Positions 1 to 64,000 of a stretch of DNA of 64,000 bases are shown in pieces. Source of the stretch: Byssothecium circinans (Eukaryota; Ascomycota; Dothideomycetes; Pleosporales; Massarinaceae). Numbering within the stretch: position 1 is the first letter of the stretch; each line of letters begins with the position of its first letter. The stretch is taken from NCBI GenBank assembly GCA_010015675.1, contig ML976984.1, positions 931,534 through 995,533 on the forward strand, in the 5' to 3' direction. The notes under the pieces were generated by a model that had not been told where the DNA came from, searched no databases, and saw only the letters and a program-made list of their open reading frames with translations. The translations under genes and the position numbers were made by a program.

Positions 1-2788
1 TCGTGGTACTGGAAATCCTCTTCTTTCTACTCAAGGGCATAGATGCGGAGAAGCTGTTCATGCATGAGAAGAAGCGGAACAACAAGAACACGGAAGAACT
101 CAAGGCCTTGATCCAGAAAGAGAAGTCAATGCTGGCAGGTTACGCGCGACATGCACCTACACGCCACAACCGTTTTGGGACAATGATTTGGCTCAAGCAG
201 GATGATGACAAGGTTTCCACCATATCGGGACAAGATGTCTTGGGCAAAGCGCAAAGGACGATGCAAAAGATGGACAAGACCAAGAAATGGAACAAGCCCA
301 GGCGGCCAGGACGCAAGCAGGATGCAGAGCAAGAGCGCGAAGAGTTTGACCTTCCGATTGCTCTCACGGCTTCAGCCCAAAAGCACGTGAAAGCTTTTGT
401 CGAGGAGTTCCTAGATTCGTCGTTCAACCCATTCTTCTTGCACCTACGAAAGGCGATCGAGCGAGAGACCGAACGCGTAGAGACACGCCATTCGCGACAG
501 TACTTTTACCTCGTCTCATGGTTTCTAAAGGCAGAATGCGCCCGTCGCCGCACCATAAAGGAGAAGGCGGTTGATCCAAAGAGCAATGAAGCCCTGACGG
601 CGGAAGATGAGAGCTATGGTCTTGTTGCGGAAGCCATGACACAGGAGACATTCATTCTCCTCAACAGGTTTATGCAAAAGAGCGAGGACGAGAAGGCATG
701 GCAGGATCTCAATGCAGGCATGAAGTGCTTCACTCAGATTCTGCTTACCGTGCAGGAGATGTCTGAGTCAGCTCTCGAGGACGACCAAGATATTGCTGAG
801 AATATCCAGAATCGTATCTTCTACGAAGAATCAACACACGATCGAATTGTACATACGCTTCGATCGTACAAGGATCAAGGGTTTGGGTATTTGGACGCGG
901 TCACAGAGCTGGCACATGTCTTCTTACGAATGCTAGAGCTCTACTCGAAACAAAACGTTGACATGCAGGTGCGCTCCAAGAAGCGAGCTCGCAAGATACG
1001 CAAGAAGCAGGCTCAAGCAGAGGGGCAAGAAGGCGGAGAAGACGGCAACGTTTCGGAGACCGAAGACATTGCGAGCGCGGCACGAACAGTTTCCGAGCGC
1101 AAATTTGACTTCAGCCGATTTGCTGCAAAATTCATCAACCAAAGTAGTGTTAACACATTCGTGGCCTTCACGAAATACTACAGTGAGTTGGGCCCCGAAC
1201 AGCTCAAACGCGCGCACCGCTTCTTTTACCGGGTAGCCTTCAAGATGGACATTGCTGTTCTATTGTATCGAGTGGATGTCCTGCAGCTCTTCAACAAGAT
1301 GATCAAGGGCCCGGAAGGGCTAGATCCAGAGTCCCCAGGGTTCAAAGAGTGGGAGGAGTTTGTGCGCCATTTCTTCCGGACAGTGGTCAAGAGAGTACAG
1401 GACAGGCCGGAGCTCTTTGTAGAGATGCTGTTTAGCAAGGTACCGGCCACTATCTTCTTCCTTGAACATGGCTACGACCGAGAGGTGCCAACGCGAACAC
1501 CACGAGCACCGGCGGAGCTTGAGGTCAAGCCAGGGATGGAGAAGCCTGAGCAGATTGGGGTGGCTGTGGGCATACTGGTCAACCAGCAGAAGTCTGACGC
1601 ACTGCACTGGGTCCGCGATGTTCTTACGTCTGCGGTTGAGGAGCGAAAGGCATGGGAGGAGATGGAAGAAGCGCGTAAAGCGGCAGCAGCGGCTGAGAAC
1701 CCCGATGGAGAACCTGCCCCCGAGGATCCAGACGCTGAGGCTCCCAAACCTCCTTCAATATGTGAGGGCAATGCAGCATACCTGACGACCTGTGCTAATT
1801 CCTAATAGTGATCAAACCTGACAACGAGGAGCGTCACATTGCAATGTTCAAAGACAACAAACTTCGCCTACTTATGAATCTCGTTGGATTCACACGTTTA
1901 GGCGCTCACGACGATCCAGAGGCGACTTGGATCATCCCTTCGTCTCTCACCTCCGCAGAGTTACAAGAAGCGGTCGATCTGATCAGGAAATTTGAGTTCG
2001 ATCCCCCGATCTACGAGGATGGGAAGGGTCCCGAGGACATGCTTCGAAGCAAAGCAGCCGCAGCCCGCCGATCCGCCCGCCGCGTAGACTTTGACGATGA
2101 CTCGGATGGCATAGACCACGACTCTGAAGAAGACCGTGGCGAATATGCAGCAGACGGACCGACCGCAAGAAAGGGCGACGGCACAGCGAGAAAGAAGTTG
2201 AAGCGGAGAAGGGCGCATACGCCTGTAGAGCTTAATGATGAAGAGAGGGAACAGAGAGCACTGGCGAGGCGACAAAAGGACCTCGAGAAGCAGCAGAAAA
2301 TCAAGAGTACGATGTTCGTGCATGACTCCGACGATGAAGATGACGAGGAGAGGGATGCGGAGTTCTTTGCTCGTGAAGAAGCCTTGCGGATGAACACTAA
2401 TGCTGCGATCAAGAAGACGTTGGCTTTGGGGACTATGGAGACGTCATCTAAGAAGCGAAAGGCCGATGAGAATTCAGAAGAGGTGCCAAAGAGACGAAAG
2501 ACACCCCCGAAACGCAAGGGACCATTTGATAGTGACGAGAGTGAAGATGAGGAAGCTGAGAACGATAGCAGCAGGACGCAGTCTGTAGAGCCAAGGACTG
2601 TACTCGATGAAAGCGAAAATGAGGCCACAGATACTCCGCTCTCTTCACAGCCTGCTCTAGTCAAAGGCCAGGATGTGGTCATGGTGGACGCTGACGATAA
2701 TGAAGAGGAAGATGATGCGCGGGTAGTGCGAAGACCTGCTGCTCGGAACACAAGAGCTGGGTTTATCATTGATAGCGATTCGGAGTAG
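1..2788 (+). CDS. TOF1: Topoisomerase 1-associated factor Tof1/Swi1 (Timeless), 5'-truncated
   Basis: This is the fork-protection subunit that travels with the replisome and, with Csm3, stabilises paused forks and supports checkpoint signalling. The 5' end lies outside the window; the reading frame is open from base 3. I join <1..1761 with 1809..2788 across a 47-bp intron (1762..1808) that restores a conserved stretch (IKPDNEERHIAMFKDN) in one frame. The visible protein is about 913 residues. Its first part belongs to the helical TIMELESS region, with basic patches (KKRARKIRKKQ). The last 250 residues are acidic and disordered, with several D/E/S runs and Lys-rich segments (KKLKRRRA, KKRKADE, KRRKTPPKRK) that may be nuclear-localisation signals. 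It ends with TAG at 2786..2788. The family call is strong; the intron ends are inferred. Confidence 0.9.
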
Positions 2789-3184
2789 ACGTTGCTAAGT
2801 GCACATTGGATATGGCAATGGTCAGGAAGGGTGGTCGGATGCATCGGGCGGCGTTGTAGGTATCGGATACCCTCAATTTCATGATAGTCACGTTTTCCTT
2901 TCCACTCTCTTTCGCTCGAGTACTCTATTCGCTCCAATCATGTGGTCGACCTTCGGTGTTGGTGCAAATGTACATATCGGCTACTGTTGTTTTTCTTCCC
3001 CATCCAACGGCGGAGTCAAGTGAAATTTCGTTTGCACTGTTGCCCCTCCGCTCTTTCCCTCTGGTCTTAGCCGCCTAACGCGGGCACGTCATCATGGCCG
3101 TGTTGTTGCCGACTTTCGTCCATCGTGACTTCTGTGTTTACCTTCCTTCAACCCCAACTACTCTGCTCCACCACACATCGTCTC
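2789..3184. other. Intergenic: TOF1 3' region and next gene's leader
   Basis: I see no supported coding exon here. The stretch should carry the TOF1 3' UTR and the promoter and leader of the next gene, which is on the same strand. It is pyrimidine-rich after about 2880. Confidence 0.5.
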
Positions 3185-3245
3185 GTAAGTACACCATCAA
3201 TTCTTATTCACGCTGCGTCAAGCTGAGCCATGCTAAGCTATCCAG
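3185..3245 (+). other. Probable 5'-UTR intron of the following gene
   Basis: GTAAGT at 3185 and a 3' end with CTAAG followed by CCAG at 3242..3245 outline a 61-bp intron just before the coding region. If it is removed, the upstream ATG at 3230 disappears and the first ATG of the mRNA becomes 3308. This decides the start I chose for the next gene. Confidence 0.5.
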
Positions 3246-3307
3246 ATCGGCAGAAGTTCGAGCAGATCCGTTCTCGCTGGGAATCGGCTGAACCCACGCC
3301 GTCCGCC

Positions 3308-5557
3308 ATGGTCGGTCGAAAAGAGAAGCCAATCGGCCACGGCGCCCTCTCCAATGATGAGGACAGTGGGCCAAGCAGATTCCGTCGAAAACTCAGCTAC
3401 GGCATTTCGCTCATCGCGAGTCCGCTTTCGCAGCGCAAGACCACGCCGCCAACCCGCCAGAACACTCGTCTTTCACTGCCGACGGCTGGTCCGACCGCAA
3501 CCGCATTGAGCCAGCCCCGCGATTCAGACACGGAAAAGTCTTCGACCAGCAACTCGAAGTCACTCGTTGGTACATCGGTCCAGAGTAGAGCCACGCCGGA
3601 ACCAGACAATTGCACAGAGAAGAGCTTGGATCCCAACACCACACCGAGGCCGTTGCCGCGATCCCAAACCATGAGCTTCATTCCGCGCCCAAACTGTAAC
3701 GGTTCCGTATCGACGATTGATTCGGACACGGGAAGCATTGTTGTGTGCCCGCCAGCTCTCGATCTGGAGCAGAGGACTTCTACCCCATCAAAGATACCAA
3801 CACCCAGTCCACCGCCGAGTCACCGTCGACGTTCAAGCCCTCGGCAGCATGTGCATCATCTCAATGCCCAGCAAGCGAAACATGTTGCAGCTGGTAATGC
3901 TTTCAAGGCTGCTCCAGTCCCATCCACATCGAAATCGTCGCTGCGTTCATATACCACACCCAATCTAGCGCGAGCTCCTACCTCACCCCATTCAACAAGC
4001 TTCATGGTGCCTCGAAACTCCATGGTGCCTCGAAACTCCATGGCGCCAAAAGCATCCACCGTTACGCGTCCTAGTATCACGAAGCTTAAAGAGAATTCGT
4101 CGCCACCAATGCAGCGTTACAGCAAGAGGTTGTCTCAGATCAAAGAGGACTCACCCAAGCGGCAGAGCCTGACACCTTCTGATACCATCGTCAATCGAAG
4201 GTCATTGGGTCCTAACAGCAACCTGACGCCAACCAAACAGAAGGCTCCTGCTACGCCGCTAACGACTCGCAAACCAAGCTCACAAGTGACGCAAACACCA
4301 TTGGCACAGCAGAGAGCTCTACCGAAACAAAAGCACCCGAGCCCTAAGAATACGACAATCTATGCATCGGATCTAAATGGCTCCGCAATCTCTCAGGCTC
4401 GACTACTGGGTCCTGTAAATCCTCCCACTCCACCAACGGCCAGACCTATCATTGTGCGATCGTCGTTGCCCCGATCGAGTACAGACAGGGATTTCCAGAG
4501 GCGGACAGTTGCAACGCCTGGGCGGAGCGGTGTGAGCATGATGTCGCGGTCTCAAGGAGGGGATAATGAGGTGAGGCTTCCTCGTGCCACTACATTCCAC
4601 ACTCTAGTGAGATCACTTGAGTGCCCTCCTCCCGTGCCTGCTGTACCGGAGCGATACATGCGCCCATCTCTACCGTTGGCCACAGTCAAAGAGCACGAAT
4701 CCCCCAAAGTATCTCCCAGACCATTGCCCAACTCCAGGTTCCAATCGGACAATTGGACACATGATGCGAAGAACGATGCAGGTGCAACGAAACTGCCTGC
4801 GTCTGTCTCCGCACCCACCTTGCCACTTGCATATGGAAGCAGCACGCTGCAACCTAGAAAGTTTTCTCAGCCTAAGCCTAATGCTCCGAACCTCAAATCA
4901 TGTCTCAAACTCTCGCCGAAATCGCTGTCGCCGCTGCCGCCTCTTGAACAAGATGAGCAGCTTGTGTCTGCACATCCACGGTCCTTCGGGACCCACAGTT
5001 TTGATGACAGCGCTGACATTATTTGTTTCTCTTTACAGGTCAAAGACTACATGCCCGGATTGTATTGGGCCGGCCGATTCCAGTCGCGATACGATCAATG
5101 GCGTACGGAGGCGATAAATGCCCAACTGGATCCCACCTACAAGTTCATTGGTTCGCTAGGGATGTGGAAGTTAGATCAAGAGGGTAAAGCTGCCTGCCAT
5201 ATCTTCTTGCAGCTCCGTGAATTGTGCGTCTCCAATACAGCATTAGATAGTCTTTGGGTAAGTGAAGCTTCGTCTTCTTGCATATTTTGTACTAACGGGC
5301 GTCTGTAGGATTTTGAGTACAAGTACCGAGATGAGCACAACCTATTCGGGAAACAGTTCGAAATATATCCACTCAAAGGACACAAGCGAGGCGATCAAGG
5401 ACCCATCGGTAGAGCTGTTCGAAAGCTGACTCCCAGGAAGAGCAGCTTCGTCAACTTGCTCAAGGGAAAGGGGTGGAACACTATTGAGATGGACAGCAGC
5501 ATTCTATCTCCAACGGGTGGTCAAGCAAGCCAAGCATTTTCTCCACGTGTTTGCTAA
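3308..5557 (+). CDS. Unrecognised Ser/Pro-rich disordered protein with conserved C-terminal region
   Basis: I do not recognise a named family. I join 3308..5257 with 5309..5557 over an intron at 5258..5308, giving about 732 residues. The first 550 residues are low-complexity Ser/Thr/Pro with many S-P and T-P pairs, as in proteins under proline-directed kinases. Two tandem copies of an 18-bp unit lie at 4004..4039 (repeat MVPRNS). The C-terminal 180 residues are ordered in character: a W-x-GRF-x-S-x-YDQWRTE segment, an amphipathic stretch around the splice junction, and a basic tail (KLTPRKSSFVNLLKGKGW). The longer reading from ATG 3230 would begin inside the suspected leader intron, so I prefer 3308. 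A pyrimidine tract ending in CAG at 5038 leaves room for one more intron that I could not place. A cytoskeletal or signalling scaffold is only a guess. Confidence 0.7.
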
Positions 5558-5976
5558 AGCGTGAACGGAACGAGATATGGGAACACGACGACGGATGTTA
5601 CGATCATACACGATATCACGACTAGAACGAAGTTCGAAACGACAAGATGATGAGATATTTGCTGTATGATAGGGGGCTTTACAATGAATGGGTTGACATT
5701 CTACTTCGTTCAGAGGAGGGTGGATGGTGGGTATAGGACGCCTCCGCATCAACACACCGAACGCGGCCTAATCGTATTATTTGGGGTGTCTTTCTTCAAG
5801 AAGCTATCAGTGTGGAATGAGCTCGGGTTTTCGCGAACCGTTGATTGTATGATTAGCGACTATAGCGTGCGATGAGTTCTTCTAGAAATGTACGTAGAGT
5901 AACGAATCATTATACTTCACTTCTTCTCACCCATTCATCTCTTGCTATGCGCATACACCCACCTCTTAAACCATGA
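5558..5976. other. Convergent intergenic region
   Basis: This lies between the 3' ends of the plus-strand disordered-protein gene and the minus-strand thioesterase gene. It should hold both 3' UTRs. I see no coding exon or RNA gene. Confidence 0.5.
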
Positions 5977-6739
5977 CTACTCTTTCCCCTCCAACTTCTT
6001 CAATTCCTCAACAATATTCTTCGGATCCTTCCACGCCAATGCAATATACTTCGTATGACTTCCCCTCGCAAAGAGCTTCCCTTCTCTATCCTTGAACTGA
6101 ATCGAGGTAAACGCCATTGTCTTACCGAACTTGTCGCATGTGACTTCTCCTTTCACTATGTCGCCGATTTCCCCACCGCTAGAGAGGTAAGTCACGGATA
6201 GATCTGTGCTGACGCCGGTACTGAAGAGGCCACGTGATGCGACGGCAAGACTGCCACCGAGATCGGTGAGAGAGGCCAAGGTACCGCCGTGGAGGATTTG
6301 GAGACGGTTCTGATAGAGTGTTAGGATGGGGATCGTATGATGTAGCTCTGTGAAGAAGGGTGGATATAAGAAAGGAAGAGGGTAGTGGTCAGTCAGATGA
6401 AGAAGGAAGAGGTGAAAGTACTGTATGTTCTTTCGCGATGTCTAGTTCGAACTTGACGCGGCCGGGGACGGCATGGGTTACCCGGAGCTAGAATACAATA
6501 TTAGATTGATAGCCTTTGCATAGGAATAAGAGCATTGAATTGAGTCCATACGCTATCGAGCAACCTAGATACTAGTGATCAATGCTCGAATACGTCCATA
6601 TGGTCAGGATGCGACTGACCTCGGCTCCAAGCCTGAAGATGTGCGGAAGGACTCCCAGACCTTGTCAATTAATTAGACACTGGAAGGACTTGGTGGAATC
6701 CAATCAGCTTACAGATCGGACGAATTTGAGCGCAGGCAT
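5977..6739 (-). CDS. Hotdog-fold acyl-CoA thioesterase (PaaI/ACOT13 type)
   Basis: It probably hydrolyses acyl-CoA esters. Five exons on the minus strand (6713..6739, 6620..6660, 6552..6564, 6422..6487, 5977..6309) give 159 residues, the usual length for a single-domain hotdog thioesterase. The signature is the HGG-x-LASLTDLGG helix around residues 55-70, followed by a STDLSVTYL strand; the conserved Asp of this family lies in TDLGG. The third exon is only 13 nt, but it is needed to keep frame and supplies the conserved LLDSLRV junction; every alternative splice I tried gave a stop. Introns are 112, 64, 55 and 52 bp. No targeting peptide is obvious, so cytosol or peroxisome is undecided. The 294 bp to TFB2 is a shared divergent promoter. 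Confidence 0.85.
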
Positions 6740-7033
6740 TGTTACGAATTTTTTGTCTGGTACGTGAAGGAGTGATGTAGTTCTCTTTCCGCTCGGCAAT
6801 TGATGATGCGCGTCTCAAACGAGCAAGGGGTGAAATGCGGCGTCTTCCCCATGTTTCCGCTCCGCTCTTGGCGAGCTGTCGTGACTTCATTGAACTTTAC
6901 CTGCTGCCTTGTGTCGTCGCTCTTTCACCCGCAACGCACGAACTCACTATATCTACGGCCCGCCGCAGAACACACCTAACTCCCGGACCATGAAACCTCG
7001 GTAGTCACACCATTCGAGCCTACATCAACCACG
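6740..7033. promoter_or_regulatory. Divergent promoter region, thioesterase / TFB2
   Basis: These 294 bp separate two start codons pointing away from each other, so both leaders and promoters must fit here. I could not identify a convincing TATA or CCAAT element. Confidence 0.5.
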
Positions 7034-8619
7034 ATGTCAGCATCTTCCTCCCAGCAAGCGCTCGATTACCTCGAACAGCTGCCCGTCCAGACGCACAAGA
7101 AGCTCTACGATCAGCCGTCGACGGTGCTAGCAGTATTCCGATGCATGCTCCCTCACTTAGGTACAATCCTATAACTATGTTTACAGAGGGAGAAATACGG
7201 CTGACAAGCGACAACAGCAAAGTCCGTGGTCATGGGCATGCTTTACATGCCGACCCCCATCTCCTCGACCGACCTCAACGCCTGGTTCCGTCCCTCAGCT
7301 GAAAAGCTCTCCCGCTCCAGCCTCCAAATTCTCGAAAAACTGCACATCATCACGCAAAAACAAACCGACGCTTCCTCAAGATCTACCTCCTACAGTCTAG
7401 CCCCCGGCTTCGCGCGTTCCTTGCGACAGGCACTGGAAGGCTCTGGTTCACATCGTTCATTCGGCGTACCTGCACCACCGACAGCCGAGCGCAAAGTCAG
7501 TATACAGGAGCTAGACGAGTACGCGCGGACGCAGTGGGAGAGCATATTGTTTTATATGGTGGGGAGTACGGTGGGGTTCCATGGAGGGGGTACGGGGAAG
7601 GATATTGGGAAGGGAACGAGGAGTTTGCTAGAGGCGGGTGATTTTGTAGGGAAGAAGATGGGTGGGCAATGGGGGATTACGAGTACGGGGTTTATGTTCG
7701 TGTTGCAGGATACTAATGCGCAGGTGTGGAGCTTGCTCATTGAGTATTTGAAGCATGTGAATCAGGTGGGTACCATTCCCTTCCCTTTTTCCATTCGGAT
7801 TGGAGATGGAGAAGGGAGAAGAATAAAGACGGGAGTTTAACTAACCTGATGATATAGTTGGGCATGTCAGAAACCGACGTCCTCTCCTTCCTCTTCATGC
7901 TGGGCTCCCTCGAACTTGGTCAAGACTACAGTACCTCCACTCTGTCCCCCACACAACTGCAAATGCTCGAAGACCTCACCGCCTTCGGCCTCGTCTACCG
8001 CACCTCCGCAAATGCATCGACTTTCTATCCCACCCGCCTCGCGACAACACTGACTTCCGACTCCGGCGCCCTTTCGACCACCAACCCCAACGAAGTCGAC
8101 CACCACCACGCTCCAGCCAACAACGGCGGCGCAACAGCAAAAGGCTTCATAATCGTCGAAACAAACTACCGCATCTACGCCTACACCTCCTCCCTCCTCC
8201 AAATCGCCGTCCTCTCCCTCTTCTGCAAACTCACCACGCGCTTCCCCAACCTCGTCTCGGGAAAACTAACGCGCGCATCCATCTCCCGCGCCGTCCAAAC
8301 CGGCATCTCCGCCGATCAGATTCTGACCTACCTCGACGCGCACGCGCACCCGCAGATGCAGAAATCCGTCCCCTTTCTGCCGCCGACAGTTACGGACCAG
8401 ATCCGGCTCTGGGAGCTGGAGGGCGAGAGGCTGGAGTGTACGGACGGGTATATGTTGAAGGAGTTTCCCAGCGAGAGGGATTATAGGGAGAGTGTCAAGT
8501 ATGCGGAGGATTTGGGGGTTTTGGTGTGGAAGGATGATGCTGAGTGGAAGTTTTTTGTCGATCGTATTGAGCAGATGCAGGAACATTTGAAGAAGACGTC
8601 GCAGAGACGGCCGCGCTGA
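7034..8619 (+). CDS. TFB2: TFIIH core subunit Tfb2 (p52)
   Basis: Tfb2 is a core subunit of TFIIH. It anchors and stimulates the Ssl2/XPB helicase in promoter opening and nucleotide excision repair. Three exons (7034..7160, 7218..7765, 7858..8619) give 478 residues, close to the family norm. The N-terminal LPVQTHKKLYDQPSTVLAVFR is followed by winged-helix repeats (MPTPISSTDLNAWF, LHIITQ). The central block ends in LIEYLKHVNQ, joined to LGMSETDVLSFLFMLGSLELG across intron 2. The C-terminal part (residues about 390-478) corresponds to the Tfb5-binding module. Intron 1 (57 bp) falls after residue 42. Codon use shifts from AT-neutral to strongly C-ending in exon 3. Confidence 0.93.
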
Positions 8620-9248
8620 GGGGATGGTTAGGCGTTAAGGCAATGGAGAAAGTGAGCGAATCGGTCTTAAATGGAGGGCTCAAATGCATGGATGGCGTTC
8701 ATTCGGATCACACACACTTTTGGGCTTTGGGCCCACACTCTTGGACTTCGGTGTACAAAATGGGACAGCCCGGTAGGGACTTTGATATCCTTTTGATTTT
8801 GGATCCTTTAGAAGGACTGTAGAACAACTAGAATAGGTTAGGTCACGTATGGTAAATCCACGTGTTACAAACGTCTTGATATGCCCTTTCATATGTTACT
8901 TTCAGATCTGATAAAGAGTTGACTCTACTTCTGCACTCGGCACCACAGCCTACATGATAGCGGGTCTGCCAGGATTTGGACATGGAAAGGAACAGATAGG
9001 GTAAGTTGAATTTGGGTAAGTTGGTTATTGATTTTCTCATTTACATACATCTGGTATCTCTACATGTGACAAAGAAAAAGAAGAAGGAAAAAAGCTATAA
9101 TACGAATCTTTACGCCACAAATATGCACTGTGCTGTGGGTGACTAAACCCAGGACCGTTCCTAAATCCCATCCAAGCCAACTCCCTATCCTACATCTTCG
9201 CTTCGCTCCCTCCCTCGTCCTCACACATGCGATCGCGCCCTAGAGCTG
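8620..9248. other. Convergent intergenic region
   Basis: It lies between the TFB2 stop and the stop of the minus-strand Cwf11 gene. Both 3' UTRs should be here. I see no exon, tRNA or repeat. Confidence 0.5.
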
Positions 9249-12200
9249 TCACGCCGCAGCGGCTTCGTCAGGTTTGTCACTCTCACTCTCATCGGCATCA
9301 TTATCCACGAGCCCAGGCTCAGGCACCTCATCAGGAATCAGCACGTTTTCTTCCCGATCCATATCCTCGTCATCCTCGTCCTTGATCTCAGGCTCAGGCT
9401 CCACCGCACCCCCAGTCCCAACACCATTCGCCATCTGCACATCCCCAACCCCAACCTCCGCGCCCTTCCCCACACCACCACTAGGGCCAGCAGCGCCCCC
9501 ACTCTTCAACATCTCCACCTTCGCCTTCGTCATCTCATAAACATACTGCCCCAAATGCTCCACGCCCTCCATAACCGCCTCCCTCCCCTCCTCCACCACG
9601 TCAGCAACCTGCCGCGCGTGCGACGGCGCATACATTTCATCAGTGACGAGGGCGAGTTTTGTGGAGCGCGTGAGCAGGATGTCAAAGGCGGGTTTGAGTT
9701 CGAAGCAGGAGGAGAAGATGGAGGCGCGGCCGAGGATGTAGAGGCCCAGACGGGCGCGGGAGAGGGCGACGGTGAGGCGGCGGATGTCGCGGAGGTAGCC
9801 TATGCTGCGGGTGCGGACGAGGGAGAGGATGATATCTGCGGGTCGGTGTTAGTTTCCTGTCTTTCTCTTTTCCTGTATTTCCCGCTGTCTGCTCGTGTCG
9901 ACCGGAAAGGTAAGGTAGAGAGCGATATGATGGAAGGGAAGGGAAGGGATGAAAACTTACAATCATTCTGTTCACCTTGATACTTATCCACCGTCGCCAC
10001 GATCCTCGGCAGACCAAAGAGTCTATTCCCTTTACACCTATGGTTTAGCACATCCTTGATGAGCGCGCGTTGTCCAGCATACGTTGTCAGGATGGAAATC
10101 TTGTGTGCCGGATAACCCAGTAGACGCATGTACATGAACAGTGCGACCGCGTATTCTGCCTCTCCCAAGTTTTGTATGAAGTGAGGTGTAGGTTCCATCT
10201 CTCCTTTGCCTTTGTAGTCGGGAACGTCGATGAACTGGTACTCAAACTTGAACCCGGGGTTCGCAGTCTGGAATTCCGGCGTCGATGTAACGGACGGCAA
10301 GTTCTCAAGCTTGGGATACCGCCATTTGTACAACTCCGCAATTGACGGCCTCGCTCTGCCCTGTTGATCTAGCATAACAGTCGGTACACCCAGCCTCACC
10401 AGGCGTTGGAAGAGCGACTGCTCCAGATTTGCATACTGTCTAAATGCCAGATTCTGGATAATCGGCGAGTTCTGCAAATGATCACCACAGAGCACGATAC
10501 GTTGCAGAGGCAATTCGCCGTTCTGTGGGTTCTGCAGTGCGAGCGGGATGAAGTTTTCGATTTCGGTGATTTGGGCCGCTTCTTCCATGATGACGTTGTC
10601 ATAGTGGAAACCCAAGGAGGCGATTTCTTGTCTGCGCATTGCGGCGTGCGTCGATGTCATTGCGATGATGCGGGCTTCTTTTACGAGGAGGTAATTTGCT
10701 TTGTCGCGCGGGTTGCGCAAGATCTCGAAGGGACGGATGTCCTCGAGTTCGGTGAAGATTTTTTCGACATGGCGGTAGCATCCTTGCGCGATGTCAATGA
10801 GTTGCTCTTTGTTTGCGCCAGGCGGGAAGAGCGGTTGCGGTGCATCTGCAAAGTAGTCCTTGAATGGGAATTCTGCGACTATTTGTTCGATGGTGGAGTC
10901 AGGGGATGAAATGTTGTCCCAATATTGTGTCCAGGCAGGCTTCACATAGACTAGATTGAAGTAATCTGCTGTTTCGCACGAGCTGCCATGGGCACCGGGC
11001 GCTCCAAAGTTTTTTGCCAGGCGATCTACCTCAGAGAGGTAGTATGTGCCTCTCTCCAAGAACGACTCTACACGACCATGCTTGCTATAGCTGGCTTCTG
11101 TCTCGAGCCCTTCTTCGCCGTGTCCTAAACGCAGAAGATGGCGCTCATCGATATCGAGCGCCACAATCTTCTGGAAGAGTTGGTTGAGTGCTTGATTGCT
11201 ATGCGCCACAAGCAGCGTCCGTTGGTCCGGGAAGTTGTGGTATATATTGGATATAATTTGGGTCGCTACGTCTGTCTTGCCAGTACCCGGTGGCCCGACC
11301 ACGACAGTCAGACCGGGTTGCGAGCCCGAAGTGATCGCTTCAATCTGAGCAGGGGTAAATCTAACGGTGTTCAGCTTCGGTGCGTCTGCAGGATAAGGTC
11401 CCATGTTTGGAGGCTTGTAAGACGAGACCTGCAGAGATTCATGCGCAGGCTGTGGTGCGACCTCGACTTGGTCACGACGACGTTTCTTGGATGATCGAAT
11501 AGGTGGAGCTTCTGCTTCAGCTGATGCGGGGAACTGCACAACGTATGGAGGCCCAAAGGATGACTGTGCGTCTTCATGGGGTTCGATGGATTTGCCGGGC
11601 AAGGATTCGATCAGGTGCTGCCAGTCTAAGAAGGTATCACGGAAGTCTATCGAATGCAGCCGGTTAGGCAGTCGCTTGTAAGTTGCAGACGAGGGATCGC
11701 CATAGCCCAGAAAGACTTCTTGCAGCCATGAGGGAGCTGGGATATCGGAGAGCGTAAGGCGGCGAATGGACTCAAGAATGGGTTGAAAGTTGTTCTCCCT
11801 CCCTCGTCGACGCACGACCAGGTTGATCTGCTCGTAGACGTTCGGCCGACCTTGTGCAGCACGGTCCATGTCCTTTTGATATTGCTTGGCGTCGATGTGG
11901 ACGACGAGCCTTCGCTGTCGAGCTCGTGGTGCGTCGCCGTCCATAGAGGGCTGATCTCGGAGGGGCCGACCCTTCTCGTCCTGTACCTGAACGACGGAGG
12001 CACTCCTAAGGACGCGGATCCCAAGTTGCTCACCAGCGTCTTGTTGATCGACACCATTCGACATCGACGCGTCTTCGGGTTCTTCAACGGCGAGTAGGAA
12101 GACCACATCATCTGACCTCAGAGATTCCCACTCTTTTCGTACGGGATATTGGAGACGGCTGACATCTAGAATGACCTCTGCACGTACGTACGCTGGATAC

Positions 12201-13877
12201 TCCTCGCCGACCCGTGACGGGGCCACGTCGACAATTCCAGGCTTCGAGATGGGTATCGACATCCGCGAAAAGCCTCTGAAGCTTGCGTCGGCGCCCTTAC
12301 CACGCGGCTGGACCCTCTTAGCAACGTCCTCCATATCTTTGCGAATGCCATAGAGTGACTCTGCTCTGTAGAGGATGAACGACCGCCACAAGAAGTCGCC
12401 CATGGTCAGATACTGTAGGTTGAGCTTCGGTATGGCCAGTGGCCGTGATCCATCGTAAGACTCGTTGCGGAGGAATGTCGTCTCATATAGGATCTTCTCG
12501 GTGGGCAGTATGGGCATTTCGCGTACGACGTCCTTGAAGGTTGGTCGATGTTCCACCAATCCCAGCAGTGCCTCTGTAAAGAAGGCTCGGTCCTGCACCA
12601 AGAACGTCGATTTCGGATACTCTGTCCGTAGCCCCATGAGCGAGCATAATTGGACAACTTCGCTGTCTTCTAGTGTTCGAAGGTGGCCTTCCAGTTCGTC
12701 CCTGTTGCCCACGCTGCCGTAGTTTGCCAGTGCCAATAGCTGAAGCTTCTCTTGAAACGTCGCATAACCGACTCTTTGCAGCTTTGCAAGTAGGTCGTAA
12801 TGTTCTTGGTCGTACTCCAGCTTCGACAGCTGTTTTCCCGTCTGGTCTTCGATTGGGAAGTAGGTGAAGTGGCTAAGGAGTATCGTGAGGTCGCGAAATA
12901 GCCCATTCTCCTCGTTCGTGTACATTGGAGACAATCTCATCGCCGGTAGAATGTTCAAATCCCGCAACAGAGTGTTGACGAATCTCCTTGTCGGCAGCTG
13001 GCTTTGCAGATCCGTCAGCAGCTCAACGAAGCGCTCGCAATAAGCCAAATTATCCTGCATCTCCTGTCGCGAGGTGTTGTTGTAAAGCCGATCGAGAAAG
13101 TCCAGGAGCAATGCGAACAGCCATGAGCGCTCAAACTTCAACCGCGCCTGGAGCGCCTCATCCCCAGCATCGAACCGCTTGTGCGCCGCCCTCCACACCT
13201 TCTTGAGTACCTGATGTTGTTCGAACTGATGCTCTCGCACGGTTTCCGAATGCAAGTTCTGCCATATTGATATGCTGACCAGAGGTGCGCACTCTTTTCG
13301 TACCAAGCCGCTGTCTAAGGATTGAAATGCGCCAATGACGAAGGATATGAGCTGTGTCCGGATCTTGATCGACTGCGAGGTGTCTATAGTCATGGACAGT
13401 ATGCGACGAAAGAAGGAGGAGAATTCGGCTGGTCGACTCGCAAAGTGTTCTGCCTCACCGTTAGCAATGTCCAGAGGCGCTTTCAATCCGACAACGCTTA
13501 CCCCATGAAGGCAGATTCTCCCTCCTCTTCACATTGACCATGAGCGCCAAAAGCAAATGATGGTAGTTCGACGAGTCCTCGGTGAACCCAGGCCATAGAT
13601 ATCTCTCCAGCAGCTGCAGGTTCTCCAATACGAGTAGCGACGGGTATGCGAAGTCGATCTTCTCCAGCTCATCCCATAACTCTTTCTTGACCACTTCAGG
13701 CCGCGCCTTCTGCGCCTTGCCTCCGCTCAGCCAGTTCTTCCTCGCTACCTGTGCGAAATGGTTCTCTCCATGCAAATCGGCGACAGTGGGACGGGCGTGC
13801 AGAGTCGGAGCTTGGGTCGCGGGCGCGGTTGCGGCATCCTGAGCGCTTGACGCTCTTCCAACCTTGATATCCTCCAT
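9249..13877 (-). CDS. cwf11: Intron-binding spliceosomal helicase Aquarius / Cwf11
   Basis: Aquarius is an SF1 RNA helicase that binds the intron upstream of the branch site in the activated spliceosome. Three minus-strand exons (13502..13877, 9961..13449, 9249..9835) give 1483 residues, as expected. The N-terminal half is the helical ARM-like domain (EHFASRPAEFSSFFRRIL spans the first junction). The C-terminal half is the UPF1-like helicase, with Walker [11 protein letters not shown] near residue 840, the EEAAQ Walker B motif near 1078, LCGDHLQ, DQQGRARPSI and VDKYQGEQND. The second intron (9836..9960) splits that last motif from YIILSLVRT and the ALSRARLGLY motif VI. Residues after about 1370 form an acidic tail (DEDDEDMDREE). 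I start at ATG 13877; upstream in-frame codons have no family support. Intron 1 is 52 bp and carries a CTAAC branch site. Confidence 0.93.
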
Positions 13878-14109
13878 AATTGCGCCTTCTCTTTCTATAT
13901 CTCGGATTGAGAGAGTGGTGAGAGTGGCAGAGTGGCGTGCGCACTCATTGTTGTCGCATGTAAACTTGCAGCACGAACGCGCCAAGCAAAAAGCTGGGAT
14001 CGCGGGAAGCTAACAAGCTTGAGCCACCGGCACCTGCCGTCTCGAACCTCACCTCGCTGGTTAGTACCTCCGCAGTACAGCACGACGAACGTCCCCTCAC
14101 CACATTACC
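13878..14109. promoter_or_regulatory. Divergent promoter region, cwf11 / complex I subunit
   Basis: Only 232 bp separate the two start codons, so both leaders and promoters overlap or abut. No specific element was recognised. Confidence 0.45.
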
Positions 14110-14851
14110 ATGTCTCAGGCCACAACAGAGACGCGCTCACAGCCCGTGGTACCCGACAAAGTACCTACGGGTGAGTATCCTGTAAGCAATTGAACCCTAT
14201 ATGCCGCGCAACGGAGAGGGATTAGCTAACACTCCCCAGCTCATCGACAATGACCCGTACGCTCTACCTATCCTCCGAATGCGCGAATGCGAGTACTGAT
14301 TATGATCAAAGACATTTCAATCGTGTTATACGATACGCCCGCCCCTCCGACTGGCTGGCCGGCGCAGGTGTTGGAGCCCTGAGTCCCGGATTGATGCTCT
14401 ACTGGGAGAAGGTCTCGCCGTCTTTCGTCGGCAAGGGCGGTTTCGCACCCATCATGAGGCTCTCATGCGCTATTGGTGCGACTGGCTGCTTCATATTTGC
14501 CTACTCGCGGTCATGCGGTACGTTTACCATGCCCCATATCTCCCATGGACAGCTCGTACTAATGTAATTACGACAGCACGCTTCTACGGTGCCCGTGAGA
14601 ACCGCCGCGAGATTGAAATGGATATGCGGGAAATGGTCGACAAGGTCAAGAAGGGCGAGCCTCTGTACGGAAAAACAGAGCTCACCGAGTACATGCAGGG
14701 CGTGGCGCACAGGAACTCGCGGTATGCGAGTGTGTTCTCGCACGTCCTCCTGTGGCCCAACTTTGTGAATCATCCGTACCACGGTGTCGACACGGCGAAG
14801 TACTATAGACAGGCTGAGTTGGAGCTGGAGGCCGAGAGGAAGGGCCGGTGA
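14110..14851 (+). CDS. NADH:ubiquinone oxidoreductase 21-kDa subunit (NUXM-type)
   Basis: This is an accessory subunit of mitochondrial complex I in the inner membrane. Four exons (14110..14181, 14240..14256, 14312..14517, 14577..14851) give 189 residues. The second exon is only 17 nt and encodes LIDNDP, which continues as HFNRVIRYARPSDWLAGAG in exon 3. Two hydrophobic segments follow, around GVGALSPGLMLYWEKV and the region ending GATGCFIFAYSRSC. The matrix-side C-terminal domain begins RFYGARENRREIEMDMREM and ends in a charged tail. A closer GTGAGT donor at 14171 was rejected because it puts a stop in exon 2. I link it to the fungal NUXM/20.9-kDa family from pattern memory; the exact subunit name is less certain than the complex I assignment. 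Confidence 0.85.
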
Positions 14852-14994
14852 GGGGTGAGCACACTATAAATGGAAAAGCGTTTCTTTCAGTCGCGGGGAA
14901 ATGTGTATAAGTTCAGAAGCTCAGACAGGTGTATCAACATGCTTTTCTTTCGAGTATGATGGGTGCTATGCACGATTACAGTGGTGAGAACTTA

Positions 14995-16875
14995 CTAACC
15001 CGATGCGAGCTTCCCCAGCACTTCTTCCTTCCCGAACTGCGCCATCTTGAACTTTGAAATCCAGTCGTCCCTGTTGATATACCCACCGCAGATCCTCCTC
15101 TTCCCCGTAAACGCACTCCTGCCATGCAGCACCCTCCAATTATCAAAGATGACTATCGTTCCCGGCTTCAACTGCTCCCAATACTCATTCTCTTTCTTCT
15201 TCAGCAGCGCATCCCACTTCCTCGCAGCGTCATACCATTTCCCGACCTCGGGAATAGGGAGCTCGATAGCCGCGCGATCAGACGAATTCCAGCGGACCTG
15301 CAGCAAATTGCCAGTGGCGATGTCATGCTGGAAGACGGGGAAGCCGCGATAGGGTTGGATCGAAATCCCGTCGTTACCTGAAGCATGCGAATGCACGTTC
15401 GTAGTCGCTAGGATCTCGTACGCTTCCCTATCCTGTTCAAGCAGATCCCGCGCTACCTTGAACCCATCGACTAATAAACTCTCGCCCCCCTCACCTTGAC
15501 TATGCTCCAATAGATGGAAAGCTTGCAAGCCCGCAGGGTCCGAGAAGTACGTTGTATCTGTATGCGCTTCGAGCGCAATGTTCGTGTAAGCGGTATCCTT
15601 TGACGCGAGGTCGGCAGTGAAGTCGTAGAAGCCTCCGTAGTGCGTCTCGCGGATGAAAGAGATGCTGCGGAGGAGCTGTTCGGTGGCTTCAGGGGTCGCG
15701 GGAGTGTCAGTAACCAAGCAGAAGCCGTATTTTCGGATTTTGCGTAAGAGCGCGTTCGTGGTGTCGTGGTTACTTTTCAATGAGACACTGGGGGGTTTTC
15801 CGGCGATGGATGAGTCCCAGAAGTGTTGGCTTTGCGTGCGCGTCAGTATAAAGAAGCTTGATGCGGATGTGTATGGAGACGCACTCGACTAGAGCCTGAC
15901 GAACGACGGACCGCTTCTCAAGGTTATCTGCAGCGAGCTGGAGGAATTCTTTACTGTATTGGCTCTTGTGGCCATCACTCCCTGGTACTGGTTAGCAGTT
16001 GGGTACGGTGTAGCAGAGAAGGGCATTTACATTCGATGTGGATTTGGTCTTTAGTCTCCGAACCAGATGCGATGGATATGTCTTGCGGAATCTACTTTAA
16101 GTATTAATATTTTCTGAGCACGATAGGTGGTTCCTTCGTCTTACAGAAAATGTGTCGAGAAGCCGTTGTTTTGTGTCGACATGGACGCAGGTCGAGCATT
16201 GGCAGTTATCCCTTCATAATGTAAATATTATGGAGTGATTATGAAGGTGAAAAGGTCTTGCATGCTCTTACCTGAGCCAAATATTTGGTCTGGCAATCCC
16301 CGTCAGCTTCATCACATCATTGACGTGCCCGATCAATAAAGAGAGACAACTCACATATCCTCCGTACCAACCCAAACCTTAGTCTCCCGTCCCACCATCC
16401 CGCTATCCAAACTATCGTCCAACAAATGCGGCCAGTGCTTTAAATTATCCCCTCCGAATTTCGTCGATATCCTCTACTCGATCAACATCATCAGCAACAC
16501 ATCCATCCCCCATTCCACAGATTGCTATTTCATCGTGGAATGACTTACATAAGGCCCCTTGGTTGTCGACCGTAGAGAACGCGCAAATCGGAAGACATTC
16601 TTCAGTTCGATATCGAGCTTACGGAGCTCGGAACCTGTGCGTCGGATGGGGAGGACGCGCTCTGTTCCTAGTGCACGGTCTAGGCGTTTGGTGAAGCCTT
16701 TGCCCTTCTTGCCTGTGGGAGAGGGATCTTCTTCTTGCACATTGGTTTCTGTGGCTGAGGAATTGAAGCGGATACTTTGGAATGATGCAAGATGAGTCGG
16801 CCTTTGGAGACGCGTTGATGTTACTGCGAAGCTGCAGCTGGCTAATGAGCGGAGAGTATTTGGGAAAACATGCAT
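14995..16875 (-). CDS. Trimethyllysine dioxygenase (TMLH, carnitine biosynthesis)
   Basis: This Fe(II)/2-oxoglutarate enzyme hydroxylates N6-trimethyllysine, the first step of carnitine synthesis, normally in mitochondria. Seven minus-strand exons (16549..16875, 16355..16473, 16272..16289, 16145..16211, 16031..16091, 15885..15981, 14995..15829) give about 507 residues. The N-terminus is Arg/Ser/Thr-rich and acid-free (targeting-like). A cysteine motif (LRDNCQCSTC plus a nearby His) matches the family's zinc-binding domain near residue 155. The catalytic HxD is H319-x-D321 (HTDTTYF) and the distal His is about H465 in NWRVLHGRSAF, followed by RRICGGYINRDD. The stretch of roughly 100 residues before the zinc domain is longer than in animal enzymes. 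An alternative start at 16921 with a 47-bp intron would replace the first residues with another plausible targeting peptide. A related gamma-butyrobetaine or Aim17-type enzyme is less likely. Confidence 0.88.
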
Positions 16876-17213
16876 TGGCTTACCGCGAATTCACGCGACT
16901 AAAAGCCCTTGCCGAAGCCATCAGGAGATACGAGAGTGAGCTAGGCTCGCAGTGAGAATTTGCTTAGACTATATTGCAGAATAAAGGAGCTAACGGAAAG
17001 GACTGTAAAAAGTGTTCATTGTGAAACTCCGTGGGGAGGGTCACACGCGATCATGTGTCTGGGATCTTTGATAGCGGAAGCGTGCTGTGATATACACACA
17101 TCTCGCGTATGTTTGATACGGCAAGCTGCGAGCTTACCCCCTCACTAAAATAATTTTAGACCAGCAAAAACCAAAACAGATGATAGGAAACCTTTTGCAA
17201 CAAAAAGAATATG

Positions 17214-17335
17214 CGATGTCGAAGGGACTCGAACCCTCAATCTCTACCACCGGAAAGTAGCGCCTTGCCTGATCTATCGTTAGATTGAGTTCAATAAAAT
17301 TTTACTTGTAAAACTTACCATTAGGCCACGACATC
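17214..17335 (-). tRNA. tRNA-Arg(CCG) with a 50-nt intron-like insertion in the D-loop
   Basis: On the minus strand the ends form a perfect 7-bp acceptor stem (GATGTCG/CGACATC) with discriminator G. If 17269..17318 is removed, the rest folds as a complete 72-nt tRNA: D-stem GCCT/AGGC with loop AATGGCA, anticodon stem CTACT/GGTAG with loop TTCCGGT (anticodon CCG, reads CGG), a 5-nt variable loop, and T-stem GAGGG/CCCTT with loop TTCGAGT. A T5 Pol III terminator follows about 7 nt beyond the 3' end (17202..17206). The A-box sequence TGGCCTAATGG survives the insertion. Whether the gene is functional depends on whether the insertion is removed. There is no ordinary intron at the 37/38 position. 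Confidence 0.9.
17269..17318 (-). mobile_element. Introner-like element (spliceosomal-intron-like insertion) in tRNA-Arg
   Basis: This 50-nt segment starts GTAAGT, has CTAAC 13 nt before its end and finishes ATCAG, so it has every core signal of a short fungal spliceosomal intron, yet it sits between D-loop bases of a tRNA. It can fold into three successive hairpins (AGTTTTA/TAAAATT, ATTGA/TCAAT, ATCTA/TAGAT). A second copy (17338..17387) lies next to the tRNA. Introner-like elements are known in Dothideomycetes; calling this one is inference. Confidence 0.55.
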
Positions 17336-17337
17336 GT

Positions 17338-17387
17338 TTGATGTATCTTCAGATTGATTTTAATAAAATTTTACTTATAAAACATAA
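17338..17387 (-). repeat. Diverged second copy of the 50-bp intron-like element
   Basis: It aligns without gaps to 17269..17318 at about 41 of 50 positions in the same orientation, including the central AATAAAATTTTACTT core. It ends 2 bp from the 5' end of the tRNA. Its terminal splice-like bases are lost (no GTAAGT, no CTAAC, no CAG), so this copy looks decayed. Confidence 0.8.
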
Positions 17388-18117
17388 ATATAGTATGGTT
17401 TACATTGGGCAGTCTAAATTCCCAAACCTACGTCACCTCATGGTCGACAACGCTATCACACAGACCACCACCTTTCTTACCAATCGGATCACTTAGCAAA
17501 CATACAAGGATATCGAAATTCTGCGTGTAGCCCTTTCAGCTGGTAAGTGTGGCTGGTACTTCGCTAGCCTGTTTTAGACTAGAAGGTAGTAGTCTATGTA
17601 AGGGCGTTGTCAACTATGCACAGGATAGAGGGATAGAGGCCCATGAATACTCGGCCTAGAAAGGGAGCCTAACTGAGACACCCTTTGCATTGCTAACTAT
17701 ATTGTTTTGATATTCACTGTGAAACGGTATGATAGGGTGTAAAAGCGTGTCGAATATCGCGATACATTGCCCAGCAAACATACTAGTATTTTGCGATCGG
17801 ACAAGACATACCACCTTTCCTTTGATCTTTCACTGCGCAGAATCAACACCTCTCTTGTTTTCATCGAGACCGCAACTCATATTTCGACTATAACATCATC
17901 GGAACGCACGGTGCATTTTGCCAAGCCAATCGGCGGTTGCTCTCACTAATCCCGACGCTTCCTCGTAATCAAGAGCTGCCTCCAAACAGCTCTGCACCAA
18001 CACTCCCACCACCCATTCACGAGCTATTCTGCCCAACACCACTCACTTTGATCGTCCGCACCTAAAAATCGTCCCCCCTCATCCTCACTCAAACCCCCAC
18101 ACCGTACAACCGTCACC
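17388..18117. other. Upstream region of RPT5
   Basis: It holds no supported exon. It probably carries the RPT5 promoter and leader. A CCAAT-type sequence (GCCAATCGG) lies near 17925. I looked for the yeast proteasome element GGTGGCAAA and did not find it. Confidence 0.4.
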
Positions 18118-19674
18118 ATGTCAACACTTGAGGACCTCGATGACCTCGAGCGCGAGCAGAAGGAAGACAAGAAGGACGAGAAGAAGAAGGATGGTGAGGA
18201 CGGAAAGAAGGCCGATGGTGATGCAGAAATGCAAGATGCAGAGCCCGAAGAGGAAGTGCTTGACGAGGAGATTCTAAACCTGGGCACGCGGGACATCGTT
18301 GCGCGGAAGAGGCTGATGGAGAACGACATGCGCATCATGAAGAGCGAGTTCCAGCGGTTGACACACGAGAAGGCATCTATGAATGAGAAGATTAAGGATA
18401 ATCTGGAAAAGATCGAGAACAACAGGTGCGACTGTCCATTCCCTCGCAGCGTACCCGCAGCCACTTTTGGTGGCGGTTATACAAATTTGTAAATTGACGT
18501 ACGTAGGCAACTTCCATATCTCGTCGGTAACGTTGTGGAGATCCTCGATCTCGACGTCACCGCAGAGGCAGCGGAAGAGGGTGCTAACATCGACCTGGAC
18601 GCCACCCGCGTAGGCAAGTCCGCAGTCATCAAGACTTCGACCCGACAAACCATCTTCCTTCCGCTCATCGGCCTCGTCGACCATGAGAAGCTCAAACCTG
18701 GCGATCTCATTGGAGTGAATAAGGATTCATACCTCGTCCTCGACACACTGCCTGCCGAGTACGACAGCAGAGTGAAGGCAATGGAGGTCGACGAGAAGCC
18801 AACAGAGAAGTACACAGATGTCGGCGGACTGGACAAGCAGATTGAAGAGCTGGTAGAAGCTGTTGTGTGGCCCATGAAGGAGGCGGAGCGGTTCAAGAAG
18901 ATTGGCATCAAGGCTCCAAAGGGCAAGTTCCAGCCCAGGCAATCAATAATTTGTCATTAACAATATACAGGCGCTCTTATGTACGGTCCCCCAGGTACCG
19001 GAAAGACGCTCCTCGCCCGAGCCTGCGCAGCCCAAACCGACGCCACCTTCCTCAAGCTCGCCGGTCCCCAGTTGGTACAAATGTTCATTGGAGACGGGGC
19101 CAAGCTGGTCCGGGATTGCTTCGCTTTGGCAAAAGAGAAGGCACCTTCAATCATCTTCATTGATGAGCTGGATGCTGTGGGTACCAAGCGTTTCGACTCG
19201 GAGAAGTCTGGTGATCGCGAAGTGCAGCGAACCATGTTGGAGCTTCTCAACCAGCTCGACGGTTTTGCATCCGACGACCGTGTCAAGGTGCTTGCCGCAA
19301 CGAACCGTGTCGATGTTTTAGATCCCGCTCTGCTCCGATCAGGTCGTCTTGATAGGAAGATCGAATTTCCCCTCCCGAACGAGGAAGCGCGAGCCCAGAT
19401 TCTGCGTATTCATTCCCGAAAGATGACGGTGGATGACGGCGTCAACTGGCCTGAGTTGGCACGCAGCACTGACGAGTTTGGTGGTGCGCAACTCAAGGCC
19501 GTATGTGTGGAGGCGGGCATGATTGCTCTCCGGTTAGGACAGCAGAAGATCAGCCACGAGCACTACGTCGATGCCATAGCAGAAGTTCAGGTAAGCACTC
19601 GCAGTGACTTCGGCTGACATTTACTGACTATTCCGTAGGCCAAGAAGAAGGATACCGTCAACTTCTACGCGTAG
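18118..19674 (+). CDS. RPT5: 26S proteasome regulatory ATPase Rpt5 (subunit 6A)
   Basis: Rpt5 is one of the six AAA+ ATPases of the 19S base that unfold substrates and open the 20S gate. Four exons (18118..18425, 18507..18922, 18971..19590, 19639..19674) give 459 residues. The N-terminus is a Lys/Asp-rich tail and coiled coil, then the OB domain. The AAA domain has Walker A GPPGTGKT near residue 247, Walker B IIFIDELD near 301, and the arginine-finger region [13 protein letters not shown]. The C-terminus FYA is the HbYX-type tail that docks into the 20S alpha ring; it sits on its own 36-nt last exon. Intron 2 begins GC (AAG/GCAAGT) instead of GT; removing it restores [13 protein letters not shown], so this is a GC-AG intron. 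Confidence 0.96.
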
Positions 19675-20483
19675 TGGATCAGTTGGGCATACGGGAGGGG
19701 GTTGCATGCGCGCGTCGTCCATCGTCACGGCGCGCCTGTAATAATAAATAGAAATCAGGCATGGCAACTGAAGTCATCATCACCAGAAACGATCCTTTAT
19801 TTCTGTGTCACCTTGTCCACCTTATCGTTCTACTTACTCGAACAGGCATCTTTCGTTCCTCCATGTCCAACAGCCGACTTTGCCCGAACCGACCACAACC
19901 TCAAATCGATCAGCAGCAACAGAAAATTAAGGTCCGAGGGTCAAACCCTACGCTACCGCATGCAAAACATGTTCCGTACCTTGTCTGACCTAGACCCTGC
20001 ATTCTGGTGTTGTGGTTCCAGCACGCCGTCACTTGCTCATATCTGATTGGTCGTAGCAACAACGACGAACTATTCCCCAGGGCTGTGCGAGCTTCGAACA
20101 TTGGTAACCTCAACACCAAGCTGTCAACGCACGAGGAAATTTGTTTGAATATGATAGGTCCATCTCTTAGATTCACATAATGGGAATTGAGAGCCCTGGA
20201 GAGACTCTCGGGGTTTCCTAGTGTTTTGCATTTGAGGGCTGCTATTTGGAGGAAGGGTAGAAGGTAACATGTGTTTTATTTGGTTGGTTCAGATGAAGTA
20301 TAGATGATGCAGATGCTCTAGCCGTCATGCGGGTTCGGTTCAAGACGAGGCGACATCGGAATACTCGTCGGAACTGGTGGGATGTGTTATGGTTTCTTAT
20401 AACCCCTCGTCTACTTTCAATGAACTTGCCCCTCCTCATTGCTTCCTTTCTATCTAGTCAATCTATCTCTTTGAGTCGCAGTC
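19675..20483. other. Intergenic: RPT5 3' region and BTA1 upstream region
   Basis: I see no supported exon. Because betaine-lipid synthesis is phosphate-regulated in other fungi I looked for the Pho4-type CACGTG box and did not find one here. Confidence 0.4.
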
Positions 20484-23376
20484 ATGCTCACCCTCTCGGC
20501 GCTTCTCCCGTGCTACCCCTTCAACTTGGTCGTCTTGTCCATTGCTATCATCGGCATCTTCCTTTTCACTGTCTTTGTCTTTGCTTCGAAGCGGAAGAAA
20601 GGCGAACCAAGTACAATACAGGCGTATCTCAAGTTCTTTTATGCGTGTTTTGTAAAGCCGCATACAGGGGACGGGAGTGGGAGCCAGCAGGATGCTTTGG
20701 TACGTCTTATCTCTGCAGGCAGGATTGATGTGATTCAGACACTGAAGTGGAGTCTTCTGGGCTAACGAGGAACAGGAAAGCTTTTACAAAGCTCAAGCCG
20801 ATGTTTACGATGCTACGCGGACGAGACTTCTGAAGGGAAGAGGGGATATGCTGGGTTTGGTGGCTGCACAATTGAAACATCGGTGTGAAGCTGGTCTGGT
20901 TTCTCAGAGACCGGTGTGGGTGGATGTAAGCTACCACATTCCACGCCTAGCTCGTACTGACAATGTAGATTGGCGGTGGCACGGGACACAAGTAACTATC
21001 CGGAACAAACATTATGACGTGTGGGAGGCTAATCGACATCCAGTGTGGAGCAAATGAACGCCTTCGTTTCTATCCCAGACTTCTTTCGCGCCGTCTACGT
21101 TGTCGACCTCTCGCCTTCTCTCTGCGATATAGCACGGAAACGCTTCGCCCGTCTGGGTTGGAAGAACGTACATGTCGTCTGTCAAGATGCTCGGTCTTTT
21201 CGTCTCCCGTCCAATTCAATCACGTTCCCTCCCGACTCTCTCTCCACCGGCGCCGAAGTCCTCACTATGTCCTATGCGCTCTCCATGATCCCTGAATTTT
21301 ACCCAGTGATCGACAAGATTGAAGATTTGGTTGCGCCGAACGGCATTGTCGGCGTTGTGGACTTCTACGTCCAGAGTAAGGTTGATTTTGGGGCGAGGAA
21401 TTATACAGGGGGCGTGGTAGGGAGGCACTGTATGTGGATTTCGAGAGTGTTTTGGAGGACATGGTTTGAGATTGATCGGGTCAATCTAGAAGCTGCTCGA
21501 CGGGTACGTCCATCCTCCTTACCGCTATCGAAACCACCACGCCCGATTCTCTCTGGGTCCTCCCTCCCCATTTTAAACGAGTATGCTTATGGGATTTTTA
21601 GGACTACCTTGAATATCGCTTTGGCACTGTTCTCAGCATGAACGCTCGGAACCATTTCTTCGGCGTCAGACTCCCTTATTACATCTGGATCGGATGTTCA
21701 AAGGATAATGGGGCTTCGACGGCGAAATTGGCGGAGATCGATGCTGCGGCTACCGAATCCCCCTATCTTTCTGCCTTGGATTTACAAACTGGCCCGGTGC
21801 AGAATGATGTTGAAGTTCGATCCAAGGCGTATGAGTCCGCGATTGTGAATTTGCAATCCAGCCTGCCCTTGCCTGCTACTTGGTAAGTTGAGTCCCTCAG
21901 CTTCCCACACGATTTCCCTCATTCTCCTATCAAGATACATACATCGAGCTACTATAAGGTCAGTTCGAAAATTCTCCAGGCTGATACTGCTCAAAGGTAC
22001 CAAAACCACCACTGGCGCATCCACTACGACGAAAACCTCCCCAAACACACCCGTTTCAACTCCTCCTACATCTACGCCTTCACCTGGGAAGACGACCGCG
22101 CTGACTTCCGCCTCCTGCATCCCACCTCCTCCGACATCGTGCTAGCGATAACGTCAGCCGGCGACAACATCCTCTCCTTCTGCCTGAACAGTCCCCGTCG
22201 CGTTCACGCTGTAGACCTCAACCCGAGCCAAAACCACCTCTTAGAGCTAAAAGTCGCGGCTTTCACCGCGCTCGGATACTCTGACGTGTGGAAGATGTTT
22301 GGCGAGGGTCGACATAAAAGCTTTAGGGAACTGTTGGTAGAGAAGTTGAGCCCGCATCTAAGCAGTGCCGCGTTCCAGTACTGGATGGCCCACGGACCGG
22401 GAGTCTTCGAGGGAAAACAGAGTAAAGGCCTATACTACACCGGAGGTTCCGGCAACGCCCTCACACTGATCGGATGGCTCTTCAGAATCCTAGGTCTAAC
22501 CGCCGAAGTCCAACGTCTCTGCTCCGCGCAAACCCTCGCCGAGCAGCGCGAAATCTGGTCCCGCTCGCTGAAACGCGTCCTCCACAACAAACTACTCACC
22601 TACGCCATCCTCTCCAACGAGAAATGGTTGTGGAAAGCGCTCGGTGTACCGCCGGCCCAACGCGCTTTAATCGAGTCGGATTTCGCCAAGAACGCTGCTG
22701 AATACGATACTTCGACCGCCGAGCGGAAGAGTCCCGGGAACGCTATTTATGAATACGTGCTTAATACTTTCGAGCCCGTGGTGAATAGTACGCTCCTGTC
22801 GACTCAGAATCACTATTACCTGCTCACGCTGCTCGGTCACTATACTCCGTCGTCGCATCCGACGTACCTCTCGCCGAAATCACATGTCAAGTTGAGTAAA
22901 CCGAATGCGTTCCAGGGTCTGCGCATTCATACCGATGAGATCAGCGAGGTCATTGCTCGGATGCGTCCAGGTACCCTGACCATCGTCGTGGTTATGGATA
23001 GCATGGATTGGTTCCCGCAGACGGGGACGCAGGCTGTGAAACAGATTCGCGCGTTGAATAGGGCGTTGAAGGTTAAAGGTAGGGTGATGTTGAGGTCTGC
23101 GGGGTTGGAACCGTGGTATTTGAGTGTGTTTGCGGAGTGTGGGTTTGCATGTAAGAGGGTGGCTGTTAGGGTGCCCGGGGCATGTATTGATCGGTAAGTT
23201 TTACCTCTTCTACCTCCTGTGGGGAGCGGTGGTGTTGTGGATGTTGGGTTACTGACAAAATGGATAGGGTAAATATGTATGCTTCGACGTGGATTTGCAC
23301 AAAGGAGACGAGTATTGAGCGTGAGGATGTGAAACTCAATCTCAGGAAGGGTTCGATGGGGGAGCTGAAGATCTAA
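20484..23376 (+). CDS. BTA1: Betaine lipid synthase Bta1 (DGTS synthase)
   Basis: Bta1 makes the phosphorus-free lipid diacylglyceryl-trimethylhomoserine from diacylglycerol and S-adenosylmethionine, replacing phosphatidylcholine when phosphate is scarce. Seven exons (20484..20699, 20776..20925, 20969..20991, 21044..21503, 21602..21882, 21997..23193, 23268..23376) give 811 residues. A membrane segment spans residues about 10-33. The N-terminal half is a methyltransferase (BtaB-like) with SAM loop VDIGGGTGHN near 120, split by a 43-bp intron and a 23-nt exon. The C-terminal half is the aminocarboxypropyl transferase (BtaA-like), starting around residue 377 with FTWEDDRAD, ITSAGDNIL and AVDLNPSQ, and containing HGPG and VVMDSMDW. 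Both catalytic halves look complete. The stop lies 74 bp from the convergent hydratase stop. Confidence 0.93.
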
Positions 23377-23450
23377 TGATGCGGTTGTTATCGCTGGGCC
23401 AAGAGGGGATGAAGTGTTTCTATATTGCTTTTCGTGACTACCCAATAGAC

Positions 23451-24419
23451 TTATTCATTTGTCCATTCCGGCTTCTTCTTCTCCGCAAAAGCTACCATGC
23501 CAATCTTCTGATCCTTGGACCCAAACAACCCATGGAACACTCTCCTCTCAAACTCTACGCCCTCCCTAATTCCCAGATCCTGGCTCTTATTTACGACTTC
23601 CTTGGCCGCTTTCACAGCAATCTGACTATAACTCGCAATCTTCTCCGCCGTCGCAATAGCTCCATCTGTGCACTCTTCAGGCGTCTCAAACACCTTAGCC
23701 GCAAGCCCCCACTCCCCTGCCTGTTTCGCTGAAATATTCTCTCCCGTGAGAATAACCTCCATAGCCCTTGCCTTTCCAATCGCCCTGGTAAGCCTCTGCG
23801 ACCCACCCGCCCCCGGGATCACCCCCAACTTGATCTCGGGCTGTCCAAACACCGCCTTCGGCCCCGCATACACGATATCGCCCATCATGGCCAGCTCGCA
23901 GCCTCCACCCAGCGCGTACCCGTTGACGGCAGTGATGAGCGGTTTCTTGAGGAAGGTGACCAGGTCGGACCATGATTCTATAAAGTCTTTGCCGTAGGCG
24001 TCGCTGAAGGTGAGGTCTTTCATCTCCTTGATGTCGGCGCCGGCGGCGAAGGCGCGCTCGGAACCTGTCAGGACTATGGCGCCGATGGAGGGGTCGGATT
24101 GGAAGGTGCGGAGGGCGGTGTTGAGTTCGAGGATTAGGGGGGTGAAGAGGGCGTTGAGGGCTTTGGGGCGGTTGAGTTGGACTGGGGTTTGTTAGTGGGA
24201 TGTTCATAGGTCGCGTAGAGTAGTCCCTTTGGGAATGTTTGAAAGTAGAGTCTCATATGATAGGATAAACCTAGAGAGTTGCTTACTGAAACCCACGCCA
24301 GGCTTTGGTGTTGAGACGAGCAGATGCTCATATGTCTTCCCCGATGCGTACCCTCTTACGAACTGGTATTTAGGGCGAACCTCTCGAGCAGCCCTAAGTG
24401 ATGACCTGAATGCCTGCAT
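23451..24419 (-). CDS. Enoyl-CoA hydratase, mitochondrial (crotonase family)
   Basis: It hydrates trans-2-enoyl-CoA in fatty-acid or branched-chain amino-acid breakdown. Two minus-strand exons (24287..24419, 23451..24181) give 287 residues, the usual ECHS1 length. The first 25 residues (MQAFRSSLRAAREVRPKY..) are basic and acid-poor like a mitochondrial presequence. The crotonase core shows LNRPKALNAL, the oxyanion-hole segment FAAGADIKEM, and GYALGGGCELAMMGD. The two catalytic glutamates of hydratases fit FGQPEIKLGVIPGAGG, which carries E at both expected places. The single intron (24182..24286) joins GVGF to IQLNRP. I start at ATG 24419; upstream in-frame Met codons lack family support. Confidence 0.93.
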
Positions 24420-24809
24420 CTTGATGGTGTGAAATTGTAATCCTAGCCCTAGAGTGTCAATTGATCTCGGAAAGTGAACGCAAAGAAGCTTAAAATGAAG
24501 GTGTTTGCATGTGCATGTCACGGTATGAAGCTCAGGTCCTATGGATAGCATCGGCTGACCTCGGTAATGACGTTTAGAGCTGTCCCGGCAGGTACGCTTA
24601 CCCATCCCATCTTAGCGCTCGTTCCTGCACAGGCCAAGCTGGGGCTGGATCGGTTTGGGGGCAACCATAGCCTCGCGACACGACGCATCAACTTTTTAAC
24701 AACTTGCCTCAACGTCTTCCTATCCACCCCCTCCGTCCGTCTCGCCCACCAATCCCACGTCTCTCGTTACATAAGAGAACGATCCCGGAAACGGAATCCG
24801 CGCACAAAA
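24420..24809. promoter_or_regulatory. Divergent promoter region, enoyl-CoA hydratase / RER1
   Basis: These 390 bp lie between two start codons that point apart. Both promoters should be here. No specific binding site was recognised. Confidence 0.45.
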
Positions 24810-25636
24810 ATGGACGCTCCGGAGCCAGATACCCCTTTCGCGTCCGTCACGGCACAGACGACCAAGTATGGACGGGTGCGTTGAACCCTCGGCGCATGTA
24901 TATCTAGGACAGAGATTGATATAAATGCGCCGGATTTAGAGGATTAAGGGATAGCGGGCTGATGCGCAATAGATGTACCAAGCATATCTCGATAAATCGA
25001 CACCCTTCACAGTATACCGATGGGTAGGCACCGCTGTACTCTTCTGCGCCTTTGCGCTGCGGATATTCATGGCCCAAGGATGGTATATTGGTACGCCCTC
25101 CTACATTTTCTTCCTACTTCCCCAGACGTGCCTACGAATTGCTTCACGATTCCAAGCACCTCGAACCATATTAGAAAGCCTACTAACGTCTGTATAGTCG
25201 CATACTCCCTCGGCATATATCTCCTAAACCTCTTCCTCGCCTTCATATCGCCCAAATTCGACCCCTCGCTCGAACAAGACGAGGGTATGGAAGACGGCAC
25301 AGCTGGTGATCTGCCTACAAAAGAGGAGGACGAGTTCAAGCCCTTCGTGCGCAGACTCCCAGAGTTCAAGTTCTGGTACTCAACCACCAAGGCCATCGGA
25401 ACTGGTTTCGTGTGCAGTTGGTTCGAAATCTTCAACCTGCCGGTCTTCTGGCCGGTGTTGGTGGTGTACTGGCTGATCCTGTTTGGATTGACGAGTGAGT
25501 GCTTAGAGCAAGTCTTGAAGGGAGTGGAATGAAAGGCTAATGATTGGCAGTGCGACGACAGATTCAGCATATGATCAAGTACCGCTACGTTCCATTCACG
25601 GTCGGCAAGACGCGGTACCCGGGCGTTGCCAAATAA
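24810..25636 (+). CDS. RER1: Rer1, Golgi-to-ER retrieval receptor
   Basis: Rer1 is a four-span Golgi membrane protein that returns escaped ER membrane proteins in COPI vesicles. Four exons (24810..24875, 24973..25090, 25198..25494, 25551..25636) give 188 residues, the same length I recall for the yeast protein. Recognisable segments are YLDKSTPFTVYRW, ALRIFMAQGWYIVAYSLGIYLLNLF (across intron 2), SPKFDP, FKFWYSTTKAIGTGFVCSWFE, FNLPVFWPVLVVYW and the C-terminal MIKYRYVPF-x-GK. Hydrophobic spans lie in each of exons 2 and 3. Intron 2 has a perfect TACTAAC branch site. An acidic loop (LEQDEGMEDG) is normal for the family. Confidence 0.95.
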
Positions 25637-26848
25637 GCACTCAACTTATCGCATACCGACATATCGAACCGATAGATGGGATATTCCGACATACAGAGAG
25701 ATCTGCATAATACAACCTGGAACCCACCTTTCCAGCACGAGCGCTTTGTAAACCATAGACTATTGTTCTTTCGATCCCGCGATACTCTCGCATATTAGGG
25801 ATGATGGAGGACTTCTTGTAGAATTGGTCAGTATGGAGCATCATGTGAATGGTGTATGGCCTTGGGAACTTTGACTGTATTGTACAATTATCAAGAGACG
25901 AATCACGCTACATAATTTAACTTGGCGATGCTGAGAAGGGACCGAATTCGATTCTTGATGTCAATGTTCCTGGGATCTTACGTGAATGAGGGGGAAAGAT
26001 AGGTCTGCATACCTCATGTGTGGTGTTTGATTTTGGAGTAATGGAGGTAGGTAGAGAGTGGTTCGTAACTGTTGCTTAGGTAAGACACACGTTTGGATCT
26101 AGTTGAGATGACAGTATGTATCGCCATTTCACTTCCATTCCCATCACAATGATTTGCAAATACGCACAACGACATCGTAACCAATTCCCAAGCCACATGA
26201 CGCATATCGATCTTCAGAAACAGCCGCACAGAATCATTTACTATGATTAGCCTTCCAATTGTATTGCGGTCCTACGCCGCCTTAGCCACCATGAACGGGC
26301 GTAAATCTCTTACATCAAACATCCTTCTCCAACAACAACTTTTGACTAACACAATAATAGCTCACCCAGCCTGCCAACAGAAGTCAGCGCCTTGTGGCTA
26401 TGATCGATATTGCTTTGCCAGCGCCGCTGATCGACCAGTTGGACTGTAGGTGCACGACAACACAGCATGACGCGGGAGACTTTGTTCGACCATGTGTGAT
26501 GGTCGGCGGCACGAGCACCAACTGAAACATAGAGAATGCCTTGTTCAGGTATTGATTGGGCTGATCTTTTGCTGCGGTGCCGCCGTTTGGAAGGTCAACG
26601 ATAGGGAGATTAAAACTGCTGTGCCTCTTACCTAGCATGGACCCTTTAGCTTCTAGCGCGACGACGTTCTCTTTCCCTCTCTCTTACTCTTCGTCTTTCT
26701 CTCAAGTCCTCTTCCCTGCACCTCAATTTCTTCCTTCGACATATTTGTAATGTTTCTCTAGCCCCACTAAGCTCATTGACAAGAGAACTCGTCCTCCACG
26801 ACCTCGCACCTTCCATCAACCACGACAACAGCCATCGGCCCCTCCACC
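25637..26848. other. Intergenic, 1.2 kb
   Basis: It follows RER1 and precedes the Cys-rich membrane protein, both on the plus strand. I see no supported exon, tRNA or repeat; small ORFs here lack coding character. Confidence 0.45.
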
Positions 26849-27982
26849 ATGGAGCTCCACGCCGCCATCACCCGTCGCAGCACTCCACACTTCAACCCAA
26901 CGTGCACCGACGCCCAATGGTACGCCTGCGACTCAAAGTCCGTTTCCAAGTTTGTGGGATGTTGCGCCGTCGACCCGTGCAATCTCAACAGCGGTTGTAC
27001 GACCACGAACCTTCGACCCGTCGCGTTCAACTCATCGATCTACAATACCAATGAGTTCCCCCCGGACCCAGATTGCGGCGCTTCGTCCATCAAACCTTTC
27101 TCGTGCGTCAGCCCCGACCAGCTGGATACGTTCTGGGGTTGCTGCAAAAACTCGCCGTGTACCTCGGATCCGCCGAAGTGTAGTGATGATGACCTTATGC
27201 CGGCGTTTTTGAAGACTGAGCAGCAGTTCAGAGCGTACGCGAATGAGACGGTGAAGGATGCGACGGAGGGAGCGACGCAAAGTGCCAGTAGTAGCAGTGC
27301 AAGTAGTAGCAGTGCCAGTGCCAGTGCTATTACCAGCACTAGTGCCATTAACAGCGCCAGTGCCGCTGCCAGTGTTAGTGCTAGTGCTAATGGCAGTGGC
27401 AGTGGTGGTGGTGTGAGTACAGGAGCTATCGTCGGTGCTGCGGTGGGCGGTGCCGTCGCAATTGCTGTTATCGCTGCTGTCCTGATCTTCCTCCTGCGCA
27501 GGAAGAAGAAGGAGGGTAGCCAGGATGAAACGGGTGGTGGAAGTACGACTGAGTTCGTGGATTCAAAGCCAGGCCACCGGTCATCCATGCTTTCAGAAGG
27601 TGAAATTTCCCCCTTCCAATCCTCTCTTCAAATTGAGCGACATTAGACTGACTTCTAAGCAGCCCCGCCCAACTACGAATCCCCTCAACAAAGCCCCAAT
27701 GCCTTCGGCCTCTCCCCCCACATGGGCTACGCGCAAAACTTCAAAGGCTATCAGCAAGTCGCCCAAGCACCCATGGAACTCCACGCCGAATCTTCGACGA
27801 ATGTGACGCCGACTCAAGTCTACGCCGAGTTGCCAGCTGATGACCAGCCTGCGGTGGTGCCGGTGAAGGGTCAGCAGGCGGCCGAGATGGACAGTCTGGC
27901 GCCGTCACCGGGAGCTGCGGGACCGGCAGAGTTGGAAAGTCCGGCTTTGTCGCCGGCCCTAGTACAAAAGACGTCTGAGTGA
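26849..27982 (+). CDS. Cys-rich single-pass membrane protein with two GCC-x3-PC modules
   Basis: I recognise a type of surface protein common in Pezizomycotina but no named function. Two exons (26849..27599, 27663..27982) give 356 residues; the ATG sits in a good context (CACCATGG). Residues about 20-115 hold two related Cys modules, each with C-x(8-12)-GCC-x3-PC-x(4-5)-C (FVGCCAVDPC and FWGCCKNSPC). Then come a Ser/Ala-rich stalk of about 60 residues, a glycine-rich hinge, one transmembrane helix (GAIVGAAVGGAVAIAVIAAVLIF) and a basic stop (RRKKK). The cytoplasmic tail of about 130 residues is Pro/Gln/Ala-rich. The layout resembles wall-stress sensors, but no N-terminal signal peptide is visible, so either a 5' exon is missing from my model or the protein inserts by its internal helix. 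Confidence 0.75.
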
Positions 27983-30011
27983 AGGGAGACGTGGTGTTCG
28001 AAGGCACTGAAAATGAGATTGGGATGAACGGACTGTGGGATGTACTCGTGTAATAAGAGATGGGTGGGTTGGAGTCATTCTCAAAGATCCATGTCCAGAT
28101 CATACTGGCTATTTCCAGTTGCGGTAGAGGCTTGATAAGCTCACCGAGATACTAAACAGCTAATGCAAACGAAACTATATGACCTCTATCTGCCATCATT
28201 GCTGTATTAACCTTGAACAAAGCAATACGAGTTTGTGACAACGCACCAAAACAGGAACCTAGAACAGACGCGTTGATTTTAGCTCTTATGCGCGAGATAG
28301 GAGGCTGGTCCCGAGTCGTACCACCCTAGAGGTGTAACCGGAGAACTTGTGGTGCTGGCTGACAGCATATCGCAAATGCGGGGGCGGCCACGGGGGGCTA
28401 GAAGTTATTTCGAGAGAGGGATAGCCAAACGTCATTCCATCTTCTTTCGCTCGATCCCTGTCGAAAGTCTCTCTATCTTTCTACTCCGCTATTCCTTCCG
28501 TCCCTAACACTACGCCCACTCTAACATCAACCACCAATCCATCGGTATCAATATCCTCGTCCTCGAATTATTCTTCTTCTTCTTCTACTGCTTAGTTATC
28601 CTCAACCACGCCAACACCACGACCAAATATCAACGAGTCACCGACATTCATTTCCAACCCATAACACCCAATCCAGCTAACCACAATACTGCATCCACTC
28701 CGAGCCCTCCTTCCTCAGCCTCAATCTCAGATCCTGATTACACACCGAAGCTGTTTGGATTCATCTTCGGGTCCCTCGTCGGATTGTTACTCGTAGTCCT
28801 CTTGCTGCGCAAAGTTTGGGAAAGGAGGTGGTTGAAATCTGTGTCGTTAGCTCTGACGCGTGTTGAAGCGGGGATGCAGGGTCGAGAGGAAGGAGATGGG
28901 GAAGTGGGAAAGGGTGTTCTTGTCCAAGCTGATGAGGGGATTATTTGGAGGGAGGTTGGGGGGAATGCGGTGGTCGAGATGGAGGGGAGGGGGTGAGGGG
29001 GGAATCTTGGAGGAGGTGGTGGGATTTGTGAGATGAAATGAATTTGAGAAAAAGCTGGGGGAAATGCATTGAAACTTGACGAAGAATGACGAAGAGACAA
29101 CGCCAACGCAACGCAACGGAACGCAAGAAAAGAAGAAGAAAAACTATACAATCCTCCAACGCCCTCGCATAACTTCCTAATAAGTATGTAAGATAACATA
29201 AATTCATGTCTGAAGCGCAAAACGGAAAGTCCGAGCGCAAGCGATACCCAAGGCGTGAAATGTCGCCGATTAAGGTAATTAAGAGCGTTGTGGTCGATGC
29301 GTTTTCTCGGATTCTATGTATGATTGCGTAGCCTAATATATATCACCGTAGAACATTTTGCAGTCCTTGGTCGTAAAAAGGCTGGGAATAAGGACTTGAG
29401 GATTCCCGGAGGAATCCGTGATAGGTCGGAGAAGAGATTCGGGGGAGGGTTCAGGTACCCACAGAAGTGGCCGTGGCAGTGGCCGTGTTTCTATACGACG
29501 GGTTGTGTCGATGGGATGGATGAGTGAATCCGGTGGACTGGGTACCGTGATTCAAAATATTTATATTCGTTGCGTTGGCCTGGATTTTTCGTTTATTTGG
29601 TGTCTAATCTCTTGTTCACTGAGGCGTATGTTTCAGACGATCAACTCTTCGACGGCTATGGCACGAAGATGTTCGAGAATCGCATTTTATATCGTTTACA
29701 AATTGTTACTCTTGCAGATCTCCGTCGTGACAGGGCGTACAAGCTGACTGCTACTCCCGCGACGGTACGCAAACCCCTCACCCAGTCCTCACAACCCGAA
29801 GCTACACCGGCTAACGTAAAAACCAGGCATCGCTGCCAAAGACTCGAAGTACTACGCAGGTCGTGAACTCGTATCTTGTGGCAAAGGAGCCAACAACGAT
29901 GTTGCGACAGAAAGCACAGTGAAACCCAACAAACTCGACCTAAGGCTTTATCGACATACGCGGACCCACTCACACCTTCGGCGGCCGCACTCGTAGATTC
30001 GTTCTATCTCC
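27983..30011. other. Intergenic, 2 kb, with two doubtful gene fragments
   Basis: No gene is firmly supported. On the plus strand, an open frame of about 500 bp ending at 28996 encodes a Pro/Ser stretch, a convincing transmembrane helix (LFGFIFGSLVGLLLVVLLL), a basic stop (RKVWERRW) and a tail, but it has no upstream ATG; a missing 5' exon or a decayed gene is possible. Also on the plus strand, ATG 29669 with a 62-bp intron (29765..29826, GCTAAC branch) would give a 63-residue protein ending at 29922. I give both less than even odds. Confidence 0.3.
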
Positions 30012-31084
30012 TCATATCAGCTCTGCAGTGGTCTCAGCTCCAGTCGTATGCCAGGGGTGGGGGGGGAGGTAGAAGGGGCCTATTTGGCACGACTCAGTTA
30101 GCAAACGGCCTGTATTCTGGTAGAGCAGTAAATGACAATGTGAAAGACTTCTGTAAGGCAGTTCTCTGTCCTTGTCCAAATCTAAAAGATCCACTGAGGA
30201 GAACGAAGCCTTGAGGCACACGTTTAGGATACAAGTACCCCTCATTTCATCCCCTTTGCTTCCCAGCCTCGATAACAATACTATCCGTTGGGATTTACTC
30301 ACCTGGTATTGTTCCGGACCTGGTATACCTGGTATACTACCACTCTGGCTAGTAGTCGCCACATCCGCGAATTTCGCCTCCCATGCAATGAACCTTTCCT
30401 CGAACTTTTGCAATCCGAGCCGAAGCGCTTGACATATTTCTTTCTCCATAATTTGATCCGAGAAATCCCTAAACGTAACTTTCATATCGTCGTACAAATC
30501 GACCAACGGTGCGTCGATATCTATAGCTAGTCATGATCATTGCCATCAACGTCGGCCGAAGCTGTAGTGTTGGAACTTACTCATTTTAGACTGGAGGATG
30601 GGCGAATCACGCAGTTTGATTTGGACACTGTCTACTCTGACACGGAGTGCGCGTAAAGTTTTCTGTAGCAATTCGACGTCTGGCAATGTCACGGTCGAAG
30701 GCGGCACACACTCGGGCGGGCACACCAACTCTGCCGATTTACACGGCCCACAAGTCCTTTCATTATTACATCTTATCCGCCTCCGCCGACAGTTGAGACA
30801 AGCCTTTCAAGGACAGGTTAGACCAACCAAAAATGTGCCTGCAGAGCCAGTCTTACTTTTTTCGGCCGCGCTAGTCTTAGCCTTCGTCGTTTCGGATCCC
30901 TAAGATCCTTCACTATGCAATTGACGTTGTTGTGGTGATCTTTTAATAGTTTGTTGAGTATCCCAAGAGTTCTCTGGGTTGCACCAGTTGATTCGTCAGA
31001 GACCTGAGAACTCACGCTGCTTGCATGTGACGAGGCATCAGAGCCTGCGCGTGACCGGCTGCGTTTCGATTTCTGCCAAAACAT
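30012..31084 (-). CDS. Small Zn(II)2Cys6 zinc-cluster protein
   Basis: It is a probable DNA-binding regulator. Exons on the minus strand are 30857..31084, 30581..30803 and a 3' part from 30520 to 30012. The zinc cluster is complete: C78-x2-C81-x6-C88-x5-C94-x2-C97-x6-C104, with the usual basic run RRRR between the second and third Cys. It is revealed only after removing a 53-bp intron (TCTAAC branch). A Lys/Arg/Ser-rich N-terminal 76 residues precede it, and a Leu-heptad-like segment (VELLQKTLRALRVRVDSV) follows. The C-terminal part continues LVDLYDDMKVTFRDFSD. A further 93-bp intron (30210..30302, starts GTGAGT) is likely but length-neutral for frame; without it the protein is 319 residues. 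No fungal transcription-factor middle-homology region is present. An alternative in-frame ATG is at 31171. Confidence 0.7.
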
Positions 31085-31581
31085 GGCGCAAAGAGCAACG
31101 CAAAGGCGGAGGCAGGAAATTCCGAAAGATGTTGGATTTAAACTTTCAGTGAGCCAAACCCAAGGCTGCACATCGCCTGTCCGGTGAGAGTTGAACGCTG
31201 ATTGCTAAGGCATCTCAGATTGTCCCGGAGGAAGCAGGCCCGTCCCGCAAGGCTATCTAGACATGCTGATTTGTCGTAAGCGATCCCGTGGCACTTGGAG
31301 ATCCCTGTCTGTGGTGGCTGAGCCCAACCATAGCGAAGAATCTCGTATTGTGAAGCTTCAGAGAGCATTGCTGCTTACTGTTGCCTACACTAAGGTATGG
31401 ATGCCTAGCATGTTCATTTCTATATGCGACCAGGCGCGACACGTATCAGTCCCTGATAGGTCTGGTTTCCGTAATTGTTGGTGGCTTAAATTAAGCAGCA
31501 GGGTAGTACTGTAAGTCGGAAAGTTCCCGGCGGTTCCTGAGGCCATGATACAATTTCCCATCCTCAACCAACTCTACAAAG
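31085..31581. promoter_or_regulatory. Divergent upstream region, Zn2Cys6 gene / DUF6594 gene
   Basis: This roughly 500-bp segment separates two divergent start codons. I see no exon or recognised regulatory element. Confidence 0.4.
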
Positions 31582-32390
31582 ATGTCGGCAGAAAAAGACA
31601 GTGAAAATTTTGTCCGATATGTCAATAGATCTCTCAACGAGGAAGAAGATTTCCATTTTCTTAGATTCGAGTTTCTTCAGCGAATGAACCTTGCGCAGTT
31701 GCAAGTAAAATTGGTCCGTATAAAAAGTCACATCCAAAAGGAGGGAAAGGCTCCTGCAGAGGAACTCGAGAAGTTGCAGTTAACGCTTCGTGAATATGGT
31801 AACTATGAGTACATTACTGTATGCTACAGGTACTAACAAGCTTTCAAGCAACGGCAATTCGCGACTATCGATATCTAAGGAGCCAAAAGAGCCTTGATAA
31901 GGATGAAACAACTGAACGGAAGCTTCTACTACGGCATTTCTTTCAGTCCGAGGATGACTTCAACGACCCTTTCCACTCGCACTATGCATTCTTTAAAGAC
32001 GATGAAAACAAGATCGACCCTGTTCGCAAGGCATTAATGAGACATTTGCCTGCAGGACTGGCATTTTCGGACGAAGAGCGAAGGCGACGAAGCAGAGAGT
32101 ACGCTGAAGGAAAACACCCGCTGCGAGTCTCGAAGTTCGTGGATAGGTTAGTACGGTTCATTGTGGCCGTCACAGGTGGCACCTTTCTGGTTGTTCCGAT
32201 GATCATCATGACGCTGGACCCATCGCGGGCCAAAAGTTTAACGACTGTTTCAATAGCAGTTGTTTTCTTTGCGTTTGTTTTGTCCTTCGCAATTCGGGTT
32301 TCCAATGCCGAGACATTGATAGCAACAGCAACATATGCTGCGGTCCTCGTTGTTTTTGTCGGTACGAGCTCTGGTGCGAGCGCCACCTAA
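31582..32390 (+). CDS. DUF6594-type fungal membrane protein
   Basis: The function of this family is unknown; its genes are often multi-copy in Pezizomycotina. Two exons (31582..31798, 31849..32390) join over a 50-bp intron with a perfect TACTAAC branch site and give 252 residues. The N-terminus has the family's FLRFEFLQRMNLAQLQ-like segment, then ATAIRDYRYLRSQ across the splice and a charged linker. Three C-terminal membrane helices lie at about 176-194, 205-222 and 227-245, the last in the context NAETLIATATYAAVLVVFV. All parts look intact. Confidence 0.85.
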
Positions 32391-33242
32391 GGTCTCCTCT
32401 TGCACATCGATTATCTCATTGCAGAGCTGCTCGATATCTGTGTTAGCATCTTTGACGGACGAATAGTATCGCCAGGAAAGGGACAAGTCTATACTGGTAT
32501 TGTCTACAACAGCGATTATGGTTGCTTTCATGGATTGGTGTACCGAAAGTGGTCTCGGCAACTAGTACGGAGGATGATTAGAACTTGTGCAATTGTGAAT
32601 GGGCTCCCTACGCTTCTTCGTGCGAAAACTATAGTCACAGCTGTGACAACGCAAAGATGATGAAGGTGGAAAGTCGATGAGCTAGAGGGTGCTTGGAGGA
32701 CCATCTAAATGTTGGATGCCGGCGACGTGGTCAGGTGACTGAGGACTATATAAGCTAGTCCGGCTCCCTGAGTTGGACCTCAATCAATCAATCACTTACT
32801 TCTGCCACTTAGCGTTAACCTAAAATAACTCTAAACACGCTGACCAGCATCTCTAGCTGGCAATGCCGTTGATGGCACTTTCAAACTAATGGCCGTCTGA
32901 TTTATATTCCACCTTAGGTGTACTCACCACTATCAGTAGGACTCTTAGTAGCTTGTTTAAGAACCATGTTAATTAGAAAAAGAAAATAAGCCTTTAGGAA
33001 ATTGAATATAGCTTTAATACAAGGGGATATTAAGCAATAGGAAGGCTTTAATAAAAGATAAAAAGTGTTCCAAAGGTAGAAGAGCGGACCAATTGACATG
33101 ACTGAACTCTCTAACACGCTAACTCAGATATAGTAAAGCGTGCCTTTTCCCCTCACGCGCTTCTCGGCGTGGCGTGGGGGAACAACAGGTATTGCCCGTT
33201 CATAAACGATATCTCGTCCACCATCTCCATCATCACATATTC
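32391..33242. other. Intergenic, partly AT-rich
   Basis: The part from about 32900 to 33130 is clearly more AT-rich than its neighbours and full of TpA, which would fit an old repeat mutated by RIP. I recognise no element in it and no coding exon. Confidence 0.4.
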
Positions 33243-35162
33243 ATGGATTCCGTACTCTCGCCATGGTTACAACATGTCTTTCTATCCTCTCTGTCCTCAA
33301 CGACGATGTCTTGGCCCGAAACCAGAGGCACGGTCCGCGCTACGGATGAAGGCGGAGTGCTACCAGACGATCCAGGCGAAGACCCGAGATTTCGCAAACT
33401 AGTCGAAGGCATTCTTTTTGGAAGACGATTTGTTCTGACGTACAATGTTGCGCTTTTGGGTGTATTGGTAGTATTTACGGCGTGGCACTGGGGCGAGAAA
33501 TTTACTTTGAGGCGAAAGAGGAGGGATGCCAGGAGGAAAGAAGGAGAAGATGAGGGATTCGATGAAGTATGGTCGAGCTCGAGCAGTGCGATAGAAGGGA
33601 GTTCGACACCTCCAGATGCATCCGGCAAGAAGATTGATGAAGCGGATGCGACGAGTCCACTTCTCACTTCAACCAACACAACTACCAAACCAAAACGTCT
33701 CGGGCTGTGGAAGCCATACTATCTTCTCAAAGCCTAGCTCCAATACCAACCCAAACCTATTCCTATAATCAACAAAACACTACCCACAAACGCCATCTCG
33801 CTTTTCGTACTCACTTACATCGGCCTGAACATCTTCTACAACTTCTACAACATGCCCATGGATATCCAATACGTCTTCGTCTTCGCCGACCGCTGCGGCC
33901 TCATATTCTCCGCAAACCTACCCATATTGTACCTCCTAGCGGCGAAGAACCAGCCCATCAAGTTCCTGACGGGATACTCGTATGAGAGTCTAAACATCTT
34001 CCACCGCAGAGTCGGCGAGCTGATGTGTTTCGAAGCCCTCCTCCATTTCCTAGGCATGTTTTTCGTCTAGTACGGACTACTCCAGCGTCTCGATTTCACA
34101 CTCGCAAGATTCATCTTCAACATACTCGTGCTCCTAGGCCTCGGAACTTTCCTCTCGTACGAAGCAATATATTTCACCTCCTTGGGAAGCTTCCGACAAA
34201 GGATGTACGAAATCTTCCTCATCACACACATCCTTCTGCAAAACGCCAGGCCAGACTTCCTCTGGTTCCACTACCACACCTCTCGTCCCTACGTCGGCAT
34301 CTCCCTCGCAATCTTCCTCATCGATCGCCTCGTCTACCGCCTCTGGCTCAAATCGACATCGCACCCCGCGACACTCACAGTCCTTGACGACGACGAAACG
34401 CTCCTACTCTCCGCGAACTGAAACACCTCGCCTCGCAAACCCGCCCTCATGCCACGGAACATGAAAAATGGTTGGAAACCAAATGACCACATCTTCATCA
34501 GCATCCCCGCACTCTCGCAAAAATACGCTATCCAAGCCCAACCCTTCACCATATTTTCCGCAGCCCCGACGACCACTACGGAGAGTGATGACGACGAGCA
34601 TGCGTGGTTCTCGCTCCTTATTCGCGCACAAGCTACATCGGGCTTTACGCGCACGCTCCTCGATTACGCAAGGACACATCGCCAAACACGCATCCGTCTC
34701 GATGGACCTTATGGCTCTTCTCACGCCCTCGACGTCCTTTCTTCCTCGGACACTGCGATCGTGGTGGCCGGTGGATCTGGCATCGCGGTCGCGTATCCGC
34801 TGCTATACGCGCTCTTGCAACCTTTGTCCCGTGATCTAGAGACTGCCTTGTCGAAAAAGAGTACGAAGAAAGTGAAGTTGATGTGGATCGTTCACTCAGC
34901 TTCGCATCGGGAATGGTTACCCCACGACAAGATAAAAGAGCTGCAAGATTGGGGCTTGGAGATCCTTATCCCCATGCCAACGGAGGTCGCTGGTCGACCC
35001 GACGTTCCCCTATCCCTTGGGAAATGGGCAGATGATAGTGGGGAGACGGGCGTTGTGGTCAGTGGACCGGATACGTTGGTACGAGATGTGCGGAATACCT
35101 GCGCTGGTCTCATCGCCCAGGGCGAGGATGTGAGGGTCCAGGTGGAGAAGTTTGGATGGTGA
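33243..35162 (+). pseudogene. Ferric/cupric reductase (FRE family) pseudogene with three nonsense codons
   Basis: The single frame from ATG 33243 to the stop at 35162 reads as a ferric reductase of about 640 codons but contains three internal stops: TAG at 33735, TAG at 34068 and TGA at 34419. No indel is needed. Family features remain: membrane helices, paired haem histidines (FHRRVGELMCFEALLHFLG; ITHILLQ with FHYH), a YQPKPIPIINKTLP segment, the NADPH loop VAGGSGIAVAYPLL and the C-terminal VVSGPDTLVRDVRNTC with EKFGW. The FAD motif reads QPFT instead of the usual HPFT. Each stop can be explained by one C-to-T change (CAG to TAG, CAG to TAG, CGA to TGA), and they fall inside conserved blocks, so introns cannot remove them. 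I take it as a recently dead gene; a sequencing artefact or programmed readthrough is less likely. Confidence 0.85.
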
Positions 35163-35751
35163 GGAAACGCCATCAAACCCATACAACGCTTTAGACACAA
35201 AACGTCGTACAAGCATGTATCTAGATGAGGTCGAAGTAAAGTTACGCGGCTAAAACAGCATTGCATATTTCCCCCACAGATACACCGATACACCACCTTT
35301 TGTTACATTGCGGTACGAACACCGCATGATCTCGTCTCGTCCCGAGCCGTTTGTGTATCGTGCATCGTGTGTTCTGGAATTTTTTTGACATATGCATGAT
35401 ACTGCGACTACTCAAGACGATCGCGTACAGCTCGCTCTAAATCGGTGAATGCTACCTTAGAGTGTGGGACGTTGCACCGCGTCTTTGGACTGAATGGCGT
35501 GGCCGTTGTGTAATAATAAGTAAGGGGTTGGTTTGTATGACGGCGGACGACATGATGACTTGTATGATGTAGTGCTACAGTTATGAACACTTAGGATTAT
35601 TTGGATTGTAACTTTTCTCAAGCTTCAAACTAAGGCAGTGAGGCTTCATTATTCAGAAGCCTACCCTATCGATATTATCCCCAACGCCCAACACACCACC
35701 ACCCATCATATCATACTAGTACATCCATCTCCCACAACCCCGCATATCATC
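35163..35751. other. Convergent intergenic region
   Basis: It lies between the reductase pseudogene and the 3' end of the small minus-strand gene at 35752. No exon or repeat was recognised. Confidence 0.4.
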
Positions 35752-36396
35752 CTACTGCTTCACACCACCCTCATTCTTCTTCGCACCCACGCTCTCGCCG
35801 CCCTTCTTCGTAGTATCCGTAACGAAATTGCCAGCAGCTATATCACATCACGCTCAAGTTAGCTCCCTTGTCACCTTTTCCATGCCTTCCTTTCCTCCAT
35901 CATCATGGACTTAACGTACATTTCGTAGTATCTCCTACACCACTGGTGACACCTGTCACAGTATCTCCGACGCCCTTTCCAAGTCCCGATACGGTATTGC
36001 CGACCGTGTTGGCGACGCCACCGACGCCTTTGCCTACGGTGTCTGTGGCGGAGCCGAGTGTGTTTCCTACGGTGGTGTTAGGGCTGTGGGATTTGTGGGG
36101 TTTATGAGAGCGCTGTCGAGTCGGATCGAGTCAAAGGAAGAGGTCGAGGTGTTTGAGGAGGCGAGGGGGGAGAGGGAAGGAGCGTACCGAGACCGCTGGC
36201 TGCGGTGCCGAAGAAGCCTGTTCGGATCAGTCCTTAGAGCAAGGAAAGGAAAGGAGAGTAAAAGTGAGGGAGAGAAAATGCTCGAAACACAGCATTTAAC
36301 GAGAGGAGAAATGATGGGATGGGGTAGTAAAAGAAATAAACGCAAAGGGGTGAGGGATAACATACCCTTGGACTGCTCTTGGTTCTGGTCAGACAT
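35752..36396 (-). CDS. Small hydrophilic Gly/Thr/Val-repeat protein (97 residues)
   Basis: This gene has no long ORF and emerges only on splicing. Four minus-strand exons (36366..36396, 36188..36217, 35920..36066, 35752..35837) keep frame exactly and give 97 residues. The protein opens MSDQNQEQSKGFFGTAASGLG, then repeats short units of the form G-N-T-V and G-V-G-D-T-V/T (residues about 22-68), and ends in a Lys/Gly tail (KKGGESVGAKKNEGGVKQ). It has no Cys or Trp and no membrane helix. It resembles small conserved fungal proteins and, loosely, LEA or CsbD-like stress proteins; that link is inference from composition. Every junction has GT and AG ends (GTATGT, GTACGC, GTACGT donors). Introns are 148, 121 and 82 bp. 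Confidence 0.8.
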
Positions 36397-37180
36397 GATG
36401 CGTGTATTCTTCGACTATCAAGATGCCGTAAATTCTCAAGATGGGAAAGTTCCTTGTATCGGACTTTGAATAGCGGGAAGTATTTTGCTGGAAAGCAGAG
36501 AGAGGAGGAACGGGTCATAAGCCACTGTCGTAGTGGTACATATATCTTACAGTACGTCCTCGCACGTACCCTATGACGTAAGGTGGCACCGTAGTGGACC
36601 CCTCCCTCAGCGGCATCCCATCGAGACCACTAACTTCTAAGCACTTTATGAGTGGCATTTTCGTATTGTAGTATGACGTAGCTCCCCCTCCACCCCTCCA
36701 CATCCTCATGAACTACCATGGTACTCAAACTACAGGCCGCACTCAGCTATCGCAACAGCGAATGACGGCATGGATCACGGTGCGTGCTTACCCAGCCATA
36801 ACATAATCTACAGGGAAGATAGCTCTGCCTCTCTTAAACTATGTTTTGTATCGGCGAGGTCTGCTGGGTGAGGCAGGCTACCACAGCGATTGATAAAATT
36901 CGCCGCACACCTCACACAGTCTCACCAAATTCTTACGACTATACAACGACGATAAAATTCCGTTTAAAGCTACAAAAACATAGAGTCATATAGCTAAGTC
37001 TGCTGCCCTATAAACGAAGAAAAAAATACCAAAAATGCTTTGTTGTGTAGAAGAAATGATCAAGAATGAGCCCCTGCCAACCTACATTCACCTTCCGCCC
37101 TTTGAACGTGCGATAACTACTACCTCTAAAGCAAACAACATTAACAACACGACACACATCGTTACTACACAAACTACACC
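36397..37180. other. Divergent intergenic region
   Basis: It separates the 97-residue gene (-) from the small membrane protein (+). The second half is AT-rich. I see no supported exon. Confidence 0.4.
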
Positions 37181-37519
37181 ATGCCTACCCTCTACCAGCC
37201 CAAGATGCTAAAGCGCGCCGTCGCTGACCCTAAGTAAGAAACATCTTCGCAAGCCCCTATGCGCCTAGTTAATAAAAACAGCGCCCTCACCGCTGATCTA
37301 GCCCACCTCGTCGTCCGCGCATCTAAGAAAGGCGGCAAGAAAGGTAGCAAGAAGGGCAAGAAGGCCAAGGTTAAGGGCGGCACCATCGTTGGAGTCATCA
37401 CCGCCATCGTCGCTATTATTATTATCGTTATTATCATTGCTATCATCTCCTTCCTCGTCAAGAGGAACCGGAAGAAGAGGGCTATCAGCGCCCACGAAGC
37501 GGAGCCAACGACCTGTTAA
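37181..37519 (+). CDS. Small Lys/Gly-rich single-pass membrane protein (96 residues)
   Basis: I do not recognise the family. ATG 37181 opens exon 37181..37233; a 48-bp intron (37234..37281, GTAAGA..ACAG) leads to exon 37282..37519. The protein has a basic N-terminal half with repeated K-K-G units (KKGGKKGSKKGKKAKVKGG), one very hydrophobic helix of about 27 residues made almost only of Ile, Val and Ala, and a basic tail (KRNRKKRA) ending EPTTC. The basic blocks on both sides of the helix are unusual and would suit binding to acidic lipid or nucleic acid near a membrane. No signal peptide is seen. Confidence 0.6.
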
Positions 37520-38618
37520 TAGCGGGGAAGGGCAAAAGCGTACGTCTATAACGGATACATTGGATTGGACGTTCATAGTCTGAACGTGTTCGATACCCTA
37601 GGTGAGAAGACGCCGTTCACTACTTCTCATGCTCGGTCTCCGTCACTTCATTATCACCATGGCTTTTCTATTCCAAATATACGCCACTAGTAAACATATA
37701 TGAAGTTATCACATTTCATTCCGGATTAAAACAAACTATTCAGACACACACAGAGAAATTCTACACAGGATAGCCCAACCAAATCACCATCACCATCACC
37801 ATCGCCAAAAGAGAAAGAGCCCTATCAATCATGCCGAAGCAATTTCCATCCATGCCGTGCCGTGCCCCCAACCCAAGGCTCACAAGGACAGATGGGAAAG
37901 ATTCCACCTCTTCATGCCATCCATACCATCACTCTTGCAGCACAGTTGCAGAATAGACACCCTAACATGGAAAGAAAAATTAAACGGAAAACAGACCTGG
38001 CGAGAGTGAGAAAACACGGATTTTGATAGGACATACTCATTTCCACACAGGTATCCCTCGTCCTGCCCCTCTTCTCTCATCTCGAAGTCAATGGAAAAAT
38101 CCGCCTGCTACCAGCCCTCTATAACTCGATCGAATAGGCAGTCCTTAAAAACACAAGGTGATGAAGGGAAGAAAGGGAAGAAGAGAAGAAAAAGGTGAAA
38201 GCAAATTTAGTACTCAGTGCCCTAACGCCACCATCACACTCAGTAGAAGAGTGCTGGCGGGGGGCAAGTGAATGGCGTGCAAGACAGATGAAGCCCCAAC
38301 AAAAACCCGCAAACATGATCCGTGAACGCCTGTGCCTGTAGAGCCCCCCGCAAGAAGCGCATGCATGAAGCTGGTGGGTGGAAACAGGTCGGAAAGCAAT
38401 AACGGTTTGCTCTCCAGTCTAAGAAGCACCGCCGACCTGCGACAAGAAGGACTTTTGGATGGAAATGCCGAATTAAAGAAACCCCACGGAATGCAATGCA
38501 ATGCGTGCAGATGATACCCCATCTATGCAAACACCTATTAGATTACCGCGTACGGCGTCGTCTATAGATGTGACGGCGCACGCTCAAGGGACCAAGCAAA
38601 ATGAATTAGGGTCGGTAA
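37520..38618. other. Convergent intergenic region, 1.1 kb
   Basis: It lies between the 3' end of the small membrane protein gene and the 3' end of the minus-strand eIF4G gene. It contains a short (CACCAT)n run near 37785. I see no exon. Confidence 0.4.
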
Positions 38619-41600
38619 TCACTCGGTCGATTTGCCTTCAACAGCTGGCGACTTCGACCGAGACAAGGCGGCTTTCGACTGGGGAGGCGATCCGGCTGTG
38701 GAGGGTGGGGAGCCAACTTCACCGGCACCTTCGTTGTTGTCTAGGCTCATAAGCGCACTATTGCCGTTAGCCTAAAGTCAATGGCAATGTGGGAATAGGG
38801 GCAATGTGGGAATAGGGGCAATGTGGGAATAGGGGCAATGTGGGAATAGGGGCAATGTGGGAATAGGGGCAATGTGGGAATAGGGGCAATGTGGGAATAG
38901 GGGCAATGTGGCAATAGGGGCGGCGTGGCAATAGGGAAGCGTGACAACAAGGGCGGCGCGGGAATAGAAGCAACGTGGGAATAAAGAATAGGAAGTTGTC
39001 TTACCTGAAAGAGTTCGCATTGGTGGGCTCCTTCTCCTTCTGCACTGGAGGAGTACCCGTCCGTGAAGAGGCACCAGATTCATCACCGCGGCCCATGAGA
39101 GCACCACCGGGACCAAGTCCACGACGTCCGCTACCGCTACGGCTGCCGAGCATAGACGGGCCAAGCGTACCACCAGTGTTTCGTCCAGAGGCACCCTTGG
39201 ATAATTTTCGAAGGTCGTCCATTTGCACACGGCCAGTAGGGAAGTCTTGAGGCGGCAGCATTCCACCTCCAGAGAAGGAGCGAGCATCACCACGACCCAT
39301 GTGAGCACGAGGACCTCCGCGCGTGTTGTTGCGTGCGCGCTCCAGTTCAGCTTGTTGCTGTTGAGCAGCAGCCTGCTGGTGAATCTCCTGGAGCGTCATG
39401 GGGCCCTTTCCAGCATCCTTCGACACCCAGTTTGAGCGTCGGAGGTCGCACAAGTCCATGAGCATAAACTTCAGACGGCTGTTCAGACCCTCCATGTTCA
39501 TGATCTTCTCGATCCGCTGGAAGTAGACGTCGAGCATCTTAGGTCCGGCGTCCAGCATCTTAGGTCCGGCGTCCGCAGTATACATCGTGCCACCGACTGT
39601 GCGTAGAAGCTTCGTCAATGACTCAACAGCTGACTCGTCTGGAAGGCCTTCGAAGTCGAGGAGCTTGAGAACACACTCATGCATGATACGGAGCGTCAAC
39701 ATGTTCAGTTTGTACAGTTCTCCGATGAACTGAATCAGACCAAGACCACGTCGCTTGGCGGCAGCTGCGATGTAGTAATCCTCGGAGAGTAGGACAGCTT
39801 CGCCGGATTGTCCTTCGGGCTTTTCGGGTAGGTTGATCTCCCAACCCTTCTCGAATTCTTCTTGGCAGCGATTGAGGAGGTATTTACGGAAGAGAGCACC
39901 ACCGACGACAGGGTTACCATGCTTGTCGCGAACGTTTTCATCCTTGATATCAGTGCTCATGGTGTTGAGCATGTGCGCACAGAACTTGGCGTACATTGAG
40001 GACCAATGTTGCTCGTCGCAGGCCTTTTCGAAAGTCAACTGGATGACTTGGCGGAGGGTGCGACCATCCTGCTCGTTCTTGCTTTGTCCAGCAATCTCGA
40101 GGATTTGATCGGCGATCTTGTCAAATTTCTCGGGAGTCATCTTGTTCAGAGCTGCTTTGACCTTGCGCTGGACCATATCGGGAGCCATGTGACCCGCAGC
40201 AGCTTGGGCAGCTGCCATTTGGGTTCGGCTCATAGGCTGCCAACCAGTTGACGAACGTTCAAGGTCCTTGATCTGCATGCCAGCGGTCAAAGGCATAGCC
40301 TTTTCATCCTTGTTGTTGTACGCAGGCTTGTCGCCGCCACGACGGCTACCCCTACCACGAGAGCTGCCGACACGAGGAGAGTTGGGTCCAGTTTGAGCTC
40401 CCATGTTTTGGAAGGAGGAAGTACGGGTCATTTGCACAGGGAAGGCGCCAGGGCCACCGGCACGACCGGCACCGAATTGCGCCAGAGGAGTCGGCATTGC
40501 GCTGCCGCGTGAGTGTCGGAATCGCTCCTCGGAAGTAGTGCCAGGTGGCAGCGTCCGTCCAACGGTGGGGAAACTGCCTTGGAAGCTGCCCATGGCGCCA
40601 AGGCCACCACTGCGGGAGGGTTGACGACCTCCCATCGAGGGCGTGCGAGCCGATTGGGGACGAGCAGAGTCAGTGTCGCCAACGGTCTCCTTGAGCTTCA
40701 AATCCCAATCGACGCTAGGCTTCTCCTTGAACACGGTCTTGAACTGAAGCAAGAAGCTCATGTCATACGGACGACCCTTCCCACCTTTGCCGCCCTGGTT
40801 CAAAGCCGGGTTCGGAGAACGAACGCCTTCGGGATAGTTGACCTCGTTCTTGACGGCTAGGAAACGTGCGCTCTTGAGTGATGTCATGCCAGCGGTGGGT
40901 TGAGCTGGTTCGACGGTCTTCGTTGTCTCCAATTTGAGCGGCTGTGGCTTAACCTTGGCCGTAGTAGACTTGGGTTGGGTTGGGGGTGTGCTGACAGGCT
41001 CTGTTACAGGAGGTGTCGAGGCGCCACTATCCTGGCCGGTACCAGGGCCAAACTGCGTATTCTTCTTCAAGCCGGCAAACAGCTTGGCGGCTTCGTTGTC
41101 GGTTCCTTGTGAGCGCTTGGCCTCAAGCTCTTCTGCTTCGCGTTCAGCAGCCTTGAGGCGCTCGTCAGCCTCCTTTGCCTCCTGGGCAGCCTTTTCGGCG
41201 TCCTTGATCCTCTTCTGCTCTTGGAACGCCTTCTCCCTAGCCTCTTCCTCGGCTGCTTCCCTCTCCATCTCTTCAATAATTCGCTCCATCTCTTCGTCGT
41301 CCAGGCGCTTCTTTTCAGCCGCTTCTTCTGCAGCCTTCTTAGCAGCTTCCGCATCAGACTTCTCCTTTGCAGCCTTCTCAGCCTCCTCTTTAGCGGCCTG
41401 CTCTTCCTTCTCCTTCTGTGCAACGGCTGCAGCTTCGTCCTCCTTAACCTTCTTCTCATCCGCCTCCTTTTGAGCCTTCTCAGCCTCGAGTTGCTTCTTG
41501 AATTGAGATACAAATTCAGCCTTCTTCTCCGAATCCGTCTTGGTGGCAATGCTCTCGGCACGGCTGTGAGTCGACTCGGGTCGCGGGGGTGGTGTGGGGG

Positions 41601-43344
41601 TGGCGACAATGGCCGGAGACTTGGGCTGAACAGTGACCGCGGCTGGGGCAGGCGGTGCGGGAGATGCGGGCTTCTTGTCACTCTTGAAATCCACAACCTT
41701 TCCATCACTGGTCTTGATCTAAACGAACGTTAGCAGAAGTTGTACACATGGAGTCTGGATGCGGTTACGTACTATGATCGCCTTGCTCTTCGTCTTGGAG
41801 GGGATCGCAAAGTTCGATGAGCTCGGTCCCGGGCTGGCGGCGGACGCGACACTCGGGGTGTGAGCGTGTGAGGCGTTGACGTTCGTCATGGCGGGAGTGC
41901 TCGGCTGAGCCACAGCCGACTGGGGGCGAGACTCCGACATGTTGGAGTTCGAGCGGGCCATACCTTGCGCCTGAGGGGGAGCGCCACCATAAGGCATTTG
42001 GTAGTGGCCACGAGGAGAAGGCGGGATGCCTCCAGGAGCATACATTGACTGGCCCATACCACCGTATGGTTGAGGGTAGCTCTGGCCATAATACTGCCCA
42101 TATGGGTCGCTGCCCATCTGCTGGGGCATGTAGTTCATCTGGTCGAGTTGCGTTAGAAATGTTCTGGCGCTTTGGCAGAAATGAAAAGGCGGATCAATCG
42201 TGTCCGTATAAGCATATGGCGAGTTTCGACGCAAGGGCTGCGAAACTGCCAGCTCGACAGGGGTAGATAGAGAGGAATGTCGCCTCGAAGTTGCGCTCGC
42301 AGACGGAGTCGACTTGCGCAACTCGGGGACGACGAGGGGTGTAGAACGATTGAGATTTATACGAACTTGTTGGTATTGTTGCCCAGGGTAATAGGGCATG
42401 CCGGGCTGTGCGGCCATTTGCTGCTGATGCATGACAGCAGGTGTGATGGCGGGGCTTCGGTTCTGTCGGAACGGAGAGTTGGGGTGGTGCATGCCAGGTT
42501 GAAAATTGGGAGGCATAGGACCGCGCGGTGGATTGTTCATGGTGCGATACTGGGGTTGAGGAGAAGGATGTCCCATTTGCGGATATCCTCCTTGGAAACC
42601 TCCACGTCCGCGTCCGCTATTGTTGGGTGGGTAACCGCGGTTGCTTTCACTGTGAGTTGACTGGTTGGAGCCTTGGCGGAAGTGAGCCTGCGATTGTGGG
42701 TGTTGTTGAGGAGGCATGGACATCGGTCGGTTCTGCTTTTTGTTTGAGTGAGAAGAATGTTTTAAGGTGCCAAGACCCAACGTGTGAAAACTTACGTTTG
42801 ACTCTGCGCTGTCGCTGCCACCGCCAAACACGAGACCCGGGCGAGTTGGCAGTGTGTCAGGCTTTCCCCCGCTCGCAATGGGCGTGGGAATGGGTGACGG
42901 TGAATGTGCGGGCGAGTTGATGCGCGGGTTCTGCGCCTGCGGGTTGAGGTTTTGTGGTTGGTGTGGCGCGGAGTGTGAAGGCGCAGGCGAACCGGCGAGC
43001 GAGCCAAATGTGAGGTTGGAGGGCGCGCGGCTGCTCACGACAGGGCCACCGTTGGGGATGTAGCCGCTCGTGCCTGCGGCGCTGATGGTGACCGAAGACT
43101 TGCGGCTGTGGTCGCCATTCGCACCGCTGCTGGTCACGATGGCCGGACCCATGGCCGGGACTGCGGGCTTGATTGGATTGCTGCCGTTCACAGGCGAGAT
43201 TGATGAGCTCTTGCCATGCTGGCCCACAACCACGGGCGCTGCACTGGATGCGATCGAGGGAGAAGTCTTCGAGTTCGCAGCAGAGACAGCGGGCGTGGAA
43301 GTGGCAATCGGCGGGTTCTGCGCGTTGGAGATGGAAGCACTCAT
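38619..43344 (-). CDS. Translation initiation factor eIF4G
   Basis: eIF4G is the scaffold that joins cap-bound eIF4E, eIF4A and poly(A)-binding protein. Minus-strand exons are 41773..43344, 39005..41718 and 38619..38757. Two further introns are probable inside the first block (42733..42795, 63 bp, GTAAGT; 42139..42366, 228 bp, ending CTAAC..CCAG); both are multiples of three and stop-free, so the frame stays open either way. With them removed the protein has about 1377 residues. It has a Pro/Gln/Ser-rich N-terminus, a Lys/Glu/Ala-rich coiled coil (residues about 450-590), the eIF4E-binding motif Y-x4-L-L (YDMSFLLQF), RGG-like segments, and the MIF4G HEAT domain starting VQRKVKAALNKMTPEKFD. 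The C-terminal tail SALMSLDNNEG.. is on the last exon, past an intron containing a minisatellite. There is no MA3 domain, as in fungal eIF4G. Confidence 0.9.
38784..38990. repeat. 17-bp minisatellite inside the last eIF4G intron
   Basis: The unit GCAATGTGGGAATAGGG (plus strand) occurs seven times exactly from 38784 to 38902, an eighth time with one change (38903..38919), then about four decayed copies to 38990. It lies wholly within the intron 38758..39004, which is therefore 247 bp, far longer than most introns here. In the transcript it is a pyrimidine-rich repeat (CCCTATTCCCACATTGC). Confidence 0.93.
39533..39574. repeat. 21-bp tandem duplication in the eIF4G coding sequence
   Basis: Two perfect copies (39533..39553 and 39554..39574) duplicate seven residues (DAGPKML) inside the conserved MIF4G domain. 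Frame is kept. Confidence 0.9.
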
Positions 43345-46300
43345 TTATCGGGTGTTGGGTGGGTAAGCCTGGGAGTGGAGTGCGTGGGCGTGTGGCGGGC
43401 GCGGCCGTAGGTGAGAGGGCGTGTCGTCGTCGAGAGCGAGGAGCGCAAAGGAACGGTCGCTGATCTTAGATCCGTGGGCGCCAGGCGTGGAGTGCAGTGG
43501 TTGTATTAGGTCTGCTGAGCGCGCGACTCGATGCAGAAAGAAGTGGAGAGGAAAGGAGAGAAGAGACTGCTCCTAGAAAAAAAGGGCGACCGGGCTGGCT
43601 GTCCACTGCGGAAGTGAAGCCGGCTGCAACTGGTGCCTTGGGGACGGATTTCAACAGAGGAAACCTGTGAAATACAAAGCAAGCGCCTACAGTAAGTGAG
43701 GCCGCTGCGGGATGGGGTGATGGGTGTCTTCTGATGAAAGATGGAGAGAGAGAGGGTGAAGGGGAGATGCGACAAATTTACTTGGGCTCGCTTCGACGGC
43801 AGGGGTGATTGTCACGTGCCCGCGGAACGCCCTACCACATGTGCAGATATATGTATATGTGCTTACTGCGCGCTGCTCTGCCTGCTTGCTCTGGTTTCAC
43901 GAGACTATCACCGTCATCATTTGCACGTTCCCGGGGAAGAAACCGTACGATGCAAATAGTGTGAATACAGCATCTCCTGGTACTATCTATGTACGTACGT
44001 GTGCCAGGTTTGCATTTGAAAGAAAGGAAACCTGACAACACTCCCCTCACCTGAGTCACCTCTGCAGCCGTTATGTGAGTCTGCGCTCCAAGACGGGCTG
44101 TGCCAGGAGGGATGACTGCTGTTTTTTGTGGACAACCCCCTTTATATTGAATCTCATAAGGTACTCGCAACGTCAACAATTTACGAGGCACCGTGCGAGC
44201 AAACACGTTGAGCGTCGCAGTGATCTGTTTCTGCCCTGTGTATGCATGCAATTCGCCTGTACCAGGCTCATGGGAGTGCCCATCTCAAACAGTTGCGCTG
44301 TATCAGACGTCGCGACGAGTGACAACGTCAGACAAAGTTCAAAGCCTCTTTGAGCGAGCACTCCCATATCGCCGAGCACAACGATGCTAGAAGGTTCCTT
44401 TCTCTTCTCCAGAGCTACAGAGCAGAGCTTTGAGACGACGCGCAGTTGAATGCACTATGACGACGGGCGCGACTGTTGGCCTTCATCTTCTTTTCATGTC
44501 CGCTTAACTCCGCCAATTGCGTTCCTGGGGCGGTGGATTCGGAGCAATCTGCCCGATTGCTCTTCCGTCGCCACAATCTATCTTATGGACTCCTACAAGA
44601 CGTATATGGTGTGGCGCAAGTCCACGACGGTCGACGACATGAGTGAAGACATTTGAACAAAACGAGACCGCCTGTGAAGCCCCGGACTGATACATGTTCT
44701 GGTATGAAGAGTGGAGCAGCAATACTTCTACCACCTACCACAGTAGTCTTCTACTGGCTTACATAGCCTCTATTCTATGGAATCGTGCCTTTCACGTGCG
44801 TCCACGTGCCTTTCACTTTGTTGCCAAAAGCGCCCCTCGCCTCCAGCGACCTTTGTATTCAGAGCCATGTCCCCTCCCATCATTCATCATGACTCATTTC
44901 CACCTGCACCTCCTGTAGCACAGCGGCCGCTACTCCCTGGAGTGCCGTGGGAGCAATGCCGCAACCGTTGGTTCACGACGCGTCTCGTAGGTAGAAAACC
45001 GTCGGTCAGATTGGTTACCCCAGGATGAAGCTGGCCGGAAGACAGCCCTTCCAGCCCGCGTGCGACTCCAAACCTGTCGCGACTCGCGAAACAAGGCACA
45101 CAGCAGTGTTCTGCAGCGAACTATCAGGCATACGGATGCGAGATGGCTGCGCATGCATGGGTTGCGGTGCAGCTGAGTCGTCCAAAGGTCGACGGCTGTG
45201 ACTGAAATTCGAGCGAGGGGATGCGGAAGGTGGATGTCGGCGGGGAGGCGTGCATCTTATCCATCCGCGAGTTCAACGGTGACTGCGGGCTGTCCATCGT
45301 TCGGAGAGAAGTATCCCGTGAGAAAGTGTACAGCATCCTCCATGCGACCCACTGAAGATGCGATGCCGGGAGGCTGGAGCATGCGCGCTCAAAGCTCGCC
45401 GCTTTTCCACTGCCCAGCATCAAGGTTCTCCTGGTCTCGCGTACTCTCAGCACACTGAAAGCCAGTGTGTTGGGCCGGTGTATCTTTCTCCATCACGAGT
45501 GGCCGATAGGCGGAACAAGAAATTCCCCTCTGAACACCCTCCGAAACCCCGAAACTCATGGGCAAGAATCCACCTACTGTACGGAGCAGGGTCCCAGACA
45601 ACACGAATTCCACTAAGCCTTCTCTTCACCGAAATCCCATCCCTAAACCTCGTCGTCAACCGCCGATCTCTCAAGAGGGAGCAACAATAATACGTACCGT
45701 CGATGCCCGAGGCCTCATTGGGTTCAAGCTTCGGGGATCAACACCCTGCCACGCCTGCAACGCCTGCAGAACTGCTGAACAACACAAACACACTCGGGCA
45801 CTAACACCTGGGCAGCGCCTTTAACGCCTTTTGCTCCTCATCAGCCCACACAAGACGATCGGGCCGCAAGGGCAAAGCGGCAGGTCAAAGTGAATTGCAA
45901 CATCATCTCCCACATGCCGACCGCATTGCTTTTGCTGGACCACCACGGAAAAGGAAGTCGCATAGAGATAAGAGAGAGGCAGCAGGCATCCTCGCTGTCG
46001 AGAGTTCCAGCACATCTTGTCTTCTTCGCCCCGCGTTGAACATTGCAGCGAGTCGTCCTAGTCGTCTTGTTCGCATGACTTCTGCTGCCTGAGTATTGCT
46101 GACTGCGCATGTGGCATGTGAAGGAAACCGCTTACACGTGATCTCGTATTAGCCCGAGCATCCGGCCAATCAGACAAATGCGCCGTCTTTAGCATTCACT
46201 CCGTTCCCAAACAGGCAACTGCATCTCGCAACGGTCGACATGGAAAAGCGCACCAATCGCAATGCCGGAAAGCTCACACGAAGCAGCGGCAGTACATCCC

Positions 46301-49300
46301 TCACACACGACTTGCAAGGCGTGCCCTCTCGGACCTGACCCCACGAAACCCAATGTCTCTCATGTCATCTCACCTTTCCGCGCGAAGGATCGCAAATGTC
46401 CGCTGATGCGAGCACTTCTTCCGGCGCGGACCCTTCCATCTCGGTCTCATCTTACTCTCACGTCAGGGACGCCTACCTACGGATGTGGGACAATAGATAA
46501 TGGCACTTCGATAGGAACGACGTTCCGATGAGCCTCTTCGAATGCATGAAGCCATGCACGTACCTGTACTGTACAGTAAGTAGTCAGCTGTAAGGTAGGT
46601 TTAGCCGTAGCCACAGAGGCCCCATGTACCTGCACTGCACAACAACACGGACAATTAGCTTATCGAACGCCATCGCCTAACCTCCGGTCACATATATGCA
46701 TACTGTACAGGCGGTAGTCTAGTCCAATACGATAGCCGCTCTCCAGAATGCGAACACCATCGTAGGTGGCTGCGGCGGGTTCCGCGCGCAAAAGCAGCAG
46801 TAGAAAATACGAGCCATGCACTCCACAGCACATTACCGTGGGAGACGAGGGTGTACAAGCACAGACCTTCGCGACTGCTTCAGCTTTTGCTTTCACGCCC
46901 CGCCGCTGCTTTCTTGCATGCTCGATCGGATGAAGCTCGCAGGTCCAGGGGTTGGACAGAAGTTGACCTCAGCGTTGAGCTTACTTTGTCTTGTCGTTGT
47001 ATACATGGCAGATGGTACAGCTTGCGGCTGACCCCACTACCCGCTTCGACCTTCATCCCCCCTGTGGTCCTTACATAATATCAAGAGGCGCCGGGAAACA
47101 CTAGAACAACGCACCGAAAGCCAATATCACCTTGGGAAATCAGGTACAATCCGCAGCGTATCGACCCAAACCTTGTCGCCCTGTACGCAGACCGATGGGT
47201 ATGTGAGAAACAAGCCAACACCATGTCCCAAACTTCCTCTCCCTCTTTCCAGAGTCTTCTCGAAGCCGGTTGGAAGAAAGCAGCATCGTCGACATCAGCC
47301 AGCAAGGATCGCAAGCATGCAGCTACCAGGCGAACTATCATCCAATTCGTGTCCGGAAGAATAATGCCCAGGCTCCGGTATACAGCCTAAGATCTGCAGC
47401 AAGGCCCTTGACCTCCAACGATGACCAAATACCAAAGGGAAATCATCCGCGGCTCTCATACCCCAGACTTCTCCACCACTCATTCAACCCACACCACCCG
47501 CTCTCGCATACCTCCCATGTTCTTTGTCCTGCCCTGCTTATACAGCACGAAGCAGACCAGTACGTTCAGTGCATGAAGCTAAGCATTGACGCAGCATAGC
47601 GTCCACGCCAGCGCAATCTATCAAGAGCAATCTATCAGAAGATCATCAATCTGGGCCCTTGCCAACCGCAGCCGCTCGCAATCTATGCACCTCAATAACT
47701 CTAACCAACTCTAAAAACCATTGCACGGATCATTCGAACGCATCAGTCATGTGCCCCATACTCCCCCGCATAAATTGTACCAAAGAACACACCCCTGGTA
47801 AATGTAGGAACCCACAAGGAAGTTTAAATATCTTCCCCTCATACATACCATCCCCCTTTCCCCGCAAAAGCGGCTCTCAAATGTCCGGTACCATACCCTG
47901 CCTGTACTGTATACCCGTACCCGACCCACGAAGCTACCGTACCTCAGACTAGCAAGCCTTCCAAGCTTTTCTTCTTCTTCGACTTTATCCGAACATGCAA
48001 GCACCCACATAACTGCAACCCCAGGGTCGAAACGCACGATAAATGAATCGAAGCCTGCAAGGAAGCTTCTATTCCTCCTTCCCTTCCCGCCCTGGCAAAA
48101 GCACACCCCGTCAGCAGGAGCAGGAGCATGGCTGCATAGCATAGCCAGCAAATGACAATTTTTGTGTTCCTGCGCGCGTTGCGACGAAAGATGCCGAAGG
48201 GGAGGATGCCAGTGGCATCTGGGGTAATGTGGAGAGCATAAATTGCGGTGCCTGGAGCCGGAGCTGGGACCTGGGGTGGGTGGGGTGAGGGAATGGGTCG
48301 CGTATGGGGTCATGTGCGGAGGAAAAGGTAATGAGGAATTGATTGAGGGAAGATCCTTCTTTTTTTCTTTTCTCCTTGGTGCAGGAACGAGATGTGGATG
48401 CGGGGAGAGGCTGTGGGGTGCGTTTTTTTATGGGTTTGCTTTTGGCTGGCTTCGTGCATGGAGAAGTCAGGTGCGGTGGGTGATACTGCGTGGAATGTTC
48501 GGAGCATGAGGGAGGGGGTGATGTGGATGCCGTGGATAGCCTATGGGTTTGGACTCAGACTTGCATCTGGACTTTCGTTTTGTTCAGTCTAGTTAGTAGT
48601 CAGGAACAGCGAAACTCTCCAGTAACGTCGAGTGCACGCAACAATGCAATGTTCAAGCCACCGGTACATGGCCATCCCCACCCAAACTTGCCACAAACCC
48701 ATCATCTCAATACCTCATGCAAACATCAATCCCTCAATCCAATCCACTCCTCCCATGTACTCGTGCCTTTCTTCCCACATACCTAACCGCCCATCAATAG
48801 CGCTAACACGCACCGATCTACATAGCTATTATACCGTACCACCGTACCCTACCAAGCCATGCCAGTCCAAGACATGGCTATGACATGACATGACATGACA
48901 TACCAGTGACACCACAGCCGATTATCCCCGGGCTTGCGGCTCTTCCCCTTCCCGTCCTTTGTACCCGTGCATGTAGCGCCGTCCGAAGCTCGCACTACAT
49001 ACAGTACATGGTAACTCAACTCTACGTGACTCGACTCGCTTACACCACGCAGGCGCTTCGGAGAGGTACTGTCGTGCGAGCTTCGCTTGGATATTAAGGT
49101 ACGGTACATACACACATACATACACATATATATCATTACCTAGTATTCGAGGTGCTACATACGGGGTGGCTAAGTATGTCTTCGTTTTCTCTTGCTCGTG
49201 TTCGTGCCGTTGGGCCCCGAGACTCGAGCGAGAGCGAGAGCGGGAGTAGGGACGTGCATGCATGAAAGGTGATTTCCTTTTTTTAATCTTCCGGCTGCTA

Positions 49301-50897
49301 AAAGAGCGCTTGTTGGCTGGGGATAATGTATGTACTGTGCCGCCTCTACGCGCGCTGTGCTGCACCGCGCCGCACGCAGGCACGGAGTATCGATTCTCGT
49401 TGACATAGGAGAGAATGTATCGGGTATCTTGCATGTTTTGCCGTCGGTACATCGTATCAAAGGCACACATAAAAGGCCCGGAGCAATCACAATGTGGAGT
49501 GGGGCACTGTTCAAGTCACGTCATGTCCTGTCCCGGAATGGCAAAATAGATATTTGCTTTTTTTAGCGGCAGGTACAGTAGTAGTGTAGAAAAGTGGTAT
49601 TGCGGGGGTATCATTACTTCGTATTTATCTTTTCGTTTCGGGAATTTTTCTACAGCGAACAAAAGAAGCAAAGCAAGCAAGCGTTCGTCAGTAGAGTAGA
49701 TAGATAGCGGTAGCTAGGCAAAAGGTAAAATCAAAGCAGTTGGTATCCAAAACGTAAGGAGAGAAGAACGCGGTCAACCAAAAAATAGTAACCATCGAAC
49801 CATACAGAATCGAAGTAAGAAAGGAGAAAAGGAGCAAGGGGCGATGGTTCCGAAAAATAAAGCGTACATACAAGAAGGGTATAACACACGGAACCAACAG
49901 CGCATAAATTATATAAGCGCCGTGGAACATGTATCCTCAAGGCCGCAGAGTAAACAAAAAAAGGCCGAGGAGGGAAGAAGCATACAACAACGGTGCGATA
50001 TTTCCGACGTCCAAAGAGGAGAGGGAAAAAAAGGCCTCGAAACATCAAACTGCGCCGCCTTACATTGTGTAGTGTTCTTGCATTGAAGAATGGCGCCAAG
50101 CAGCAGTGAGAAGAAACGGGACGGGAAGGGGAAAATGTTCTGAAACCCGGAACAACTCCGCGCATTTCAGGCCAACAAGTTGGAAGGCCTACCCCTGCCC
50201 CGAAGTACTCCACCGAAAAAGTTTGAAAATAGGAGGGTGAGGCGATACCAAGATGATGGGATGGGAGGCATAAAAGAAAAAAGGAGAAAGGGATACCCAG
50301 GCACCCAACCCAGGACAGGACCCAGGAATCCGAAGTGGAAAATCGAAAACCAATCATGCGCGTTGCGACCCTCCGTCTCGTCCTCCCCCAATCGCAAGTC
50401 GGTCGGCGAATTGATGGACAGAAGAGAAAGAAAGAGCGCGTTGTTGTATGATGAAACAGCCACCAGGGTCGTTGCATTGCAAAAGGCGTTGAGCTCGTGT
50501 GGCAAACGGAAACTTGCGTTGCCTGTCAAAACGCTCAGCATTCAATGCCGTCGCCTGCAACCTGTTGTTCGAAAAATTTAAAAAAGCCGCCTTCAAAATG
50601 TGGTACGAATCACATTGACAGGAATGCCCTGCACCTGCATGCTGTGCCGTGCCGTGCCTGTTCGGTTTCCTCTCATTCGTTGTGCCTTTCTCCGTCCGTT
50701 GTTGCCCGTTATGCCCATACACCTTCGTTAATACTTCCTCGATCAATAACCAACCCAAAATCAAAGCACAAAAGGCCCGCTCTGCGTTTCTTGCCGTGTT
50801 GTTGTGTTGTGACTGAAACGTTCTGCAAGCGTCGTCTTGCTTTACGCGTAGGACGCGCTCTCTAAACAAAGCGATGAAACGATGCGGTGAAACCGCC
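43345..50897. other. Gene-poor region, 7.5 kb, upstream of eIF4G and downstream of the homeobox gene
   Basis: I found no coding gene I can support, although more than 7 kb would hold several genes at the density seen elsewhere. The open frames here show no recognisable domain, no splice-joined conservation and biased composition. The part from about 49700 to 50890 (T-rich on the minus strand) may be a long 3' UTR of the homeobox gene. Simple repeats occur at about 48880..48900 (ATGAC units) and 49110..49135 (CATACA-type). Long non-coding transcripts, long leaders or enhancer-like control DNA are possible but not shown. Confidence 0.4.
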
Positions 50898-52577
50898 TCA
50901 GTAGGAATGCGATATCTGACTGTCGTGGTCGTCCCCGCTTTCGTGGGCCGAGTTGTCCATGACTTCACCGAGGATGGCGCCGGAAGAATAGGAATCAGAC
51001 TGTGCAGAGTCATTTCGAAGGTACGAGTTTGGGAACGAGGTCATGTGGTGCGGCGCACTGAGCTGCGGAATGGCAAAGTTGCCAGGCGTTACAAGCGGAG
51101 AGCTGGTGTACGTTGGGAAACCGGCCGTTTGGGGTGTTGTCGAGCTCCGGTTTGGTGTGTAGTGTGTGCTGAGCTCGATGCGTCTGGGGACACCGTTGGA
51201 GAAGGAGCGCATTCTTGATGCGCTGGATGCTTGGAAGCCGGGCACCGGTGAGTATGAGTAGCCTAGCCCGTACGGTAGGTGTGAGCTCGCATCTGCTGAA
51301 CCTGTGAGACTGTCGTGGTGGGAGTAACTCATGCTGGACCGCAGAGGTGACGATAGCGATTCTGCACGAGTTCGAGCAATGCGGTCTGCGTGCAGGGAGA
51401 GCCTCGGAATGCTGTGGTGCGCAGCATATGCTGGCGAGGTATTCATGGAGGAGGAAAATGGATTGGATGTCCGGGGACTCGTGTCTAGGGGGGCAGAAGG
51501 GAAACCGAACGGAGACCCTTCGTGTGTGGACACTGGAGATAACGAATCGGTCGCTGATTGAGGTGGTGTAAACGTGAACCCTCCAAACGCAGGGCTGATA
51601 CCGGTGGGGGACATGTGGTTCTCCATAGATCCCCGTCTTAGAGTATCGATGCTCAAAGGTCGCATCATGTTGCCTTCGGGGAATGTTGGAGTGTAAGCAG
51701 GAGATGCTAGAGGAGTTCCGAGGCCATGGCCCGCCCCGAAGGGAGAGTGAAGAGCTTGAGCCATGTCGAAGTCGTCAGGCAGAGCTCTTGATCGCATCAT
51801 ACGCTCACGGTCGTCGCTAGTGAGTCGCTTTAGCTTCGCTCTCCTATTTCATAGTTAGTAAGGCTATGCAAAGAGTTTGACTAGTAAAGCCTACCTATTC
51901 TGGAACCAGACCTGCACCTGTCTGGGGCTAAGGCCAGGGATCTCACGAGCAAGCCTTTCACGGTGAGCGGCGTCGGGATGTGCTTGTCGCGCAAATTCAC
52001 TCATAAGGAACCGCGTTTGGTTGTGCGTAAGCCTGAACCTCTTCATTTTGCGCTTCTGGGCACGGATTTCCGCGGCAGTCATCGGTCGCTTCTCTTCTTC
52101 GTTCATTGGCTCTTCAATGATGTCGTCCTTGTCCTCAGTGATGATCTCATCGCCTTGGACTTTTACATCCTCACCGTTGAAGGCATCTTGAGGGGAAGGA
52201 GGTGTTAGCCTTGACACTGGACTGGCTGGTGCGGATCTACCAAAGGTGACGGTCGGAACCTCATGAGAATCGATCTCGTCGATAGTGCTCATGCCGATGC
52301 GCTCTCTTGGTGGCGAGTCCAAGCCGTTGGTGTGGTGCTTGGTGTTTAAGTTGAAGGGAAAGCTCTTGTGTGTGCGAAGCATGGGGCGCTTCAGGTCGAA
52401 GTTGTGGCCGTTCACTTCGGTTTGGAGCATTGCCATGTCGCCTTCTGAGTGTGCTGAGTTGTTGTCTAGAGTCTTGATATCGGATGATTGCCACTCGTTG
52501 TCTGCAGTCGTGCTGTACGCAGACATATGCGGCGAGCTAGGGGGCGAGAGCGGGATGAAGATGTTTCCGTCGACCAT
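50898..52577 (-). CDS. Homeodomain transcription factor
   Basis: Two minus-strand exons (51895..52577, 50898..51843) join over a 51-bp intron (CTAAC branch) that interrupts the end of recognition helix 3, between the codons of WFQNR and RAKLKR. The protein has 542 residues. The homeodomain lies at about 173-232: a basic N-terminal arm (KRKMKRFRLTHNQ), helix 1 with FLMSEF, helix 2 ending in a Pro-Gly turn (IPGLSPRQ), and helix 3 QVQVWFQNRRAKLKR. The first 165 residues are acidic and Ser/Pro-rich. The last 300 are Ser/Pro/His-rich with many S-P pairs. I start at ATG 52577 (MVDGNIFIPLSPPSSP) because the longer frame has only a TTG start. It resembles developmental homeobox factors of filamentous fungi, but I cannot assign a specific orthologue. 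Confidence 0.9.
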
Positions 52578-55500
52578 TGGCACCTTCAAGGACGTGGTCC
52601 TGGTAAGTCGAGAATGTGTTGGCTGTGGTTGAATCCTCTTCTGTTAAGCTTTACAGTCAGCCGCGGAGGCGGGATGGATGGACTGAGACACACCTTGACG
52701 CACTGCCTCAAATGATCCTCTGTTTTCGTCGGACAAGTATGAGTTTCGAAATCCGCCCAGAGGTATACTGGGGAAATGAGCTTGTGGCGCGAAACTCCTC
52801 CCAAGACAACGCAAACGGCCCACGAATTGACGGTAGAAGGCGAGGATCCGATGAAGCTTGCTTGCGTAAACACGTCTGATCGGACTCCAGACCCAGTGCG
52901 GGGTTGGATGCGGGTGGTCGGCGAAAGGAGAAGGGATAGGGCGAGGCTTAAAAGCTGAATTGAGAGTATAGCCAGCTCACTCCGTTAAGGTCGCAGGTCT
53001 GTCACAAAGAAACAGATCTGATGGTGCCGCGTCGGACAGGCCCAGGATTGCTGATATGCAGGACCAAGGCTGAATGGCTGATGTCGCACTCCAGGCAAGT
53101 TTGGGGCGCGGAGTTTTGGTGTAACGTCCGCTCGAAATAGCAGCTGGCGAGAGGTGATACGTTGAGCCGGTATCCAAGAAACGATGATGCAGAGACTGAA
53201 TGAGGGTTGACACTTGACAGACGTGAGGTGAGGCGAGGTGAGCTCCAGATATGTACAAGCGTCTAGTGTGGTTGAGGAAGGGAAGGTCTTTGTAAAATAA
53301 GCTCAGGAACAGCAGAAGGGCTATATCAGCGAGGGCGACAGGGGAGGCAGAAAGATCATTCAGACTGCAAAGGCTCAAAAGCACTCTACAATGGGCGATC
53401 CGGATAAAACGAAGGTAAGAGAGGTTCCAAGACTGGGGTTGGACCACCGCCAGGGAAGAGGCGCTTCTTAGGGAAACATGCTATCCTTCGAGGATCTGGA
53501 AGCAGTTTGTTACACGACCCAGAAGCGTGACCGACCTCGAGCCCTGGACAGTGGAGGGCTAGCAGGCCACCAGGCAAAGTTCAAAGGTACAGGGGAGCGG
53601 TACCTCGGGACGTGGTCCTGCTCAGACGAGGGTACGAAGCGGAGTCTGACGAATCGAAGACGGCCGGGATCAGGTGTGCTGGCCAGCACCAGGGGTGTGC
53701 TTCTCGAAAGAGAATGTGAGGACGGCGTGAACATGGAGGCCTCTGCACTGCTTGCAGAAGACCAGGGGCAGGTGGAGAAAAACGCCGACGAGCAAGGACT
53801 CGTCCGTGGCGTCCAGCAATCGAGCCTCGACGGCTGCCATTATTGGCAGATGCATGCCCATGCATTCTGGCACACAGCGGGAGTGCCAGGGAAGGGTCGG
53901 GACCACAGGCAGGGGGTGTTACAGGGCTCGGCAACGCTTGTTGCGGGGTGTCGCTGCTTTAGCTGACGGCGGGTGGTGGGGAGGGAGTGGTGGTGATGGT
54001 GGTGGTGGTGATGTCTGACCCAGCCCGCGCGTGGGTGGTGCGGCGTGCTGCTGGCTCTCACGCCCATGCTCATGTTTAGTAACGTTAACCAGCGCATTTG
54101 CAGTGCTGCTACATCTGGACCGTTCCGGACGAGCGTGCCTATCAGATGGCGGTCTGTGAGGCCTGTGGCTTGAAATGCCGTCGTTTCGTAACGGCTATGG
54201 CTGGCGAGATTGCGTCAGGAACATCTCAGCCTTGCTCCTCCTGAGCCACCCATCGGCCATGATGCGCTGCATGAAAAACGGCGCCCTCAAACATCACTCA
54301 TCGGCGAGACGTCCACATCGACCACACCGACCACGCTCCAGCGGCTGTACAGGACTACTGTGTTGCTACCACTGCACCTGCGCGAGCGGTCGCAGTGAGC
54401 AGCTAGCCGTATTCGTGTTGGCTGTAAACCATGCTGCTCGCCGAAGAACGAGCGACAGATCTGGCAGGACGATGAGATCCAACGGCGAAAAGCTCGGCCC
54501 GCTCCGGAAAAATGTTGTTTCTCGAAGCCTGTTGTACGAACGCCTAGCGCGGAGCGATGCTCTCAAATAATGCTGCTTGACATTGACAGCTAGTGCCCAG
54601 GTGCCGTCGTCGTAACGTGACTCTCGCCCGGCTTTCGGGGCGAGCACGACGGCTCTTGTCGCAGACAGCCGCCATGGGAAATTCCACGGCTATAATTTCC
54701 ATCAATCTCGCTGCAGTGGAGATCCTGATCGCTGAAGCAAGCCACCAGGAGCCCGCAAGGCCTTTCGCCGTGATCAGCACCGGGTATTCCTTCACGCTTG
54801 GGCGAATCAGCGCCCCCTGAGTCAGGACTTTACGACGCCTACACGAAACTGAACATCAGTGATACTATTTTGACAATCTCATTGGTAGACACCGCTATCG
54901 GCATACATGGCAACACAGAGTACACGCCGCGTACGGCGGAGACGTGCCGCAGCCTCAGGATGATGGGGGCGGAGGAAATGCGCTCGGTAGTGTTGTGAAG
55001 TAGACGGGCGTTTCGCAAACGCCTAGAAACACGTTGGATGGTGTACGCAATCTCTCAGAACAATGCCACCTCCAAACGCCGCCAAGAGGAGAGACGTATT
55101 GTTGAACGGCCGAAAAGAAATGACAGGAGTGTACGAGACGGGCTGCAAGAATGGACCCAGGACGTCCCTGGACCCTCCGCGGATATTTCCACCGATCATT
55201 GGGCGCAAAGCAGGCATAGTCGCGAGGGTTTGATAGACGACATGGATGCAGTGGTGTGGTCGGCAGGAACTGCTTCGGACGGGCGCCGATGTCCAGCGCT
55301 TGCCATCGTGTTCTCTCAATCGCGTCTTAGCATGTCTGATATGGTTCCTTTGCTAGAATCGCACCAGATGGGTCGATTCATCGATAGAAGTTGCTGCTGG
55401 CACCATTGTCCCACAAAATGTAAGATCAACGCAGCGGTCCTCTCACAATGAACCGCGGCGTCGACCATAGCAGGCGAGGATACACAAAACTCCCTCTCAT

Positions 55501-56073
55501 TTCGGAATGATGCAGCATCGCCCACTTTGGCGGATGCATTGCTGACAACACATACTCAATGAGCCTGATGTCGACTAATACGTGCCGCGCGCCCCATCGT
55601 GTCCGTCTGCTATCCCGGCCCGCTAATGTTGTTGTGCGAGAGTGCCAGGCATACCTCCAAGAACAAGACTTCGCTCTGCTCGGAACCTTCTATTACATTG
55701 AGCCTGGTCAATAATCATTCGCTCCCAGGTGTTAGCATGGCGCCCAAGTGAGTCCAAACCATTCAAGATAGCGGGATGGCCTTCGCCGCAGTCATCGCTG
55801 TTAGCCGCGAATCGTGGCTGTTGCATGTTGAGTGGCACAGTGGATGGGATGGCGGTCGAGTTGAGGGTAAAGAAACGGATGATCACGATCGCAGTGTTGA
55901 GGCGGTCAGTAAGATGGTACGCTGTACGCATCACGGCCGACATCTCCTCTGCGCACGATGTCTTTGCGAGGCGTCAAAGCCTGACTTCCTGCACATCATT
56001 GTAATGAGAAAACCTTCATCGCATCTGCATGCCATTCAAGATCCTCACGGTTGATTCCTATCTCGTAGAAGCA
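52578..56073. other. Gene-poor region, 3.5 kb, upstream of the homeobox gene
   Basis: I see no supported coding gene. The part next to 52577 should hold the homeobox leader and promoter; an acceptor-like TTACCAG near 52600 (minus strand) suggests a leader intron. A GGT/GAT microsatellite lies at about 53988..54011. The rest is unexplained. Confidence 0.4.
53988..54011. repeat. (GGTGAT)/(GGT) microsatellite
   Basis: A short run of GGT with occasional GAT triplets on the plus strand, in non-coding DNA upstream of the homeobox gene. Confidence 0.7.
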
Positions 56074-58318
56074 TCAGCTTGCCCCCTGCGCCTCCTCCGC
56101 CGCCGTGGCCGTCACTTGACTCTGTTGGTCGGCCCGCTGGTCCTCGACGCTTGGAAGCTCCTCTTGCGGGATATGATCCCTGTCTTCCAGGGCTGTGGCT
56201 GCATTGTTGTATGTCGCCTCAGATGACAACGTGACCGGCAGAAGGCTCTCTAGGCCTTTGCCGTGCTCAAAGCCATCAAACAAGTTCAGCTGGTCCATTG
56301 CTGCTAAGCGAAGACCCCGCCATGTCTGACTCGTTTTTTTCTCCAGAAGTTCACTTATTTCAACTTCAGGCCTTTCCATATGCCGAGCTAAGTCAAGGTC
56401 CTGATCGAGCTCCCTTACGCTCTCTGCATAAGTTCTGGGACTTGGCCTCGTGAACCTAGTCTCTCGTGAGCAAGACTGTCTCCATGCTGATCGGGCGAGC
56501 GGAACCTACCTCTGGTTGTGCCTCAACTGTGACAGTCCTTTTCCAGACCCTGTCTTTGATAAGAACTGCAAAGTCTGGGTAGCCTTCGTTGGACCTGGCA
56601 CCTTCTTGAGATTACCAGCTTTCTGTGCACCAGATTTCGCCTCCTCATACGTTTCTGCGGGTACTCTGGGGCGCGTGAAGGATTTGCAGCTACGCATTTT
56701 CCACCTAACCCAATTCTTGTCGCGGGAAAGCACCGTGTCGACCATCCGATAGTAGAATTTGCCATCTGGACCATCCTGCAGGTAATTTGCGATGGCGTTC
56801 TTGATGCCCAATGCCCACTCGGTCTGTGCTTATGGTCAGGCGAGAAGATGAAGATTATCGTGGCACGGTGGACGGCGGAGACCAAGCGAGGGAACGACGA
56901 ATGTGGGGATGGGTTGGACTCACGTTTTCTTCGCTTAGAGTGAAATCGTACTGCATCCTAGACTGCGCCGTTTGATAGTAAGGCTTGCTTTTTGACTTCT
57001 CCGTCAGAGTCAAAAGAAACTCGATCATGATGAGGGCTTGTACTAGGATGTGGCGCTGGAATGCAAGATCGCTCAACTGCGGGGAATCAATCACAGCTTC
57101 TCAGCAAAGCGTCTAGAGACATACCTCAAGCTTGAATAAATCGCGGCTAGTTAAGTATTTCGGGTTTGTTGCGCTCGCAGCTTCGTCCCGTTTCTCATCT
57201 GATGGCTCCTGTGCACTTATCTCGCGGGCTGAATCCATGGACTGGACTACTTTCGGCACTTCCTTGAATTTTGCAAGTGTCGCCTCCAAACCCTCCTTGA
57301 ATTGCCTGAAGTTCGACTCGTCAAACAGCCGTGGTGGGTCTGAGAAGGAGTGTTGTAATGACCAGAAGACCGGATACAAAGCATCTACGCTCATGGTCTT
57401 GGGCTTGTCTTGCACAGGCTCAGATAATGCTGGTTTGGCGTCCGTCTCCTCTGACTTGGTTTCTTCTTCGACATCGGCGTTAGGGTCGACATCCATTCCG
57501 TCCTCAGCGGGGGTCGATTTCGCTAAATGATCTTCGAAAGTAGTTTCGTTCTCGACGTGAAAATGGCCGCGCAGGTTCACCGAGCTCTTGTCGCCCAAGG
57601 GAAAGCTTTGGAACATGAATATATACACCCGTCCACAAAACACAGGGTCTTCTGCTCGAGACTGGCGACGGAGGAGTTCATTGCACAAACGTAGAGTGAC
57701 CAGATCTTTGGCTCCCTGACCCTTGGTCTACGAGAGTGTCAGTGAAGGTATTGGACTCTGCCAGTTTACTTACTGCTATGAGCGTTTCTCTCCGTGATTC
57801 TAGAAAGTCAAGAACAATTCGACATTCAGTGAGCGATAAGCTGTCGAGCAGCTCTTCGATGAGCGACAGGACAAGTTGTGGTGCACAAAGGCCTTAAAGG
57901 TCAGAGGCAGCTAAGAAATATGATCTGGCGATTTACATACCTCGGTCGCCATAGTACTGCAGCACATCCAAGAGATTCCAAACGGAGACGAAGCCTGGCT
58001 CGGTGATGCGCGTTGAACCCTGCAACCATGAGTGTGAGTATCATCCTTTTCCGTTTTTGACCAACTTACAAGCAATGCGAAGAATATGCTTTTGGCCGCA
58101 CCCTCAATTGCGAGGTTGCGGGCTTCTATCGCGGATTTCTCCTCTCCGGTGACGTGTGGTTTCAAGGGTACCAAGATGCTTTCGCCGTCGGTGATCAATG
58201 CTGATACATGGAGCGGTGGTTCAATGGTTGTGCTTGATTTGACCTCGCGTGCACGACGTAACAGATTGTGTAGTCGCGCAATGCATACACTCTCATCAGT
58301 CTGTTCAGTCGCCGCCAT
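56074..58318 (-). CDS. HPR1: THO complex subunit Hpr1 / THOC1
   Basis: THOC1 is a core subunit of the THO/TREX complex that couples transcription to mRNP assembly and limits R-loops. Seven minus-strand exons (58070..58318, 57941..58019, 57774..57892, 57125..57727, 56924..57076, 56510..56823, 56074..56455) keep frame and give 632 residues. Family segments include FGRVYIFMFQSFPLG-like (CGRVYIFMFQSFPLGDKSSVN), LYPVFWSLQHSFSDPPRLFD, YLTSRDLFKLELSDLAFQRHILVQ (across intron 4) and WVRWKMRSCKSFTRP. An acidic linker (residues about 195-220) splits the central block. Introns are mostly 46-54 bp. The last intron has two in-frame acceptors nine bases apart (exon start 56455 or 56446). The gene diverges from CSM3 with 424 bp between starts. 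Confidence 0.9.
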
Positions 58319-58742
58319 GATACTTATATGGCGTACTGGAGTCCTGGGTTGGCGGTGGAGGAAGTGGAAGAGTTCGAGGTGTCGCAGTGCGTTGAAGAAC
58401 CAGCTTTTGGGCTTTGGCGACCGCTTATATATTAGCCACCATGGGACTTTTATTTTGTTGTTTGTGTCGTAGTAAATGTGTTGGTATCCAAAGACTTTTG
58501 ATAGAGTTTGCGAAACTGAGGTTCAAAGTTGCTTGTGACGCAAGGCGGTCAAAGCTTGGAAGCTTAACCCAACAAGGTTAGTTCTAGAAGCGCGTCGCGT
58601 CTCCTCGGTGCAACCGCGTTTTGGTGGGTTGCACACCCACTCGTGGATGACAATTCCCCTACAAAAGACTCCAGCGACTTGGAACAATCCATATTCAGCT
58701 ACAGTGAACGTTATCACACACAGACGAGACCCTGATCACGAT
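58319..58742. promoter_or_regulatory. Divergent promoter region, HPR1 / CSM3
   Basis: These 424 bp separate two start codons pointing apart. I recognise no specific site. A plus-strand open frame reaches upstream of the CSM3 ATG, but its extra residues do not look conserved. Confidence 0.45.
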
Positions 58743-59569
58743 ATGGCTCCCATGGATCCTTCCACCAAAATTCCCTCCGATGACGAGCTTGACGAGATTC
58801 TCAATGGTACGAAGGACGGTCAGGACATATTCGACACAAATAACATCGAAGCAAGAGCCCCGTCACAGCAGCTACAAAACCAGAAAGTCACCGGTGTAGA
58901 TATGCTTGGACTTGATGAAGAGATCAAGGTTACGAAAAAGCGACAGCCGATCCCCAAACTGGATGAGAGGCTCCTACTCTCCGACAATGGCATACCTAAG
59001 CTACAGAGAATATCAAAAGAGCGACTGAAGCTCAAGGGGAAAGGACACGAGGTATGGTTTTCCTTGGGGAGGCTGGTAGTTAGCTAACGGCATAGTACGG
59101 AGATATTGCTCGTATGCTCAACATGTACCAATTATGGCTCGATGACCTCTACCCACGCGCCAAATTTGCTGATGGCCTTGCGATAATCGAGAAACTCGGG
59201 CACGCGAAGAGTATGCAGCGCATGAGGAAGGAATGGATTGACGAGGGGAAGCCAAAGAACAAGTCAGACAATGAGGACGAGGCAGACGCTGCCATAGCTT
59301 ATCAGACAGTCCAAGAGAGCGTCGAGGAAATGGTGGGTGTCGAGGCAGAGAGCGCGCCACAGCAACAGGAAGAAGCGAGAGCGGAAGAAGATACCAGAGT
59401 GGAAGCCGATCCGGATGAGGATGAACTGGATGCCCTTCTAGCGGAAGAAGTGGCACCTACACCATCACGGACATCGGCGCCTATACCTTCAAGGCCAACA
59501 CGAACAGATGAGGATATGTTCGCAGACGAGATGGAGGCGATGGCAGATATGGACGACATGTGGGACTAG
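58743..59569 (+). CDS. CSM3: Fork-protection complex subunit Csm3/Swi3 (Tipin)
   Basis: Csm3 is the obligate partner of Tof1 in the fork-protection complex and acts in replication checkpoint signalling. Two exons (58743..59051, 59096..59569) join over a 44-bp intron with a CTAAC branch site and give 260 residues. The Swi3 domain spans residues about 68-150: KKRQPIPKLDERLLLSDNGI, then [56 protein letters not shown] in overlapping order, and HAKSMQRMRKEWIDEGK. The C-terminal third is acidic and disordered, ending DMDDMWD. I use ATG 58743. Its partner TOF1 lies at the other end of this window. Confidence 0.93.
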
Positions 59570-59914
59570 CCCTGAAGATTGTACATACGTGACGAGTATA
59601 AAGGTATTCAAGAATTTTGCATAGCAAGGCGGGGCGTTCAATCCTAGGCACGGACTCTAGTTTTTTGAATCATTTCTATGTTTGCATTTATCTACCCATG
59701 TCTACCCATGGCTACTGCATCTGCCGTATTTGCTTCTTAAAATGGTGCATGTTCTCGAAGGTGGCCAGGCAAGAACGCTCCACAGTATCCTCAAACGAGT
59801 TAGCGCCCGCCACAGACAGCTGTTTGTCCCCACGTCATCTTCATAAGGCTCATCTTCATAAAGGCTGTGAACTCTACAAACATAACGCACCTACTTCGAC
59901 AACATCTCGCGGAA
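59570..59914. other. Intergenic between CSM3 and SKI2
   Basis: A 345-bp spacer between two plus-strand genes, expected to hold the CSM3 3' UTR and the SKI2 promoter and leader. No other feature was recognised. Confidence 0.4.
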
Positions 59915-62900
59915 ATGGAGGGACTGGCAGAAGATATTGAGCGGCTCCGACTGTCTTGTAGTGCGTCCGATTCGAAGGATACAGGTTGGATTGACTCCAT
60001 TGCGAATGAACAGCGCCCGCTCAAGCGACCCCGAAAAACCAAAGACGACATCAAGCGAGAGCTCGAGCATGAATTTTTGACGCCTTCAAAATCCTTCAGC
60101 ACACCTTGGTTAAATCAGTTGCAGCAGCGATGGGAGGCTCCAACCAATTATCATGGCCTTTTCGAGATTGCGCCAACACAAACCCGCACAATCATTCGCT
60201 TTACGCGCGAGGGACTGGAGGGCCGAGTCACGGGATATAAAGAGGTTACAGTTCCCGCGAATTCAGCAACAGCGAAGAATTCAACATCGTTACTGAGGAA
60301 ACCCGCGAACAGGGCTGAATTTGTGCGGGGTGCTGCTGGTTTTTTCCCTTTTGCTCCGGGTGGCCTAGACGGGGTAGAGGCGATTGCAGCTATCGAAGAT
60401 GAAGCGATATCCCGACAGGAGGCCGATGGGTCAAGGAAGTCTGGTGGCCTCGATCGAGTGATCAACTTCAGCGCAGAAGGTGGCCTTCTGGAGATACCTC
60501 CGGGGTTCACGCGAGGATTAGATTTTCAAAAGAGGCCTACAACCGATACCAGGGCCGCGAAGGAAGTAGAGGACACGCTTGGGGAGGAGCCGGCTCCGCC
60601 CAAAGATGACGACGACGATGATGAAAATGAGGACATCGTCAACGGCACCGGAGAGATCAACGCAAACTTGACGCCCGAGAATGATGAGCACGCTGCCGGG
60701 GACGAAGAGATAGACTCTCTTTTGCCCGTCGAGTTCCCAGCTCTGGCACCTCATGGAGCTCTTGCAAGAGCCACCGATAAGAAAGGTGGAAAGCAATGGG
60801 CTCACATGGTGGATGTCAATCGAGAGATCCCCAACTTCCGCGATCTCGTTCCGGAGCCGGCACGGGAGTATCCTTTTGAGCTTGATACCTTCCAGAAAGA
60901 AGCAGTGTATCACCTGGAGAATGGCGATTCTGTCTTCGTTGCTGCTCACACTTCCGCTGGTAAGACGGTGGTCGCCGAATATGCTATAGCTCTAGCCGCA
61001 AGGCACATGACAAAGGCTATATACACCTCGCCCATCAAAGCCCTCAGTAACCAGAAATTTCGCGACTTTCAACTCACTTTCGACGATGTCGGTATCCTCA
61101 CCGGCGATGTGCAGATTCGGCCGGAGGCCAGTTGTCTGATTATGACGACAGAGATTCTACGGAGTATGCTGTATCGCGGGGCGGATCTTATTCGAGATGT
61201 AGAGTTTGTCATCTTCGACGAGGTACACTATGTCAACGATGCAGAGCGAGGCGTCGTATGGGAGGAGGTCATCATTATGCTTCCCGAGCACGTCACCCTC
61301 ATTCTCCTCTCTGCCACAGTGCCCAACACGTACGAGTTTGCTTCCTGGGTAGGCAGGACGAAGAAGAAAAACATCTACGTCATTTCCACACCTAAACGTC
61401 CCATACCCTTGGAGCACTATCTTTGGGCCAATAAGAGCATGCACAAGATCGTCACGGCAGACAAGAAGTTCCTGGAAGGCGGTTGGAAGGAGGCCAACGA
61501 TATCTTGTCGGGGAAAGACAAGGTGAAAGCACCACCAGTCGTCGATAATCAGGTTGGAAGGGGCGGCGGTGGTCGTGGGGGAGCCGGTAGAGGTAACCAG
61601 AACCAACGGGGCAGGGGAGGTCCGCAGCAAGGTCAGCGTGGAGGGCGCGGTGGTCCACCACCCCAGCGTGGACGGGGCAATATTGCTCGAACTGGGCGTG
61701 GTGGAGGTAGAACGACAGCTGCTCAAGATCGCAATATCTGGGTGCATCTCATCTCGCATTTGCGCAGCAAAGACCTCCTCCCCGCCTGCATCTTTGTGTT
61801 CTCGAAAAAGCGATGTGAGGAGAACGCCGATGCTCTCTCCAACCTCGACTACTGCACAGCCGCAGACAAAAGCGCTATACATATGACGATCGAGAAGTCT
61901 CTTGCTCGCTTGAGCCCAGAAGATCGAAATCTGCCCCAAATTACCAGGCTTAGAGAGCTACTGAGTCGAGGTATTGCTGTTCATCACGGTGGTATGTTGC
62001 CTATTGTCAAAGAAGTGGTCGAGATACTCTTTGCCCGCACCTTAGTCAAGATCCTCTTTGCGACTGAGACGTTCGCCATGGGTCTCAATCTCCCCACCAG
62101 GACTGTGGTCTTCTCCGGTTTCCGCAAGCATGATGGTCGGCAATTCCGAGACCTGCTTCCCGGCGAGTATACTCAGATGGCGGGACGAGCGGGACGTCGT
62201 GGTTTAGATACAGTGGGAACGGTCATCATCTGTGCACCAGGATCAGACGAAGCACCTCCAATTACACGACTCAGGCAAATGATGCTAGGCGACCCCACGA
62301 AGCTCAGATCACAGTTCCGACTCACCTACAACATGATCCTTAATCTCCTGCGTGTAGAGGCCTTGAAGATCGAAGAAATGATCAAACGCAGTTTTAGTGA
62401 AAATGCGACGCAAGCCCTACTACCCGAACACGAGAAGAAGGTCAAGGTTTCCGAGGCCGACCTTGAGAAGATCAAGAGGGAGCCGTGTAAGACATGTGAT
62501 ATTGATCTGGAAGCGTGTCACCAAGCGTGCATGGAATATCAACGCTTGACGAACGAGATGCATCTGGCTTTGTTGACCAACCCGGTTGGCAGGCGGACAC
62601 TCGGACCAAACCGACTGATCATCTACAAGAAGGTTCGTCTCTTATCGTTATAACTAACGTCCGGATAGCTAATGCTATTAGAATGACATCCGCACGGTCG
62701 GTATGTTGCTTCGGGAAGGAACTAGCAAAGGCGTTGAGCCTACCGTACAAGTCCTGGAAATCTCCGCAAACAACCAGCGCAAAGCCGATGACCTGCTACC
62801 ATATCTGTCCCCGTTTGCAAAGTTCTTCCGGACTCTGCCTAACAAACCAAAGGAGTTCATTCTGAAGACCGCTTTGATACCCCTCAACGACGTTGAATGC

Positions 62901-64000
62901 TTAACGCGGACCATTATAGATATCCCTGAAGGCGTGGAGAAGCTCAATCGGAGAAAAGGTAGATATTGCATATTTTTTAACAAGCTCCGCACTAACATCC
63001 GACTTAGATGCTCTCAAGCTTGCGCAAGATCAATTCGAGCCTCTGTGCAAATCCTGGAACTATAAAGACTGGGACGAGTTCGACTATGACAAGATCAAGA
63101 ATCTCAAGTTCAAAGAGATAGAGATGGAGCGGAAGAAAGTGGGACAAGAAGCCAGTCAGAAGCAGTGTCTGGACTGTCCCGACTTCCTGAAGCATGTATG
63201 TAGACCTTGGCACTTTATTAACGTCCATCTAACTAAGCATAGTTCGCCATGGAACACGACCAGTGGCTCATCAAAGAGAACATTCTTCAACTCCGCCAAC
63301 TCATGTCGGACCAAAACCTGCAACTGCTTCCGGACTATGAACAGCGCATCTCCGTCCTCAAGGATCTAGGTTTCGTCGATGAAGACACACGGGTTGAGCT
63401 TAAAGGCAAAGTAGCCTGCGAGATCCACTCAGCCGACGAACTTGTGCTCACAGAACTCATCCTCGAAAACGTGCTTGCAACATACGAGCCCGAAGAGATT
63501 GTCGCTTTGCTCTCCTGCTTCGTGTTTCAAGAAAAGACCACTACTGAGCCCACGCTAACTGCGTCCCTCACCCGCGGCATCGCGCAAATCGTCGCGATCT
63601 CGGAGAAGGTGAATCATCTGCAGACTGTCCACCAGGTCATTCTTGCGGCCGAAGACTCCAACGACTTTGTCAGTACGCCGCGCTTCGGCATGGTGGAGGT
63701 CGTGTATGAGTGGGCGCGCGGCATGAGTTTCAACCGCATTACCGACTTGACGGATGTTATGGAGGGTACCATCGTCCGGGTCATCACGAGGCTGGACGAA
63801 ACGTGCAGAGAAGTCAAGAACGCGGCGAGGATCATTGGGGATCCTGTCTTGTTTCAGAAGATGGGAGCGTGTCAGGAGCTGATTAAACGGTATGTTTGAT
63901 GTTTTGTGATCTTGAGGGCGAGGGATTCCTCGTTGTCGGTGAGACGAAGAACGAGGCTGAAGCTGACTCTTTTGTGAACAGGGATATATGCAATTGTGCA
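59915..64000 (+). CDS. SKI2: SKI complex DExH RNA helicase Ski2, 3' end cut by window
   Basis: Ski2 feeds RNA into the cytoplasmic exosome for 3'-to-5' decay. Exons are 59915..62632, 62682..62958, 63008..63195, 63243..63889 and 63982..>64000, about 1283 residues visible. The fifth exon begins RDICN, and the family ends soon after, so only a few codons seem to be missing. Motifs: Walker A AHTSAGKT near 345, DEVH near 434, LSATVPN, the second RecA domain with VFSKKRCEE and HHGGMLPI, and motif VI QMAGRAGRRG near 757. A Gly/Arg/Gln insertion of about 55 residues (RGG and RGRGG repeats, residues about 547-602) sits between the RecA domains. The arch and the C-terminal helical domain follow (PCKTCDIDLEAC). 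I start at ATG 59915; the frame extends further upstream without an ATG. Confidence 0.93.

Follow-up and report, generated by a model that had tools for sequence, protein, structure and literature searches.

Introduction

Nuclear tRNA introns lie at position 37/38 and are cut out by the endonuclease TSEN. Introns of the mRNA type are also found in structural RNAs. In some yeasts the U6 snRNA genes contain one, and spliceosomal introns in ascomycete rDNA were reportedly described by Bhattacharya and by Cubero in 2000. Fungi are further said to contain introner-like elements (van der Burgt, 2012).

Two papers document spliceosomal introns at ectopic sites in ascomycete rDNA (PMC8527467, PMC11889510), and one of them reports that yeast splices an intron of this type, taken from a lichen, out of Pol I rRNA transcripts (PMC8527467). 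For tRNA genes, a review (PMC4090602) states that the ectopic introns of Cyanidioschyzon merolae and of archaea need a bulge-helix-bulge (BHB) motif to be cut by the tRNA endonuclease, and that the mode of cutting of the nucleomorph ones is not known. The same review calls noncanonical introns rare; its main text has no instance of the word stem “spliceosom”. The stem is likewise absent from the text on tRNAscan-SE 2.0, a program that provides BHB-based models of noncanonical introns for archaea (PMC8450103). Among the matches listed in a search of the open-licence full text of PMC, to which subscription papers and most preprints do not belong, none reports, by its title or the start of its abstract, that tRNA genes contain spliceosomal introns.

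Anatomy of the tRNA-Arg(CCG) gene

The stretch of DNA here called the window comprises 64,000 nucleotides of Byssothecium circinans (GCA_010015675.1, contig ML976984.1, positions 931,534 to 995,533). On its minus strand, at 17214-17335, lies a tRNA-Arg(CCG) cloverleaf that is whole only without a 50-nt insert, GTAAGT...CTAAC...CAG, in the D-loop. This anatomy can be read off directly. Exon 1 (17319..17335, minus strand like all features listed here) has 17 nt and contains the 5′ strand of the acceptor stem, fully paired (7/7) with its 3′ counterpart, positions 8-9, the 5′ strand of the D-stem and the start of the D-loop up to G18. Between G18 and G19 sits an intron of spliceosomal type (17269..17318), running GTAAGT...CTAAC...ATCAG. 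Its 5′ splice site GTAAGT occupies 17313..17318, its branch-point motif CTAAC 17279..17283, with 11 nt following the branch A, and its 3′ splice site CAG 17269..17271. Exon 2 (17214..17268) provides the anticodon CCG, the T arm, the 3′ acceptor strand and the discriminator.

The signals for Pol III are in place. The A box TGGCCTAATGG (17318..17328; pattern at gene offset 7) is intact in the unspliced DNA, its final G being the first base of the intron. The B box GGTTCGAGTCC (17225..17235) is intact as well, and a T5 terminator follows at 17202..17206. A TATA-like element lies 5′ of the gene at 17388..17392 (TATA at −57); a second TATA, at −44, falls within a copy of the intron in the leader, to which we return below.

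Once the intron is removed, ARAGORN recognizes a tRNA-Arg(CCG), its stems paired 7/7 (acceptor), 4/4 (D), 5/5 (anticodon) and 5/5 (T), and the RNA has 72 nt counting the discriminator. The unspliced gene is misnamed Gly(TCC) by the same program, with a false intron of 49 nt. In its bacterial mode without introns, ARAGORN finds no tRNA in the whole window, and Rfam at gathering score has no match there either. The earlier note, made from the letters of the window, had claimed that removal of the 50 nt is needed to complete the gene, that all stems then pair at a canonical length of 72 nt, and that the GTAAGT start, the CTAAC, the ATCAG end, the A box and the T5 are present; the ARAGORN call and the stem check on the spliced form bear this out, and every signal was found as claimed. 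The note had also proposed to count the tRNA-Arg(CCG) genes: BLAST with exon 2 finds a single copy in the assembly, which has 48.4 Mb in 109 contigs.

The leader copy and the origin of the intron

The 5′ leader of the gene contains a diverged direct copy of the intron (17339-17386, minus strand; 85%), which matches intron nucleotides 2-49 and starts 3 nt upstream of the gene. Of the two copies, just that in the D-loop has the signals GTAAGT, CTAAC and CAG; the leader copy has lost them. Two origins are conceivable: a transfer of the intron into the leader, e.g., by reverse splicing, or an emergence of the intron from leader DNA. A tandem duplication of exon 1 together with the intron was considered as a source of the leader copy and rejected: exon 1 is undetectable there, its match to the region upstream of the copy not exceeding that of shuffled sequences (700 of 2000 reach the score).

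The insert might then be nothing but leader DNA duplicated locally into the D-loop, with splice-like signals by accident. The closeness of the copy is in line with this idea, as is a genome-wide search that found the intron sequence in these two places only. We nevertheless consider it unlikely. The homology coincides with the ends of the intron, the splice signals are confined to the D-loop copy, and introns of the same kind occur in 16 further genes. Moreover, BLAST among all 18 introns yields only one match, a 12-nt stretch shared by two Lys paralogues. The Arg(CCG) intron alone may have come from the leader, which would still leave a spliceable intron.

Ectopic introns in other tRNA genes

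A partial survey of this one genome revealed 18 ectopic introns in 17 of the 55 tRNA genes examined; their recurrence is a matter of observation. The loci came from the Rfam tRNA model (47 matches from 63 of 1497 candidates scored), from the 150 GGTTCGANYCC B-box sites, 103 of them new to the set, of which 100 were retrieved and scanned, and from BLAST with Arg(CCG), Asn and Lys genes, aimed at their paralogues. Sites with GGTTCAA were included only where the listing with a degenerate pattern gave them. The pattern GGTTCRANYCC occurs at 278 sites in the genome, its reversed control at 310. It is thus no commoner than the control and finds tRNAs only in combination with stem checks. The 55 consist of the 17 intron-bearing genes, two tRNA-like loci (L085, L118) and 36 comparison loci; the latter are ARAGORN calls, some with odd intron placements, in which no ectopic insert was noticed. 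No gene for Phe, Tyr, Trp, initiator or elongator Met was positively identified in the survey, and 17/55 therefore describes the genes looked at, not the genome. Five loci (L037, L045, L050, L117, L195) were spotted by eye with the splice motifs in mind and then checked for stem pairing; the acceptor-stem cases among those found by eye were additionally checked by the position of their TATA.

None of the 18 introns lies at 37/38, the site of canonical eukaryotic tRNA introns. They occupy some ten other sites in the acceptor stem, the D-loop, at 21/22 and 26/27, in the variable arm, the T-stem and the T-loop (the numbering is our own, derived from the sequence). The position between 18 and 19 is shared by Arg-CCG, Thr-AGT2 and the first of two introns of Arg-TCT, whose second one is found at 26/27. 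In Arg-CCT, as L047 reads once spliced, the intron comes directly before G18, in Val-CAC at 21/22, in Ser-GCT in the variable arm. The T-stem is interrupted at 50/51 in Thr-TGT (L044); at 52/53 an intron is found in His-GTG2, Lys-CTT1, Lys-CTT2, Asn-GTT1 and Asn-GTT2. The T-loop is split at 57/58 in Lys-CTT3 and Lys-TTT. Acceptor-stem introns are seen at 3/4 in Pro-CGG and Thr-CGT, and at 4/5 in Arg-ACG2.

Splice signals

All 18 introns measure 48-64 nt. Their ends are GT-AG in 16 cases and GC-AG in two. Seventeen of them, the window intron among these, have a CTRAY motif whose branch A is followed by 9-12 nt; that of Arg-ACG2 has no CTRAY at the usual distance. Only 866 of 2,000,000 random segments of the window show such signals by chance, counted as G[T/C]...AG plus a CTRAY whose A is followed by 9-13 nt, four registers being allowed, a definition that was fixed after the real introns had been seen and that drew its lengths from the first 14 of them.

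The mRNA introns of the window look alike. That of the Aquarius gene has 52 nt, 11 of them after the branch A, and reads GTAAGC..GCTAAC..GCAG; that of Ski2 has 49 nt, 9 of them after the branch A, and reads GTTCGT..GCTAAT..TTAG. A further Aquarius intron is longer and also has CTAAC. In their ends, their branch motif (17/18) and the resemblance of size and signals to these mRNA introns, the ectopic introns show the marks of the U2 type. The signals are thus conserved across the set, which is again a plain observation.

An intron pattern CTAAY...AGGTTCRANNCC gave six matches, four of them known tRNA introns and two non-tRNA by eye, against two for the reversed control. Two scans of viral contigs for related genes gave no match, and no intron was seen in the U6 and SRP RNA matches of the genome, which likewise are Pol III products. 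In the 0.36 Mb of this genome that were compared, no copies of the other 17 introns turned up. An introner family was considered and is unsupported as far as tested; the Arg(CCG) intron has one neighbouring copy only.

TSEN and its ligase might remove the ectopic introns too, in the way proposed for those of C. merolae and known for archaeal ones, the GT-AG look being incidental. Ectopic tRNA introns are indeed known at D-, T- and anticodon-arm sites and depend on BHB in C. merolae and archaea (PMC4090602), and three of the four central BHB pairs can be formed in some register at 9 of the 18 junctions. With shuffled introns as reference there seemed to be an enrichment: three of the four helix pairs could form at 8 of 14 junctions, a level attained by 21% of the shuffles. 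This excess, however, is gone if swapped introns serve as control, which keeps the composition of the ends: the mean number of pairs is 2.22 for the real and 2.18 for the swapped combinations. A BHB motif with a central helix of 4 bp is found at none of the 18 ectopic junctions, while 8.6% of the 266 swapped combinations of exon and intron have one. Nor does TSEN offer any reason for GT/GC-AG ends in 18/18 and for the CTRAY spacing in 17/18. Removal by TSEN is thus very unlikely, and the spliceosome is the economical choice of enzyme.

Exons, promoters and terminators

After removal of the introns, complete pairing is seen in all 17 genes both in the acceptor stem (7/7) and in the T stem (5/5). 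ARAGORN finds a tRNA in each spliced form; in four of them it puts the 37/38 intron in the wrong place and consequently misreads the anticodon. The stem script returned sub-maximal counts for the D and anticodon stems of some genes, since 37/38 introns and loop registers are beyond its scope. Of 13 genes tried unspliced, seven gave no tRNA in ARAGORN, and four of the remaining six the wrong isotype.

The paralogues are instructive. Two Asn(GTT) genes were found, each with an ectopic intron in the T arm, and BLAST for Asn paralogues did not find any Asn gene without one. Their exons are identical; they differ in the 37/38 intron and in the ectopic intron, the similarity being 61% for the ectopic introns and 48% for the 60 nt upstream of the genes. 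In the case of Lys(CTT), the first two genes differ inside introns only, and their ectopic introns are 70% alike. Both members of the Asn pair and of the Lys(CTT) pair have kept the splice signals. This divergence between paralogues is there to be seen. Given identical exons and drifted introns, the ectopic introns of the two pairs most likely predate the duplications, and both copies of each pair most likely stayed under tRNA constraint, as judged from their sequences. As only two Asn genes were found, every Asn tRNA would need splicing, provided that the assembly is complete and no diverged gene was missed. A natural empty site is offered by Thr(AGT): as far as nucleotide 72, the exons of Thr-AGT2 (L147) agree with L004, a gene without the D-loop intron. 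The discriminator is C in Thr-AGT2 versus A in L004, which counts against full function of the former.

All 17 intron-bearing genes have the A-box pattern. In unspliced DNA, 15 of the 17 have the B box at full strength; in five of these, namely those with an intron at 52/53, it extends across the junction of intron and exon, and the last G of the intron completes GGTTCGANNCC. Both T-loop introns (57/58) destroy the exon B box. Both also contain a B-box-like sequence of their own, GGTTCGAATCA (3 of 2000 shuffles) and AGTTCGAATCA (5 of 2000 shuffles). The test for intron-borne B boxes covered 18 introns, and such matches are not exclusive to the T-loop cases: where the exon B box is intact, the Thr-TGT intron (L044) has TGTTCGATTCC (0 of 2000 shuffles) and the Thr-CGT intron AGTTCCACCCC (13 of 2000). 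The presence of TGTTCGATTCC in the T-stem intron of Thr-TGT hints at an origin by T-arm duplication.

In the three acceptor-stem cases, TATA is found at −42, −44 and −49 from a first exon of 3-4 nt; of the 36 comparison loci, 24 have theirs between −60 and −30. The usual distance supports the mini-exon as the true 5′ end. A run of five or more T follows at most 41 nt downstream in 17/17 genes; in His-GTG2, Thr-TGT and Thr-AGT2 the first T5 comes only at 34-41 nt. None of the 18 ectopic introns contains a T5. The distant T5 of these three genes and the altered discriminator of Thr-AGT2 imply that some of the set may be weak or dead.

Could all of them be pseudogenes, killed by insertions, with intact copies doing the work? 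D- and T-arm insertions in eukaryotes are deemed mostly marks of pseudogenes in the review mentioned (PMC4090602). Some paralogues are indeed free of ectopic introns, namely L004 for Thr(AGT), L017 for Arg(ACG) and, though much diverged, L002 for His(GTG), and the late terminators and the changed discriminator just described point the same way. Yet the insertions affect the single-copy Arg(CCG) gene and both Asn genes found. The exons of paralogues are identical, though their introns differ by 30-39%, acceptor and T stems are intact throughout, and promoters and terminators are kept. As a general explanation, dead genes are extremely unlikely. Mis-joined or random sequence in tRNA genes has nothing but the draft state of the assembly (109 contigs) in its favour and, in view of 17 separate loci on many contigs and the low chance frequency of the signals, can practically be neglected.

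Neighbouring genes and other tRNA-like loci

The gene for Aquarius, an intron-binding helicase of the spliceosome, lies at 9504-13877 on the minus strand of the window, 3.3 kb from the tRNA gene, which is probably a coincidence. Its ORF (9800-13486; identified by Pfam) is 89% identical to that of Massarina eburnea; for the Ski2 ORF the figure is 91%. The window is nuclear sequence from a member of the Pleosporales, probably of the suborder Massarineae.

Elsewhere in the genome, a dispersed tRNA-derived, SINE-like family (GGTGGGATGGCTTAGTGGTAG...GTAGGTTCAAATCC; L034, L035, L039, L041, L046, L048, L049) obtains a tRNA score in Rfam. The tRNA-like loci L085:228-342 and L118:226-342 reach 50 bits in Rfam and have a strong TATA and T-runs; the insert in their anticodon arm lacks GT-AG signals. 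L030 (1501-1572) and L043 (301-372) are tRNA-like with an anticodon loop of 8 nt and a second B-box-like stretch just 3′. L099 and L134 have in common an element of ~170 nt with a tRNA-like T arm at its end, which in L134 seems to interrupt the anticodon arm of a tRNA-like sequence. Near the centre of locus L071, TATA, B box and T7 give a Pol III look, with neither an ARAGORN tRNA nor an Rfam match. These seven loci and L137, L042 and L068 were considered as further cases and left uncounted: the splice filter returned one candidate segment from the ten, in L043, and its removal yielded no tRNA. Finally, a U6 gene and two more U6 matches, one inverted and above the cut-off, the other partial and below it, lie within 1.3 kb (G000:C14:277621-278945, L081-L083).

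A probable spliceosomal route to tRNA

The earlier note had read the insert as a spliceosomal-type D-loop intron and had left two outcomes open: splicing by an unexpected route, or a recent insertion that killed the gene. Its reading gains support from 18 like introns with mRNA-type signals in 17 genes. Unexpected splicing is the outcome favoured by the genome-wide pattern, i.e., by these 18 introns, the drifted introns of the Asn genes, the failure to find an intron-free Asn gene and the kept Pol III signals; a lone killing insertion is not supported. To judge from its sequence, the Arg(CCG) gene very probably is a working gene, one of at least 17 with ectopic U2-type introns that are transcribed by Pol III and spliced by the spliceosome. 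Transcription, splicing, the removing enzyme and the function of these genes we infer from their build.

The process may be envisaged as follows. Pol III would transcribe the genes from TATA and the A and B boxes; the introns present would be those that leave the boxes usable or bring along a replacement B box. From the pre-tRNA the spliceosome would take out the ectopic intron, and TSEN and ligase would take any 37/38 intron out of the same transcript. All this suggests that the cell needs its mRNA-splicing machinery to make some of its tRNAs.

In a wider sense, we regard it as likely that these introns form a separate class of nuclear tRNA intron. The spliceosome would then be an obligatory tRNA-processing enzyme in at least one lineage of Pleosporales, concerning many tRNAs and every Asn gene found, spliceosome and TSEN would act on one Pol III transcript, and B boxes borne by introns would rescue broken promoters. 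If true, translation capacity is linked to splicing capacity through the tRNAs that depend on the spliceosome, and the spliceosome routinely acts on Pol III transcripts that have neither cap nor Pol II tail. The genes also are a clean system to study the gain and loss of introns: their exons are under exact structural constraint, so that insertion sites are nearly unambiguous. Present tRNA finders easily overlook or misname them. Since ARAGORN fails on most of the unspliced genes in one way or the other and tRNAscan-SE models the archaeal BHB type, tRNAs that seem to be missing in fungi may be such genes.

Comparison with known systems

Canonical introns at 37/38 are present in many genes of this genome, several of which also have an ectopic one. 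The two kinds differ in site, signals and presumed enzyme. In Cyanidioschyzon merolae, nucleomorphs and Crenarchaeota, introns likewise reside in the D, T and anticodon arms, with several per tRNA gene (PMC4090602, PMC9602550). Those of C. merolae and archaea, however, depend on BHB, whereas the ones described here have GT-AG/CTRAY signals and no BHB.

The introns of ascomycete rDNA come close in another respect: they too are mRNA-type introns in a structural RNA that is not made by Pol II. There the host is a Pol I rRNA without an internal promoter to keep, here it is a tRNA. The U6 intron of yeasts is, as here, a spliceosomal intron in a Pol III transcript. Yeast U6, however, is itself part of the spliceosome, and the U6 match in the present genome is without intron. 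Introner-like elements provide fungi with new spliceosomal introns, comparable to those in the tRNA genes, but they consist of many near-identical copies, while the tRNA introns are no repeat family as far as tested. With the U2-type introns of fungal pre-mRNA, finally, the ectopic introns have in common the GT/GC-AG ends, the CTAAC-type branch motif near the 3′ end and a size of ~50 nt. What distinguishes them is the host: pre-mRNA introns sit in mRNA genes of Pol II, these ones in tRNA genes with an internal Pol III promoter.
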